Positions 1 to 64,000 of a stretch of 64,000 bases of DNA are shown in pieces. Source of the stretch: Oscillospiraceae bacterium (lineage in GTDB: Bacteria > Bacillota > Clostridia > Oscillospirales > Ruminococcaceae); assembly GCA_031266415.1 (NCBI GenBank), contig JAISBB010000001.1, positions 62,001 through 126,000 of the forward strand, given 5' to 3'. Under the pieces are notes generated by a model that worked only from the letters and a program-made list of their open reading frames with translations, was not told the DNA's origin and searched no databases. The position numbers and the translations under genes were made by a program. Position 1 is the first letter of the stretch. Each line of letters opens with the position of its first letter.

Positions 1-225
1 TTTCCACATCTATTTTTTTCAGGTAGTTCAACATTCGCCTTCTTTGCCCTACCATCTGCAACAACCCTCTTCTGCTGTGATGATCTTTTTTGTTGAGTTT
101 CAAATGCTCTGTAAGATCAAGGATTCTTTTGCTAAGAAGAGCAATTTGAACTTCAGGCGACCCTGTATCATTTTTATGTGAACGATTTTCCTCAATTATT
201 TGTTGTTTTACCTCTTTTTTTATCA
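1..225 (-). CDS. rpsO: 30S ribosomal protein S15 (partial, runs off window start)
   Basis: Reverse complement from ATG at 225 reads [73 protein letters not shown], a classic S15 sequence; not in the ORF track because it is truncated. Confidence 0.95.
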
Positions 226-428
226 TTAAAAAAACGCCTTCCCCTTTTTAAATTTAAAAAGCCAACTAACCCAACATAAAGAGTAAAGAGGACTCTTTTA
301 TATTGCGCAATAACCAGTTAACTTCATTTATTCTATCATATTCTTTGCATTTTGTAAACCACACAGAACTGGCAAACAATAGCGCCAAAAAGCAAAGTTC
401 GCAATAATAATTTTACTACCCAAACAAT

Positions 429-458
429 TTGACAATGACATTCGATTCATGTTAATAT
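429..458 (+). promoter_or_regulatory. sigma70-type promoter for tRNA-Trp/tRNA-Glu
   Basis: TTGACA (429-434), 18-nt spacer, TAATAT (453-458), about 20 nt before the tRNA 5' end. Confidence 0.6.
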
Positions 459-478
459 TACTGGCAACATGCAAACTT

Positions 479-554
479 AGGGGTATAGCTCAGTTGGTAG
501 AGCAGTGGTCTCCAAAACCACGTGCCGAGGGTTCGAGTCCTTCTACCCCTGCCA
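479..554 (+). tRNA. tRNA-Trp (CCA anticodon)
   Basis: Acceptor AGGGGTA/TACCCCT, anticodon loop with CCA, T-arm GAGGGTTCGAGTCCTTC, encoded 3' CCA. Confidence 0.93.
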
Positions 555-565
555 AAAATCAACTT

Positions 566-640
566 GGCCCGTTGGTCAAGAGGTAAAGACGCTGGCCTCT
601 CACGCCGGAATCAAGGGTTCGATTCCCTTACGGGTCACCA
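566..640 (+). tRNA. tRNA-Glu (CTC anticodon)
   Basis: Acceptor GGCCCGT/ACGGGTC, anticodon arm CTGGC-CTCTCAC-GCCGG, T-arm AAGGG-TTCGATT-CCCTT, encoded CCA. Confidence 0.92.
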
Positions 641-1131
641 AAAATGAATGTGTATTTTGCTTGCGCACCTTCTTCTACGGCAGCAAATTACGCATTCCAT
701 CACCGAAATCAAAGGATTCGTTTTCCTTATGGTGAACCAAAAAATGGACGCACATTTCGTCTGCACACCCACTTTTTTGCACAAAAAGCCGTGATTTCAA
801 TGGTTATTTCCGTTGACCAAGTGTTCTCCTCGTTTTGCATCTTGATGCTCCGTTCGAAGCCATATGGGAATATTAGCATGCGGGGTTCCGGTTGGAAACC
901 GATCCATTTTAAATTTGATTCACATTCTCACATGATTTTGATAGGTTTGTTACCGCGTATAAATAGAAAGTTTTGGGGTTTTACAAACGAACCTTAAATG
1001 TCTATCCGGGACCACAATGCGATCCGATGATGATTTTGTCATTCCAAAACGTCGACAAACTTGGACTCGCCTCACGCGAAAGACATAACGAAAAAGGTGC
1101 GCTCTTCACACACCTTGAGTCACCCGTTTGA

Positions 1132-1503
1132 TTAAATCAGCTCGATTATTACCATTTCAGCGGCATCGCCCTTTCTGGGGCCAAGCCTAGTAATTCTTGT
1201 GTAGCCGCCGTTAACTTCCATATATTTTGGCACAATCTCATCAAATAATCTCTTCACAACATTCTCTTTTGTTAAGTAAGAAAAAACCTTTCTTTTAGAA
1301 TTAAGACTGGCATTTTTCCCGATTGAAATAATTTTTTCTGCCGCAGACCTAATTTCTTTTGCGCGCGTAAGCGTTGTTTCTATTTTACCTTTTTCAAGCA
1401 AAAACGTCACTAATCCCCGAAGCATCGCCCTTCTGTGATTTGCGGTTCTGCCTAATTTCCTAGCCACAAGTACGTTCGCTCCCTTCCAACCAAATAAATA
1501 CAC
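1132..1503 (-). CDS. rplQ: 50S ribosomal protein L17 (start probably GTG at 1467)
   Basis: [38 protein letters not shown]..., first gene downstream of rpoA. Confidence 0.95.
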
Positions 1504-1530
1504 ATAATAAAATTCCCATTTTTAATTTTT

Positions 1531-2511
1531 TTATTTCCCGTTTCTGCCAAGCCTGGAATCATGCGCATCTTCGCAAACAAACATATCAAAACCCAAAGCA
1601 TGCACTTTTTCAAACACTTCATCCATGGACTTTTTCCCCAAGTTTTTTATTTTAAAGAAATTTTCTTCTTTCACTTTCAGCAAATCCCTCAAACAATTAA
1701 TTCCAACACGTTTAAGGCAATTAAACGCACGAACAGAAAGTTCCATTTCTTCCAAGGTCAAGTTTTGCACTTTATCTTTTTCGCTAAGCAATACAGAAGC
1801 ACCACTACAACTAGAACCCGATTCAGAAATCCCCACAAGTAAGTTCAAGTGGTCCATGAGTATTTTTGCGGCATTAGAAACAGCCTCGTTAATTTGTATA
1901 CTTCCATCTACCCAAAGCTCAAGAACTAATTTATCATAATCTGTTACCTGACCAACACGCGTGTTTTCAACAAAATAATTAACTCTACAAACCGGTGTAA
2001 ATATACTGTCTATTGCAATACTTCCAATTTCTTGGCACACCCGTTGCTTATTTTTTTCTGCTGGCAAATAACCAATCCCTTCGTTAACCACCAGCTCCAT
2101 AGAAATCGTCGCATCATCAGAAAGGGTTGCAATGTGTAAATCTGGATTTAAAATATCAACTTCGGGATCATATTTTATCATTCCAGCCGTTAACTCGCCC
2201 TTACTATGGGCTTCCAAATACAGTACTTTTGGCGCAGATCCATAAAATTTGAATCTTATCCCTTTTATGTTTAAAATAATTTCCGCCACATCTTCTTTGA
2301 TTCCCGAGATTGTAGAAAATTCATGTGAAACACCCTCTATTTTCACCGAAGTAACCGCAACTCCAGGCAGTGAAGAAAGTAGCACACGCCTAAGACTGTT
2401 CCCTAAAGTAATACCAAACCCAGGCCCTAAAGGTCCAATAATAACTTTGCCATATTTACCATCAGCAGCCACTTCTAAAACATCAACTCTTACATTATCT
2501 AAGTCTATCAA
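1531..2511 (-). CDS. rpoA: DNA-directed RNA polymerase subunit alpha
   Basis: GPLGPGFGITLGNSLRRVLLSSLPG N-terminal domain and helix-hairpin-helix C-terminal domain. Confidence 0.97.
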   Translation of the reverse strand: MIDLDNVRVDVLEVAADGKYGKVIIGPLGPGFGITLGNSLRRVLLSSLPGVAVTSVKIEGVSHEFSTISGIKEDVAEIILNIKGIRFKFYGSAPKVLYLEAHSKGELTAGMIKYDPEVDILNPDLHIATLSDDATISMELVVNEGIGYLPAEKNKQRVCQEIGSIAIDSIFTPVCRVNYFVENTRVGQVTDYDKLVLELWVDGSIQINEAVSNAAKILMDHLNLLVGISESGSSCSGASVLLSEKDKVQNLTLEEMELSVRAFNCLKRVGINCLRDLLKVKEENFFKIKNLGKKSMDEVFEKVHALGFDMFVCEDAHDSRLGRNGK

Positions 2512-2550
2512 CCGATATCCTCCTCTTAAGGCATACTAACAGTTCTTAAA

Positions 2551-3171
2551 TTACTTTGAATAAAGCTCAACAATCAAATGTTCAGAAACTTCCAAATCAA
2601 TATCTTCTCGGTTTGGAAGCGTTAACACTGTTGCTTTCATTTCATCCACTGAAATCCATTGAGGAACAGTAACTAATCTTTTTTTATCCAATAAAATTTT
2701 CATTTTGGCATTTTCGGCACTTTTGGGTTTAACTGCAACAACATCTCCACATTTAAGCAAAATTGAAGGGATATTTGCTTTGTTCCCATTAACAGTAAAA
2801 TGCCCATGGCGCACAAGTTGCCGTGCTTCTTTACGAGAAAATGCAAAACCAGCCCTATAAACTACGTTATCTAATCTACTCTCCAAAAGTCGCAAAAAAT
2901 TCTCACCAGTTATTCCTTGTTTTCGCTCCGCCATATCAAAATATTTGGAAAATTGACTCTCCAAAATTCCATAAAAACGTCGCGCTTTCTGTTTTTCACG
3001 CAACTGCAATCCATATTCAGATTGTTTTTTCCTTCCCTTGCCATGTTGACCCGGCAAACTGTTGCGCCGTGTAATTGCACATTTCGAAGAATAACATCGC
3101 TCGCCCTTCAAAAATAATTTTTGCGCTTCTCTTCTACAAAGCTTACACATTGCTCCAATATATCTTGCCAT
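2551..3171 (-). CDS. rpsD: 30S ribosomal protein S4 (zinc-binding type)
   Basis: [44 protein letters not shown]. Confidence 0.96.
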
Positions 3172-3185
3172 CTTTTCACCCCTTG

Positions 3186-3260
3186 CTTCAACTTAAACTT
3201 TCCTTCGTTTTTGTGCCCGGCAACCATTGTGGGGAACTAACTCTAAACATTCTTAATTAC
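3186..3260 (-). pseudogene. Degenerate partial copy of the rpsK 3' end
   Basis: CTTCAACTTAAACT..TTCGTTTT..GCCCGGCAACCATTGTGGGGAACT..TTAATTAC closely matches the rpsK 3' end about 100 bp away (3287-3359); frame disrupted. Confidence 0.75.
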
Positions 3261-3293
3261 CACAAATTGCCATATTTTTATCCATTCTTCAAC

Positions 3294-3698
3294 TTAAACT
3301 CTTCTTCGTTTTGGCGCTCGGCAACCGTTGTGGGGAATTGGGGTAACATCTTTAATTACATTAATTTCAAGTCCTGCAGATTGTAAAGCTCTAATGGCAG
3401 CTTCCCTTCCAGAACCTGCTCCTTTAACAAATACTTCCACAGACTTAAGACCGCATTCCATTGCTGATTTTGCAGCAGATTCCGCCGCCATCTGCGCCGC
3501 AAATGGTGTTGACTTTCTAGAACCTTTAAACCCCAAATTCCCAGCACTAGCCCAAGAAATCACATTCCCTTGAACGTCAGAAATGGAAACGATTGTATTG
3601 TTAAATGTTGATTGGATATGTGCAATTCCCTTATCAATATTTCTTCTTTTTACTGCTCTTTTAGCACGCAGATTTTTCTTGGCCGAAGCCCTTGCCAT
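3294..3698 (-). CDS. rpsK: 30S ribosomal protein S11
   Basis: [30 protein letters not shown]...[18 protein letters not shown]. Confidence 0.97.
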
Positions 3699-3716
3699 GA
3701 AATCACCTCCTATTCC

Positions 3717-4085
3717 CTACTTTTTCTTGTTTGCCACTGTTTTGCGCGGACCCTTCGCTGTTCTTGCATTCGTTTTCGTTCGTTGCCCACGCACTGGCAA
3801 GCCTTTTCTGTGCCGAATTCCACGGTAACAACCAATTTCGATCAAACGCTTTACATTTAAAGCAACTTGCCTTCTAAGGTCACCTTCCACAGAGAGATTC
3901 TTACTAATATATTCTCTTATCTTTGCCAAATCACCATCATTAATATCTTTCACGCGTATATCTGGGTTAACTCCAACTTTTAATAAGATTGCACTAGATA
4001 AAGATCTCCCAATCCCATAAATGTAAGTCAACCCTATCGCAATCCTTTTATTCCGTGGCAAATCAACCCCTGCAATTCGCGCCAT
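3717..4085 (-). CDS. rpsM: 30S ribosomal protein S13
   Basis: [26 protein letters not shown]...[26 protein letters not shown]. Confidence 0.97.
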
Positions 4086-4100
4086 AAAAAAACACCTCCT

Positions 4101-4214
4101 TTAGCCTTGTCTTTGTTTATGTTTTGGATTTTTGCATATAACCATAATTCGACCTTTTCGTTTTATTATTTTACATTTTTCACACATTGACTTTACTGAA
4201 GGCCTGACTTTCAT
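4101..4214 (-). CDS. rpmJ: 50S ribosomal protein L36 (37 aa)
   Basis: My own translation: [37 protein letters not shown]; below the ORF-track length cutoff. Confidence 0.96.
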
Positions 4215-4241
4215 TTTTTAATCTCCTTTCAAGCTACAACA

Positions 4242-4460
4242 TCACTTAGAGCGCCAGGTTATTCGCCCTTTATCAAGATCATATGGTGACATTTCAACAA
4301 TCACCTTATCTCCTGCCAATATCCTAATGTAATTCATTCTAAGCTTTCCAGAGATGTGTGCAAGAATTTTATGTCCGTTTTCCAATTCAACAACAAACCA
4401 AGCATTTGGTAATGTTTCCAAAACTTTCCCTTCAACTTCAATAACATCTGTTTTCGCCAA
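4242..4460 (-). CDS. infA: Translation initiation factor IF-1 (TTG start, 72 aa)
   Basis: (M)[70 protein letters not shown]-rich SD upstream of TTG at 4460; the ORF track starts further upstream at 4499. Confidence 0.93.
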
Positions 4461-4491
4461 ACACAACAACCCCCACAAACACGCAAATTTT

Positions 4492-4722
4492 TTATGCAAA
4501 CCTCTTCAAAGATTCTTTTAACCTCTTGTTGCCTAAAAAACAATCGTTGCTTAAAACAATTTTTGTTTCACTAACGTGCTTTATTTTTTTCTTTTTCGGC
4601 TTTTCCAGTTTTCGCAAATCTCCATCCACCAAAAAACAATATATATTGTCAAAATCAACAACAGCAAAAAAAGCACCCTTATCTCTACCGGCAAGAGACT
4701 TAACCACTCTACCTTTTTCCAT
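4492..4722 (-). CDS. KOW-domain RNA-binding protein (L14e/L6e/L27e-like)
   Basis: [50 protein letters not shown], between map and infA as in many Clostridia. Confidence 0.75.
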
Positions 4723-4724
4723 TC

Positions 4725-5495
4725 TTAAACCCTCGTTAATACCTGCGGTCCCAAATCTGTGATTAAGATTGTATGTTCAAAATGTGCGGAAAAACTACTG
4801 TCGCGCGTTACAACACCCCAGCCATTTTTTTGCATCTTTACGTAACTTTTCCCCATATTTATCATCGGTTCCACCGCCAAAGTCATCCCGGCAACCAATT
4901 GCGCTCCCTGTCTTAGTTCGCCACAATTTGGAACAGGAGGTTCTTCGTGAAGATTTCTACCAACTCCATGCCCAACATACTCTTTAACCACAGAAAAACC
5001 AGCGCTTTCTGCATTTAACTGAACGGCATGTGATATATCACCAACATAACCACCAACTACCGCCATATCAATTCCACATTGCAAACACCTTTTGGTTGTG
5101 GCAAGCAATCGTGCCACCTCTTCGCAAATTCTTCCAACGGCAAATGTTGCAGCATTGTCGCTGTGAAACCCATTAAAAAATGCACCAACATCAACACTAA
5201 CAATGTCTCCTTCTTTAAGTACTCGTGTTGCCGAAGGGATGCCATGAATTACTTCTTCATTAACAGAAACACAAGCACTTGCAGGGAATCCGCTGTAATT
5301 TAAAAACGATGGAGTTGCTTTTTGTGAAATTATATAATCATGAACAACTTTATTAATGTAAGCTGTTGTAATTCCCGGCGCTACACTTTCGCCAGCTATT
5401 TTAAGTGCTTGCGCCGCAATTCGGCAAGATTCTCTCATAATTTCTATTTCTTCCGCCGATTTTACAATAATCATCTCATAAGTTCCCCAATACAC
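4725..5495 (-). CDS. map: Type I methionyl aminopeptidase (start probably 5474)
   Basis: DVGAFFNGFHSDNAATF, GHGVGRNLHEEPPVPN, VEPMI, FEHTI metal-site motifs. Confidence 0.95.
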   Translation of the reverse strand: MYWGTYEMIIVKSAEEIEIMRESCRIAAQALKIAGESVAPGITTAYINKVVHDYIISQKATPSFLNYSGFPASACVSVNEEVIHGIPSATRVLKEGDIVSVDVGAFFNGFHSDNAATFAVGRICEEVARLLATTKRCLQCGIDMAVVGGYVGDISHAVQLNAESAGFSVVKEYVGHGVGRNLHEEPPVPNCGELRQGAQLVAGMTLAVEPMINMGKSYVKMQKNGWGVVTRDSSFSAHFEHTILITDLGPQVLTRV

Positions 5496-6088
5496 TTCAC
5501 TAAAGACTCCGTTACCTTTTCAATCTCACAGTCTCCTTCAATTCTTTTCAGCAAATTTTTCTCTTCATAATAACTAACTAAAGGCTCTGTACATTTATGA
5601 TATAAATTGAGCCTTTCTTGGATCACTCCTTCATTGTCATCTGCTCGTTTTTCTAAAATACCACCACAGCACTCACATACTTTTGGACCTCCCGCAATAT
5701 ACGGGGCACCACATTTACAACAAATTAATCGACTTTGAATCCGCTTTTTCGCCACCTCATCTGAAACAGTTATATAAATAACACAATCTAAATGCACACC
5801 ATTATTTTCAAGGATGCCCACTTGTTCTATTGTTCTTGGCACTCCATCTAAAATATATTCCTCGCATACTAATTTTTTTAATTCTTCAATAACTAATCTT
5901 ACCACAAATTCGTCAGAAGCAAACCGTCCATTGCTTAAACCAGCAAGTTCGTCATTCGCAATTCCTGATTTTAAACACCTTCGAAGAATATCACCAGAGG
6001 CAACAATCGGCATTCCAAATCGTTCTGAAATAATACGACTTTGAACTCCTTTCCCAGCTCCTGGTGCCCCCAACAATATTAATTTCAT
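5471..6088 (-). CDS. adk: Adenylate kinase (zinc-LID type)
   Basis: GAPGAGKGVQS P-loop; CCKCGAPY...CECCG zinc LID. Confidence 0.95.
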   Translation of the reverse strand: MKLILLGAPGAGKGVQSRIISERFGMPIVASGDILRRCLKSGIANDELAGLSNGRFASDEFVVRLVIEELKKLVCEEYILDGVPRTIEQVGILENNGVHLDCVIYITVSDEVAKKRIQSRLICCKCGAPYIAGGPKVCECCGGILEKRADDNEGVIQERLNLYHKCTEPLVSYYEEKNLLKRIEGDCEIEKVTESLVKCIGELMR

Positions 6089-6116
6089 GTGTTTTCAACT
6101 CCTCATTCACTTAACA

Positions 6117-7418
6117 TCATTCTAAAAACCCTTTATATTGCTTCATCATCGTCATGGATTCTAATTGTTTCATTGTATCTAATGCAACTCCAATAACAAT
6201 AAGGATGGTTGTTCCTCCTAAAGAAATATTCACTCTCGTAAACATTCCTATTATCATCGGTAAAATGGCAATAACTCCTAAAAAAATTGCACCTACTAAA
6301 GTTACTTTTGAAATAACTTTATTTAAAAATTCGGCCGTTTGTGCCCCCGGGCGAATCCCAGGAATAGTCCCATTGTTTTTTCTCAAATTATTCGCTATTT
6401 CAATCGGATTATATTGCATAGAAACATAAAAATAATTAAACCCAATAATTAAAAGGAAATAAAGAACGGAATAAATTAATGTTCCGTGCTCCAAAATCCC
6501 CAAAAACTTCCCTAGCCATTTTTTTTCTTCCACATCAATAAAAGCCTTTAATAAACTAAAAAACGCCAAAAATGAGGAAGCAAATATAATTGGCATAACA
6601 CCTGCCATGTTAACTTTTATTGGGATGTGCGAGTTTTGTCCACCATACATTTTTTTTCCAACAACTCTTTGGGCATATTGAATTGGCAACCTACGTTCTG
6701 CATTTGTCATAAACACGGTGAAAGCAGTAATTAATATGAAAGCCAACACTAATAAAATTGCCAAAATAATCTGTGTTGCGCCACCTTGCATCAACTCATA
6801 AATCTTGCCAATCGCTGCAGGTCCCCTAGAAAGAATCCCAGCAAACAGAACAACTGAAACCCCATTCCCAATTCCCTTTTCATTTATCCGTTCGCCAAGC
6901 CACATCACCAAAGCACTTCCAGCAGTGAAAACAGTAACAATAACAACCGCGGCAAAAAAACCAGCAAAACCACCATAATAAGCCAAAACCCGATCTGAAA
7001 ACATTGTATTCCCGCCTTTTAGCAAAAACCAAAAAGCAACAGATTGAACAAGCCCCAACACCACAGTAAAATAACGCGTTGCCTTATTTAATTTTTTTTG
7101 CCCCTGGGCACCTTCTCTTGCAATTCGCTCTAACGCTGGGATTCCGAAAGTTAACAATTGAATAACAATTGAAGCAGTTATGTAAGGTGAAATCGACATT
7201 GAAAAGATTGTAACCCGAGAAAAAGCTCCTCCGGTAAATGCATCTATATAACTAAAAAAATTATTTTGATCGAGGGTAATTCGCTTTATTGCATCAAATT
7301 TGAGAAAAGGAACCGGAATTGTTGATCCTATTCTAAAAACCAAAATTATTAAAATAGTATACAATAACTTTTTTCTCAAATCCGGAAGTTTAAATATATT
7401 TTTTAAAACGTTAAACAA
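6117..7418 (-). CDS. secY: Preprotein translocase subunit SecY
   Basis: Ten-TM protein in spc operon position; GIGNGVSVVLFAGI, GIRPGAQTAEFLNKVI. Confidence 0.96.
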   Translation of the reverse strand: MFNVLKNIFKLPDLRKKLLYTILIILVFRIGSTIPVPFLKFDAIKRITLDQNNFFSYIDAFTGGAFSRVTIFSMSISPYITASIVIQLLTFGIPALERIAREGAQGQKKLNKATRYFTVVLGLVQSVAFWFLLKGGNTMFSDRVLAYYGGFAGFFAAVVIVTVFTAGSALVMWLGERINEKGIGNGVSVVLFAGILSRGPAAIGKIYELMQGGATQIILAILLVLAFILITAFTVFMTNAERRLPIQYAQRVVGKKMYGGQNSHIPIKVNMAGVMPIIFASSFLAFFSLLKAFIDVEEKKWLGKFLGILEHGTLIYSVLYFLLIIGFNYFYVSMQYNPIEIANNLRKNNGTIPGIRPGAQTAEFLNKVISKVTLVGAIFLGVIAILPMIIGMFTRVNISLGGTTILIVIGVALDTMKQLESMTMMKQYKGFLE

Positions 7419-7868
7419 TCATTTCACCTCAATTCTGCCGCCTGCTTTTTCTATTTTCTCTTTTGCGGATTTTGAAAATGCAGCTACTCTAATCTCCAGT
7501 TTTTTGCTAAGTTCTCCATTCCCAAGAATTTTTACTCCTGATAGCAATTTTTTAACTAGACCCATTTTTAATATTTTTTGTGTGTCCACAACATCTCCAT
7601 CATTAAATTTTTCATTAAGATCTTGCACATTTAAGATTGCATATTTAGTTGAAAAAATATTTACGAACCCTCTTTTCGGCAATCTTCTATAAAGCGGCAT
7701 CTGGCCACCCTCAAACCCAGGGCGAACACCACCACCGGATCTTGCATTTTGACCTTTGTGCCCCTTCCCTGCTGTTTTCCCATTTCCAGAACCCGGCCCT
7801 CTACCTTTTCTAAATGCTTTTTTACGCGAACCAACAGCAGGCGAAAGTTCATGCAACCTCATCCTCAT
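7419..7868 (-). CDS. rplO: 50S ribosomal protein L15
   Basis: [64 protein letters not shown]. Confidence 0.96.
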
Positions 7869-8089
7869 AATCCTCCTTGCGAGCAGCTAACTTTAACCAG
7901 GTGCAAAATTTTAGCAATTTTCCCATTAAGGGCATTATTTTCCACATGAATAACTTTATCTCCAATTTTGTGCAACCCTAAAGAGTGAACTGTTGTAACA
8001 TGACTTTTTTTTCTGCCTATTAAACTCTTTACCAATTTAATTTGCAAACTACCACACACTACAGATTCTTCTTGCTTCATATCTTTCAC
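7865..8089 (-). CDS. rpmD: 50S ribosomal protein L30
   Basis: [53 protein letters not shown]. Confidence 0.93.
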
Positions 8090-8604
8090 CTCTTTCGCAC
8101 TAAAATATCTTTAACAGATTTTTCTCTCATTGCCGCCACTTGCTCTGGACTTCTAAGTTGCTTAAGACCCTCAAAAGTCGCACGAACAACATTGCAAGGG
8201 TTGTTTGTTCTCAAAGATTTCGTTCTAATATCTTTAACACCCAAAACCTCTAACACCGCACGCATAGAACCTCCAGCAATTACGCCGGTTCCTTCTCCAG
8301 CTGGTTTCATCAACACCCTACCAGCACAAAAACACCCAATCACTTCATGTGGAATGGTTTTCCCACGCAATGGGATTTTAATCAAATTTTTTTTTGCTTC
8401 TTCAATTCCTTTTCTAACAGCTTCCGGTACTTCTGCAGCCTTCCCCATACCAAAGCCAACCGAACCACTTTCGTCACCCACAACAACCAAAGCAGAAAAC
8501 TTGAAAATTCGGCCACCTTTAACCGTTTTCGCAACTCTATTAACAGCTACTACTTTTTCTTTCAGCAACTTTACATCAACGTTTTTCTTGTCTGACATTG
8601 CCAA
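8086..8604 (-). CDS. rpsE: 30S ribosomal protein S5
   Basis: [61 protein letters not shown]. Confidence 0.96.
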
Positions 8605-8648
8605 AAATCACCACCTCCCGCATTCAAAACTTTTCAACAATCAAACAA

Positions 8649-8999
8649 CTAAAATTCAAGTCCACCTTCGCGTGCTCCATCCGCCAATTCTTTCACGCGG
8701 CCATGGTAAAGGTACCCACCACGGTCAAAAACAACAGCACTTATACCAATATTTTTTGCTTTTTTCGCAACCAATAAGCCAATTGCATGCGCAGCGTTTT
8801 TGTCCCCGCCATACCCATTAAATTCGGGTTCCATTGTTGAAGCACAAGCCAGTGTAACACCTTTATCATCATCTATAATTTGCACATAAATATGTTTCGC
8901 AGACTTAAACACATTAAGTCGCGGTCTTTCTTTAGTTCCTTTTATTTTTTTTCGGACAACAAAATGTCGTTTTTTTCGCGCAGCAATTGATTTGGGCAT
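8649..8999 (-). CDS. rplR: 50S ribosomal protein L18
   Basis: [31 protein letters not shown]...[28 protein letters not shown]. Confidence 0.96.
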
Positions 9000-9012
9000 A
9001 CCTCAACACTCC

Positions 9013-9558
9013 TTATTTCTTCCCTTTGCCAGCTTTCCCAGCTTTCCTCCGAATTACTTCATTACTGTATTTAATTCCTTTTCCTTTATATGGTTCCGGT
9101 AACCTCTTACGGCGAATTTCGGCAGCAACTTGCCCAACCTCTTGCTTGTCAATTCCACTAACAATAATTTTATTTTGATTTGGGACATCAATGTTAATTC
9201 CGTCTATCGCTGGAATAATCACTTGATGCGAATACCCAAGCACCATAATTAATTTGTCACCTTGTTTAGAAACACGGTACCCAACACCATTAACATCTAA
9301 TTCTTTGGCAAATCCCTTGGTAACGCCTTCTATCATGTTCGCAATTAAAGTTCTTGTTAACCCATGCAAACTTTTGTGCTTCTTTGCGTCTGAAGGCCTT
9401 TTCACCGTCACAAAACCATCAGCAAGTTCAACAATCATATCTTTAACATAGTTTAAATTCAATTTCCCTTTCGGGCCAGAAACACAAACAGAATCAGAAT
9501 CAATACTCACATTAACTCCGGCAGGAACTGGAATCGGCAATCTTCCAATACGCGACAC
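9013..9558 (-). CDS. rplF: 50S ribosomal protein L6
   Basis: MSRIGRLPIPVPAGV...RRLPEPYKGKGIKYSNEVIRRKAGKAGKGKK. Confidence 0.96.
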   Translation of the reverse strand: MSRIGRLPIPVPAGVNVSIDSDSVCVSGPKGKLNLNYVKDMIVELADGFVTVKRPSDAKKHKSLHGLTRTLIANMIEGVTKGFAKELDVNGVGYRVSKQGDKLIMVLGYSHQVIIPAIDGINIDVPNQNKIIVSGIDKQEVGQVAAEIRRKRLPEPYKGKGIKYSNEVIRRKAGKAGKGKK

Positions 9559-9570
9559 AAAAACACCCCT

Positions 9571-9969
9571 TTACCACACAAACGCAAGCACTTCGCCACC
9601 AACATTTGCGCTACGTGCTTCTTTATCTGTCATAACGCCTTTAGGAGTTGAAAGAATAGCCACTCCTAACCCCTTTAATACTTTGGGGATATCCGCACAA
9701 CCGGTATAAATTCGAAGTCCTGGTTTTGAAACTCGGCGCAACCCCGTAATAACCTGCTTACGCCCCTCACCATATTTCAAAATTATTCTAATAATTCCTT
9801 GCTTTTTATCGTTCATAACTTCAAATTTTCTTATATATCCTTCATTAAGAAGAATCTCAGCTATTGCCTTTTTTATTTTTGATGCAGGGATTTCTACCGC
9901 ATTATGTTTAGCAGCATTGGCGTTTCTTATTCGCGTTAACATATCGGCAATCGCATCCGTTATCTGCAT
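9571..9969 (-). CDS. rpsH: 30S ribosomal protein S8
   Basis: [22 protein letters not shown]...[28 protein letters not shown]. Confidence 0.96.
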
Positions 9970-10012
9970 TAGTTACCCTCCTTTGCTGAGTTCGCAACCA
10001 ACCCAACACAAA

Positions 10013-10198
10013 CTACCAACTTGCTTTTCGAAGTCCAGGAATATACCCTTTATATGCTAATTCTCTAAAACATATGCGGCAAACTCCAAATTTCCTAAGT
10101 ACAGCATGTGGCCTTCCGCAAATCTGGCACCTTGTATATTCACGAGTTGAAAATTTTGCCGGCCTTTTTTGTTTTGCAATCATTGATTTTTTCGCCAC
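10013..10198 (-). CDS. rpsN: 30S ribosomal protein S14 type Z (zinc-binding)
   Basis: 61 aa, [38 protein letters not shown]. Confidence 0.96.
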
Positions 10199-10212
10199 AA
10201 CATACCCTCCTG

Positions 10213-10794
10213 CTAAACTTTTTTAAACGGTGCTCCCATTAAAGAAAGAAGCTCACGTGCCTCTTCATCGGTTTTTGCTGTTGTCACAAAACAAATATCC
10301 ATACCCCTTAACTTATCAATTTTTTCATAATCTATTTCTGGAAAAATCAATTGTTCTTTAACACCTAAATTGAAATTTCCTCGCCCATCAAAAGAATTGG
10401 GGTTAATGCCTCTAAAATCTCTAACTCGTGGCAACCCTACACTAAAAAACTTATTAACAAACTCATACATTTTGTCACGCCGAAGAGTTACTTTTGCTCC
10501 AATTTTCATCCCAATTCGCAACTTAAAATTGGCAACTGCTTTTTTAGCTCTACAAATAACTGCCTTCTGGCCTGTGATAGCTGTAAGGTCAGAAACAATT
10601 GCATCTATTATTTTTTGTCCATCGCGCGCTTCGCCATCACTAACATTAACTACAACTTTTTCTAACTTTGGTACTTGCATAACATTTGTGTATCCAAATT
10701 TTTCCATAAGTGCGGGAACAATTTCATTTTCATATTTTTCTTTTAATTTGCTCGCCACCACACTTTGCCCCCTTCTCAGAAAGTTCCACCACAA
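10213..10794 (-). CDS. rplE: 50S ribosomal protein L5
   Basis: [34 protein letters not shown]...[30 protein letters not shown]. Confidence 0.96.
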
Positions 10795-11111
10795 TTTTTG
10801 TGCCTACAAATTCTTTGTTTTTTACCACCTTCTGGTAGCATATACCCCACTCGTGTTGGCTTTTTGCATTTCGGACACACTGGCATCACTTTACAAATAT
10901 AAAGCGGCGCTTCTACCTTTGCAATCCCGCCCGTTTCCCCTTGCTTTCGCGGCTTAATATGCTTAGTAGCTATATTGCACCCAGCAACAATAACTTTCTT
11001 TTCTTTTTTACTGATTTCTAAGATTTTACCACGCTTACCCTTCTCTTTCCCAGAAATAATGGCAACTGTGTCTCCCTTTTTAACATGTGATCTGTTCATC
11101 AACCGCAACAT
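10776..11111 (-). CDS. rplX: 50S ribosomal protein L24
   Basis: [46 protein letters not shown]. Confidence 0.95.
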
Positions 11112-11126
11112 CCTCCACCTTAAACC

Positions 11127-11537
11127 TTAAAGTACTTCCGGAGCCAAACTCAAAATTTTCATAAAATCTTTCTTATTCCGCAGCTCCCTTGCAACCGGCC
11201 CGAAAACACGAGTCCCTCTTGGCATTTTATCTTCCTTTTTTACTATAACTGCTGCATTTTCATCAAATCGAATGCAAGTTCCATCTTGGCGCTTAATTGT
11301 TCTGGTAGTTCGAACAATAACAGCGTAAACCACATCGCCTTTAGAAACCACACCATCTGGAATTGCTTTTTTTACAGAAGCAACAATAACATCGCCTACA
11401 TTAGCATAACGCCTGCGAGTCCCTCCCAGCACTTTAATACACATAAGTTCTTTTGCACCAGTATTATCAGCAACTTTAAGACGACTTTGCATCTGTACCA
11501 CAAAGCAAACCTCCCTTCCTGCCAAACCACATCTCAA
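11127..11537 (-). CDS. rplN: 50S ribosomal protein L14
   Basis: [64 protein letters not shown]. Confidence 0.96.
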
Positions 11538-11671
11538 TTTTCAAATATCATAATATTTTTTAGAAGAATCAAATAAAAGCTTGTAATCTTGAAAACCTTA
11601 TAAAATTAACAATAACATTTCCAATATTGATGGCACCACACCTACACACAAGTCAATAAGCCTTACTTGTT

Positions 11672-11929
11672 TTATTTCGCCTTCTCTAGTATTTTAACTA
11701 AGCGCCATTTTTTCTCTCTTGAATATGGTCTAGTTTCCATAACTGAAACACGGTCACCAACACTGCATTCGTTTTTTTCATCGTGCACTTTGAACTTAAC
11801 TGTCTTTTTAACAATTTTTTTATAAAGAGGATCTTTCACACTATCTTCTACCGCAACCACAATAGTTTTTTCCATTTTGTTGCTTACAACTTTGCCAATT
11901 CTAATCTTTCTAAGGTTTCTTTCGGCCAT
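11672..11929 (-). CDS. rpsQ: 30S ribosomal protein S17
   Basis: [78 protein letters not shown]. Confidence 0.96.
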
Positions 11930-11932
11930 AGT

Positions 11933-12145
11933 CTAGACCCTCTCCCCCTTTTCTGAATTAATTTTTTGAGTAATTATTGTTTTTATCCTTGCAATATCTT
12001 TTTTTATCACACTTATTTTCATAGGATTTTCAAGTTGATTTATTACATATTGGAAGCGCAAGTTAAAAAGCTCTACTTTTAATTCTGCTAATTTCGCGTT
12101 AAGTTGATCTATTGTTTGTTTACGAAAGTCGTCAGCCTTTTTCAC
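11933..12145 (-). CDS. rpmC: 50S ribosomal protein L29
   Basis: [50 protein letters not shown]. Confidence 0.95.
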
Positions 12146-12576
12146 TCACTGCCCCCTCCTTCCAAATTTGCCCTTTTAACAAATTTGCACTTTACAGGAA
12201 GTTTATGGCTAGCAAGCCTCATTGCTTCTTTGGCACTTTCCTCAGGTACCCCGTTCATCTCGAACATAACTCTACCAGGCTTAACCACAGCAACCCAATA
12301 CTCCGGATTACCCTTCCCAGACCCCATGCGAACACCTGCTGGTTTTTTCGTTGCCGATTTATCTGGGAATATCTTAATCCAAACTTGCCCGCCACGCTTA
12401 ATATAACGCGTCATTGCAATACGAGCCGCTTCAATTTGCGCAGAAGTTATCCAAGCAGGCTCTAAACTTTGCAAACCATAATCACCATAAGTTACTTTGT
12501 TTCCTCTTCTAGCAATTCCTTTCATTCTACCTCTGTGAATCTTTCTGTACTTCGGCCGCTTTGGTAATAACATCAA
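12142..12576 (-). CDS. rplP: 50S ribosomal protein L16
   Basis: [73 protein letters not shown]. Confidence 0.97.
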
Positions 12577-13274
12577 CCACGACCTCCTTCCTCCCGTACC
12601 TTACTTTCATTTTTCCTCAGAACCGTTTTTTTTAAAACCATTCCACGGTAAACCCAAACACGAACACCAATTTTACCATATGTAGTATTTGCTTCCGCAA
12701 AACCATAGTCAATATCCGCCCGCAAAGTGTGCAGCGGAATCGTTCCTTCGTGGTAATGCTCCGTTCTAGCAATTTCGGCCCCACCAAGTCGCCCAGAAAC
12801 CATAATTTTAATTCCAAGCGTTCCTGCACTCATAGCACGTTGAATAGATTGCTTCATCACACGTCGAAACGAAGCCCTTTTTTCTAGTTGCAGAGCAACG
12901 CCTTCTGCAATTAACTGTGCAACAGTATCGATATTTTTAACTTCCACAACATTAATATAGATTGATTTCTTTTCATCGTTGTTTTGATTAATCAACTGTT
13001 CGCACGCCAAACGCACTTGCTCAATATTTTTACCGCCCTCGCCAATTACTCTACCTGGCTTCGCGCAAAAAATATTAATCCACACTTTATCAGAATCTCG
13101 CCTTATTTCTATCTGTGGCACACCAGATTCAAACAACTTGTTTTTTAAAAATTTTCGAATTTTATAATCCTCTATTAACCATTTGCTAAAATTTTTTTTG
13201 TTGCCAAGCCAATGTGAAACCCAAGGTTGATTTATACCAATGCGTAAAGCACGTGGATTAACTTTCTGCCCCAT
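12573..13274 (-). CDS. rpsC: 30S ribosomal protein S3
   Basis: [47 protein letters not shown]...KH-type [12 protein letters not shown]. Confidence 0.97.
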
Positions 13275-13285
13275 TTTTTGCCTCC

Positions 13286-13648
13286 CTAACTCTTCTCTTT
13301 AAGAACTATTGTAATGTGCGAAGTCCTTTTTAAAATCCTAGTTGATCTCCCATGAGACAATGGCCTCATTCGTTTTAAAATCGACCCCGGGCACACAAAG
13401 CATTTAGCAACATATAAATTTTCAACATTCATATTCAAATTATTCCCTGCATTCGCTGCTGCCGACCTCAAAAGCTTAAGCAACGGTTCACAAGCGGATT
13501 TTCTAGTGTGAATCAAAATTGCTGCGGCAACATTAATTGGTTTATTTCGAATCTGATCTAAAACAATTTGCACTTTTCGCGGCGCAATTCTAAGGGATTT
13601 AAGATGCGCTATCGCCTCCATAAAAACTGCTTTCCTCCTCACCTGCAA
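13286..13648 (-). CDS. rplV: 50S ribosomal protein L22 (start probably ATG at 13621)
   Basis: [36 protein letters not shown]... Confidence 0.95.
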
Positions 13649-13671
13649 ACAATTTCACCTGCAAACAATTT
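13640..13671. repeat. 16-bp exact tandem duplication upstream of rplV
   Basis: (CACCTGCAAACAATTT)x2 at 13640-13655 and 13656-13671. Confidence 0.9.
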
Positions 13672-13772
13672 GTTCCCGCTATTGCCCATAATAATCCACA
13701 ACATTATTTTAATTTTTCCAATTTTCAAAAAAAACAATAGCAAAATCAACTCTTGTGTTACATTAATTTCAT

Positions 13773-14051
13773 TTAACCTGTGTTTGACTTTTTCGTTCCC
13801 GCATGCCTTTTAAAAGTTCGCGTTGGAACAAATTCGCCTAGTTTATGCCCTACCATATCCTCGGTCATATATATTGGCACATGTTTTCGACCATCGTGGA
13901 TCGCAATTGTGATCCCCACAAACTCAGGGAAAATTGTTGAGGCGCGACTCCAAGTTCTTAATATTTTTTTTTCACCTGTTTTATTCATTTCCTGCGCCCG
14001 TTTCAAGAGTTTAGGGTGCACAAATGGCCCCTTCTTAACACTTCGGCTCAC
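13773..14051 (-). CDS. rpsS: 30S ribosomal protein S19
   Basis: [80 protein letters not shown]. Confidence 0.97.
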
Positions 14052-14065
14052 TCTTTAATCTCCCC

Positions 14066-14938
14066 TTATTTCGCATTACAACGTTTCACAATAAATTTAT
14101 TTGTTCTGTGATGTTTGTTCCTTGTTTTATATCCCAAGGTCGGTTTCCCCCAAGGAGTTCGCGGCCCCGGCTTCCCAATTGGAGCCTTCCCCTCGCCTCC
14201 ACCATGTGGGTGATCACAAGGATTCATTGCGGAACCACGAACTGTCGGCCGCCACCCCATATGCCTTTTTCTTCCAGCTTTTCCGATATTAACATTTTCG
14301 TGGTCTAAATTGCCAACCTGGCCAATTGTGGCCATACAAATCACTCTAATTTTTCTAAGTTCTCCGGAAGGTAATTTAATTAAAGCATAATCTCCTTCCT
14401 TTGCCATTAACTGCGCAAAAACACCTGCTGACCTGACCAATTGAGCACCTCTTCCCGGGTGCAATTCAATATTGTGGATAAAAGTTCCAACAGGCATATC
14501 ACATAACCGCAAAGCATTCCCTGACTTAACGTCAGACTCTTCACCCGTTTCAAGAGTGGAACCAACTCTAACCTCATGCGGTGCAACAATATATCTTTTT
14601 TCACCATCTTCATATTTAACCAAAGAAATAAAGGCCGTTCTGTTAGGGTCATATTCTAAAGAAACAACTGTTGCTTTCACACCAACCTTATCTCTTTTGA
14701 AATCAATCACACGATACTTAACTCGGTTACCACCACCATGATGCCTAACCGTTATTCTTCCATAGCTATTTCGCCCTGATTTTTTTTTCAATTTTCGAAG
14801 TAAACTCTTCTCCGGAGCAGTTTTCGAAAGCTCAGAATAGTCCACAACCGTCATCTGACGCCTTGAAGGAGTAACTGGCTTATATTTTTTTACTGCCAAA
14901 CCTAACCACCCTTTCAATAAAACCCCTTTTGCAAACAC
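14066..14938 (-). CDS. rplB: 50S ribosomal protein L2
   Basis: [66 protein letters not shown]...[17 protein letters not shown]. Confidence 0.97.
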
Positions 14939-14950
14939 CTAAACTTAAAA

Positions 14951-15247
14951 TCAATTCAAATTATCAAAAAACTCTATTCCTTTTGAATCAGCAGTAAGGG
15001 AAACAATTGCTTTCTTCCAATCTGACCGGAACCCAATATTTTTCCCAAATCGTTTTTGTCGGCCCCACACATTCATGGTATTTACTTTCTTAACTTTAAC
15101 ACCGAATATTTCTTCAATTGCTTTTGCAATTTCGATTTTATTGGCACCTTTGTCAACCTTAAAGGTATATTTCTTTTCCGGCAAAAGTTTTATACTAGCT
15201 TCTGTAACAATAGGTTTATCGATGATATCGTAAGCACTTTTTTTCAC
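14951..15247 (-). CDS. rplW: 50S ribosomal protein L23
   Basis: AYDIIDKPIVTEASIKLLPEKKYTFKVDKGANKIEIAKAIEEIFGVKVKKVNTMNVWGRQKRFGK. Confidence 0.96.
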   Translation of the reverse strand: MKKSAYDIIDKPIVTEASIKLLPEKKYTFKVDKGANKIEIAKAIEEIFGVKVKKVNTMNVWGRQKRFGKNIGFRSDWKKAIVSLTADSKGIEFFDNLN

Positions 15248-15871
15248 TCAAGCATACACCTCCTCAATTTTAGCAACGGCGGTTTTTACAATAACAAGAG
15301 TGTCAAAATTCAATATATCATAAACATTTAAAGTGTTAACACAAGCAGTTTTAACTCCTTCAATGTTTCGCGCACTGCGTACCACAAAATTATCAACTGC
15401 CGGAAGTACAATCAATGCCTTTCTGACCTTTAATGCTTTCAAAATCGATGCCATTTCCTGCGTTTTATATCGCTCAAACTGCAATTCATCTAAAACTATT
15501 AATTCTTTGCTTAAAAACTTACTTGAAAACGCGGACTTTAATGCTAATCTACGTGTTTTTTTAGTTAATGAATATCTATAGCTTCTTGGCTTGGGCCCTA
15601 ACGCAACACCACCATGGTACCACTGCGGCGCTCTAATTGATCCCTGCCGAGCACGCCCAGTTCCTTTCTGTCGCCAAGGTTTTTTCCCACCACCACGAAC
15701 TTCGGCGCGTGTTAAGGTAGATTGTGTTCCCTGGCGCTGATTGGCTAAATAATTCACAACAGCCATGTGCATTACAATGACATTTGGTGCTCTCCCAAAA
15801 ATATCGGCAGAAAGGTCAACAGCACCCACAGAATTCCCATTCCTGTCTAGAACATCAATCTTCGGCACCAT
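15248..15871 (-). CDS. rplD: 50S ribosomal protein L4
   Basis: VNYLANQRQGTQSTLTRAEVRGGGKKPWRQKGTGRARQGSIRAPQWYHGGVALGPKPRSY. Confidence 0.96.
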   Translation of the reverse strand: MVPKIDVLDRNGNSVGAVDLSADIFGRAPNVIVMHMAVVNYLANQRQGTQSTLTRAEVRGGGKKPWRQKGTGRARQGSIRAPQWYHGGVALGPKPRSYRYSLTKKTRRLALKSAFSSKFLSKELIVLDELQFERYKTQEMASILKALKVRKALIVLPAVDNFVVRSARNIEGVKTACVNTLNVYDILNFDTLVIVKTAVAKIEEVYA

Positions 15872-15880
15872 AATCCCCCC

Positions 15881-16510
15881 TCACGATTTTTTACTGTCGG
15901 TAACACAAATTACGCTGCCACACGAACCAGGAACCGCACCCTTAACAACCAAAAGATTATTCTCAACATCAATATCCACAACTTTTAAATTTTGAACTGT
16001 AACCCGCTTTGCACCAAGGTGGCCGGCCATTTTCTTGCCTTTCATTACCCTACCAGGAGTACTACAAGAACCCAAAGAACCCCCGTGTCGATGAACAGGT
16101 CCAGTTCCGTGAGTTTCTTTCAGCCTTTGTGAATTCCACCTTTTAATAGGCCCCGCATACCCTTTACCCTTGCTTATACCCCACACATCAACGCTATCGC
16201 CCATCTCAAAGCCATCTACTTTAACAATATCACCAACATTAAACGGCGAACAATCATCCAATCTAAATTCTTTTAAAAATCTTTTTCCACCAAGATTATT
16301 TTTTTCAAAAAGACCACGGCAGGGCTTTGAAAGCACTCCAAGAGAAACATCTCCAAATCCAATCTGAATTGCATTGTACCCTTCTTTTTCTTGACTTTTT
16401 TTCTGTGTTACAACACAAGGCCCTGCCTCTAACACAGTGACTGGAATTACTTTACCTTCTACAAAAATTTGCGTCATTCCAAGCTTCTTTGCTACAATAA
16501 ATTTTTTCAT
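15881..16510 (-). CDS. rplC: 50S ribosomal protein L3
   Basis: MKKFIVAKKLGMTQIFVEGKVIPVTVLEAGPCVVTQKKS...RHGGSLGSCSTPGRVMKGKKMAGHLGAKRVTVQNL. Confidence 0.97.
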   Translation of the reverse strand: MKKFIVAKKLGMTQIFVEGKVIPVTVLEAGPCVVTQKKSQEKEGYNAIQIGFGDVSLGVLSKPCRGLFEKNNLGGKRFLKEFRLDDCSPFNVGDIVKVDGFEMGDSVDVWGISKGKGYAGPIKRWNSQRLKETHGTGPVHRHGGSLGSCSTPGRVMKGKKMAGHLGAKRVTVQNLKVVDIDVENNLLVVKGAVPGSCGSVICVTDSKKS

Positions 16511-16567
16511 TCCATATTCCTCCTGGTTATTGGTTGAGAGTCACCTCGACATTACCTCATATAGAAT

Positions 16568-16879
16568 CTACATTGTAACTGCAACTTCAACTCCTGCTGG
16601 CAACTCCAAACTAGTTAATGCTTTCATCGCCTCGTTTGTTAAGTTAAACATGTCTATAAATCGTTTGTGAGTTCTGATTTCAAATTGCTCTCTACTATCT
16701 TTATATTTATGAACCGCTCTAAGAATTGTAATGATTTCTTTTTTGGTTGGCAAGGGAATCGGCCCCGAAATTACAGCACCAAAACGGTTCCCTACCTCTA
16801 AAATTTTCTCTACCGCTTGATCTACTAAATTGTGATCATAACTTTTTAATTTTATTCTCATCTTTTTACCGTCAATCAA
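16568..16879 (-). CDS. rpsJ: 30S ribosomal protein S10
   Basis: [24 protein letters not shown]...[39 protein letters not shown]. Confidence 0.97.
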
Positions 16880-16974
16880 TGCAATTCGCCCCCCAGGTTC
16901 AAAAGTTCAAAACCGTTCCACGTGTTTTTTTAACAACACAAAAAATTCCCCGCCCAAATTAATCACACCAGACC

Positions 16975-17003
16975 ATTCTACACGAACAAATTTAAAAAAG
17001 CAA
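16975..17003 (-). promoter_or_regulatory. Predicted promoter of the S10 operon
   Basis: On minus: TTGCTT - 17 nt - TAGAAT, about 95 nt before rpsJ. Confidence 0.55.
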
Positions 17004-17049
17004 TACCCTCAACCTAAAATATTTTATTTTTTTACAAATTACTTTTATT

Positions 17050-17187
17050 TTAAAACACAGCAACTGCAATTGCTCCCACACAGCCAAAAATCCATACTGC
17101 ATTTCTACTCCCGCTGCTTAAAATAAAGCCACCACAAATCAACACATTAGCTTCGTTTCCAAAATTTAGAACAGTATCGCCTTTCAC
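17050..17187 (-). CDS. Putative 45-aa small ORF between dnaE and the S10 promoter
   Basis: GTG start: (M)KGDTVLNFGNEANVLICGGFILSSGSRNAVWIFGCVGAIAVAVF*; hydrophobic C-terminus; no clear family. Confidence 0.25.
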   Translation of the reverse strand: MKGDTVLNFGNEANVLICGGFILSSGSRNAVWIFGCVGAIAVAVF

Positions 17188-17218
17188 ACAATCACCAGTT
17201 TACAAAACATGTTTAAAA

Positions 17219-20200
17219 TCAGTCAACAAACCTTACATTTTTTTCACCCAAAATTTTTCCAAGTTCTTCTATTAAAGTTAAATTTTGTGCAATCCACAAC
17301 CGATTGGGCACCAACTTTGCATTTTTTTCGCCTTCAAATAACATATATACCTTTGTTGTTCCGTTGAAAATTTCCAGTAAATTCTCAACTTTTTTATATG
17401 ACGGCGAATCCATGGTATCAATTTTAAGGTACAACCCTTTTCTAGTAGTTGATTGTGGCATAAGTAAAAATTCTTCCAGAGTTTGTAATTTTAAAACTAA
17501 AATTTTAGGAGTGGATTCTTCTTTTGCCTCTACCTTTCCTGTTGCAACAACAATGGCCCCCGTATTCACAAGATGCCGAAAAGGATTATATACCTTGGGA
17601 AATAACACCAATTCAATACTGGCCGTTTGATCTTCAGCAACACAAAATGCCATTTCTTCACCGCCGCGAGTCAAAATTCGCTGCACTGAAACAACCACTC
17701 CAACAATCGTTGCTGTTTCGGAAGACTCTAAGGCAGAAATTTCAGAAATCCTAGATTTATCAAGCTTTCCTTCATATTTACTTAACGGGTGAGAAGAAAG
17801 ATAAATGCCAAGCGATTCTTTTTCTAAATTAGCCAATTCCGCAATAGAGAACTCTTCCTTAATAGAGAACTCTTCCTTGCAAGAATTTACCTTCACTTCT
17901 TCTTCTGTAACTCCAAACAAACTAATTTGGCCCTTTACTTTACTTTTTGCATCATTTCCAACATTATCTAAAATTTGCTCAAAACACCCCAAAAGTTCTT
18001 TCCTTGTTTCCCCCAGTGAATCAAAACATCCTGCCTTAACAAGATTTTCTACTGCACGTTTATTTAAGTCAAAACCGTACATACGCTCACAAAAATTTCT
18101 AAAATTTTTAAATTTCGCCACTTGTTGTTGCTTCCCAACTTGTTCCACAAATTTACGCCCCGCACTCTTAACGGCAAACAATCCAAATCGAATTTGCTCT
18201 CCTTCAACTCTAAATTCGGCCCCACTAGCATTTATATCCGGCGGCAAAACTTTTATTTTCAGCTTCGCGCACTCCGCAACATATTCCTTTAATTTGTCTT
18301 GATTATATGCAACACTAGTGAATAACGACGCAAAATACTCATACGGATAAAAACATTTAAGATATGCTGTTTGGTAAGAAATTGTTGCATACGCTGCGGC
18401 ATGTGACTTATTAAATGCATATGAAGCGAAACTACTCATATCATCAAAAATCTCATTTGCTACTTTTTCGGGGACCCCATTTGCAATTGCACCCACACAC
18501 AAAATACTGCCTTTGCCTTCTTTTCCATAAATAAAATTGTGGCGTTCCTTTTCCAAAACATCTGCTTTCTTTTTTGCCATTGCACGCCGCACCAAATCCG
18601 CGCCGGCATATGAATATCCGGCAAGTTTCCGAAAAATTTCCATAACTTGCTCTTGGTAGACAATGCAACCGTATGTAACCTCTAGAATTGGCTGCAATAA
18701 CATATGTTTATAGCGAATTCCCTTTTTGTTTTCTTTATTTTTAATATATGTGGGAATAGAATCAATTGGCCCCGGCCGAAAAAGTGCAACAATGGCCATA
18801 ATATCTTCAATTGATTCTGGTTTCAGGTTAATCAAAACTTGCCGGATTCCACTTGACGCTTCAAACTGAAACACCCCCTTCCCCAACCCAAGTGAAAGCA
18901 TTTTAAAAACATCTGTTTCTTCATAAGAAATGGATTCAATGCAAAATTCTGGCTTCTTCTTTTTTATTAATTTCTCGGTATCGCTAATCACAGTTAAACA
19001 TTTAAGACCTAAGAAATCCATTTTAAGAAGCCCCAACTCATCCAAAGTAACCATTGGGAACTGAGTAATTATATTTTCTTGTATCTTTTGCAATGGCACA
19101 ATCGTATCCACGGGTTCTTTGGTAATAACAACACCAGCGGCATGAGTAGAGCAGTGCCTTGGCATTCCTTCTAGTTTCATTGCCATATCTATAATCTCTT
19201 TTACTTCCGGATTAGTTTCATACATTTCTTTCAATTCTGGCACAATTGAAATGGATTTTTCAATTGAAATCCCAATTTCAGTTGGAATAAGTTTTGCAAC
19301 ACTATCTGCCAAAGAATAAGAAAAATTCATTGCTCTGGCAACATCTCGAATCGCCAATTTTGCCGCCATCGTTCCAAATGTGGCAATTTGAGAAACATGA
19401 TCTTCCCCATATTTGCTAATTACATAATCTATTACTTCTTGACGACGTTCATAGCAAAAATCAATATCGAAATCAGGCATGCTTATCCTCTCTGGATTTA
19501 AAAATCGTTCAAAAAATAGGCTATATTTTATTGGGTCAATTCCCGTTATTCCTATGCAATAGGCAACCAAACTGCCAGCACCAGAACCTCTTCCCGGACC
19601 TACAGGAATCCCGTTTTCTTTTGCATATTTAACAAAATCCATAACTATCAAAAAATAATCAACATATCCCATACTTTTAATTACAGAAATTTCATATTCT
19701 AAACGATCTTTCAAACTTTGGTCACAGTTTTCACCATAAATTCTAGCAAGTCCATCTTGGCAAAGCTTCACAAAAAAATGTTCATTTGTTTCTTCACCCG
19801 AAATCTCAAAACTGGGAAGTTTTGTTATGTGAAATTCAAAATCAATATCACATTTTTCAACTACTTCCATAGTGTTAAACACTGCTTCTGGGAACTCATT
19901 AAAAGCTTCATACATTTGGGATTCACTTTTCATATAAAACTCATCTGAAGAAAATTTCATGTTTGGGGCATCAACAGTTGAATTAGTTTGAATGCAAAGC
20001 AACACCATATGCATATTGTAGTCTTCTTTTTTAATATAGTGAACATCATTGGTTGCAACTGCCTTTATTTCAAGTTGCTTTGAAAGCTTAATCAAATGCT
20101 CATTAATAATCTGGCACTCTGGAGTATTATAATTTTGCAACTCAAGATAATAATCACCACCAAAAAGCCCTTTATAGAACTGAGCAACATTCAATGCTTC

Positions 20201-20659
20201 ATTGTAATCATTTGCCAATATCCTTCTGGGAAGCTCTCCAGCCATACAAGCGGAAAGGCAAATCAACCCATTGTGATATTTTTGAAGTAATTCCTTATCA
20301 ATACGCGGCTTAACATAAAATCCTTCGGTAAAAGAAAGCGAAACCATCTTTATTAAATTTTTATAACCCTCGTTATCTTTGCACAGCAAAATCAAGTGAT
20401 TACTTTTTCCATCTAATTTAAATTCTTTATCAAACCTTGTTCGTTGCGCCACATAAACTTCACAACCAATTAATGGTTTTATTCCCTCTTTTTTCGCAGC
20501 TTTATAAAAATCAATAACACCGTACATCACACCGTGGTCTGTAATTGCAGATGCAACCTGCTGTAACTCCTTTGTTCGCGTAACAATTTGATTTATCCTG
20601 CAAGCGCCATCCAACAAACTAAATTCACTGTGAAGATGAAGATTTGCAAATTTTTCCAT
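17219..20659 (-). CDS. dnaE: DNA polymerase III subunit alpha (DnaE type)
   Basis: PHP motifs (LHLHSEFSLLDGACRI, ITDHGVMYG), polymerase site PDFDIDFCYERRQEVIDYV, GPGRGSGAGSLVAYCIGIT. Confidence 0.96.
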   Translation of the reverse strand: MEKFANLHLHSEFSLLDGACRINQIVTRTKELQQVASAITDHGVMYGVIDFYKAAKKEGIKPLIGCEVYVAQRTRFDKEFKLDGKSNHLILLCKDNEGYKNLIKMVSLSFTEGFYVKPRIDKELLQKYHNGLICLSACMAGELPRRILANDYNEALNVAQFYKGLFGGDYYLELQNYNTPECQIINEHLIKLSKQLEIKAVATNDVHYIKKEDYNMHMVLLCIQTNSTVDAPNMKFSSDEFYMKSESQMYEAFNEFPEAVFNTMEVVEKCDIDFEFHITKLPSFEISGEETNEHFFVKLCQDGLARIYGENCDQSLKDRLEYEISVIKSMGYVDYFLIVMDFVKYAKENGIPVGPGRGSGAGSLVAYCIGITGIDPIKYSLFFERFLNPERISMPDFDIDFCYERRQEVIDYVISKYGEDHVSQIATFGTMAAKLAIRDVARAMNFSYSLADSVAKLIPTEIGISIEKSISIVPELKEMYETNPEVKEIIDMAMKLEGMPRHCSTHAAGVVITKEPVDTIVPLQKIQENIITQFPMVTLDELGLLKMDFLGLKCLTVISDTEKLIKKKKPEFCIESISYEETDVFKMLSLGLGKGVFQFEASSGIRQVLINLKPESIEDIMAIVALFRPGPIDSIPTYIKNKENKKGIRYKHMLLQPILEVTYGCIVYQEQVMEIFRKLAGYSYAGADLVRRAMAKKKADVLEKERHNFIYGKEGKGSILCVGAIANGVPEKVANEIFDDMSSFASYAFNKSHAAAYATISYQTAYLKCFYPYEYFASLFTSVAYNQDKLKEYVAECAKLKIKVLPPDINASGAEFRVEGEQIRFGLFAVKSAGRKFVEQVGKQQQVAKFKNFRNFCERMYGFDLNKRAVENLVKAGCFDSLGETRKELLGCFEQILDNVGNDAKSKVKGQISLFGVTEEEVKVNSCKEEFSIKEEFSIAELANLEKESLGIYLSSHPLSKYEGKLDKSRISEISALESSETATIVGVVVSVQRILTRGGEEMAFCVAEDQTASIELVLFPKVYNPFRHLVNTGAIVVATGKVEAKEESTPKILVLKLQTLEEFLLMPQSTTRKGLYLKIDTMDSPSYKKVENLLEIFNGTTKVYMLFEGEKNAKLVPNRLWIAQNLTLIEELGKILGEKNVRFVD
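17843..17878. repeat. 18-bp exact in-frame tandem duplication inside dnaE
   Basis: (AATAGAGAACTCTTCCTT)x2, giving KEEFSI-KEEFSI. Confidence 0.95.
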
Positions 20660-20768
20660 TCAAACACCCTTGCCTTACAAATTTTAAAAAAATAACCACT
20701 CTCGTCGTAAATCACAATACGACAAAAGCAGTTTATAACAAACTAACAAATTCCAAACCCTAGCACCT

Positions 20769-21665
20769 TTAAGTTAACCCAAGACTTTCAAAAAGTTGTT
20801 TTTTGTTCCGCCAACCTTCTTTTACTTTTACCCAGCACTGTAAATTTACTTTCCGCCCTAAAAAAAAAACGATTTCTAGCCGACTTTCTGTTGCTATTTT
20901 TTTTAACATCTCTCCGTTTTTTCCAATAATAATCCCCTTATGATTTTTTTTATCACACAAAATATGAACATCAATATCAATTAATTCGGATTTTGACCTC
21001 TTTTTTATTTTTTCAGTTACCACAGCAACCGAATGAGGGACTTCTTCGCTAAGATTCATCAAAATTCGCTCACGAACTATTTCCGCAACAATAAACTTCT
21101 CTGGCTGATTTGTTACAGAACCTTCTGGGAAAAAATGCGGTCCTTTTGTTGAGTAACTTTCAAACACATTTAATAAATCCGCAATTCCATCGCCAGTGAA
21201 AGCAGAAACGGGAATAATTTCACTAAAATCGTATTCCGTTTTAAATAATTCCATCCGATGCAGAATTTTAGATTTATCTTTAAGTTTATCGATTTTTGAG
21301 AGAATTAAAATCACTTTTTGCTTCTGTTTTTGAATTTCGTTTAACAAAGTCAACTCAGAACTGGCTATTTTATCTCCAATTGCTTCTGCAACAAACGCGA
21401 CCAAATCAACATCAGAAATCGACTTAAACACCTGCGAAACCATGTAATTGCCTAATTGCGTTTTTGGCTTGCACAAACCTGGCGTATCTGTAAATACAAA
21501 CTGCATCTTGCCAGTTGTTAAAACTCCAGATATGCGCATTCGCGTTGTTTGAGGTTTGTTTGTTACAATAGCAATCTTCGCCCCAATTAAACGGTTCAAT
21601 AAAGATGACTTGCCAACATTTGGCTTGCCAACAATTGCAATAAATGCCGCTTGTGTATCCCCCAT
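20769..21665 (-). CDS. era: GTPase Era
   Basis: GKPNVGKSSLLN, DTPGL, SKIDKL, C-terminal KH domain. Confidence 0.95.
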   Translation of the reverse strand: MGDTQAAFIAIVGKPNVGKSSLLNRLIGAKIAIVTNKPQTTRMRISGVLTTGKMQFVFTDTPGLCKPKTQLGNYMVSQVFKSISDVDLVAFVAEAIGDKIASSELTLLNEIQKQKQKVILILSKIDKLKDKSKILHRMELFKTEYDFSEIIPVSAFTGDGIADLLNVFESYSTKGPHFFPEGSVTNQPEKFIVAEIVRERILMNLSEEVPHSVAVVTEKIKKRSKSELIDIDVHILCDKKNHKGIIIGKNGEMLKKIATESRLEIVFFLGRKVNLQCWVKVKEGWRNKKQLFESLGLT

Positions 21666-21674
21666 TACTTCAAA

Positions 21675-22187
21675 TCACACTTTCAAGAACTTACTCACAG
21701 GCGAAATTTCGTGCACACAAAGCCCCACTTTAGTAATAATTTCTCTCTCTTTTTCTCTCATAATGTCGGCTTCTTTTATGCTTCGTTCGTGGTCATAACC
21801 CAAAATATGCAAAACTCCATGCACAGTTAAGAACCCTATTTCTCTCTCAAATGAATGATTATAAACATCAGCTTGCATTTTTGCCATTTCTATAGATATG
21901 ACAACATCTCCCAACATGGTGCAACCTGTTTCAAGATTTTTTTCATAAACCCCTCCCTCTCCCAAGGGGAAAGCAAGAACATCTGTTGGCAAATCAATGT
22001 TACGATATTCTCTATTAAGTTCTTGTATCTGCACGTCGTTAAGGAAAGTTACGCTAAGTTCTGCTGGTGGCTTTACTTGCTCTTCTCTTAAAACTGCATT
22101 GCAACATCTTCTGATTAGTAATTGCAAACCTGTGGGAATTTTAATTCGTTTTTGTTTATTTGCTACGATTATTTTATACACTCTCAC
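21675..22187 (-). CDS. ybeY: rRNA maturation RNase YbeY
   Basis: HGVLHILGYDHE zinc motif; adjacent to era. Confidence 0.94.
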   Translation of the reverse strand: MRVYKIIVANKQKRIKIPTGLQLLIRRCCNAVLREEQVKPPAELSVTFLNDVQIQELNREYRNIDLPTDVLAFPLGEGGVYEKNLETGCTMLGDVVISIEMAKMQADVYNHSFEREIGFLTVHGVLHILGYDHERSIKEADIMREKEREIITKVGLCVHEISPVSKFLKV

Positions 22188-22245
22188 TTGCTAAATCCCT
22201 CCATAAAAAAGTAGAAACATTAAAAAAACCCACCAAAAACCACAA

Positions 22246-22322
22246 TGGTCCGAGTGGCGGGATTCGAACCCACGACCTCTAGAACCCCATTCTAGCGCGC
22301 TACCAAACTGTGCCACACCCGG
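22246..22322 (-). tRNA. tRNA-Pro (GGG anticodon)
   Basis: CCGGGTG/CACTCGG acceptor, anticodon stem CTAGA, GGG, GTGGGTTCGAATCCCGC T-arm, encoded CCA. Confidence 0.92.
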
Positions 22323-22346
22323 ATTTTAACAGACGCCAAATTTTAT

Positions 22347-22422
22347 TGGAGCTGATGAGCAGATTCGAACTGCCGACCTCTTCCTTACCAAGGAAGTGCT
22401 CTGCCTGCTGAGCTACATCAGC
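22347..22422 (-). tRNA. tRNA-Thr (GGT anticodon)
   Basis: GCTGATG/CATCAGC acceptor, CTTCC-TTGGTAA-GGAAG anticodon arm, GGCAGTTCGAATCTGCT T-arm, encoded CCA. Confidence 0.92.
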
Positions 22423-22761
22423 ACGGCCCTCTTTTACAACCTCAACGATTATACACTATCTTCTAAATAAATACAACTATCTAAGATTAATTTAAAAAAT
22501 TCTGCCCCGCTCCAAAAAATTAGCACAAAATCCGATTTTTAATGTAAATTCGGTCTGCAATTTTCATAATAAACCTCATTCACTAAATAAAAATCAATTC
22601 ATCATTAGTCTCTTTATAATTTAATATCTTCCTACAGCAGGTAGTCTAACACTCAATTTTGGTTTTAGTCAATAATAAACCATGTCGACTTCGACTTATT
22701 TAGTTAAAATTTCACACCTTTTGTATGTTTTTTTATTGAATGAATTCCCCAATCACACAAA

Positions 22762-25230
22762 TCAAGCAGCCAATTTTTCTCCAGGTTTTAAATCTAAGTG
22801 TTTTATAATAAATTTTCTTAATAAAGTGTAAAAATCTAGCAAATTTTTTGAATGACTAAACCCATGACCTTCGTTTTCCCGGACCATGTAAATTACATCT
22901 GCATTTCTATTCCACAAACTCTTCCAAACCCTATCTGATTCATCTCTTTTAACTCTAGTGTCATTAGCACCGTGCACTAATAAAAGTGGCTTGGTTATAT
23001 TATCCAAATGATAATATGGAGAGACCGCTTTTAATTCGTTTGCATCTTTCACGGGATCTCCAATATGGAAATTATCTGCTGAACGTCCGTATAGCCAATC
23101 ATCTTTAAAATTTGAGAGATGGGAAACAATATCAGAAATGCCGCATTTATCAACACCACAAGCATAAAGATTTGGCGTGAAAGCAAGGCCCCAAAGCACA
23201 GAAAATCCCCCAAACGAGGCCCCATAAATACAAATGCGATCTTTATTTGCAACTCCTTTTTTAATAAGCCATTTTGTACCATCTACAATATCATATTGCA
23301 TTGTTGTACCCCATTGCTTATTTCCTAAATTCATAAATTTATGACCACGTCCAGTTGAACCTCTGAAATTTATTTGAAAAACAGCACAGCCCAATCTTCT
23401 AAAAAATTCTGATAGACTCGAAGTTACCCACATATCACAACTTTGTGGTCCACCATGCACCATAACTACTGTTGGCAGATTTTCTGGCGCTTTTCCGCTT
23501 GGCAAACTTAAATAACCCTCTATTTTTATTCCGTCACGGGCTACATATGAAATTGGTATCATTTGCGTACAAAAAATCCAATTGGTCAAATATTTGTCGT
23601 CTTTTTCTTCTTCCGTGGCATCAACATACCACAAATTCCCAGTTACATGATCATAACCATATTTTGCACCGTTTCCACATGGCAATTCTCTTTGCAGTGT
23701 ATATATTTCTAAATCACTAGAAATGTCCAAAACTCTAACTTCGCTAAAACCCAATTTTTCTTTCACGGTATTCAATGCATTTTGAACTTTTGGCACTAAT
23801 CCTGCAGATTTAAAAGTTTTGGCATAATATTGCACAACTAACGGCACACCTGTTCCAAAATCACAAACTATTTTTCCGTAATCCACGTTCAAACCAGCAT
23901 CAAGAGTATCATAGTTGAAATCTTCAAATAGCACCTTTAATTTCCCTGTACGCAAATCCAAAGCCACTGGACAAATTGTTTGCGTGCTATTGTCAGAAAG
24001 CCCATATAATTTTAAACCATCTTCACTCACAAACAGCGGAATAAATCGGCGCCAATGATTTGTTTTAAAAATCAAGTCTTCGGCATACGTTTCTCTATCC
24101 TGCATATATACTTTTGCATTTTCCCCATGATTGCCTTCGTCAATTACCTTAATACGATTAGCACTGTCACCTGGGATACTTAAGTAAAATGGTAAAAATT
24201 TCTCACTGGGAATTTCATCCGGGATCATTTCCCCAGATTCAACATCAATTGCGTCGTAAACATACGCACGCACTGCTTTGTCGTAATGGGAAACACACAT
24301 GTAATACATGTCACCTTTCCACAGCTGCCCCTCAAAATGATAGCTACATTTTTTCGGAGTTGGTGTAAGATCTTTTTCCCTCTTTCCATTAAATCTAGAC
24401 ATCCAAATATGGTTACACTCATCATAACCATCATCTCTCACATAAAACAAATAGTTACCATTGTCGCCCCATATCACACGAGTAACATCCGAAGTAGTTG
24501 CGCTAGAAACCCTCCTTATTGACTTCGTAATAGAATTATAAACAAAAACATTAAAAACCCCTGACCATTCCGCCAAAAAAGCACCATATTTTCCATCAGG
24601 TGACCAAGTGTAATCACTTTTTTCTTTAGGAACAAAAACTAATTCCTGCAATGGCAGTTCCAGATCTGTTGTTAAACTAAAATACTTAGCTCTTTCATTC
24701 CTTATTTCTTCGAAAATATTTATCGCAACACTCCAACTAAATATATCTGTGATTTTTTTTGTTTCTGGAATACTCCCATTGTGCTGAAACCACCAAAACC
24801 AGTTTTCAATATTCACATCAACACAAAGTCTCGTCATTTTAAACAAAAATTCTATTGCGTCTCCCAATGAAACATTTTTATCAGGGGAGGCAAATGAAGA
24901 AAGTCCATCAAGTAACCCTCTCTCTTCTGCCTGTCTCAAAGGAGAAACAGCGTCTTCAAACGCAAATAAAAACGTACTCATTGCTAAAAAACTAGGCCAT
25001 TTAACAACCTTTGTAAGATACTCTTTTTCTATTTTCTTGTTTTTGCTTAAGAGTTCATATGACCTGGTTTTTTCTGGAACTTGAATATGTGTAATTGCAT
25101 CAATTTCTTCTGCCGCCACAAAACCAACCAGCAACTGGAAAACTAATAACAAAGATAAAGTTAAACCTAAAGACGCCTTTTTCAACATTCGCATCAATTC
25201 ATCACCTCTCATCACCTCGCAAAACCTCAC
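22762..25230 (-). CDS. Secreted S9 family (prolyl oligopeptidase-like) serine peptidase with large N-terminal extension
   Basis: Signal peptide MRMLKKASLGLTLSLLLVFQLLVGFVAAEE; catalytic GASFGG, LLVHGANDTRV, EGHGF; beta-propeller-like middle (YTWSPDGKYGAF). Confidence 0.88.
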   Translation of the reverse strand: MRFCEVMRGDELMRMLKKASLGLTLSLLLVFQLLVGFVAAEEIDAITHIQVPEKTRSYELLSKNKKIEKEYLTKVVKWPSFLAMSTFLFAFEDAVSPLRQAEERGLLDGLSSFASPDKNVSLGDAIEFLFKMTRLCVDVNIENWFWWFQHNGSIPETKKITDIFSWSVAINIFEEIRNERAKYFSLTTDLELPLQELVFVPKEKSDYTWSPDGKYGAFLAEWSGVFNVFVYNSITKSIRRVSSATTSDVTRVIWGDNGNYLFYVRDDGYDECNHIWMSRFNGKREKDLTPTPKKCSYHFEGQLWKGDMYYMCVSHYDKAVRAYVYDAIDVESGEMIPDEIPSEKFLPFYLSIPGDSANRIKVIDEGNHGENAKVYMQDRETYAEDLIFKTNHWRRFIPLFVSEDGLKLYGLSDNSTQTICPVALDLRTGKLKVLFEDFNYDTLDAGLNVDYGKIVCDFGTGVPLVVQYYAKTFKSAGLVPKVQNALNTVKEKLGFSEVRVLDISSDLEIYTLQRELPCGNGAKYGYDHVTGNLWYVDATEEEKDDKYLTNWIFCTQMIPISYVARDGIKIEGYLSLPSGKAPENLPTVVMVHGGPQSCDMWVTSSLSEFFRRLGCAVFQINFRGSTGRGHKFMNLGNKQWGTTMQYDIVDGTKWLIKKGVANKDRICIYGASFGGFSVLWGLAFTPNLYACGVDKCGISDIVSHLSNFKDDWLYGRSADNFHIGDPVKDANELKAVSPYYHLDNITKPLLLVHGANDTRVKRDESDRVWKSLWNRNADVIYMVRENEGHGFSHSKNLLDFYTLLRKFIIKHLDLKPGEKLAA

Positions 25231-25264
25231 ACTTAAATTTATGTATAATTATATCATATTTTAG

Positions 25265-25314
25265 ATAAAAATGTGCGCCTATAAGAAAATCTTAGCTATC
25301 ACGCACATTTTTAT
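25265..25314. promoter_or_regulatory. 13-bp perfect inverted repeat (hairpin/terminator-like or operator)
   Basis: ATAAAAATGTGCG (25265-25277) / CGCACATTTTTAT (25302-25314) between divergent S9 peptidase and infC. Confidence 0.6.
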
Positions 25315-25405
25315 TTGTTAATTATACTGAGTTTTTCATTAAATATTAATAAATTACTTAGAGCACCCAATAAGCGCTGCAAAATTGAAAAATAGACCAA
25401 CACCC

Positions 25406-25434
25406 TTGACATCTGCAAATCCATATGCTAGAAT
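25406..25434 (+). promoter_or_regulatory. Promoter of infC-rpmI-rplT
   Basis: TTGACA - 17 nt - TAGAAT. Confidence 0.75.
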
Positions 25435-25440
25435 CAAAGG

Positions 25441-25626
25441 CAAAAGCGATAAGAGAAAATTCGGTTCTCACCTTCAGATGTAGGAGCATTTGCTTTCGAG
25501 CGGAGGTCGTTTCAAGGGGCTTTTGTTCTTAATTTTGCTTTGAAAAATTTGAAAGAGTGTGAACCAGTAAGTTGGAGTTCACACTCTTCTTGTTGTTAAA
25601 GTTGATTCAGCCGGAGGTGTTTAAAT
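25441..25626 (+). promoter_or_regulatory. Structured 5' leader of infC operon (putative L20-type/attenuator leader)
   Basis: About 186-nt untranslated leader with a perfect 12-bp hairpin AAGAGTGTGAAC (25553-25564)/GTTCACACTCTT (25577-25588) plus smaller helices. Confidence 0.6.
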
Positions 25627-26139
25627 ATTAGCACAAAGAATTTGCAGATAAATGGAGAAATAAAAGATGAAAAAATTAGGCTTGTTGGCTTTAAAGACTT
25701 AGAAGATTCTGTTATACCAACAGCAAAAGCAATGGAACTGGCAGAAAAAAACAACTTAGACCTCGTTAAAATCGCACCCAATGCAACCCCGCCAGTTTGC
25801 CGCATAATAGATTACGGCAAGTTTTGCTTTGAGCAAACCAAAAAAGAACGTGAGTCAAAGAAGAAGCAAAAAACTGTAGAAGTGAAAGAAATTCGGCTTT
25901 CACTGAGTATAGATGCAAGTGATTTAATAACAAAAGTAAAAAACGCAATAAAATTTTTAAAAGCCGGCAACAAAGTCAAAGTCAGCATTAGATTCCGCGG
26001 CCGTGAAGTTGTACACACAAAACTGGGAGAGAATCTTTTGCAGCAGTTCGCAGAAAAATGCAGCGAACATGGTGCCCCAGAACGGGTACCAAAAGCAGAA
26101 GGCCGCAGCATAATTATGTTTCTTTCGGGCAAGCGCTGA
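25627..26139 (+). CDS. infC: Translation initiation factor IF-3, AUU start codon
   Basis: SD GGAGGT at 25613-25618, 8-nt spacer, ATT AGC ACA AAG AAT TTG = (M)STKNLQINGEIKDEKIRLVG...; the ORF track begins at internal TTG 25642. Confidence 0.92.
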   Translation: MSTKNLQINGEIKDEKIRLVGFKDLEDSVIPTAKAMELAEKNNLDLVKIAPNATPPVCRIIDYGKFCFEQTKKERESKKKQKTVEVKEIRLSLSIDASDLITKVKNAIKFLKAGNKVKVSIRFRGREVVHTKLGENLLQQFAEKCSEHGAPERVPKAEGRSIIMFLSGKR

Positions 26140-26159
26140 AAATGAAAGGGTGTTTTTAA

Positions 26160-26363
26160 TTGACTTATAAAATCAAAACAAACAAAAGCGCAAAAAAACG
26201 ATTTAAATTTTCAAAAACAGGGAAAATAAAACGAGTTTCCGCAAATCGCGGGCACCTATTAACAAAAAGAACCAGCAAGCGCAAACGACATTTAAGGAAG
26301 GCAACATATGCAGATAAAACCAACGTTAAAGCAATTAAGCTGTTAATTCCATATGGGAACTAA
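26160..26363 (+). CDS. rpmI: 50S ribosomal protein L35 (TTG start)
   Basis: MTYKIKTNKSAKKRFKFSKTGKIKRVSANRGHLLTKRTSKRKRHLRK. Confidence 0.95.
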   Translation: MTYKIKTNKSAKKRFKFSKTGKIKRVSANRGHLLTKRTSKRKRHLRKATYADKTNVKAIKLLIPYGN

Positions 26364-26394
26364 CAACCAAGAAGTTTTATTTGGAGGGTAAAAA

Positions 26395-26757
26395 ATGGCG
26401 CGAATAAAAACTGGCATATTATCGCACAAAAGAAGAAAAAAAATCCTAAAACTTTCCAAAGGTTATTACGGCGCAAAAAGTAAACAATTTAGAACGGCCA
26501 AGCAAACTGTAATGAGAGCGGGACTTCACGCATATATTGGTAGAAAAAATAAAAAACGCGATTTTAGGCGCCTTTGGATTTTGCGGATTTCAGCAGCTTG
26601 CAAATTAAACAACACTAATTACTCCAGATTCATAAATGGACTAAAAAAATCCGGCACAGAACTTAACCGCAAAATGCTCTCTGAGATTGCTGTTGCTGAC
26701 CCCCAAGGGTTCTTGCAATTAGTTGAAAAATCAAAAACAGGAGCGCAAAATCCGTGA
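26395..26757 (+). CDS. rplT: 50S ribosomal protein L20
   Basis: RRKKILKLSKGYYGAKSKQFRTAKQTVMRAGLHAYIGRKNKKRDFRRLWILRISAAC. Confidence 0.96.
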   Translation: MARIKTGILSHKRRKKILKLSKGYYGAKSKQFRTAKQTVMRAGLHAYIGRKNKKRDFRRLWILRISAACKLNNTNYSRFINGLKKSGTELNRKMLSEIAVADPQGFLQLVEKSKTGAQNP

Positions 26758-26764
26758 CAAAACG

Positions 26765-26799
26765 AAACCCTTTGAGATTATTAACTCAGAGGGTTTTTT
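26765..26799 (+). terminator. Rho-independent terminator of infC operon
   Basis: AAACCCTTTGAG-attattaa-CTCAGAGGGTTTTTT. Confidence 0.85.
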
Positions 26800-26815
26800 A
26801 CAATTAGTTGAAAAA

Positions 26816-27247
26816 TCAATCGCCAGCATCATACAGGCTGCGGATTTGTGACAAATCTCTTTCGATTTCAGATTCCGACAAACATTTAGCCTCGCGAAGT
26901 TTGTTGTAGCCATCTAATGCAAATATAAGTCGGCGAATGTTCGGAGCCTTTGAAACTGCAGAAAAAATCCAAGCACGCGCTTCTTCTGTTTGGTTTTGTT
27001 TTAATAAATCAAGTAGCTTTAATTCTAAAAATTTCTCATGCATTGGGTCAGAGGCTTCTTTTTCATCTTCATATTTCTTAAAGATTTTTTTTATCGCTTC
27101 GGAACCAAAAATCACAGCTGCTATGGTTTTGCACAAAGCTTCAATTTGGGCCTCTAAGTAATCATGCTTAAGCACACACATCATCTCCCTTACATCTATC
27201 ACCAGCATGTGAGAACTAAAAAGCATCTCACATATTTCGGTAACCAT
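26816..27247 (-). CDS. Hypothetical helical protein (possibly DUF6483-like)
   Basis: Intact 143-aa ORF, codirectional with the next gene; family resemblance from memory only. Confidence 0.5.
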   Translation of the reverse strand: MVTEICEMLFSSHMLVIDVREMMCVLKHDYLEAQIEALCKTIAAVIFGSEAIKKIFKKYEDEKEASDPMHEKFLELKLLDLLKQNQTEEARAWIFSAVSKAPNIRRLIFALDGYNKLREAKCLSESEIERDLSQIRSLYDAGD

Positions 27248-27908
27248 TCATTATATTTTTAAAAATCTGGCCTGTTGTTGGTGGGGTCCAAGAAATGGCA
27301 TCAGCACCAGCTTCAATTGTTGCCAAAATTGTTTCTTTGGTCGGTCCACCTGTTGCCACAACAGCGGCATGTGGAAATTTCAACTTGATTTTTGCAACAA
27401 TCTGTGGCGTTTTTTCTGCAGCAGAAACGTTCAAAATAGAAACATGCGACTCCAGTCGTTTTGCAACCTCATTCATATCTTCAACGCAAATTGTCACAAT
27501 TATGGGGATATCAATTATATTGTGAATTTCAAAAAGAACATCGTTTTCAATTGGTGCATTTAAAACAACACCACGTGCACCTTGATATTCCGCCTGCATT
27601 GCCATGTTCACTGCTCGCTGCCCCTTTGTTGTGCCGCCACCAACACCCATAAAAATTGGGATATCTGCTGCCATCATTATAGCTTGTGTAATAATTGGTT
27701 GCGCAGGAAATGGGTAAACAGCAATCACAGCATCTGCATTGACATTTCTTATTATTGCAATGTCTGTTGAAAAAACAACCGCACGAATCAACTTCCCGAA
27801 AATTTTAATGCCACAAACTTGCTCAATTTCTTCTGGAACTTTGATCATGCGGTTCTCTAACTTTCCATTTATCTCTGGGACCATGCTTGTTCCTTTCTTT
27901 ATGACCAA
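27228..27908 (-). CDS. Putative TIM-barrel 'hydrolase'-annotated conserved protein
   Basis: FMGVGGGTTKGQRAVNMAMQAEYQGARGVVLNAPI..., VATGGPTKETILATIEAGADAISWTPPTTG. Confidence 0.6.
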   Translation of the reverse strand: MVIKKGTSMVPEINGKLENRMIKVPEEIEQVCGIKIFGKLIRAVVFSTDIAIIRNVNADAVIAVYPFPAQPIITQAIMMAADIPIFMGVGGGTTKGQRAVNMAMQAEYQGARGVVLNAPIENDVLFEIHNIIDIPIIVTICVEDMNEVAKRLESHVSILNVSAAEKTPQIVAKIKLKFPHAAVVATGGPTKETILATIEAGADAISWTPPTTGQIFKNIMNGYRNM

Positions 27909-27992
27909 CTTTCAATTTCACATTAACTTATATCTATTTTAACACAAATCCAGCGCTATATATCACAAACTTCAATTAAAGATCGAAATAAT

Positions 27993-29102
27993 TTAAGAAA
28001 ATTGAACTTTAATAATCGAATACCTATCCGCAGCTTGATTAATTGTTGGGCTATGCAAAACAAGCTGATCACGTTCGCTTAAATTAAAAGGTAGTGTAAT
28101 TTTCACAATTGTCCCCAAATTTTTTTCTGAATTTAACCACAATTCTCCGCTGTGAAGATCAACAATATATTTCACCAGTGCTAAACCCAACCCTTGAGAA
28201 TATGGCCGATTAAAACTACCAGCATAATACACCGTTGTTGCTTTCCGCAACGTTTCTTGGTCCATTCCCATTCCAAAATCTTGAACAGAAATGCAAAAAT
28301 TTTCTTGATCTGAATCAACTGCAACAGTCACAATAACTTGGTTGCCCTCACGCGTATATATACAAGAATTTAAAATAACATTAACCAACGCCAATGTTAT
28401 TTTCTCTGCGTCGATAGCGGCAAAAAAACGCTCTTCTGGTGATGGGGCAACAAAAGATATTTCGGCACCTTTAGACTGAACTAATTCTGAACACGCAGAA
28501 ACAATGGATTTAATAAACTCATTAACCTCAACAATTCGAAGTTCAAGTTCATGCAACCCCGCGCTATATTTTGCAATGTCAAGAAAATTAGCAAAATTTC
28601 GAAGGATTTGCATACAACTGTGATTAATTTCATGTACTTGTTCGCAAATACTTTTTTTATTTACTTTAGACACACTGTTTAATTGTTCTTCAATAGCATC
28701 TGTAATATTTACGATTTTACTTACTGGCGCACGAAACTGGAAAGAAAATGCCCGCAAAATATCACCAATGTTGTTGTCAAGAATACTAATAACATCATCT
28801 GGGATCACAAATTCAAGCATGTGAAAAGTTTTTTCTTGGTCTGAAATTGGGAAAATTTTAATTTTGAAATTAATGGCAGTAGCTGGAACATAACATTCTA
28901 CTGTGTGCACACCACCTAATGCAACATTTTCTTTAATTAAATTGCCCCAAACAGGGATTGTGACACCTTTTTTTTGCTTAAATATATTCTGGTAACGCCG
29001 ATTTAGCCACAATATCTGGAGATGAGAGTCTATTAGCACTGCTGCATTGTAAAGATCGAAACCTATTAAATTTAAACTAGCTTCTAATTCCTTTGTGATC
29101 AT
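27993..29102 (-). CDS. Sensor histidine kinase-like protein lacking canonical H-box His
   Basis: HATPase_c N box (VNVILNS), G1 (DFGMGM), G2 (GLGLALV); H-box region reads AFSFQFRAPVSKI. Confidence 0.8.
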   Translation of the reverse strand: MITKELEASLNLIGFDLYNAAVLIDSHLQILWLNRRYQNIFKQKKGVTIPVWGNLIKENVALGGVHTVECYVPATAINFKIKIFPISDQEKTFHMLEFVIPDDVISILDNNIGDILRAFSFQFRAPVSKIVNITDAIEEQLNSVSKVNKKSICEQVHEINHSCMQILRNFANFLDIAKYSAGLHELELRIVEVNEFIKSIVSACSELVQSKGAEISFVAPSPEERFFAAIDAEKITLALVNVILNSCIYTREGNQVIVTVAVDSDQENFCISVQDFGMGMDQETLRKATTVYYAGSFNRPYSQGLGLALVKYIVDLHSGELWLNSEKNLGTIVKITLPFNLSERDQLVLHSPTINQAADRYSIIKVQFS

Positions 29103-29318
29103 TACATCTATCGTTCCTTTTCTATTATGTCTTTAAAAGCTCAGATGCACATATTGATATTACTATATTTTTACAAACTCGTCAAATACAACTTAAATTC
29201 AGAAATTTTCAACCGATATTTTTATAATATGATTTACATTTTTTACAATTCTTTGGGGAATTTACCTTTTGTTGGTGGATATAAAACTGTGATACAATGT
29301 TGAAGGCAACAGCGGAAA

Positions 29319-32174
29319 TTGCAAAAAAACAGGCACACAGAAAAGGTGGTGGAATTAACTATAGAACAGAAAGAAATAAAAATCAAAGGAGCTAAAGACA
29401 ACAACTTAAAAAATGTAAATTTAACTATTCCACGGAATAAATTTATTGTTTTCACTGGTGTTTCCGGATCTGGGAAATCGTCACTGGCATTTGACACCAT
29501 TTACGCAGAAGGTCAAAGAAGATATGTTGAGAGTCTTTCATCATATGCTAGGCAATTTTTGGGGCAAGTGGAAAAAGCCAATGTAGAATCGATTGAAGGA
29601 CTTGCACCTGCCATCTCAATCGATCAAAAAACTACATCACATAATCCCAGGTCAACAGTGGGAACAATAACAGAAATCTACGACTATTTGCGGCTTCTTT
29701 ATGCACGAGTTGGAATTATACATTGCTGCGTTTGTGGAAAAGAAATTCACTACCAAACAATAGACCAAATTGTGGATAAAGTTTTTGAAGTTGCAAACAA
29801 TCAAAAAATCCAAATTTTAGCACCAGTAGCAAAAAGAGAAAAAGGAACATATAGCGCAGTGATAGCGGACTTGCGAAAAAGTGGTTATGTGTGGTTACGA
29901 ATTAACGGCGCATTATTTGACTTGAGTGAGGGAATCTCGTTAGAAAAAAATAAAAAACACACCATTGAAGTGGTTATAGATAGGCTAACCGTTACAAAAG
30001 CAACAATACCTAGACTCACAGAATCACTTGAACATGCTTTTAGTTTGAAAATTTCGACGGTAATAGTAAGTGTTATTAATGGAAAAGAATTTTCTTTCTC
30101 AAAAGATTACGCTTGCCCGGACCACAATATTGAAATTGAAAAACCGGAACCACGCATGTTTTCCTTCAACAATCCTTTGGGCGCCTGCCAAGCATGTACC
30201 GGGCTAGGTGTTTTGCTAAAAGCAGTTCCAGAAAAATTAATTCCAAACAAAAATTTAAGCATTAATTGTGGTGCCATTCGTGCCCCAGGTTGGTTTGGTG
30301 GCCGCATCTCAACTATGTATCTTAATGGACTTGCCGCACATTTTGGGTTTTCTCTTGATGCTCCAATTTCAACTCTTTCGCAAAACATTATAGACATTAT
30401 TCTCTTTGGCACTAAAGAAAAAATTAAATTTGAACGGCTATTTGGTGATAAACACATTCCATTCAGCAGTAAATTTGAAGGAATTGCCAATAACATTGAG
30501 CGCCGATTTCGCGAATTACCTAGTGCTTTAATGAAAGACGAACTTAAAAAATATATGCAGGAACTTGATTGCCCAACATGTAAAGGTGCAAGACTTAAAC
30601 CTGAAATGCTGGCGGTTACGGTTGGAAGCAAAAATATCAATGAAGTTTGCCAAATGTCAGTTGAAGAAGCATTTAGGTTTATTAATTCGCTTCAATTTAA
30701 CACAATCACATCGCTTATTGCCGCACCCATTATCAAAGAAATTAAAGGACGGCTTTCTTTTTTAAAAAATGTAGGATTACCATACTTAACCTTGGGGCGT
30801 TCGGCTACAACTATTTCTGGCGGCGAGAGTCAAAGGCTTCGGCTGGCAACGCAAATTGGTACCGGACTTGTTGGTGTTTTATATATCCTTGATGAACCAA
30901 GTATTGGGTTACACCCTAAAGATAATACTCAATTAATTTTAACACTAAAACATCTGAAAGATACCGGGAATACTCTCATTGTGGTGGAACATGACGAAGA
31001 AACCATCTATGCCGCAGATTACATCGTTGATGTCGGCCCTGGTGCAGGAGTAAACGGAGGCGAAATTGTTTGCCAGGGGAGTCTAAAGGAAATTAAAGCC
31101 TGCAAAAAATCATTAACCGGAGCCTATCTTAGCGGCACAAAAAAAATACCAGTACCTGCTACCCGCCGCAGCGGAAACGGGAAATGTATTAATATTATTG
31201 GCGCACGTGCAAATAATTTAAAAAATATAGATGTAATGCTCCCACTTGGGAAACTTGTTGTGGTCACAGGTGTTTCTGGTTCCGGCAAAAGCACTTTAAT
31301 CAATGGAATTCTATACAAAGCTTTATATAACACAAAAAATATGGGGAACCTTCCAGTTGGTGCATGTGAAAGAATAGAAGGAATGGAAAATGTTAACAAG
31401 GTAATATGTATCAATCAATCCCCAATCGGGCGAACTCCACGCTCAAATCCGGCAACATACACAGGTGTTTTTACCAACATTCGTGCCCTGTTTGCCGAAA
31501 CAACAGATGCAAAAGCAAAAGGCTATAACATGAGTAGATTTTCATTCAATGTCTCCGGCGGAAGGTGCGAAGCTTGCTCTGGAGATGGGATAGTGAAAAT
31601 AGAAATGCATTTCCTGCCAGACGTATTCATTCCCTGTGAAGTCTGCGCTGGAAAAAGGTACAATCAAGAAACACTCAAAGTAAAATATAAAAATAAAAAC
31701 ATTCACAACGTACTGGAAATGACAGTTGAAGAAAATTTGGATTTTTTTAAAAACATTCCTAAAATTAAGAACAAACTACAATCTTTGTTTGATGTGGGAC
31801 TTGGCTACATAAAACTCGGGCAACCAGCAACTACACTTTCTGGTGGCGAAGCACAACGTGTTAAACTCTCAACAGAACTCTCAAAACGATTCACTGCCGG
31901 CAATGTATATATTCTTGATGAACCCACAACAGGCCTACATGTTGCTGATGTACACCGCTTAATTTCTGTGTTACACAAATTCGTAGATACAGGAGAAACT
32001 GTAATAATAATCGAACATAACCTAGACGTAATAAAAAATGCCGACCACATAATTGACCTTGGGCCGGAAGGGGGCAATTCTGGCGGTTTTTTGGTTTGCC
32101 AGGGAACACCAGAAGAAATAATTGCGTGCAATTCTTCCCACACCGCAACATATCTAAAAAAATACCTCAATTGA
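29319..32174 (+). CDS. uvrA: Excinuclease ABC subunit A
   Basis: Two GVSGSGKS P-loops, two SGGE ABC signatures, zinc-finger Cys pairs. Confidence 0.97.
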   Translation: MQKNRHTEKVVELTIEQKEIKIKGAKDNNLKNVNLTIPRNKFIVFTGVSGSGKSSLAFDTIYAEGQRRYVESLSSYARQFLGQVEKANVESIEGLAPAISIDQKTTSHNPRSTVGTITEIYDYLRLLYARVGIIHCCVCGKEIHYQTIDQIVDKVFEVANNQKIQILAPVAKREKGTYSAVIADLRKSGYVWLRINGALFDLSEGISLEKNKKHTIEVVIDRLTVTKATIPRLTESLEHAFSLKISTVIVSVINGKEFSFSKDYACPDHNIEIEKPEPRMFSFNNPLGACQACTGLGVLLKAVPEKLIPNKNLSINCGAIRAPGWFGGRISTMYLNGLAAHFGFSLDAPISTLSQNIIDIILFGTKEKIKFERLFGDKHIPFSSKFEGIANNIERRFRELPSALMKDELKKYMQELDCPTCKGARLKPEMLAVTVGSKNINEVCQMSVEEAFRFINSLQFNTITSLIAAPIIKEIKGRLSFLKNVGLPYLTLGRSATTISGGESQRLRLATQIGTGLVGVLYILDEPSIGLHPKDNTQLILTLKHLKDTGNTLIVVEHDEETIYAADYIVDVGPGAGVNGGEIVCQGSLKEIKACKKSLTGAYLSGTKKIPVPATRRSGNGKCINIIGARANNLKNIDVMLPLGKLVVVTGVSGSGKSTLINGILYKALYNTKNMGNLPVGACERIEGMENVNKVICINQSPIGRTPRSNPATYTGVFTNIRALFAETTDAKAKGYNMSRFSFNVSGGRCEACSGDGIVKIEMHFLPDVFIPCEVCAGKRYNQETLKVKYKNKNIHNVLEMTVEENLDFFKNIPKIKNKLQSLFDVGLGYIKLGQPATTLSGGEAQRVKLSTELSKRFTAGNVYILDEPTTGLHVADVHRLISVLHKFVDTGETVIIIEHNLDVIKNADHIIDLGPEGGNSGGFLVCQGTPEEIIACNSSHTATYLKKYLN

Positions 32175-32345
32175 AGTTACAATAGAAAAATTACATTGAT
32201 ACTAGTTTTAAATATCAACAATTGAGAAAAACATTGTCGAATGTTGTCGAGAAATAACTCTCTGTAATTATTGCGTTTTTAAATTAGTACATGTTAGAAT
32301 AAATCCACTATTTCCTTTATTAATCATTTACTTCCCCAAGTTAAG

Positions 32346-32373
32346 CAAGCGGCGGACTTTAATCCGCCGCTTG
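32346..32373 (+). terminator. GC-rich terminator hairpin after uvrA, overlapping the 3' end of the convergent M23 gene
   Basis: CAAGCGGCGGA-ctttaa-TCCGCCGCTTG followed by TTTTGTT. Confidence 0.85.
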
Positions 32374-33807
32374 TTTTGTTAACTCTTCTTCACTTAAAGG
32401 GTTTTCTTCGCTATCAGTTTGCTCTTCTTCTCTTTTCTCAAAAAATGGCATTGGATTTTTCCTCACACCGTTTTCTCTGCGTTCAAAGTGTAAATGTGGT
32501 CCTGTTGAATAACCAGTAGACCCAATTTCACCAATCTTCTGCCCTTTAACTACCATATCACCCACGCGTACTACAATAAAACTCAAGTGCGCATATAAAG
32601 TAGTGATGTTGCCACCATGATCAACGATTATATACTTTCCATAACTCCCATAACCTTTGCTATCAGAAAAATTTACAAAAATAACCTTGCCGCTGTTAGC
32701 GGCAACTACATTTTTCCCATACATTTTTGGCCCGGTAATATCAATCCCACCATGGAATTCTTTCCTGCCACAGAACACTCTATTCCCATATGGTGACGAT
32801 ATTAAATAAAACCCAGGAGTTGGCCAACACAAATCCCCACCAACATATTTATCACTCATTGATTTTAACCGTGATAAAATTCTGCTGATTTCTGCCTGAT
32901 ACTCTTCTTCCTGTTTCATGCATTCCTCATATCGCTCCAGCAACAGTTTCTCGTGCATTTTACTGTCATATACCTGCTTTTCGGCTACATTATATTCAAC
33001 ATCTAGCTGCTTTTTCTTACCTTCGATTTCTTTTTTCGTTGCAAATAATTCCGACTTTTTAATTTCCAACACGGCCTTTTCTCTTTCTATTTTAGCCTCT
33101 TCCTCTTTAATTTTTTTAATCAAAAGCTGATTTTGGTACATAATTCTTCTTGCAAATTCGGCACGCGTTAATATTTTGAAATAATTTTCACGCCCAAACA
33201 ACAAGCCCAAAACTTCTGCATTTTGAGCTCCAGCACTAAGGTAAATTTCTTTAAATCTCTTTGTTAAAACGATACGTTCTGAACTTATTTCTTTTTGCAC
33301 TCGCGTAAGAGATTGCTGAGTTCTATCAATATCTTTTTCAAGCAACACACGCTTCTTCTCTAATAAGCTTACCTGATTTTGTAATGCCCCAATTTCACTT
33401 GCTATTCTTTGCTGTTCTTTTTCTTCATTTTCGAGTTTTCTCTTCTGTGCATACCAACTTTTTTTTCTTTCTGCTACCTCTTCTTTAGCCGTGTCTAAAT
33501 CCTTTTTAACTTTTTCCATTTCTTTTTCTAATCTACTTTTTTCTTTCTCTTCTCCACTTTCTTCATCTTTTTCTTTAGAATCATCACTCTCAGAACTAGA
33601 AGATTTCGTTACTTCTTCAACATCATCATCCGAGTCTAACAAGACCCAATCTTCATCATAATCCTCACCTTCGGCATATTTTTTAGAATCAACATAGTAA
33701 TCATCCCCAACGCTAGAATCTTGTAAAGCACAATAACCGGGGAACATAAAACCATATAAAACCAGTATGCTCAAAAACACACAAATAATTAATAATTTTT
33801 TCAACAT
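32359..33807 (-). CDS. M23 family peptidoglycan hydrolase with coiled coil (EnvC-like)
   Basis: N-terminal membrane anchor/signal, long coiled coil, LytM motifs FHGGIDI and HLHFE; upstream neighbours ftsX/ftsE. Confidence 0.9.
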   Translation of the reverse strand: MLKKLLIICVFLSILVLYGFMFPGYCALQDSSVGDDYYVDSKKYAEGEDYDEDWVLLDSDDDVEEVTKSSSSESDDSKEKDEESGEEKEKSRLEKEMEKVKKDLDTAKEEVAERKKSWYAQKRKLENEEKEQQRIASEIGALQNQVSLLEKKRVLLEKDIDRTQQSLTRVQKEISSERIVLTKRFKEIYLSAGAQNAEVLGLLFGRENYFKILTRAEFARRIMYQNQLLIKKIKEEEAKIEREKAVLEIKKSELFATKKEIEGKKKQLDVEYNVAEKQVYDSKMHEKLLLERYEECMKQEEEYQAEISRILSRLKSMSDKYVGGDLCWPTPGFYLISSPYGNRVFCGRKEFHGGIDITGPKMYGKNVVAANSGKVIFVNFSDSKGYGSYGKYIIVDHGGNITTLYAHLSFIVVRVGDMVVKGQKIGEIGSTGYSTGPHLHFERRENGVRKNPMPFFEKREEEQTDSEENPLSEEELTKQAAD

Positions 33808-33829
33808 ATTTAAACGGCCTCTACCTTAA

Positions 33830-34723
33830 TTAGACTTTTAGGTGTTTTCGAACAAAAAACACACTTCCAAACATACCAATAATAGGGCCACTACACAAAA
33901 ACCCAGCAAGTAAATAAGTCCCCAGTTCGGCAAATGGAACTATATTCTCGCGGATCATTGGAAGAACATCTATTTCGAATTTCGCCATCACATCGAACAT
34001 ATAAACGTACCCTAAATGCAACACTGCATAAGCCAAAAACGCCGAAACAATTCCTAAAACCATTCCTTCAACCACAAATGGCACACGAATAAAAGCGTTA
34101 CTTGCACCAACAAATTTCATAATGTTTATCTCTCGGCGACGATTGTAAATTGTCATTTCGATTGTTGTTGCAATAATGAATAAAGAAACCAACAATAAAA
34201 ACCCAACAATAAAAACTCCAGCATAGCTGACCGTATTTTTGATTGTGGTAATTACTTTTGCTACTTCCGTTGGTGAATTTACCTTTTCAACTCCGGTTAT
34301 TGTTCCAATTTTTTTAATGGTTTTATTTACAATATCAACATCGTGAAGCGCAACTCTGTAAGAATCCGGTAATGGGTTGTTTTGCCCCAATTCTTCAAAA
34401 AGAGCACCACCTTCATCTAATTGAGAAAGTTGCTCTTTTAAAGCAGTTTCTTTCGAAACAAATACAAAACTGGCCACATTCTTGATTTTTTTTAAGTTTA
34501 CTGCAACAGAGGGTGCCATTCCATCACCCACAAAAACAACAACCTCATTCTTTTTTTCAACACCATGCGCAAAAGATTGTAAATTATATGAAAAAAGAGT
34601 AGCCACACCAATCAACAAAAAACAAACAGTTAAAACTCCAACAGATGCAATTGACAACAACTGATTAACCCAAACATTTTTAATCCCTTGCCCTAAAAGA
34701 TACCACAGACTATGCAATTTCAT
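33830..34723 (-). CDS. ftsX: Cell division protein FtsX
   Basis: Four-TM FtsX topology, adjacent to ftsE (overlapping stop/start). Confidence 0.92.
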   Translation of the reverse strand: MKLHSLWYLLGQGIKNVWVNQLLSIASVGVLTVCFLLIGVATLFSYNLQSFAHGVEKKNEVVVFVGDGMAPSVAVNLKKIKNVASFVFVSKETALKEQLSQLDEGGALFEELGQNNPLPDSYRVALHDVDIVNKTIKKIGTITGVEKVNSPTEVAKVITTIKNTVSYAGVFIVGFLLLVSLFIIATTIEMTIYNRRREINIMKFVGASNAFIRVPFVVEGMVLGIVSAFLAYAVLHLGYVYMFDVMAKFEIDVLPMIRENIVPFAELGTYLLAGFLCSGPIIGMFGSVFFVRKHLKV

Positions 34724-35472
34724 TTTTCATTTAATCCTCGCTTTTTATTGTTGTTGTCAATTGCGGGTCCAGTTGTTGCGTTGCAACTTGAATCTGAAAC
34801 TATTTGCCCCTTTTCAATATTTATTACTCGCTTATCAAGCTTTTTAACCAAATCATGTTCATGAGAAACAACAACAACAGTTGGCCCACATCTGTTAATT
34901 TCACACAAGAGCTCCATTACACCGGTTGAGAGTTCTGGGTCTATATTACCGGTCGGTTCATCTGCAATAATAATTGCGGGATTGTTAACTAAAGCTCTTG
35001 CTAACGCTACTCGTTGCTGTTCCCCTCCAGAAATCTGGTTGGGAAAACTCTCTGCTTTTTGCAAAAGATTAACCAAATCTAAAATATAAAAAACCCGGCG
35101 CCTAATATCTCGCCCACCAACACCAGTAACCCTAAGTGCAAATGCAACATTATCATAAACTGTCATTTGATTAATTAATCTAAAATCTTGAAAAACCATT
35201 CCAAGTGATCTTCGATATTTTGAGATTTGCCGGTTTTTTATTTTTCTAAGATTGTATCCATTAACATCAATTTGGCCAGATGTTGCCTGTTCTTCATGCA
35301 TTATCAATTTCATAAGCGTACTTTTCCCGGCTCCAGAGGGTCCAATAATAAATACAAATTCCCCATTGTTTACAAAAAATTCAATTCGGTCCAGCGCCTT
35401 AGTCCCATTAGGATACTCTTTCGATACATTGGAAAATGATATCATTACTTCTTCTCCTGGTTGTATTATCAC
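34720..35472 (-). CDS. ftsE: Cell division ATP-binding protein FtsE (start probably at internal MISFSNVS)
   Basis: [40 protein letters not shown]. Confidence 0.94.
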
Positions 35473-35486
35473 CGCATTACGCAGTG

Positions 35487-36575
35487 TTAAAATTTACTTT
35501 TATTTGCGACCAAATACTTTTTTACCATTAAGGCAACTTTAAACACCATTGCTTGCTCAAACTCTCTTAGGTCAAGTCCCGTAATCTTTTTTATTTTTTC
35601 CAATCGATAAACTAATGTGTTCCTGTGCACGAAAAGATTCCTTGCTGTTTCTGAAACATTTAGATTGTTTTCAAAAAAACGCTGAATGGTAAAAAGAGTT
35701 TCATATTCCAAGCTATCTATGGACCCTCTCTTGAAAATTTCTCTTAAATACATCTCACAAAGTGTTGGTGGCAATTGATATATCAATCGCGCAATTCCAA
35801 GATTATCATAACTTACAATTGGCTTTTCTGTATCAAAAACTTTCCCAATTTCAATCGCCGATTGTGCTTCTCTAAAAGAACGAGTAATCTCTTTAATTCC
35901 AACAACGGCTTTCCCAATGCCAACAACCACTTTTGTATAAAATTCGCCGTTTAATGTATCCACAATCGACCTTGCCAGTTTCTCTAAGTCTTTATTATTT
36001 ATGTCTTCTTTGACTTCCTTTACAATAACAATTTCGTTTTCACTTATGTTAAATAGGTAATCTTTTTGTCTATCTGGGAAAATGCGTGCCAAAATGTCAT
36101 GCACTACAACATCTGTTGCTGTTAAAACTTTAACTATAAGAACAACTCTTTGAACATCCGAATTGAAGTGCAATTCTCGCGATTTTACATAAATATCCCC
36201 TGGCAAAATATTATCTAAAACTACATTTTTTAAAAAACTAACTCTGTCGTATTTCTCATCGTAATAAAATTTTATGTTTTCCAGTGCAATTGATATTAAA
36301 CTACAATACCGTGCAGCAGTTTCATCGTTACCTCGTGAAAAAGCAACATATTCACATTTAGAACGTTTTAATGCAAATGGCTTATAAGTATAATTATCAA
36401 CACACACTGTCTCACAAGATTCCAAAAGCTCATTTGTAACATGATTGTTGGGCTCTCCAAGTCTATCCACATCACTGCATGCGATTATTATTCCTTCTGC
36501 ATCAATAACTCCAACTGTTCTGTCCATTGCATCTTTCATTTGATGAATTATTCCTTGGAAAAGTTTATTTGACAT
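35487..36575 (-). CDS. CdaR/PucR-family transcriptional regulator
   Basis: N-terminal sugar-diacid-recognition-like domain and C-terminal HTH: NVSETARNLFVHRNTLVYRLEKIKKITGLDLREFE. Confidence 0.8.
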   Translation of the reverse strand: MSNKLFQGIIHQMKDAMDRTVGVIDAEGIIIACSDVDRLGEPNNHVTNELLESCETVCVDNYTYKPFALKRSKCEYVAFSRGNDETAARYCSLISIALENIKFYYDEKYDRVSFLKNVVLDNILPGDIYVKSRELHFNSDVQRVVLIVKVLTATDVVVHDILARIFPDRQKDYLFNISENEIVIVKEVKEDINNKDLEKLARSIVDTLNGEFYTKVVVGIGKAVVGIKEITRSFREAQSAIEIGKVFDTEKPIVSYDNLGIARLIYQLPPTLCEMYLREIFKRGSIDSLEYETLFTIQRFFENNLNVSETARNLFVHRNTLVYRLEKIKKITGLDLREFEQAMVFKVALMVKKYLVANKSKF

Positions 36576-36727
36576 TTCGCTGTGCCCCCTTTATTTTAGG
36601 TCATTACTCACTCGTTACAATTGTGCATCATGCAATTACATTATATAACTTTTTATATCTGATTGCAATGCTTTGTCAAAGAAATCACCAATAAAGCACT
36701 AAATTTTTATTTCATACCACTACCATG

Positions 36728-37951
36728 TCAAAGCAACCCCTCTTTAATCAACACTTCTTTTACTTCTTGCGCAATCATTTTCTCTTCACCCGCCGGAATA
36801 ATCCAAATATCTTTTGAATTTTCTGCAGATATCCGCCGGCACCCATCAGTTTTAAATGAATTTAATTCTTTATCTAACCGCAAAGAAAAAAAATCCATAT
36901 CAGCACACACAAGCTCTCTCGTTTGCACTGAGTTTTCACCAATCCCGCCAGTAAAAATAAGCACCTCAAATCCGTTCATGGCTGCGGCATATGCCCCTAT
37001 ATATTTCTTAATCTTGTAACTTTGCATTTTCAGCAAAAGTTTTGCCAACGCGTTTTCTCTTGCCGCAGCTTCAACAACCAATCTAGAATCACCAGAAATC
37101 TCACTAACACCGAAATACCCAGATTCTTTGTTTAGAATATCAATCATTTGGTCAACAGAAAACTTTTCCTGCTTCATTAAATAAAGCACTGCAGAGACAT
37201 CGACTTCTCCGCAACGAGTTGCCATAAAAAGTCCATCAAGTGGCGTAAACCCCATACTAGTGTCAACCGAGCCCCCACCAGAAATCGCCACAACAGAACA
37301 CCCACTCCCCAAATGGCAACATATTATTTTCAACTCTTCAAGATCTTTACCAATAACTTTACTGCATTTCTGGGCAATATATTTATATGAAATCCCATGG
37401 AATCCATATTTTCTAATTCCATATTTCTCGTAATATTTGTACGGTAACCCATACATATATGCATAATCTGGGATCGTTTTGTGAAATTCACTATCAAATA
37501 CCGCAATCTCTGGAATTCCTTCAAACACGTTCATGCAAGCTTTAATTATAGCGGCACTTTCTTTATTGTGAAGCGGCGACAATTCTGAAAGATGCTCAAT
37601 TTCTTTTATTACTTTTTCGTTTAATAAAACACTAGCACCAAAAATATTTCTATCCTGCACCACACGGTGCCCAATCGCACTAATTTCATTTGTGTGCTTA
37701 ATTGAACCAAAATTTTCATCTTCAAGAAGAGCAAGCACAACACGCAAAGCATCTTCATGGTTTTCAAAGTTTTGTTCTTTTACCTTTTTTCTTTTCGCTC
37801 CCACGCGGTCAATTACAACATGCGTTATAATCCCTTTAGGCTCGCCAATTTTCTCACAATTTCCTTTCACCAAAACCTCATCTGAATCCATATTAAAAAG
37901 CTGATACTTAAATGAGGAGCTACCTACATTAACCGCTAAAATTTTCACCAT
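36728..37951 (-). CDS. ackA: Acetate kinase
   Basis: MVKILAVNVGSSSFKYQLF, GFHGISYKYIAQK, CHLGSGCSVVAI, TSMGFTPLDGLFMATRCG, FTGGIGENS. Confidence 0.95.
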   Translation of the reverse strand: MVKILAVNVGSSSFKYQLFNMDSDEVLVKGNCEKIGEPKGIITHVVIDRVGAKRKKVKEQNFENHEDALRVVLALLEDENFGSIKHTNEISAIGHRVVQDRNIFGASVLLNEKVIKEIEHLSELSPLHNKESAAIIKACMNVFEGIPEIAVFDSEFHKTIPDYAYMYGLPYKYYEKYGIRKYGFHGISYKYIAQKCSKVIGKDLEELKIICCHLGSGCSVVAISGGGSVDTSMGFTPLDGLFMATRCGEVDVSAVLYLMKQEKFSVDQMIDILNKESGYFGVSEISGDSRLVVEAAARENALAKLLLKMQSYKIKKYIGAYAAAMNGFEVLIFTGGIGENSVQTRELVCADMDFFSLRLDKELNSFKTDGCRRISAENSKDIWIIPAGEEKMIAQEVKEVLIKEGLL

Positions 37952-37991
37952 ACTTTGTTTTCAGCCCCACTTCTCTATTTCAAACCACTCC

Positions 37992-39923
37992 TCACACATC
38001 AAGGTTCCTAACATATCTCGCATTCTTTTCTATGAATAATCGTCTCGGCTCAACTTTATCTCCCATCAAAATTGTGAATATTTCGTCTGCCTTCTCTGCA
38101 TCTTCCACATAAACCTTAAGCATAGTTCTAGTTTGCGGGTCCATTGTAGTTTCCCAAAGTTGTTCCGGATTCATTTCCCCCAAGCCTTTGTACCTTTGGA
38201 TATCTAGTTTGGCATCGCTTTCTCCAGCCAACTCTTTTATACTTTCATCACGTTGCACATCAGAAAAAACATATCTAACATTTTTCCCTCGGCTAACTTT
38301 AAACAAAGGTGGCTGCGCAATATACACATGCCCGTGCTCTATAATTGGCCTCATATAGCGGAAGAAAAAAGTAAGCAGCAACGTTCTGATGTGCGAACCA
38401 TCAACATCGGCATCCGCCATAATAATTACTTTTCCATAACGAATTTTTGAAACATCTAAATCCGCACCTATTCCACAGCCCAAAGCCATCACAACTGGCA
38501 ACAATTTATCATTGCCATAAACTCTATCCAACCTAGCTTTTTCAACATTTAACATTTTACCCCACAGTGGTAAAATAGCCTGAAAAGTGCGGTCTCTAGC
38601 AGTTTTTGCCGAACCACCAGCAGAATCACCCTCCACAATATATATTTCCGTGTATTCATTGTTTCGGTCGGAACAATCCGCCAATTTCCCCGGCAACGAC
38701 CACGCTTCAAGTACACTTTTGCGCCTTGTTAATTCCCTCGCTCTTTTTGCAGCTTCTCTTGCTTTGCTGGCGTTTAATGTTTTTTCAAAAATCGCACGTG
38801 CTTGCATCGGGTTTTCTTCAAAAAATTCCGAGAGCTTTTCATAAACTAACGAATCAACTACCTTTTTAATTTCGGTATTGCCAAGTTTCGTTTTAGTTTG
38901 CCCTTCAAACTGTGCATCCATCAATTTCACACTGATCACAGCAGTTAACCCTTCCCGAACATCTTCACCAATGAAAGGTTTTTCGTTTTCTTTAAGGACT
39001 CCCAATTTTTTTGCATAATCATTAAAAACCCTTGTTAATGCCGTTTTAAATCCAACCTCATGCACACCGCCTTCCACTGTGTGAATATTATTTGCAAACG
39101 AAAGAATCAATTCGTTGTAACTTGTATTATACTGTAATGCAATTTCAATTACCTGCTCATTTTTAACATTTTTAAAATAAATTACACCATCGTTAATGCA
39201 AGCCAAACTTCTTCTTTCATGAATATAATCTACCAAACTTATTATGCCACCCTCATAACACAACATTTCTGTTTTTTCTTGCCCTTTAACACGCAAATCA
39301 GAAAAAACAATGTTTAATCCGGCATTTAAAAAAGCCTGTTCTCTAAGCCGTTTTAATAATATTTCTGGATCAAATTCAAGTTCTTCAAAAATATCACAAT
39401 CTGGCTTAAAAGTTACTTTAGTATAAGTCTGCATTCCTTCACCAATAATTTTCAAATCACTGGAACTCTTCCCACGTTTAAAACTTTGCTCATATACATT
39501 TTTTCCATCACAAACCTCAACTTTAAGCCATTCCGAAAGGGCATTAACAACCGAAGACCCAACTCCGTGCAACCCTCCCGCAACTTTATATCCGCCATCG
39601 TTGCCAAATTTTCCACCTGCATGAAGAATTGTAAACACTACAGTAAGTGCCGAAATTCCAAGTTTGGGGTGCTTTCCAACCGGAATCCCACGCCCATCAT
39701 CAACAATACAAATCACATCATTTTCCAAAATTTTTACGTCGATATTTTTGCAAAAACCAGCAAGTGCTTCATCTACAGCATTATCTACAATCTCATAAAC
39801 CAAATGGTGCAACCCTCTAGGCCCAGTCGAACCAATATACATGCCGGGGCGTTTTCTTACTGCTTCAAGCCCTTCAAGGATCTGAATCTGATTTTCGTCA
39901 TATTTTTGAAGGGAATTTTCCAT
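37992..39923 (-). CDS. gyrB: DNA gyrase subunit B
   Basis: RKRPGMYIGSTGPRGLHHLVYEIVDNAVDEA, EGDSAGGSAK, MADADVDGSHIRTLLLTF. Confidence 0.97.
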   Translation of the reverse strand: MENSLQKYDENQIQILEGLEAVRKRPGMYIGSTGPRGLHHLVYEIVDNAVDEALAGFCKNIDVKILENDVICIVDDGRGIPVGKHPKLGISALTVVFTILHAGGKFGNDGGYKVAGGLHGVGSSVVNALSEWLKVEVCDGKNVYEQSFKRGKSSSDLKIIGEGMQTYTKVTFKPDCDIFEELEFDPEILLKRLREQAFLNAGLNIVFSDLRVKGQEKTEMLCYEGGIISLVDYIHERRSLACINDGVIYFKNVKNEQVIEIALQYNTSYNELILSFANNIHTVEGGVHEVGFKTALTRVFNDYAKKLGVLKENEKPFIGEDVREGLTAVISVKLMDAQFEGQTKTKLGNTEIKKVVDSLVYEKLSEFFEENPMQARAIFEKTLNASKAREAAKRARELTRRKSVLEAWSLPGKLADCSDRNNEYTEIYIVEGDSAGGSAKTARDRTFQAILPLWGKMLNVEKARLDRVYGNDKLLPVVMALGCGIGADLDVSKIRYGKVIIMADADVDGSHIRTLLLTFFFRYMRPIIEHGHVYIAQPPLFKVSRGKNVRYVFSDVQRDESIKELAGESDAKLDIQRYKGLGEMNPEQLWETTMDPQTRTMLKVYVEDAEKADEIFTILMGDKVEPRRLFIEKNARYVRNLDV

Positions 39924-40041
39924 GCTATTAAACCATTCCTTCCCAACATTAAACTAAGTTCATTATCATCATTGTAACAGCTTTTGTGATCTTTTGCAAA
40001 CCGCTTAATAACTATTCTTTGAATATAATTTTATCTAACTA

Positions 40042-40070
40042 TTGAAAAAACATGAAGTATCTGTTAGAAT
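40042..40070 (+). promoter_or_regulatory. Promoter upstream of response regulator
   Basis: TTGAAA - 17 nt - TAGAAT. Confidence 0.65.
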
Positions 40071-40106
40071 GTAATTGTTTAAAAACTATCTGAAAGGAAG
40101 TTTAAA

Positions 40107-40823
40107 ATGCCAATCAGAAAAGTTTTAATAATTGATACAGATAAAAATACATCCGAACTCTTAAGAATCCATTTAGAACGTGAAAACAATGAAACCGAAA
40201 TTGTATACAATCCAAACAGATGGCAAGAACAATTTACGTCATTTGCACCAGATATCGTTGTAATGGATATTATTTTCCAAATGGCTGATGGCTGGCAAAT
40301 TTGCAAAGATATTCGTGCATATTCAAACTGCCCCATCATAATCTTAAGTTATAAAAACGATGTTTTTACTAAAATTTTAGGGTTTGAACTTGGTGCAGAC
40401 GATTATGTTGTTAAACCATTCGATGTAAAAGAATTAATGGCACGCATAAAAGCGCACGTAAGAAGAGCAGTTATGTACAACATCAGAAATCTCAACAAAT
40501 CAAACGTAAACTTCGAGAATTTATCAATTGACATGGCACGATATGAATTAGTTATTAATTCAAACAAAATAACTTTACCACCAAAAGAAATGGAATTGTT
40601 GTTTTTGCTCGCAAGCAATCCAAATAAAGTTTACACTCGCAATCAATTGTTAGATGAAGTCTGGGGTTTTGAATATTATGGGGATTCCAGAACTGTAGAT
40701 GTGCACATCAAGCGCCTTCGAGAAAAATTGCGCGGCATTTCGCAACAATGGGACTTAAAAACTGTTTGGGGAGTAGGATATAAATTTGAGCTCATTGATT
40801 CAACCACAGCAGAAATCCCATAG
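40107..40823 (+). CDS. OmpR/PhoB-family response regulator
   Basis: Receiver (VVMDIIF, IILS, DDYVVKPF) plus winged helix (GDSRTVDVHIKRLREKL). Confidence 0.92.
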   Translation: MPIRKVLIIDTDKNTSELLRIHLERENNETEIVYNPNRWQEQFTSFAPDIVVMDIIFQMADGWQICKDIRAYSNCPIIILSYKNDVFTKILGFELGADDYVVKPFDVKELMARIKAHVRRAVMYNIRNLNKSNVNFENLSIDMARYELVINSNKITLPPKEMELLFLLASNPNKVYTRNQLLDEVWGFEYYGDSRTVDVHIKRLREKLRGISQQWDLKTVWGVGYKFELIDSTTAEIP

Positions 40824-40937
40824 AAAATTAACGGTAATTGTGATATAATTGATTGCAAAAGAGTAGCAACTTAGTTGATTAACTAACATTTAAATGCTTT
40901 CAGAATTATTCTTAATAAAAGGCAAGGTGACAAAACC

Positions 40938-42041
40938 ATGAAATTTTCGTGTCTCGCAAATGACCTTGCAACAGCGCTGCAAAACACCGCAAGAGTTGTA
41001 GCAATTCGCTCAAGTTTATCTGCGGTTGGTGGCATTTTGCTGGAAACCACAGAAGATCATGTGTCACTTGTTGGTTATAACTTCGACATCGCAATAACCG
41101 CAAAAATCCCGGCAAAAATAGAAACCCCAGGCCGCATAGTCCTGGGAGCAAAATTACTCACAGACATAATGCGTCATATTCCAGAAGGTGTTGTTACCGC
41201 TGAAGTTAATGACTTGCACTTTAAAATCACAAACAATAATCTGAAGTTCGACATTATCGGAATTAATGCACAAGAGTACCCAGAATTACCAGATGTCGCC
41301 AGCCAAACGGAAGTAATTTTACCTGCAGAAAAATTCAAAGACTTGGTTAACAAAACTGTTTATGCAGCTTCAACAGATGAAACAAAATTAACCTATACAG
41401 GTGCCCTTTTAAAGATCGAAAAAGAACAAATGACAATAGTTGCTTTAGATGGATTTCGATTGGCAAAAAAAACAGAAATTGTGAATACAAAAGAAACCAT
41501 TAGTGTTATTTGCCCCAGTAGATCTTTGCAAGAAGTTGCGCGGTTAATTTCACACTCAAATCAAGAGGTGTTTATAAATATAGCAACAAACATCATCATG
41601 TTTCGCATAGGTGATTATAAAGTTATATCTAAATTATTAGAAGGAACATTTTTAGACTATGGGGCAACAATCCCTGAAGAATTTGGAACACATGTGGTTG
41701 CAAACACCGAAAACTTAATAAATTGTGTAGAACGAACATCTATTGTTGTGCAAGACAAATTAAAAGCCCCCATATTATTAAATGTAAGTACAGCAAGTAT
41801 ATGTTTAAATTGTGAAGGGCCAACAGGCTGCGCAAGCGACGAACTTCCCTGTAGCGTTCATGGTGCAGAACTGAAAATTGGGTTCAATAGCAGATTACTT
41901 TTAGATGCATTACGTGCCTGTGGAACAAATGAAGTTAGCCTTAAATTTTCTGGGAATCTTTCACCAGTTATTATTGAATCCGCAGATGAAAGCAATAATT
42001 TTTTATTTTTGGTGCTCCCCATTAGAACCGAAAGCGATTAA
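40938..42041 (+). CDS. dnaN: DNA polymerase III subunit beta (sliding clamp)
   Basis: MKFSCLANDLATALQNTARVVAIRSSLSAVGGILLETTEDHVSLVGYNFDIAI... Confidence 0.95.
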   Translation: MKFSCLANDLATALQNTARVVAIRSSLSAVGGILLETTEDHVSLVGYNFDIAITAKIPAKIETPGRIVLGAKLLTDIMRHIPEGVVTAEVNDLHFKITNNNLKFDIIGINAQEYPELPDVASQTEVILPAEKFKDLVNKTVYAASTDETKLTYTGALLKIEKEQMTIVALDGFRLAKKTEIVNTKETISVICPSRSLQEVARLISHSNQEVFINIATNIIMFRIGDYKVISKLLEGTFLDYGATIPEEFGTHVVANTENLINCVERTSIVVQDKLKAPILLNVSTASICLNCEGPTGCASDELPCSVHGAELKIGFNSRLLLDALRACGTNEVSLKFSGNLSPVIIESADESNNFLFLVLPIRTESD

Positions 42042-42069
42042 ACGCACAAACGAAAGGTCGAATGGATTT

Positions 42070-42633
42070 ATGGAACAAAAGCAAAACGACGCCACCGCAC
42101 CAATCCTTTCCGCTGCTTATTTCGTATCTCTTGCAGATTTTCGTGCCTATAATTTTACTCTCGCGGGACCAAAATTAAAAAAAACCAGGAACTCCGCAAT
42201 CAGAAGTTTTTTATTGCTATCTTCTGTGATGGCGGCTTACTTCTTTTTTGTTGTTTTAAAAAGCGAACCCAAAATGCCAAATAAACAAACCGTATTACTG
42301 CTTGCTCTGTGGATCCCAGTTTTTTTGAATTTTCTGTTTGGACTTTTTGGTTTAAAAAAATGGCTGAACTTTTCATCTAAGAAAGTTTATTCACACGACA
42401 ATTATTCACTTCATTGTGCTAAATTAGACCTTTTCAACGACCGGCTTGTTGAAACAACAAAAGAACCAATTACAATGTTACTAGAAGAAATCAACACAAT
42501 TTGGGAAAACGAAATAGCATATGTTGTTAGCAGTAAAAGTAACCAAGTGTTTATTGTTCACAAAACCACTAAAACAATTGCCATACTAGATCAATTACAA
42601 AGCATGCGAAAAAACAAAGGAAACAAAATATAA
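42070..42633 (+). CDS. YcxB-like two-TM membrane protein
   Basis: MEQKQNDATAPILSAAYFVSLADFRAYNFT...two TM helices...VYVV-type C-terminal domain; ORF-track start at 41905 overlaps dnaN so internal ATG preferred. Confidence 0.6.
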   Translation: MEQKQNDATAPILSAAYFVSLADFRAYNFTLAGPKLKKTRNSAIRSFLLLSSVMAAYFFFVVLKSEPKMPNKQTVLLLALWIPVFLNFLFGLFGLKKWLNFSSKKVYSHDNYSLHCAKLDLFNDRLVETTKEPITMLLEEINTIWENEIAYVVSSKSNQVFIVHKTTKTIAILDQLQSMRKNKGNKI

Positions 42634-42669
42634 AAAACAACATCGCAATTGCGGGGGGAGAATAAACAA

Positions 42670-42918
42670 ATGAATGATCACACTATTGCGTTTTCGTTGG
42701 CGTCTGAAAAAGAAGATGAAATTAAACGCAGTTTAAAAGTTGTTTATGATGCATTGAAAGAAAAAGGCTACAATCCAATAAATCAAATTGTGGGCTATAT
42801 TTTATCGGAAGACCCAACTTACATAACCACATATAATAATGCGCGTAGTTATATAAAAAAAATAGACCGCGACGAATTATTACAGATGATGGTGCAAAAT
42901 TACATGCGGCAACTTTAA
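42670..42918 (+). CDS. ireB: IreB family regulatory phosphoprotein (UPF0297)
   Basis: TIAFSLASEKEDEIKRSLKVVYDALKEKGYNPINQIVGYILSEDPTYITTYNNARSYIKKIDRDELLQ. Confidence 0.93.
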   Translation: MNDHTIAFSLASEKEDEIKRSLKVVYDALKEKGYNPINQIVGYILSEDPTYITTYNNARSYIKKIDRDELLQMMVQNYMRQL

Positions 42919-42934
42919 AATTTTTAAGGGTCCG

Positions 42935-44464
42935 ATGAAAGTCGCTATGAAAAAAAATATTAAAAAAATAGTAAATTTACTGTTTAGCCGCCTGTGTTTA
43001 GTTTTTTTGATGGTCAGCTTCCAAATAATTTTGGTGCTTGTTGCCGCTTTTCTGTTAGAAGAAAAGTTCCCTATCATAGTCACCGGGTTAAATGTTATTG
43101 CCGCCATTATGATTATTAACAGCAAAAGCACAGACGCACACAAACTTGCGTGGTTTGCGTGCGTTTTACTTTCACGCAAGTTTGGCAGTGTTTTATATCT
43201 TGTTGTGGGTTCACGAAACGCCCTTCAAAGCAAACACATTCAATCTAAAAAATTGCACAAACATGTATTGCAAAATGCAAAAACAGATGCATCATTAAGT
43301 TTAGATGCAAAGCAGCCTCGAATAATTCGTTACCTTAGTGGGAACTCATTCCCTGCATATAATCAAACAACAACAAAATATTTTCCAGAAGCAGACCTCG
43401 TGTTTAACGAAATGATGAAAAAACTTAGCGAGGCGCAATCATATATATTTATAGAGAGTTTTATTCTGGAAGAGGGCTATATGTGGGCAGAAATGCTAAA
43501 AGTGCTAGAAAAAAAAGCGGAATCTGGAGTAGAAGTCCGCATTCTTTATGACGATATTGGTTGTGTTAAACGGCTGCCGTTTAATTACCCAAAAAAGTTA
43601 AATAAGAAAGGGATTTTGTGCCGGAGTTTTAATCGGGTTCCATTAATCATAGACTCATCAATTTCCATTAGAGACCACAGAAAACTGGTTATAATTGATG
43701 GAATTACTGCGTTTATTAACAGCTTTAACATTTGCGACGAATATATTAACGTAAAATCATCAAACCTTGACCATTGGAAAGATAACTCAATAATGATCAC
43801 AGGGACCGCAGTAAAGAGTGTGGTTGTTATGTTTTTGCAAATGTGGAATTTAAGGAAAGCTTCGGACCACGATTTTAAAAAATACATAAAAACCGAAGTG
43901 AACAGCAATTCTGAATCTAGCGACCTTGTGCAACCATTTTGCTGTGAACCGTTTTCAACTACACGAATTTATGAAAATGTTTACTTGAATCTGTTAAATT
44001 CTGCAACCAAAGAAGTTTGCATTTTTACACCATATCTTGTCCCCAGTGCCGGCTTCCTTGCCGCGTGTCAAGATGCATCAAAAAGCGGAATTAATATTAA
44101 AATAGTGTACCCACAAAAAGCAGATCACTGGTACACAAACATTCTTTCCAAATCTTATTTCCCGCAATTGCTTAAGTCGGGGGTAAAAATATATAAATAT
44201 ATGTCAGGGTTTATTCATGCAAAATCTATGATTGTTGATGATGTTTGGGCTGTTGTTGGAACAGCAAACATTGACTACCGAAGTTTTTATTCACAATTTG
44301 AAATTGGTGTTGTTATGCATAAAACAGAAGCCGTTAAGCAATTTTCAAAAGATTGCAAAGAAACATTAAAACAGTGCAGCGAGCTCACTATGGAAAATTG
44401 TGTAAATGATCTTGGAATCAAGTTGGCAAATTTGTTTCTAAAGCCGTTTAAGCCTTTATTTTAG
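42935..44464 (+). CDS. cls: Cardiolipin synthase
   Basis: Two HKD motifs (DHRKLVIID, IHAKSMIVDD), N-terminal TM pair. Confidence 0.93.
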   Translation: MKVAMKKNIKKIVNLLFSRLCLVFLMVSFQIILVLVAAFLLEEKFPIIVTGLNVIAAIMIINSKSTDAHKLAWFACVLLSRKFGSVLYLVVGSRNALQSKHIQSKKLHKHVLQNAKTDASLSLDAKQPRIIRYLSGNSFPAYNQTTTKYFPEADLVFNEMMKKLSEAQSYIFIESFILEEGYMWAEMLKVLEKKAESGVEVRILYDDIGCVKRLPFNYPKKLNKKGILCRSFNRVPLIIDSSISIRDHRKLVIIDGITAFINSFNICDEYINVKSSNLDHWKDNSIMITGTAVKSVVVMFLQMWNLRKASDHDFKKYIKTEVNSNSESSDLVQPFCCEPFSTTRIYENVYLNLLNSATKEVCIFTPYLVPSAGFLAACQDASKSGINIKIVYPQKADHWYTNILSKSYFPQLLKSGVKIYKYMSGFIHAKSMIVDDVWAVVGTANIDYRSFYSQFEIGVVMHKTEAVKQFSKDCKETLKQCSELTMENCVNDLGIKLANLFLKPFKPLF

Positions 44465-44477
44465 GAGATGATTCTGT

Positions 44478-46625
44478 TTGCTTGTAGCGGAAGTAGCTGT
44501 GGAAAACACCGCCTATTCATACGACAAATTGTTCATCTATAAAATTCCCAAAAACCTAGAAAAGAAAATTAAAATTGGGCAACAAGTTTTAGTCCCATTT
44601 GGCAACAAAAACGAACAAAGAAAGGGACTTGTTTTTAAACTAATTGCCGATTTTTCGCCCAGCAAACCGCTAAATCTTAAAAACATCTGCGAAATTAACA
44701 ACGAGCAGCCAATTTTAACCACAGAACTTATTAGACTAGCCACCTGGCTCTCTAAAACGGTCTTTTGCACTTACTTTGAAGCTGTTGGTACAATATTCCC
44801 GAGTTGTTTGTGGAAAAGTAAAAAACAAATCACTGTTCGGCTTAACCCTACACAAACCATCTCGCATTTTAAGCTCACAAGCAAACAGCTAGCCATAATA
44901 AAACAGCTATCTAACGGGCAAACGCAACCATTATCAAAACTTATAAAAACATGCACCACAAGATCGGTGATAAATACTTTAGAAAAAAAAGGCGTTATTA
45001 TTTCTGAACTTTACACCTCGCAAAATGTGCAACCACTTGCACTTTCACCCATGCTAGCAACCGAAATTTCATTAGGACCAACAGATAAAAAAATCTATGA
45101 GCAACTCATATCAGAATTTAAAAAGCAAAAACTCGCAGCTGCATTGCTGTTTGGACCAAGTTTTTGTGACACTTTATTGTTCTTTAAGTTGGCAAAAAAA
45201 GTATTAAGCTCTGGAAAATCAACGTTACTTTTAGTTCCAGAAATAGAAATAATCGAGCAACTACATCCACTGTTAATCAAGTATTTTGGCAATAATTTCA
45301 TCGTTATTCACCGCAACCTTACAAACAAAGAACGTGTAATCAGGTGGCAACAAATAAAAAGCAGCAGCACAATTTTAGTTGTTGGTACCCGTTTAGCCGT
45401 TTTTACACCAATAAACAACCTTGGCGCAATTATCGTCACAGAAGAATCAGGAACGTCATATATATCTGAACATAATCCCTTTTACAATGCATTAGAAGTG
45501 GCCAAGTTCCGTGCAAAATTTAATAATTGCTTACTTGTTTTTGCATCCCCAACCCCTTCTGTCATAAATTTATATAAGGCGAAGCAAGGGCGCTTTAAAC
45601 TACTGCAGTTACCACAAGAAACAACAGCAAAAATTACATTGGTAGGAAAAGAAAACAATGCAACAATATTTGCCCCTGAATTAATTAACACATTATCTGC
45701 TAACATGAAAAATAACAAACAAAGTATTATCGTACTAAACCAAAAGGGATACAGTACCATTATAAGATGTTCAAATTGCAAAAATGTTCTTTGTTGCCCG
45801 CACTGTAGTTCTAACCTAGTTTACCACAATCGCACAGGCTTCCTGCACTGCCACCGCTGTAACTATAAAACAGAAAGTAAATCGATTTGTGATGCATGCG
45901 GCAGCGAATTTATTGAATATCTGGGCTTTGGCATTGAAAAGGTAACAGCGCAACTCTCTAAATTTTTTAACGCCAGGATATTAAAATTAGATGCCGAAAA
46001 TAACACCCAAGATTTAGAAATGGGGCTCCAGCATTTTTTTGAGCACCAATATGATATTTTAGTGGGAACTCAAGCTGTTTTAAAATGCATTTCAGCACCA
46101 AATGTAATGCTAGTTTACGTTTTGGGACTAGACCAAAACCTTTTAAGCAATGATTATAGAGGAACCGAACAAACGTTTTCTTTAATTATGCAAATTGCTA
46201 AACAAATGCAAACAAAAGATAGCCAAATAATTTTACAAACCAGCCTTCCAACTGATAAATTTTGGAAATTCATACAACAAAAAGATTACCTTGCCTTTTT
46301 TGAACATGAACTCATCTTAAGAAAAACGTTAAATTTACCACCATTTTGCGATCTCATTGTTATTGGGTTTGTAAGCAAAAATCAAAACTTGGCTTATAAC
46401 GCAGCTTGTTTTTTTCACAAAATGATAATAGAGAAAATAAATGTAACTCCACCAATCCCAGCAAACACATTTCAACTAAACTCAAATTTCAGGTACAAAA
46501 TAGTCATTAAACATAAAAACGATTCCGCGTTTAGGTCTTTCCTGCGGAATCTTTTATATGACTTTTTTAACTGCCACAACCACAAAAACACACATGTCTT
46601 TGTGGATTCATCACTAACACTTTAA
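44478..46625 (+). CDS. priA: Primosomal protein N' (PriA) with eroded helicase motifs
   Basis: 3'BD domain VAEVAVENTAYSYDKLFIYKIP, zinc-binding CSNCKNVLCCPHCSSNLVYH...CHRC...CDACGS, PriA-like overall colinearity. Confidence 0.88.
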   Translation: MLVAEVAVENTAYSYDKLFIYKIPKNLEKKIKIGQQVLVPFGNKNEQRKGLVFKLIADFSPSKPLNLKNICEINNEQPILTTELIRLATWLSKTVFCTYFEAVGTIFPSCLWKSKKQITVRLNPTQTISHFKLTSKQLAIIKQLSNGQTQPLSKLIKTCTTRSVINTLEKKGVIISELYTSQNVQPLALSPMLATEISLGPTDKKIYEQLISEFKKQKLAAALLFGPSFCDTLLFFKLAKKVLSSGKSTLLLVPEIEIIEQLHPLLIKYFGNNFIVIHRNLTNKERVIRWQQIKSSSTILVVGTRLAVFTPINNLGAIIVTEESGTSYISEHNPFYNALEVAKFRAKFNNCLLVFASPTPSVINLYKAKQGRFKLLQLPQETTAKITLVGKENNATIFAPELINTLSANMKNNKQSIIVLNQKGYSTIIRCSNCKNVLCCPHCSSNLVYHNRTGFLHCHRCNYKTESKSICDACGSEFIEYLGFGIEKVTAQLSKFFNARILKLDAENNTQDLEMGLQHFFEHQYDILVGTQAVLKCISAPNVMLVYVLGLDQNLLSNDYRGTEQTFSLIMQIAKQMQTKDSQIILQTSLPTDKFWKFIQQKDYLAFFEHELILRKTLNLPPFCDLIVIGFVSKNQNLAYNAACFFHKMIIEKINVTPPIPANTFQLNSNFRYKIVIKHKNDSAFRSFLRNLLYDFFNCHNHKNTHVFVDSSLTL

Positions 46626-46686
46626 ACTGCTCTTCGTAAGTGGGCTTCATTCGTACCTTTTCGCACCACAACAAAGAAGTTCCCTG

Positions 46687-48510
46687 CTACTCAACTGTAA
46701 CAGATTTTGCTAAATTGCGCGGCTTATCTACATCGATAGCCTTTGCACATGCAACATGGTAAGCCAACAACTGTAAACTAACCGCAAGAAAAAAAGGCAT
46801 TAAACCTCCTTCAGAATGTGGAAGTTCAATCGAGTTTTTTAAAAACTTTTTGGGGATGTCCACCGTACCAGACTTAAATATTAATAAGATATTTCCGCCG
46901 CGAGCGCAAACTTCACTTGCATTGCTTAGTGTTTTTTCCAAAATATGCTCTTGAGTTGCGAGAGTTATAGCCAACACTTTACTTGTCACTAAAGAGATCG
47001 GCCCATGTTTCAATTCGCCAGCAGCGTAAGCCTGCGCATTTATGTATGAAATTTCTTTCAATTTCAATGCACCTTCCTGTGCCAACAGGTAATCTAATCC
47101 ACGCCCAATAAAAAAAATCGTTTCAAAATCAGCGCAAAATTTGGCTATTTTTTTTATTTTATTTTCACCTTCAGCTAAAAACCGTTTTAAATGTCCTGGA
47201 ATATCAATTAATTCATTGCAAAAAAGGTGTAGATTATCTTGTGTCAATTTTTCGTTTAAAAAACCCAATTTTAACCCTAACAAAAACAAAACTGTTAACT
47301 GTGCCAAATAAGCTTTTGTGCTGGCAACTGCTACTTCAACACCAGCTTCTGTGAAAATAACTTGGTCTACTTCCCTACTGATGCTGGAACCTTTAACATT
47401 TACAATCCCAACAGTAGCAATTCCAAGGCCGCAAACCAATCTTACTGCGGCAAGTGTATCTGCCGTTTCTCCAGACTGTGAAATAAAAATAACAAGAGTA
47501 TCTTTCGTTAAAATCGGCAAAAGATACCTAAACTCACTTGCAACAGTAACTTCAACAGGGATTCGCGCAAACTTCTCAATCCAATTCTTACCAACTAAAC
47601 CTGCATACCTAGCCGTTCCACACGCAACAATGTGGATACGGTTAAATTTTTTCAAATAAGAGTCAGAAATTCCATCCACTGCAAAATCTGGAGAACCAGC
47701 TTTAATGTTTTTATTTATTAGATTAGAAACCACCCATGGTTGCTCGAAAATTTCTTTATTCATAAAATGTGAAAAAATACCTTTATCCTGCGAATCCACT
47801 TTCCAATCTGCAATATTTTCCACTTTATTTATTTCTTTGTTGTTTTTATCAAAAATCGTAACATTACGCTTCCCAATAACAGCAATTTCACCATCTTGCA
47901 GCAAATAATATTTGTTTGTGTATTCTAATACCGCATTAACGTCTGAGCTCAAAAATTTTTCATTGTCGCAAATTCCAATAATAAGTGACGCCTCTTTTTT
48001 TAAAGCAAAAAGATTATCTGGTGTATCAAAAAACACAAGCCCCAGTGCATAGGACCCACACAACATCTGCGCGACCTTTTGCAGAGTTTCAATAGGGTCC
48101 CCTTCATAATATAAATCCAATAATTTCGCAATTGTCTCGGTATCTGTTTCTCCGTCGAAACTATATCCTTTCATTTCAAGCAAATCTTTTAACTTTGCAC
48201 TATTTTCAATAATTCCATTATGAACCACGGCAACTCTTTTGGTACTGTGTGGATGTGCATTTTTTACAGATGGGGTTCCGTGTGTTGCCCACCTTGTGTG
48301 CCCAATTCCACAAATTCCCTCAATTGTCATATCTCGAACTAATGCTTCTATTTCAGAAACCATTCCCACAGTTTTAATGGTGGTAATTTTCCCATCATTC
48401 ACAACAGAAAGACCAACAGAGTCATAACCTCTATATTCCACTTTTTTTAGCTGTTTAATTATTACATCACACGCTTTTTTATTGCCAACATAACCAACAA
48501 TTCCGCACAT
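46687..48510 (-). CDS. glmS: Glutamine-fructose-6-phosphate aminotransferase
   Basis: MCGIVGYVGNKKA, GIGHTRWATHGTPSVKNAHPH, two SIS domains, DVDKPRNLAKSVTVE C-terminus. Confidence 0.97.
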   Translation of the reverse strand: MCGIVGYVGNKKACDVIIKQLKKVEYRGYDSVGLSVVNDGKITTIKTVGMVSEIEALVRDMTIEGICGIGHTRWATHGTPSVKNAHPHSTKRVAVVHNGIIENSAKLKDLLEMKGYSFDGETDTETIAKLLDLYYEGDPIETLQKVAQMLCGSYALGLVFFDTPDNLFALKKEASLIIGICDNEKFLSSDVNAVLEYTNKYYLLQDGEIAVIGKRNVTIFDKNNKEINKVENIADWKVDSQDKGIFSHFMNKEIFEQPWVVSNLINKNIKAGSPDFAVDGISDSYLKKFNRIHIVACGTARYAGLVGKNWIEKFARIPVEVTVASEFRYLLPILTKDTLVIFISQSGETADTLAAVRLVCGLGIATVGIVNVKGSSISREVDQVIFTEAGVEVAVASTKAYLAQLTVLFLLGLKLGFLNEKLTQDNLHLFCNELIDIPGHLKRFLAEGENKIKKIAKFCADFETIFFIGRGLDYLLAQEGALKLKEISYINAQAYAAGELKHGPISLVTSKVLAITLATQEHILEKTLSNASEVCARGGNILLIFKSGTVDIPKKFLKNSIELPHSEGGLMPFFLAVSLQLLAYHVACAKAIDVDKPRNLAKSVTVE

Positions 48511-48544
48511 TTATACCAACCCCAATCCACTTTCAAGTATCAAT

Positions 48545-50608
48545 TTAAATACTTCGAAATAATACAATCACAAAACACAGCAACAGCCACAACATGTGGT
48601 ACCCCAATACATTTGTAGCAGAAATCATACTAAGGTTTCCACACAACACAAAATAATTCACCAATCCTAAACCAATCACCGCACCCAACATTTGCACGAA
48701 AACTGTAACCTTAGCAGTATTTTGCGCCCGTTTTGCTTCTGTTAAAATTAAGTTCAAACCAAATAGTTTTTCTTTAACAAAAACTTGCGATTCTTCACTT
48801 ATTTCCAAATTCTTTGATAAAGCTAACGGAACAACCGCCATTGAGTTTTTTTCAAGTCCGTAAAGCGTAGAAAAAAACTCGTGTGAAAAAGTAACATCTT
48901 TTACGTTAACAAAAATCCCAACCTTATTTTTTTGCAAATGTGCAAGCATTCTTCTGACCTTTACAAGAGGCTTATACCCAACAATAAACATTGCAAGCAA
49001 AACGCCATCCACAGCAACATATTGTGCTCTTGAAATAATTTCTCCAGGCTTTGCGATGAGGCGTATTTTTTCGAATTCTCTGGAAGGTGTTCGCACTCCG
49101 TGGTTTATCATAAGCTCACGTGACCCAAACAAAATCCGCTTCCCATCTATCCAACCAGAAAACCCCATATCTCCCTCAAAATTTAAACCTTCTACTGGCT
49201 TCAGCATATCTTTGCTGGCAAGCATACAAGTAAAAACATCAACCGCTTCCACAAGTGCCGCACTCAAGATACTGGCTGCACTCAAAATTGCAAAATCCAC
49301 CAATTTTTTTTCGAAAAGTTCCATTTTCAGAAGCTTCGTATGTGTGTTGGAAATCAAATCGCAACCGTCTACAATTGCCGCATCTACAGAAGTTGCAAGA
49401 TTTAATGCTGAAAGAGAGCTTATTCCTCCTCCTCCACGACACAACTGCTTTGCAAAATTCAAAAAAACCAGTCCACAACAAAAAGAACCGGCAAATGGAG
49501 CCCCCATTGTTAAAAGTCCACTGAAAATTGTTATTCCAAGCTGATAATCTTCCTTAAAAGCAAAAAAAACTGCACTCACTCCAGCAATAAGAAATAGAAT
49601 TGGAGTGAAAATTCGACACACGTTATCAAAATAATCCGGCAGCTTTTCTGATGCGGACTCCCATCCATTCCCTTCTTCTAAAATACTAACATTCCCATCA
49701 TCGTTCCCCACAAGATAGCGCAATTGCTCTGCCGATTCAATTTTAAGTTTCTTAAACATATATACATTGCCTTTGGCCAGCAACTGCTGATTTCGCTCCT
49801 CAACGCACCCAAGCATATATCTACTAAGTGAATAAAAAAACCACGCGCCAATTGCCACAACACTATAAATATTCGCGAAATTATGTACAGTAACATATGA
49901 ATTTAGAAGTCCAACAATATTCTGCCCAAGTGCACCTAAAACCGAAATGCAAACTAAACTACTGGCATCCGCTTTGAATTTCACAAAACATTTTAATCCA
50001 AAAAGCATCAACTCAATATTTGTGGCAATAGGAATAATTAAAAACAAAAGATTAATTAAAACTGATACAGGCTGGTCTAAAACAACTTTTAAAAACGAAG
50101 GTAAAAAGGTTGGCTTGACATTCAGCAAAAATAACCACATTAAAACCAAAAACGAACTCGCACTAACAATTAATTGTGCACCCCAAAAATCTTTTTCTTT
50201 AGTTGAACGATCAACTTCAATACTCGTTTTCAATTTAGTTGTTTTTTCAACAATTTCAGAATCTGGTTCTGGCGAAAGTGGCAAAAAATTATCATCTTCA
50301 AGTAGTTTCTCTAAATCAGGCTCTTCGACTTCTGCCTCTTCAAAACCATCAATTTGGATATCGTTATTTTCAATAAATTCATTTGTTAAAGTTTCTCTTT
50401 TAAAACGCAACTCACATCTAGATGTTGCTTTAAAATCCATGATTTCTTCATTTTTGTCAACCGCACTAAATTCTGTGGCTGTGTTACTGCAAATCTCTGG
50501 AGTGACATCATTCGGATTTTCATCCACAACCTGCGACTCAGAGACTGCATTTCTTTTTGCCCTTATCTCTTGCAATATATCGTCTACACTGAAATTATTT
50601 CTCGGCAT
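48545..50608 (-). CDS. P-type-ATPase-like membrane protein lacking DKTGT (predicted pseudoenzyme)
   Basis: MPRNNFSVDDILQEIRAKR acidic N-terminus; multiple TM helices; GFSGWIDGKRILFGSRELMINHGV N-domain-like; SVDAAIVDGCDLISN at the phosphorylation-site position. Start chosen at ATG 50608 with SD GGAGAGAG rather than 50662. Confidence 0.7.
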   Translation of the reverse strand: MPRNNFSVDDILQEIRAKRNAVSESQVVDENPNDVTPEICSNTATEFSAVDKNEEIMDFKATSRCELRFKRETLTNEFIENNDIQIDGFEEAEVEEPDLEKLLEDDNFLPLSPEPDSEIVEKTTKLKTSIEVDRSTKEKDFWGAQLIVSASSFLVLMWLFLLNVKPTFLPSFLKVVLDQPVSVLINLLFLIIPIATNIELMLFGLKCFVKFKADASSLVCISVLGALGQNIVGLLNSYVTVHNFANIYSVVAIGAWFFYSLSRYMLGCVEERNQQLLAKGNVYMFKKLKIESAEQLRYLVGNDDGNVSILEEGNGWESASEKLPDYFDNVCRIFTPILFLIAGVSAVFFAFKEDYQLGITIFSGLLTMGAPFAGSFCCGLVFLNFAKQLCRGGGGISSLSALNLATSVDAAIVDGCDLISNTHTKLLKMELFEKKLVDFAILSAASILSAALVEAVDVFTCMLASKDMLKPVEGLNFEGDMGFSGWIDGKRILFGSRELMINHGVRTPSREFEKIRLIAKPGEIISRAQYVAVDGVLLAMFIVGYKPLVKVRRMLAHLQKNKVGIFVNVKDVTFSHEFFSTLYGLEKNSMAVVPLALSKNLEISEESQVFVKEKLFGLNLILTEAKRAQNTAKVTVFVQMLGAVIGLGLVNYFVLCGNLSMISATNVLGYHMLWLLLCFVIVLFRSI

Positions 50609-50630
50609 ATTTAATCTCTCTCCATCCACA

Positions 50631-51389
50631 TCAACAAGAACTTCGTTGTTTTTGTTTCGCAATTTCTGCGATTATTATTCCCGCAGCAACAGAAACATTA
50701 AGTGAAAGTGATTCCCCAAACATGGGAATGGTTAGAAGGGCATTACTTCGTTCCTTTGCCAACCGGCTAACACCTTTCCCTTCTGCTCCAAAAACAATTG
50801 CTAAATCTCCTGAAAATTTAAATTCAAAAAGACTCTCTCCTTGCAAGTCAGCAGCATAAACCACAACTCCTTCCCGCTTTAACTTATCTATTGTTTCAGC
50901 AATATTACGTACCATAATAATCGGAACATATTCACAGCCCCCAGAAGCAACCTTCAAAACAGTTGAGGTTATTTGCACACTTCTATCTCTAGGAATAATT
51001 ATTCCATCCACACCAAAAACAGCTGCCGTTCTTATTATAGCACCAAAATTATGTGGATCGGTTAAATGGTCTAAAACTACAAAAAAAGCCCCACGACCGA
51101 GGACTTCACTCACAACATCATCTAATAATGCATATTTAAATTTGCTTAACTTTGCCACAACCCCTTGATGAACTCCAACGTAAAGCAAATCTAGTTCCTT
51201 TGTCCCAACTTCACGAATCTTTATGCCTTTTTGTTCAGCTAAATTCAAAAGAACTCCTAAATTTTTTCTGGTTCCACGAAGAAACTGAATTTCAACAATT
51301 TCACGGCCTGCACTTAAAGCTTCTAAAACTGCGTGTTTGCCGGCTAACATTAAGCAATTCATTTCTTCACAGAACCAACCCACTGCCAC
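50631..51389 (-). CDS. rlmB: 23S rRNA 2'-O-ribose methyltransferase, SpoU/TrmH family
   Basis: LDHLTDPHNFGAIIRTAAVFGVDGIIIP, VFGAEGKGVSRLAKE, IPMFGESLSLNVSVAAGI. Confidence 0.93.
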   Translation of the reverse strand: MAVGWFCEEMNCLMLAGKHAVLEALSAGREIVEIQFLRGTRKNLGVLLNLAEQKGIKIREVGTKELDLLYVGVHQGVVAKLSKFKYALLDDVVSEVLGRGAFFVVLDHLTDPHNFGAIIRTAAVFGVDGIIIPRDRSVQITSTVLKVASGGCEYVPIIMVRNIAETIDKLKREGVVVYAADLQGESLFEFKFSGDLAIVFGAEGKGVSRLAKERSNALLTIPMFGESLSLNVSVAAGIIIAEIAKQKQRSSC

Positions 51390-51577
51390 TGATTATCTAT
51401 AAACCCTTGCACAGCAGCACCAACAGGGGTTCCATCATCTTTTTGTTCAAAATTACGTTCTCTAGAAATAGCTCTTGCACGTTTTGCAACCACAACCACG
51501 AAGCAATAAAGATTCACTTCGCTGCCACAAATGCTCTCTACATTAAAATTTTTCATTAAAGTTCCTCCTAAAAACAT
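51359..51577 (-). CDS. rpoZ: DNA-directed RNA polymerase subunit omega (start probably 51556)
   Basis: VNLYCFVVVVAKRARAISRE... small protein directly after gmk. Confidence 0.8.
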   Translation of the reverse strand: MFLGGTLMKNFNVESICGSEVNLYCFVVVVAKRARAISRERNFEQKDDGTPVGAAVQGFIDNQWQWVGSVKK

Positions 51578-51590
51578 TAAAATATTACTT

Positions 51591-52160
51591 TCAAATCAGT
51601 TTCAAAATTTCATCCACAGCATTTTCAATTTTGTCGTTAACCACAATATAATCAAATTCACACGCTTTTACTAGCTCACTTTCTGCAATCGCAAGACGCC
51701 GCATAATATCATCTTCTGTGTTTGTTCTTCTGTTCCTCAGCCTTAAAACAAGCTCTGCCATTGAAGGTGGCACCACAAAAATCAACACAGCACTTGGATG
51801 TTTCCTTTTTACTTGAAAAGCACCTTTCACTTCAATTTCTAAAATAACATTAAAACCCGCATTAATATTGTCAAAAACATAATTCACTGGAGTTCCATAA
51901 TAATTTGAGTTGTAATCGGCATATTCCAAGAACTCACCTGCATTAACCATACCCATGAATTCATTTTTCGTTCTAAAAAAATAATCAACGCCATCTTTCT
52001 CTTTTGAACGTTTTTCTCTGGTTGTTACTGACGTTGAAAGCTTTAAATTTTCTCTGAATTTCACAAGTTCCGCAACAATTGAACCTTTGCCAACTCCAGA
52101 TGGCCCCGTTAATATTACTAATGTTCCGGTTTTGCCCGCCACAAAAACATCCTTCTCCAT
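51591..52160 (-). CDS. gmk: Guanylate kinase
   Basis: VILTGPSGVGKGSIVAEL, STSVTTREKRSKEKDGVDYFF, EFLEYADYNSNYYGTP. Confidence 0.95.
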   Translation of the reverse strand: MEKDVFVAGKTGTLVILTGPSGVGKGSIVAELVKFRENLKLSTSVTTREKRSKEKDGVDYFFRTKNEFMGMVNAGEFLEYADYNSNYYGTPVNYVFDNINAGFNVILEIEVKGAFQVKRKHPSAVLIFVVPPSMAELVLRLRNRRTNTEDDIMRRLAIAESELVKACEFDYIVVNDKIENAVDEILKLI

Positions 52161-52586
52161 TCATTTGGCATTTAATTTACTTGCATTAATCTCATCTTTA
52201 CCATCAAAAGGGACATTAACATATTCCACTTGATATTTGCGCAGTTTTTCCATCCCCAATGCCATTGCACGTTCTTCTACGTTTACCGCACTAACTTTAT
52301 CTTCCAACTTCGTGCGCAAAATCAATTCATCGCTTTCTAAAATTTCTAGTTTTTTTGCATCACGCCCCATTTTCTCTGTAATCTCAGTAAGTTGAACTCG
52401 GCTGAATATTGCACCAATCACAACCAAAGTCAAAGCAAACATAGCCGCATACAACCTAAGGCTCAGAAAAGTGTTCTTAGGGGAACCCTCAACAACTCGC
52501 AAATTAACGCGACCATTCTCTTGAGCCACATAATTTTGACGCACTTGACGCATAGGATCAATTTTCGTTTGTGCAACGCCAGTCAA
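52161..52586 (-). CDS. ftsL: FtsL/septum formation initiator-like protein
   Basis: Single TM followed by short coiled coil, immediately downstream of rsmH. Confidence 0.65.
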   Translation of the reverse strand: MTGVAQTKIDPMRQVRQNYVAQENGRVNLRVVEGSPKNTFLSLRLYAAMFALTLVVIGAIFSRVQLTEITEKMGRDAKKLEILESDELILRTKLEDKVSAVNVEERAMALGMEKLRKYQVEYVNVPFDGKDEINASKLNAK

Positions 52587-52642
52587 TAAATTTCCCCCTT
52601 CGAGTCATCAACTTAATTAAAATTTTTTAAGTTTAAAATACG

Positions 52643-53572
52643 TCACAGCTTTTTTAAAACTCGCAACTTTGCACTCTTGGCACGTTTATTCATACTAATT
52701 TCATTCTCACTTGGAACAATAGGCCTGGTTGTAATTATTTCAGCGGTATTTTCTTTCCCACAAGAACAAATTGGAAATTTTGCAGAGCAAACACAACCAC
52801 CAACAAACTTTCGAAAATGGCTTTTCACCAAACTATCTTCCAGCGAATGAAAAGTAACCACACACAATCTTCCACCACACTTCAATCGAAAAAACCCTGC
52901 ATTTAAGCCACATTTCAAAGACTCCAGCTCATTATTTACTTCAATTCTAATGGCTTGAAACACTCTTTTCGCAGGGTTGCCGCCATGCCTTCGCAATACA
53001 CTCGGAATAGATTTCTCAATAATTTCAACTAATTCAAAGGTTGTTTCAATTGGTTTAATTAACCTACACTTTTCTATTCTTTTTGCAATCACAACAGCAG
53101 ATTTTTCCTCCCCATACCATTTAAATATATTAACAAGCTCGCGAACAGAATAATTATTCACAATTTCTTTGGCTGAATTACCTTTTTTACCCATTCTCAT
53201 ATCTAAATTGGCACATACTTTGTAACAAAAACCACGCTCTGGATTATCAATTTGATATGAAGAAACACCTAAATCCATTAATACGCCATCTATTAAAGGG
53301 AAATTCAAAGCATTTAGCACACTTTCAAGTTCTCTGAAATTTGCCAAAACTACAAACACATTCCTGTGCGCTTTAAATCTTTCTTTCAAAACTTTTATGG
53401 CATCTGGGTCACAATCTATTATAACAAGCTGCCCGCCATCAGTCAACTGCGGTAAAATTTCAGCTGCGTGCCCCCCAGCGCCACCAGTTGCATCAACATA
53501 AATACCATCACTTTTGATATTTAATGCGTGAATCGATTCCGTTAACAACACACTTTTATGAAAATATAGCAA
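52643..53572 (-). CDS. rsmH: 16S rRNA (cytosine1402-N4)-methyltransferase
   Basis: HKSVLLTESIHAL, DATGGAGGHAAEIL, DLGVSSYQIDNPERGF, VTFHSLEDSLVKSHF. Confidence 0.96.
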   Translation of the reverse strand: MLYFHKSVLLTESIHALNIKSDGIYVDATGGAGGHAAEILPQLTDGGQLVIIDCDPDAIKVLKERFKAHRNVFVVLANFRELESVLNALNFPLIDGVLMDLGVSSYQIDNPERGFCYKVCANLDMRMGKKGNSAKEIVNNYSVRELVNIFKWYGEEKSAVVIAKRIEKCRLIKPIETTFELVEIIEKSIPSVLRRHGGNPAKRVFQAIRIEVNNELESLKCGLNAGFFRLKCGGRLCVVTFHSLEDSLVKSHFRKFVGGCVCSAKFPICSCGKENTAEIITTRPIVPSENEISMNKRAKSAKLRVLKKL

Positions 53573-53616
53573 AAATTCTCACTCTCTTAAACAATAAATA
53601 AACAATTAAACTACTT

Positions 53617-54741
53617 TTAAGTAAAACTATTTAATTTATTTGTCAAATGAACGAAAAAATCATCATCACGAATATCATCGGTTTTTAATGCATTGTTAAT
53701 CTTGCTTCCTTTATTTTTTGATCGCAATAAACTTTTATCATCGCCTTTTTCAAATTTTGTTGCAATAACCGTTATTTCGACTTCATCTTTCATCTTATCG
53801 TCGAAAGTAACCCCCCAAAAAATTTTTGCGGCTGGGTGTGCCGCTTCTTTTATCATTGAATTAGCTAATGCTGTTTCAGAAAGCCCAATATCAGGTGACG
53901 CAACAAAATTAACAAGCAATGCGCGCGCACCATCAATTGAAGTTTCAAGCAACGGACTAGAAACTGCCATTTCCACAGCCTCTCGTGCTTTATCTTTTCC
54001 AGAACCTTTTCCCACACCCATGTGAGCATCACCAGCATCTTGCATAACAGCGGCAAGGTCAGCAAAATCAAGGTTAATAAGGCCTGTATCTGTTACAATC
54101 TTAGAAATACAAGAAGTTGCCTGCTTTAAAATGTTATCTGCCGCCCTAAATGCATTTGCCAAAGTTAAATTTGCATCTGGCAATAAACTTAAGCGGTCAT
54201 TTGGAATAACCAGCAAAGAATCAACATGCTGACGAAGTTCCAAAATCCCAAGCTCAGCTTGTTCCATTCTATCTCTACCTTCAAATTCAAATGGCTTGGT
54301 CACAATTGCAACTGTAAGAGCACCTTTTTCTTTTGCAATTTCAGCAACAATCGGTGCAGCACCAGTTCCAGTACCACCGCCCATACCGGCAGTAACAAAA
54401 ACCATTTGCGCATTTTGCAAAGCCATTTCTACTTCTTCTCGGCTTTCTTCTGCCGCCTTTTGCCCTCTTTCTGGGTTGCCGCCAGCTCCACGCCCTTTTG
54501 TAGATTTTTCACCAATAACTATTTTTACTCCCGCAAGCGAATGTTTCAATGCCTGTCTGTCTGTGTTAACCGCCAAGAATTGAACACTGCCATCTTTTGT
54601 TGAACCACAACTATCAATATCGCCAATAATTCCACTATCTATCATTCTATTGATCGCATTTCCGCCGCCACCACCAACACCAACTATTTTTAAAGTAACC
54701 ACATTTTCATCCAAATTGGATTTGCTATTGTTAACAGACAT
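53617..54741 (-). CDS. ftsZ: Cell division protein FtsZ
   Basis: GVGGGGGNAINRMI, GMGGGTGTGAAPIVAEIAKEKGALTVAIVTKPFEFEG. Confidence 0.97.
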   Translation of the reverse strand: MSVNNSKSNLDENVVTLKIVGVGGGGGNAINRMIDSGIIGDIDSCGSTKDGSVQFLAVNTDRQALKHSLAGVKIVIGEKSTKGRGAGGNPERGQKAAEESREEVEMALQNAQMVFVTAGMGGGTGTGAAPIVAEIAKEKGALTVAIVTKPFEFEGRDRMEQAELGILELRQHVDSLLVIPNDRLSLLPDANLTLANAFRAADNILKQATSCISKIVTDTGLINLDFADLAAVMQDAGDAHMGVGKGSGKDKAREAVEMAVSSPLLETSIDGARALLVNFVASPDIGLSETALANSMIKEAAHPAAKIFWGVTFDDKMKDEVEITVIATKFEKGDDKSLLRSKNKGSKINNALKTDDIRDDDFFVHLTNKLNSFT

Positions 54742-54809
54742 TCAACCGGGCCTCCTCAGCTCAAACAATTTTAATGTTTTTTTATGTTTACATTCACCAT
54801 AATTTCACG

Positions 54810-55691
54810 CTAATTACTTATTTTTTCGTTACCTTTATTTTCAATGTTTTCAATCAACGGTTTCCAAATTGCTCTTTTTGTCGAAATAAGATCTGTTAAA
54901 TCTATTTCTCCAGGCACCTCTTCGTCAATATTATTTTTATCAATCATTTTCTCCAAAAATTTTATTTTATGCGGCATTTGATCAAAATTCCCAAACTTAA
55001 CTGTTATTTGATTTTTTGGTTTTTTGCAACGGTAAAAGAACTTGACATTTTGTGGGTCAGATAAATCATATTTCTTTATGTTTTTAAATTCTGAACGCAG
55101 TTTCGATTTTTTTATGCCTGCTCTTAATTCAGTAAGTTTAATTAACTTGTCAACCTCCTCTCCACTATCAACTTTTTCTCCCGAAATTGGGTCTTCAAGC
55201 TTTACACCATCTATTATATCCAAACTTTCATCAATTGTCAAAGCCCCCGCATCTAAAATTTTCAATCCTTCACTAAGAATCACATATTTTTCTCCCGTTT
55301 TTACTGCATATGCTGGCTTTGATTTATGAACAATAATCAAAATTGAAACTGGAAATTTTTTCTTCACAATAACATTCTCCACAAAGAGTAGTTTTTTTTC
55401 TATATTTCTCTTAAGATTCACAACACTCACACCAAATATATTTTCATTAATTTTCACTTTACTAGCTTCAATAATTTGCTTGTTAGTATATCTACTTTCA
55501 TTTTCAATAATAACACGTTCTACTTTTAGAAAAAATCCCAGAGAGAAATATACAGCCGCTAACACTGCAATAAAGAAAAAAAACAAAGACATTAATCGAA
55601 AAACAATTCGATTACGCTTCCTTCGTTTTCTCATGATTATTTTTCGCCGTTTTTTTGCTAAATGCTCCTCTATTTGTAGTGTATTTTCCAT
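54810..55691 (-). CDS. ftsQ: FtsQ/DivIB POTRA-domain division protein
   Basis: Basic N-terminus, single TM, VERVIIENESRYTNKQIIEASKVKINENIF POTRA; between murG and ftsZ. Confidence 0.88.
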   Translation of the reverse strand: MENTLQIEEHLAKKRRKIIMRKRRKRNRIVFRLMSLFFFFIAVLAAVYFSLGFFLKVERVIIENESRYTNKQIIEASKVKINENIFGVSVVNLKRNIEKKLLFVENVIVKKKFPVSILIIVHKSKPAYAVKTGEKYVILSEGLKILDAGALTIDESLDIIDGVKLEDPISGEKVDSGEEVDKLIKLTELRAGIKKSKLRSEFKNIKKYDLSDPQNVKFFYRCKKPKNQITVKFGNFDQMPHKIKFLEKMIDKNNIDEEVPGEIDLTDLISTKRAIWKPLIENIENKGNEKISN

Positions 55692-55693
55692 TG

Positions 55694-56830
55694 CTAAGTT
55701 TCTCCAAATAAATTTTCAATTATTTTACAAATCTTTTCTGCAGCATCTGAAATTGCCATGGCCGCCATTTTTTCGCCCAAACAATCCAAAATTTTACGAT
55801 TCGTCATTAATAAATTTATCTCGCAAAGTAATCTTTCGTTCAACAAATCTTTCTCTTCTAAAACCAAACCCGCCCCTGACTTAGCGATTGCTGTAGCATT
55901 AAAAAGTTGATGATTGTTAGCCACATTAGGCGATGGAATTAAAATACACGCTTTGCCAGCAACTTGCAACTCCGCAATTGTCATTGCCCCTGCCCTTGAA
56001 ATAACAAGGTCTGCGGCAGAAATCAATGAAGGCAAATTGAAAATATATTTTCGCACATCTAGATTTTTGTGAGCACTCCAATCAAATCTATTATTTCGCA
56101 ACTTTGCAATAAAATCATGATAACCGATTTCTCCAGTTGCATGAACCCAATTAACTTTCCCCAGTTTCTCTATTTTTAAAAACACATCTGCAACAGCATT
56201 ATTTAAATTCCTTGCCCCAAGGCTCCCACCAAACGAAACAATTAAAAATTCACCTTCCGCAAAGCCAAGCTCTTCCTTTTTTCCCCCTGCTGCAGCAACC
56301 TGAAATGAACTGTCAACTGGATTCCCCACAACAAAAACATTAAAATTACGTTTAATCTGCACCCTTGCAGTTGCTGAAGCCAACAAAAGCACATCCACTT
56401 TATTTTTAAAAAGCCTTGTTGTTAACCCCAATATTTCATTTTGCTCGTGTATAATAGTTTTAATTTTCAGTTGGCAAGCTGCATGTAACACAGGTGCACA
56501 TACATACCCACCGGAAGCAAAAACTAAATCCGGTTGAAATTGCTGCAAAAGGCAACGGGCCTTATTAACTGACTTTACATAATCACAAAAGGTCTTCATG
56601 TTATTAATCTGATCTTTTACACTAAATTTGCGAGTAAAGCCAGAAACAGGAAGCCCTGCAAAAGCCACCTGTTCTTTTTTTGCTAATTTTTCTTCCAGCG
56701 ATGCCTTTTTCCCAATGTAAAGAACATCGAGACTCACACACCGCTTCCTCAACTCTTGAAAAACTACAAGCAATGGACTAATGTGCCCAGCCGTACCTCC
56801 ACCTGTTAAAACAATCTTTAATTTTTTCAC
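55694..56830 (-). CDS. murG: UDP-GlcNAc:undecaprenyl-PP-MurNAc-pentapeptide transferase MurG
   Basis: IVLTGGGTAGHISPLL, ASGGYVCAPVL, SFGGSLGARNLN, ISRAGAMTIAELQVAGKACILIPSP. Confidence 0.95.
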   Translation of the reverse strand: MKKLKIVLTGGGTAGHISPLLVVFQELRKRCVSLDVLYIGKKASLEEKLAKKEQVAFAGLPVSGFTRKFSVKDQINNMKTFCDYVKSVNKARCLLQQFQPDLVFASGGYVCAPVLHAACQLKIKTIIHEQNEILGLTTRLFKNKVDVLLLASATARVQIKRNFNVFVVGNPVDSSFQVAAAGGKKEELGFAEGEFLIVSFGGSLGARNLNNAVADVFLKIEKLGKVNWVHATGEIGYHDFIAKLRNNRFDWSAHKNLDVRKYIFNLPSLISAADLVISRAGAMTIAELQVAGKACILIPSPNVANNHQLFNATAIAKSGAGLVLEEKDLLNERLLCEINLLMTNRKILDCLGEKMAAMAISDAAEKICKIIENLFGET

Positions 56831-57046
56831 GGCAGATTTTAATATCCCTCTCGCAACATAGTATATTTGTTTTTTTAGTATAACACATTTTTACAACTTT
56901 TAAAATCATTTTTTCGGTCCAAAACCACAAAATTGAAAACCACAAAATCAACGGCACTAAATATTTGCAATTCCTGGCGTTGGCACTGTTGCAAAAACTT
57001 ACAATTCACTTGCAAAAAACACTTCTCAACACGATTGGTCGTTCCG

Positions 57047-60000
57047 CTAAGCTTTTTCCCCTGTTGTTGTGGTTGCAGTTTTACTTGCTGTCGTTACTGT
57101 AGCCTTACTTGGTGTTATGGTAGTAGTAGCTTTTGCTGTTGTGGTTACTGCAGAAGCGGTTTTCAACTTTGCCTTCCCAACTGCTTTTGTTACCTTGGCA
57201 GAGACAGATAACTTCATTAGTGAATTCGCATTTGCCGTGCATGTGCCAATTTTAACAATTTTTCCGGCTGAGTTAAGTGCACAAACTGTAAATTTTTTAT
57301 TTTTATCTGCTGCTTTTCCCTCTAAATATATTGTAGCTCCGCAACTAATTTTGCCAAGATTTCCCAAATCCAATAACATAATGTTAGCACTAAGACCATA
57401 ATCTTTTGGATCCAGCATCCACATTTTTAAATCAACAGTCCCTGTTGCCTTAGAAGCCAAAATCTCTGAGGCAAAAACAAAAGCCATGGTATTTTGCTCA
57501 TTCAAAACGACTCTGGAGGCTCCAGTCGCTTTCACCTCTTCTTGCAATGTTTTAAAATCCAAAACAAAACTTTTAATTTTCGATTCTTTATAGCTCTTAT
57601 TTGGCAAATTTAATGCTATTGGACATTCTTTCACTATGTAACTGTAATGTGTATCCTTAATTTTAAAAGTAACTTTGCCGTTACTCATTTCTTTACTGCT
57701 CAACACGGCAACTATTTTACCAGTAGAATCAATTTGATAAACTGTGCACGGTAAATTTATCTTAAGGGCTTGTGAAGCGGGATCTAACAAAACAAAAACT
57801 TCAAACTTAAATGGAAAAGTTTGTTTCCTGCCGAATGTTAATAATTGCAAATTTGTTCCATTCACAACGTTTTGGGGATATCTTTTTTTTGCATTTTCAA
57901 TAACTGAGCTTGATGAAACTACGTTTGTATTTAAATTTATCAGCCCTTGTTCAAGTATTTCTAGTGCTTTCTTTATTTCTTCTTCTGTAATTCCCACTGC
58001 TTGCTTTTCTTGAGCCGTCGTCTTGGCTGTTGCCGTTGTTTTTGTCGCTGCCGTAGTTGTGGTGGTTGTTGTTTTAGCTGGTGTTGTTGCAAAACGTAGG
58101 CTATTTCCTCTAGGAAAAGTCAAGTCTGGTTCAAAATATCGATGTGAATTTACATTCGCACTAACTTGCATCCCTATTTTAACTGCCGTTGCTGCCTTCG
58201 TTGTTGTTGTTTTAACTGTTGCCACCGTTGCTTTTGTTGCTGTTTTACCAGCTGTTTTTGCTGCTGCAGCAGCATTCTCAGCAGCTATACGTTCTTTTGC
58301 GGCTTCCAACAGACTTTCCACAGATAAGTCAAAACCCGAAATACGACTTTCCTCTTTATTAATGGACTGGGAACCAAAGATACTCTTACTGTTCGGGTTA
58401 CGCAATATCTTTTCAAAAGACTTTCTAAATTCAGAAAGCGCAAATTCACCATGGTCATTATTCTTAACCGACTTACCGTCGATTATAAGATGTGTTCTAT
58501 CTGGGTTCGCTATCCCACCGGCGCCACTAGCATTGGCAGAGCTGCCAGAAGAACCACCAGAGCTGCCAGAAGAATCACCAGAGCCACCAGAAGAATCACC
58601 AGAGGGCAACAACTTTACGTTAACAGTAAACTCAAAATTACCCATGGGGTTTGAGGCAGAAACAGTATATGAACCGCTCTCTTCTGGTGTAAAGAAAACC
58701 TCAAAATGAGAACCAACATTTTTCAATTCCCAAATAATTGGGTTACCATTGGAATCAACGAGCTCAGGGGGCTTACCTTCTTCTGCACCTATAACAACAA
58801 ATTTCACAGAGTCTCCAGGCTCAAAGTTAGTTGGATTGTTCGGATCAATTGGGGTCATAGTCCCATCTTCGTCAACCTTATATGCAAAAATAACTAACCC
58901 AGCCTCATTTAAGTATATGTGAGTTTTTCCACAAAGGTGATTATTGACATCATATAACGCCAACCAGTAATGATTTTCTTTCACCACCGGTACATTAACT
59001 CTGTAAACCCCTGTGCTAGTGGTGGGGAATGTTTTTTCTGCGGCCGAAAGCGTAAGTAAACCGTCAAAAGCAGAAACATCGCGTGTTACTCTAGTGGGTT
59101 CACTTTTCGATATGTGAATATCACTAGCAAGAGAAACAGGCCGTGCAGAGCGAAAATCAAGCAATTTAGCGCTTACCGGTTCAATTCCATTTGTTGCAAC
59201 ATACACAGTTGCATTGGTCCAAAATCTCGGCGACTCTGGATGAATTCCATTTGCTAGCGTAACGGTTTCTGCTAAATGACCACTTGCAGTCAACTGCAGG
59301 CTTTCGTCAGAATAAACATCAGCATCCGGCAACACTATGTGTGCCTTTGTTGTTTGTTTAAGTGAATAGGTCGGCAGTAAATTACAAATCAAATCACTTG
59401 GGCCCAAATCGGTACGCAAACCCCAATTAGTTGCAGCCCTCCACACAGGTGGCAAACCAAACAAAACATTCGATTTGTTTTCATACACTATTTTGTGAAG
59501 GTTCACACCATCTTCTAACTTCAATTCGCCGTAAATCCGCGGTGTTACGCCCTGCAAAAATATGTCAAAATTTTCATCTTGAACATAATCACTTGTTATT
59601 TTATTCCCATGGAATTGACAACTGTCAAAAATACAAGGGGCAGAATTATATATGTCATTACCCTGGGCAGCCATGTTTGGCCCAACCCCAAGGTGGGCTT
59701 TTTCTGCTTCGCACAACAGATGTGCGCTCTCCACATCCACTGGGTTTGTAAAATCGAAAGAAGAAAATCCTGAGCCCCAATCAAGTTGATCACGGTCGAA
59801 AAAGTAAAGCTCAACCATATTACTTGACCCTACCGGTCCAAGTAACCAATTATCCCAAGCATCAACAATGCGTTTCACTTCATCTTCTACCGCACCAACA
59901 GTAGATGAATCTATAAACCATGGGAAATTCATGTAAGCAATTTTACTGTGGCGCGACTTTGCTATATTTTGTGCATCCCGGACATTAATTTCAATCCAAT

Positions 60001-61993
60001 CGTTTTTCGCTTGATTTAAAACACTCACACCTACTGAAAATTGTGAAGCGGCTAGTGCTTGCAAACCCGTTTCACTTTCCACATTCTCACTAAATTGCGT
60101 TTTCGTAAGAGAACAAATACAATCTGGCACTCCACTTAACTTATCTACCAAACCGTAAAGTAAAACTGGTTTCGGCATGTTTGACAATATATTTGGCAGC
60201 TCTTTTCTTAATACCTTCTTAATATTTAGCATATTTAAATCAGCTAAATTCCCTGTTTTAAGCAAATTAGTAAAACTTTGCGCACCTGTATCACTAAAGC
60301 CTACAGCTTTCAACAAACTTTCAATATTGGGTATATTTGTGCCACCAGTTACAGCACCATTCAACAATCCTTTAAGGCTTTGCAAATCTGTAGCACTAAA
60401 GCCAGCGGTTCCCAAAACATCTTTCATATTTGGTATTGTACCGCTAATTATAGCACCAGCTAATAATTCTTTAAGGTTTTTCACGTTTGTGGAACTTAAG
60501 CCTGCCGCTTCCATCAAACCTTTCGTGTTTAACATGTTTGCGCCATCAGTTACAGCACCATTCAACAATCCTTTAAGGCTTTGCACGTCTGTGAAATTGC
60601 TTTCCATTCCCATCAAATCTTTAATAGTTGGTACATTTACTGTATCAATTTTCAAATCTTTTACACTACTTATTAAATCAGAAAAATCTGCAGATTCACT
60701 AAGTTGTTTTTCTAAAATTTCCGCGGCTTTTTCCAACTTGGCAGGGTTAACACCAATTAAATCGTAATAATTGTAAATTGCAAACAACAAACGCAAAAAG
60801 TGAGAATCACTAGAAAAATTAACATTGAAAGCTTTTTCAAAGAAATCCACAATGCAAAGAAGACTATCTTTGTCCGCCATATTTACAATACTGCGATTGT
60901 TTGTTTGTGGGAGTGCTAAATTAAAAAGGCTAAGATCTTTGCACCTACGGTTATATTCAGAAAACGCTAGCAACGGCTGCACAAGTAACGCTTTTTTCTT
61001 GGCACGTTCTTTCCCCAAGTTAAATAAACGAAAAACAGACAAAATTTTGTCTATTCCTCCATCGCCGGTACTTCCTGAATTAATGCCCCAAAAATCTTCT
61101 AACTCTTTCTTCGAAGGTTCTAGTTCTTCATTTATTTCTTCAAGTAAAGTCGAACATCCATTGAAAAGTCCGCCACCATTCCCACTTGCCATGTTCCCGT
61201 GAATTGCAAGTTCAAAAGAATAAAAAGCTCCTTCATTTGCAATTCCACCGCCATTTCCTGCACAATAATCGTTATTCTCCATACGACCTTTGGCCTGGTT
61301 CCCGTTAACGGAAGATTTAATTAAAAACAGTCGTCCTCTGTTGTAAATCCCACCACCGTCTCCATATGCCACGTTATTCTTTACCTTACAACCATATAAC
61401 CAAGTCCAGCCGCTATTATGAATCGTACCACCATCACCCTGTACTTCATTACCACTAAAAACACACTCTCTTGCAACAAAAACTCCACCAAATTTTACAG
61501 TTACTTCTGGTTGACAAAAAAATGGCCCATCACTCCGGCAAGGAATTGCACCATTTAAGTGCACTCCATCTAAGAACAATATTCCATGAACATCAAAAAA
61601 AGATCCTGTAAATGGGCTTAATACTTCTTCATTACGGCTAATTTCAACACCTGAATTTTGACCCGTTATGAGAATAAATTTGCCAACAGGCACATTTATC
61701 TCCCCTGTTAATTCAACATTCGCAGTAAGCACAATTTCTGTTCTTACATAAGATTCAGCACTATTAATTGCATTTTGAAGCTCCACAGCAGTTGCAACAT
61801 TCACGCCGTTCCTCAAAGCAAAACTTTGCGAGGGAAGTAAACTCACAGATACACAAACAGATAAAAAAGTAGCTAGAAATCTTTTTTTCAACCGTTCAAG
61901 CAATAATATAATCTCTGCCCACATTTTCATTCCTTCCTCACCCCTACCTGAAAATAGATGCATTGTTAATTTGTATAATAACATATATTCCAT
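57047..61993 (-). CDS. Giant secreted repeat protein (beta-helix N-terminus, 34-aa repeats, Ig-like domain, Ser/Gly and Thr/Ala/Lys-rich linkers)
   Basis: 1648-aa ORF; signal peptide LKKRFLATFLSVCVSVSLLPSQSFA; GDGGGIYN/GNGGGIAN/GNGGGLFN Pmp-like motifs; low-complexity tracts; no LPXTG visible. Confidence 0.85.
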   Translation of the reverse strand: MEYMLLYKLTMHLFSGRGEEGMKMWAEIILLLERLKKRFLATFLSVCVSVSLLPSQSFALRNGVNVATAVELQNAINSAESYVRTEIVLTANVELTGEINVPVGKFILITGQNSGVEISRNEEVLSPFTGSFFDVHGILFLDGVHLNGAIPCRSDGPFFCQPEVTVKFGGVFVARECVFSGNEVQGDGGTIHNSGWTWLYGCKVKNNVAYGDGGGIYNRGRLFLIKSSVNGNQAKGRMENNDYCAGNGGGIANEGAFYSFELAIHGNMASGNGGGLFNGCSTLLEEINEELEPSKKELEDFWGINSGSTGDGGIDKILSVFRLFNLGKERAKKKALLVQPLLAFSEYNRRCKDLSLFNLALPQTNNRSIVNMADKDSLLCIVDFFEKAFNVNFSSDSHFLRLLFAIYNYYDLIGVNPAKLEKAAEILEKQLSESADFSDLISSVKDLKIDTVNVPTIKDLMGMESNFTDVQSLKGLLNGAVTDGANMLNTKGLMEAAGLSSTNVKNLKELLAGAIISGTIPNMKDVLGTAGFSATDLQSLKGLLNGAVTGGTNIPNIESLLKAVGFSDTGAQSFTNLLKTGNLADLNMLNIKKVLRKELPNILSNMPKPVLLYGLVDKLSGVPDCICSLTKTQFSENVESETGLQALAASQFSVGVSVLNQAKNDWIEINVRDAQNIAKSRHSKIAYMNFPWFIDSSTVGAVEDEVKRIVDAWDNWLLGPVGSSNMVELYFFDRDQLDWGSGFSSFDFTNPVDVESAHLLCEAEKAHLGVGPNMAAQGNDIYNSAPCIFDSCQFHGNKITSDYVQDENFDIFLQGVTPRIYGELKLEDGVNLHKIVYENKSNVLFGLPPVWRAATNWGLRTDLGPSDLICNLLPTYSLKQTTKAHIVLPDADVYSDESLQLTASGHLAETVTLANGIHPESPRFWTNATVYVATNGIEPVSAKLLDFRSARPVSLASDIHISKSEPTRVTRDVSAFDGLLTLSAAEKTFPTTSTGVYRVNVPVVKENHYWLALYDVNNHLCGKTHIYLNEAGLVIFAYKVDEDGTMTPIDPNNPTNFEPGDSVKFVVIGAEEGKPPELVDSNGNPIIWELKNVGSHFEVFFTPEESGSYTVSASNPMGNFEFTVNVKLLPSGDSSGGSGDSSGSSGGSSGSSANASGAGGIANPDRTHLIIDGKSVKNNDHGEFALSEFRKSFEKILRNPNSKSIFGSQSINKEESRISGFDLSVESLLEAAKERIAAENAAAAAKTAGKTATKATVATVKTTTTKAATAVKIGMQVSANVNSHRYFEPDLTFPRGNSLRFATTPAKTTTTTTTAATKTTATAKTTAQEKQAVGITEEEIKKALEILEQGLINLNTNVVSSSSVIENAKKRYPQNVVNGTNLQLLTFGRKQTFPFKFEVFVLLDPASQALKINLPCTVYQIDSTGKIVAVLSSKEMSNGKVTFKIKDTHYSYIVKECPIALNLPNKSYKESKIKSFVLDFKTLQEEVKATGASRVVLNEQNTMAFVFASEILASKATGTVDLKMWMLDPKDYGLSANIMLLDLGNLGKISCGATIYLEGKAADKNKKFTVCALNSAGKIVKIGTCTANANSLMKLSVSAKVTKAVGKAKLKTASAVTTTAKATTTITPSKATVTTASKTATTTTGEKA
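58539..58601. repeat. 21-bp minisatellite x3 encoding Ser/Gly linker
   Basis: GAGCTGCCAGAAGAACCACCA / GAGCTGCCAGAAGAATCACCA / GAGCCACCAGAAGAATCACCA. Confidence 0.92.
60190..60635 (-). repeat. About 4.5 tandem 33-34-aa repeats within the giant protein
   Basis: xNxKxLLxxAGFSxTDxQSLKGLLNGAVTxGxNx units; 39-bp exact DNA match at 60346-60384 and 60547-60585 (201-bp offset, two units). Confidence 0.85.
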
Positions 61994-62073
61994 AATTTTT
62001 CAATCATATTTGAAAATATTTTAGCAAATTGCACCGTAAGTTTTATTTAGCTATAATAGATAAGCAAAAAAAT

Positions 62074-62107
62074 AAAACGGACATTGTCAAAACACAATAC
62101 CCGTTTT
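62074..62107 (-). terminator. Rho-independent terminator downstream of metK
   Basis: On minus: AAAACGGGTATTGTGTTTTGACAATGTCCGTTTTATTTTTTT. Confidence 0.8.
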
Positions 62108-62147
62108 CAAACTGTATCTCACTTTTCACATAAATACTAATTCTTTT

Positions 62148-63371
62148 TCAACTGCTACATACAAAATCAAATTTCGATAGAACTAAACTTTGTATCTCTA
62201 AAACTTTATCTCGCTTTTCCCACAAAACCCCGATATCTTCCCTGCCAAAATGCCCATAAGCAGCAAGTTTTCTATATATTGGTTTTTTTAAATCTAAAGC
62301 TGTAATAATCGCCGAAGGTCTAAAATCAAACAATTCATTTATGACCTCAACAAGTTGGCTATCAGCTAATTTCCCAGTTCCAAATGTATTAACCAACACA
62401 GAAACAGGATTGGCAACACCAATTGCATAAGCAAGCTGTAACTCACACTTTTCCGCCAAACCACTTGCAACTATATTCTTCGCCACATAGCGTGCCATAT
62501 ATGCAGCTGATCTGTCAACTTTTGTTGGGTCCTTGCCAGAAAATGCACCACCACCATGCCGTGAATAACCACCATATGTATCAACGATAATTTTTCTGCC
62601 TGTAAGTCCACTGTCTGCTTGCGGCCCACCAAAAACAAATCGGCCTGTGGGGTTAATATGAAATTTTGTTTTCTCAGACAAAAAACCTGCCGGAATAGCA
62701 ACTCTAATTACTTTTTCAATAATATCTTTTTTAATTTGTTTATTTTCAATGTTGGCTTCATGTTGAGAAGAAATCACCACGGTTTCAACTCCAATTGGCT
62801 TACCATCCTCATAAAGCACTGTAACTTGCGACTTGCCATCTGGCTTCAAATACGGAATAATTCCTTCTTTTCTTACTTTCGTTAATCTTTTTGTTAAAGC
62901 ATGTGCTAACAAAATGGGTAATGGCATTAATTCTGCTGTTTCATTGCATGCAAATCCAAACATCATTCCCTGGTCACCAGCCCCATTGCTACTTCCAATC
63001 CCATCTTCTCGCTGCTCAATTGACTTATCAACACCACCAGAAATATCAACAGATTGTTCCCCAATTGAAGTAATTATTGCACAAGTATCGAATCCAAAAC
63101 CACAAGTGCTTCCATCATACCCAATCAACTTCAACGTGTTTCTCACAATTTTGGGGATATCAACATACTCACGGGTTGTTATCTCCCCCACCACAAAAAC
63201 CGCACCTGTTGTTACCATGGTTTCGCAAGCAACACGCCCATCAGGGTCAACTTCCAAAATCGCATCTAAAATTGCATCAGAAATTTGATCACATATCTTA
63301 TCTGGGTGCCCTTCAGTAACCGATTCAGACGTAAATAGACTCAAATTCATAACTTCTTCACTTTCTGGCAA
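62148..63371 (-). CDS. metK: S-adenosylmethionine synthetase (start probably at [11 protein letters not shown])
   Basis: [79 protein letters not shown]. Confidence 0.97.
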
Positions 63372-63923
63372 TCACGATATCGTAAACAGCCGATCTAATT
63401 TATTAACGAATATTTTATCTGTTTTACATAGTTTAGCAGATTTGTTCCCCATTAAAATTATTGGCGTGAGAATCTTTTTTTCGCTCTTAATCACTTCCTC
63501 TAAATTCATTTCCGCTATAACATCTCCACACTTAATACATTGTCCTTCCGAAACAAAACATTTTATTGCCGCACTTCCCAAATAAACTGTATCTAACCCC
63601 ATATGCACCATTATGGATATTCTGTCATTAACCTTTATTGTAACGGTATGGCGTGTTTTTGCAACGTGAATCACTTCACCATTTACAGGAGCTACAAAAA
63701 CCCCATCAGATGGTTCAATTGCCAAACCATCTCCAATAATCTTGTCCCGAAAAACTTCATCTTCCAATTCAAAAAGTGGAATTACTCGACCATCTGCGGG
63801 TGCCAAAATTTCAATGGGCGCGCTACTAACAAACCTCATCAAATCCATAACCCACATTACCTCTTTCCAACTCATTGGATTTACTGCAAAACATAATCTT
63901 ATCCATTTCCTCAAAAAGATCAC
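63372..63923 (-). CDS. PTS glucose-type EIIA protein (true start likely internal, about 63839-63875)
   Basis: ILAPADGRVIPLFELEDEVFRDKIIGDGLAIEPSDGVFVAPVNGEV...VHMGLDTVYL active-site His. Confidence 0.9.
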   Translation of the reverse strand: MIFLRKWIRLCFAVNPMSWKEVMWVMDLMRFVSSAPIEILAPADGRVIPLFELEDEVFRDKIIGDGLAIEPSDGVFVAPVNGEVIHVAKTRHTVTIKVNDRISIMVHMGLDTVYLGSAAIKCFVSEGQCIKCGDVIAEMNLEEVIKSEKKILTPIILMGNKSAKLCKTDKIFVNKLDRLFTIS

Positions 63924-64000
63924 TCACGCCCAGTCCAATAATAACTTGAACATAATTACTTCCAATATTGCTCACCCCAAGTGCTCCTATTTTTAAAATC
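63826..64000 (-). CDS. PTS EIIB (EIICB) C-terminal end, partial, runs off window end
   Basis: My own translation: ILKIGALGVSNIGSNYVQVIIGLGVSDLFEEMDKIMF... resembles the EIIB end (LGAxGVxxVGNxxQxIFGxxSDxLxxEM); overlaps the EIIA start. Confidence 0.7.
   Translation of the reverse strand, partial: ILKIGALGVSNIGSNYVQVIIGLGVSDLFEEMDKIMFCSKSNELERGNVGYGFDEVC

Follow-up and report, generated by a model that had tools for sequence, protein, structure and literature searches.

The window analysed here is a stretch of 64,000 nucleotides from an Oscillospiraceae bacterium (assembly GCA_031266415.1, contig JAISBB010000001.1, positions 62,001 to 126,000 of the forward strand). It carries a priA gene whose reading frame is uninterrupted from its start codon to its stop, and which lies in a dnaN-x-cls-priA cluster (Table 1). 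This gene order was common to the genome of the window (G000), to 2 further genomes of its genus (G001 and G003) and to the sister genus g228, which is represented by G376/G457. The open reading frame that follows dnaN (41905-42633, + strand) had no Pfam match, and its listed start overlaps the 3' end of dnaN; it keeps its place after dnaN in G001, G003 and g228. The genus of the window, g1, is represented by G000 through G003. G000 measures 736 kb in 7 contigs and is 97.8% complete; the other 3 genomes of g1 (94%, 89% and 68% complete for G001, G002 and G003, respectively) are of 0.8-0.9 Mb, as are those of g228. Full-length PriA copies were available from G000, G001 and G002, and the G003 copy stops at about residue 466, where its contig ends, before it reaches motifs V and VI.

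Table 1. Features of the priA locus in the window (positions are those of the window; residues are those of the priA product)
Feature	Position	Strand	Remarks
dnaN (sliding clamp)	40938..42041	+	in dnaN-x-cls-priA cluster
Cardiolipin synthase-like gene (cls)	42935..44464	+	directly upstream of priA, 13-nt gap
Likely ribosome-binding site of priA, AGGAGA	44463..44468	+	9 nt upstream; overlaps cls stop
priA	44478..46625	+	full-length PriA, 715 aa; TTG start; eroded ATPase/helicase motifs
3'BD (fork 3'-end binding domain), residues 6-108	44493..44801	+	kept; Pfam PF17764, 1e-18
Former Walker A, residues 226-233, GPSFC-DTL	45153..45176	+	lysine and one residue lost; canonical GVTGSGKT
Former motif II/Walker B, residues 321-324, TEES	45438..45449	+	canonical DEEH/DEEQ
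Motif III, residues 357-360, SPTP	45546..45557	+	canonical SATP
Zinc-binding Cys-rich region, residues 431-474	45768..45899	+	eight Cys, all kept; PF18319
Motif V, residues 530-537, GTQAVLKC	46065..46088	+	GTQ kept; MVAKG replaced by AVLKC
Former motif VI, residues 572-577, QIAKQM	46191..46208	+	deletion; canonical QVVGRAGR; arginine finger lost
PriA C-terminal domain, residues 622-710	46341..46607	+	kept; PF18074, 1e-10

The product of this gene is by architecture a PriA protein, in that the 3'BD, the zinc-binding Cys-rich region and the C-terminal domain occur in one chain. Pfam matches over the cut-off were obtained for PriA_3primeBD, PriA_C, Zn_ribbon_PriA and Helicase_C, and the TIGR00595 score of 378 bits was above the cut-off for that model (230); the DEAD domain, which bears Walker A and Walker B, fell below its Pfam cut-off (18 vs 26 bits). 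A phylogenetic tree placed the protein among the PriA proteins of its own family, as an orthologue. In the 3'BD, 11 of the 12 conserved columns are unchanged in each of the three full-length g1 copies, and most of the conserved columns of the C-terminal domain remain as well. The window copy also keeps the GTR/ARL region, VPEI, the LPPFC stretch and, in the aromatic-rich loop region, S-x3-P. A segment of about 80 residues between the 3'BD and the winged helix, present in g228 and in many PriA proteins of the family, is missing in g1. The site of this absence corresponds to window positions 44810-44830, and the segment is missing separately in a G034-type clade.

The ATPase and helicase motifs, in contrast to those of g228 and the other canonical relatives, are eroded throughout. 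The original prediction, made from the window alone, had described an intact 715-residue PriA with its 3'BD and zinc-binding Cys clusters and had read the altered motifs as GPSFCDTLLF, TEES, SPT and QIAKQMQT; alignment with relatives and the profile matches bore out each of these readings, and showed in addition that Walker A is one residue short and that motif VI is shorter by 2-4 residues in G000, G001 and G002, with its canonical form gone. The prediction was right that all core motifs are eroded, and went too far in holding that every nucleotide-binding or hydrolysis residue is lost, for E322/E323, S357/T359/P360, G530-T531-Q532 and Q572 remain. Of the features of an active SF2 PriA helicase, the protein lacks Walker A, the Walker B aspartate, AKG in motif V and the motif VI arginines. 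Judged from these residues, normal ATP binding and hydrolysis would be absent from the protein; weak nucleotide binding through the remaining E323, SxTP and GTQ is possible.

We then compared these losses with losses elsewhere in the protein, using 144 alignment columns in which canonical relatives show 90% conservation or more, 23 of them in the ATP motifs and 121 elsewhere. All three full-length g1 copies kept 4 of the 23 ATP-motif columns as against 78 of the 121 others (Fisher p = 4e-5), so that loss in g1 is concentrated at the ATP motifs far beyond chance. The PriA of g228 kept 20 of the 23 and 100 of the 121, with no bias of this kind. Eighteen of the 121 columns outside the ATP motifs were lost in all three full copies, among them Q203, the R at 423 and the TQ at 486-487. 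Possibly, these losses followed from loss of the helicase cycle, although general drift would suit them equally well.

The PriA proteins of G001, G002 and G003 (two full length, one cut by a contig end) are 45-49% identical to the window copy, and they have lost the same motifs, which excludes sequencing error as the source. Walker A is lost in all four species (GPSFC-DT, SLSAK-DP, GGRLE-DS and GLGAK-KP), as is the Walker B aspartate (TEES, TDEQ, INEH and ADEH); a deletion in motif I is fixed in all four copies, and deletions in motif VI are found in all three full copies. The residues substituted into the ATP motifs differ among the g1 species, as is expected for sites that are no longer used. 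In contrast, g228, the nearest other genus in our sample, has canonical motifs (GITGSGKS, DEEQ, SATPS, GTQIVAKG and QVIGRAGR), as do the aligned relatives from the family and the order. Since g228 is the sister of the g1 clade in the PriA tree (support 100/100), these observations place loss of the motor on the stem of genus g1.

From a survey of 295 genomes of the order with TIGR00595, we checked 12 of the low-scoring genomes for further PriA proteins without a motor, and none was found among these 12, a result that does not imply that g1 is unique in the order. In 8 of the 12, the PriA pieces lay at contig edges or were split, with motifs intact wherever present, and the other 4 were without any PriA. 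The genomes G165, G265, G075 and G176, which are 90-99% complete, had no PriA above matches of the level given by RecG and Mfd, through either real loss or gaps in assembly.

The priA gene is under purifying selection. For the G001-G003 comparison, we obtained a dN of 0.151 and a dS of 1.01 over 466 codons, which is a dN/dS of 0.149; the corresponding value was 0.06 in the zinc region and 0.23-0.51 in the former ATP motifs, where it is based on few codons. The g228 pair gave a dN/dS of 0.113. Between G000 and the other g1 species synonymous sites are saturated, and dN/dS serves there as a rough check only. Distances from the g1/g228 node to the tips of the PriA tree were 1.02, 0.86 and 1.00 in g1 vs 0.65 in g228 (a ratio of ~1.5), and those for RecG were 0.70, 0.63 and 0.66 vs 0.46 (~1.45). 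The acceleration of PriA is thus about that of RecG, an intact helicase of these genomes, and PriA shows no release from constraint beyond the general rate of the lineage. The original prediction had named a dN/dS near 1 and a second, canonical PriA in the same genome as evidence against it; neither was observed. Searches of the 97.8% complete G000 assembly found no second PriA, and we have rejected that possibility, together with that of a plain pseudogene, given the intact frames and the dN/dS of 0.15.

The partners with which a PriA of this type would work are also encoded in G000. Genes for a DnaD-like protein and for DnaI, the latter with its P-loop kept, adjoin on contig C5, and the SSB tail is retained (the protein ends in EDEDLPF). 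The remainder of the Firmicute-type helicase-loading chain is thus present. DnaD was not found in G002 or in G003, at the completeness given above for these assemblies. The Walker A motifs of RecA, RecG, Mfd, UvrB, PcrA and AddA are intact in G000, and since recombinational repair genes are kept, a need for restart is present in this organism. In the window, a 705-aa predicted membrane protein adjoins rlmB (48545-50662, - strand); it had no Pfam or NCBIfam match, and phmmer matched it to the copper P1B-ATPase CopA (3rfu, 2e-5). With DKTGT changed to DGCDL and TGD to VKD, it has the appearance of another ATPase whose catalytic motifs have eroded.

G000 also encodes an ATP/ADP translocase (TLC; G000:C4:209817-211292, E 8e-157), which is present in G002, G003 and g228 as well and had no match in the 94% complete G001, either through secondary loss or through a gap. 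The organism is a gut bacterium that probably takes ATP from its host. The small genome and the strong TLC match, taken together, fit the Acutalibacteraceae small genome clade of energy parasites (Ca. Improbicoccus and others), whose genomes are of 0.86-1.4 Mb and carry an ATP/ADP translocase (PMC10579323), and we infer membership in that clade. PriA is not mentioned in the main text of that report.

The AlphaFold2 modelling suggested in the original prediction, run with a 38-row alignment, gave a PriA fold for the window protein with a pLDDT of 87.5 and a pTM of 0.84. The nine best PDB matches of the model were all PriA structures, the first being fork-bound E. coli PriA (8fak_H, TM 0.79), which was also the best match for a model of the canonical g228 protein. 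The model thus predicts an intact shell devoid of the catalytic residues, although the alignment contains canonical PriA proteins and the model leans on them.

What we observe in the window, then, is a PriA orthologue that lacks the catalytic motif residues and is maintained by selection, that is, a PriA pseudohelicase as defined from sequence. We consider it highly probable that this protein, the only PriA of G000, is an ATP-independent pseudohelicase that is still selected as a platform for fork recognition and primosome assembly. Since the motor is lost and the gene remains under selection, a passive loading platform is the most likely role, and by analogy with other PriA proteins that role would lie in replication restart. 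The scaffold reading of the original prediction is supported in this respect by the single PriA, the dN/dS of 0.15 and the retention of DnaD, DnaI and the SSB tail, with the function itself inferred.

Other explanations were weighed against this one. A gene on its way to being lost, decaying under relaxed selection with a frame that is open only through recency, might be suspected in a highly reduced genome of 736 kb, particularly as PriA evolves faster in g1 than in g228. However, intact RecG shows an equal acceleration, all of the zinc-binding cysteines are kept and dN/dS is 0.15, and at 45-49% identity a neutral gene would have been broken in the three other species, in which the frames are open; we regard decay as very unlikely. 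Continued ATPase activity through altered residues (E323, K536 and Q572), or a nucleotide that acts as a regulatory ligand without hydrolysis, could be proposed from what is left of motifs II, III and V, but seems extremely unlikely to us. The P-loop has lost its lysine, its glycine and one further residue, the Mg-binding aspartate and the arginines of motif VI are missing, the substituting residues are unconserved among the four species, and the K230R change alone abolishes the ATPase of E. coli PriA (PMC4504706).

A selected protein may also have a job other than recombination-dependent restart, for example in helicase loading at oriC or as a structural component of forks or of the SSB interactome. 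The conservation of the dnaN-x-cls-priA cluster in G000, G001, G003 and g228 would agree with such a job, as would the loss of the otherwise conserved Q203, R423 and T486-Q487 outside the ATP motifs. Yet the same cluster exists in the sister genus, where PriA is of the active type, and the recombination and restart partners are retained, so that we hold this explanation to be improbable.

For the platform reading, a pathway can be outlined from the parts that remain. The 3'BD and the helicase-lobe shell would bind an abandoned or repaired fork, with docking on the SSB tail as an aid. The DnaD-like protein would then take over from the zinc-ribbon and C-terminal surfaces and bring DnaI and the replicative helicase. 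PriA itself would not use ATP to unwind the nascent lagging strand; opening of the fork would be left to RecG, PcrA or other intact helicases, or only gapped forks would be restarted. Without lagging-strand unwinding, restart would be limited to forks that expose ssDNA or that other helicases have opened. A more elaborate version, in which an ATP-parasitic lineage rebuilt restart as ATP-independent loading, with DnaD/DnaI and RecG/PcrA taking over fork opening through compensating changes, strikes us as rather unlikely, if conceivable.

PriA proteins of comparable condition have been described. Experiments on the D. radiodurans PriA, which has poor motifs I and II, showed no ATPase or helicase activity, yet its binding to forks is similar to that of other PriA proteins and it contacts DnaB (PMC4504706); this precedent is absent from the original prediction. 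In E. coli, a PriA devoid of ATPase activity still builds primosomes and keeps the cells viable (PMC4504706), which confirms the statement in the original prediction that Walker A mutants of E. coli PriA retain primosome assembly. The window PriA resembles the Deinococcus protein in its degenerate motifs I and II. In D. radiodurans, however, the Walker A lysine is replaced by arginine, whereas the window PriA has a shortened and scrambled P-loop and a deletion in motif VI; and the Deinococcus state spans a whole phylum (PMC4504706), whereas the loss in g1, which lies in a separate phylum and in a reduced genome with a DnaD/DnaI loader, is independent and much younger. Canonical PriA, as in E. 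coli and K. pneumoniae (4nl4/8fak) and in g228 (G376/G457), has its fold, 3'BD, zinc region and order of domains in common with the window protein, which departs from it at each of the motifs retained by g228 and by other relatives (GVTGSGKT/S, DEEQ, SATPS, GTQ..AKG and GRAGR).

Actinobacterial PriA (NCBIfam PRK14873 / NF011451-NF011455; M. tuberculosis Rv1402) is a further case, which we take to be an annotated PriA without recognisable helicase motifs. Rv1402 is listed as essential, and PriA is there termed a helicase loader (PMC5694481). Canonical PriA models matched the window protein with 480 bits, vs at most 145 bits for the actinobacterial models; these scores, together with its clustering with the PriA of its own family, indicate a separate loss, and transfer from Actinobacteria was rejected. 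A limited literature search found no report of this loss of the PriA motor in Firmicutes. The window PriA appears, from its sequence, to be another and independent origin of the known PriA pseudohelicase type, now in Firmicutes, with a loss that looks more complete at the motif level than in the earlier cases, far younger, and accompanied by a sister of the active type.

On the practical side, the automatic label 'replication restart helicase PriA' can mislead about activity. Nearly all PriA proteins have kept the motor, even though E. coli lives in the laboratory with a PriA that is ATPase-dead, and a recent loss at the level of a genus, beside an intact sister genus, is a natural experiment on the purpose of the motor and on the partners that compensate for it. 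The pseudohelicase state of PriA has arisen more than once, and its repeated origin supports the view that the scaffold function is the indispensable part of PriA.
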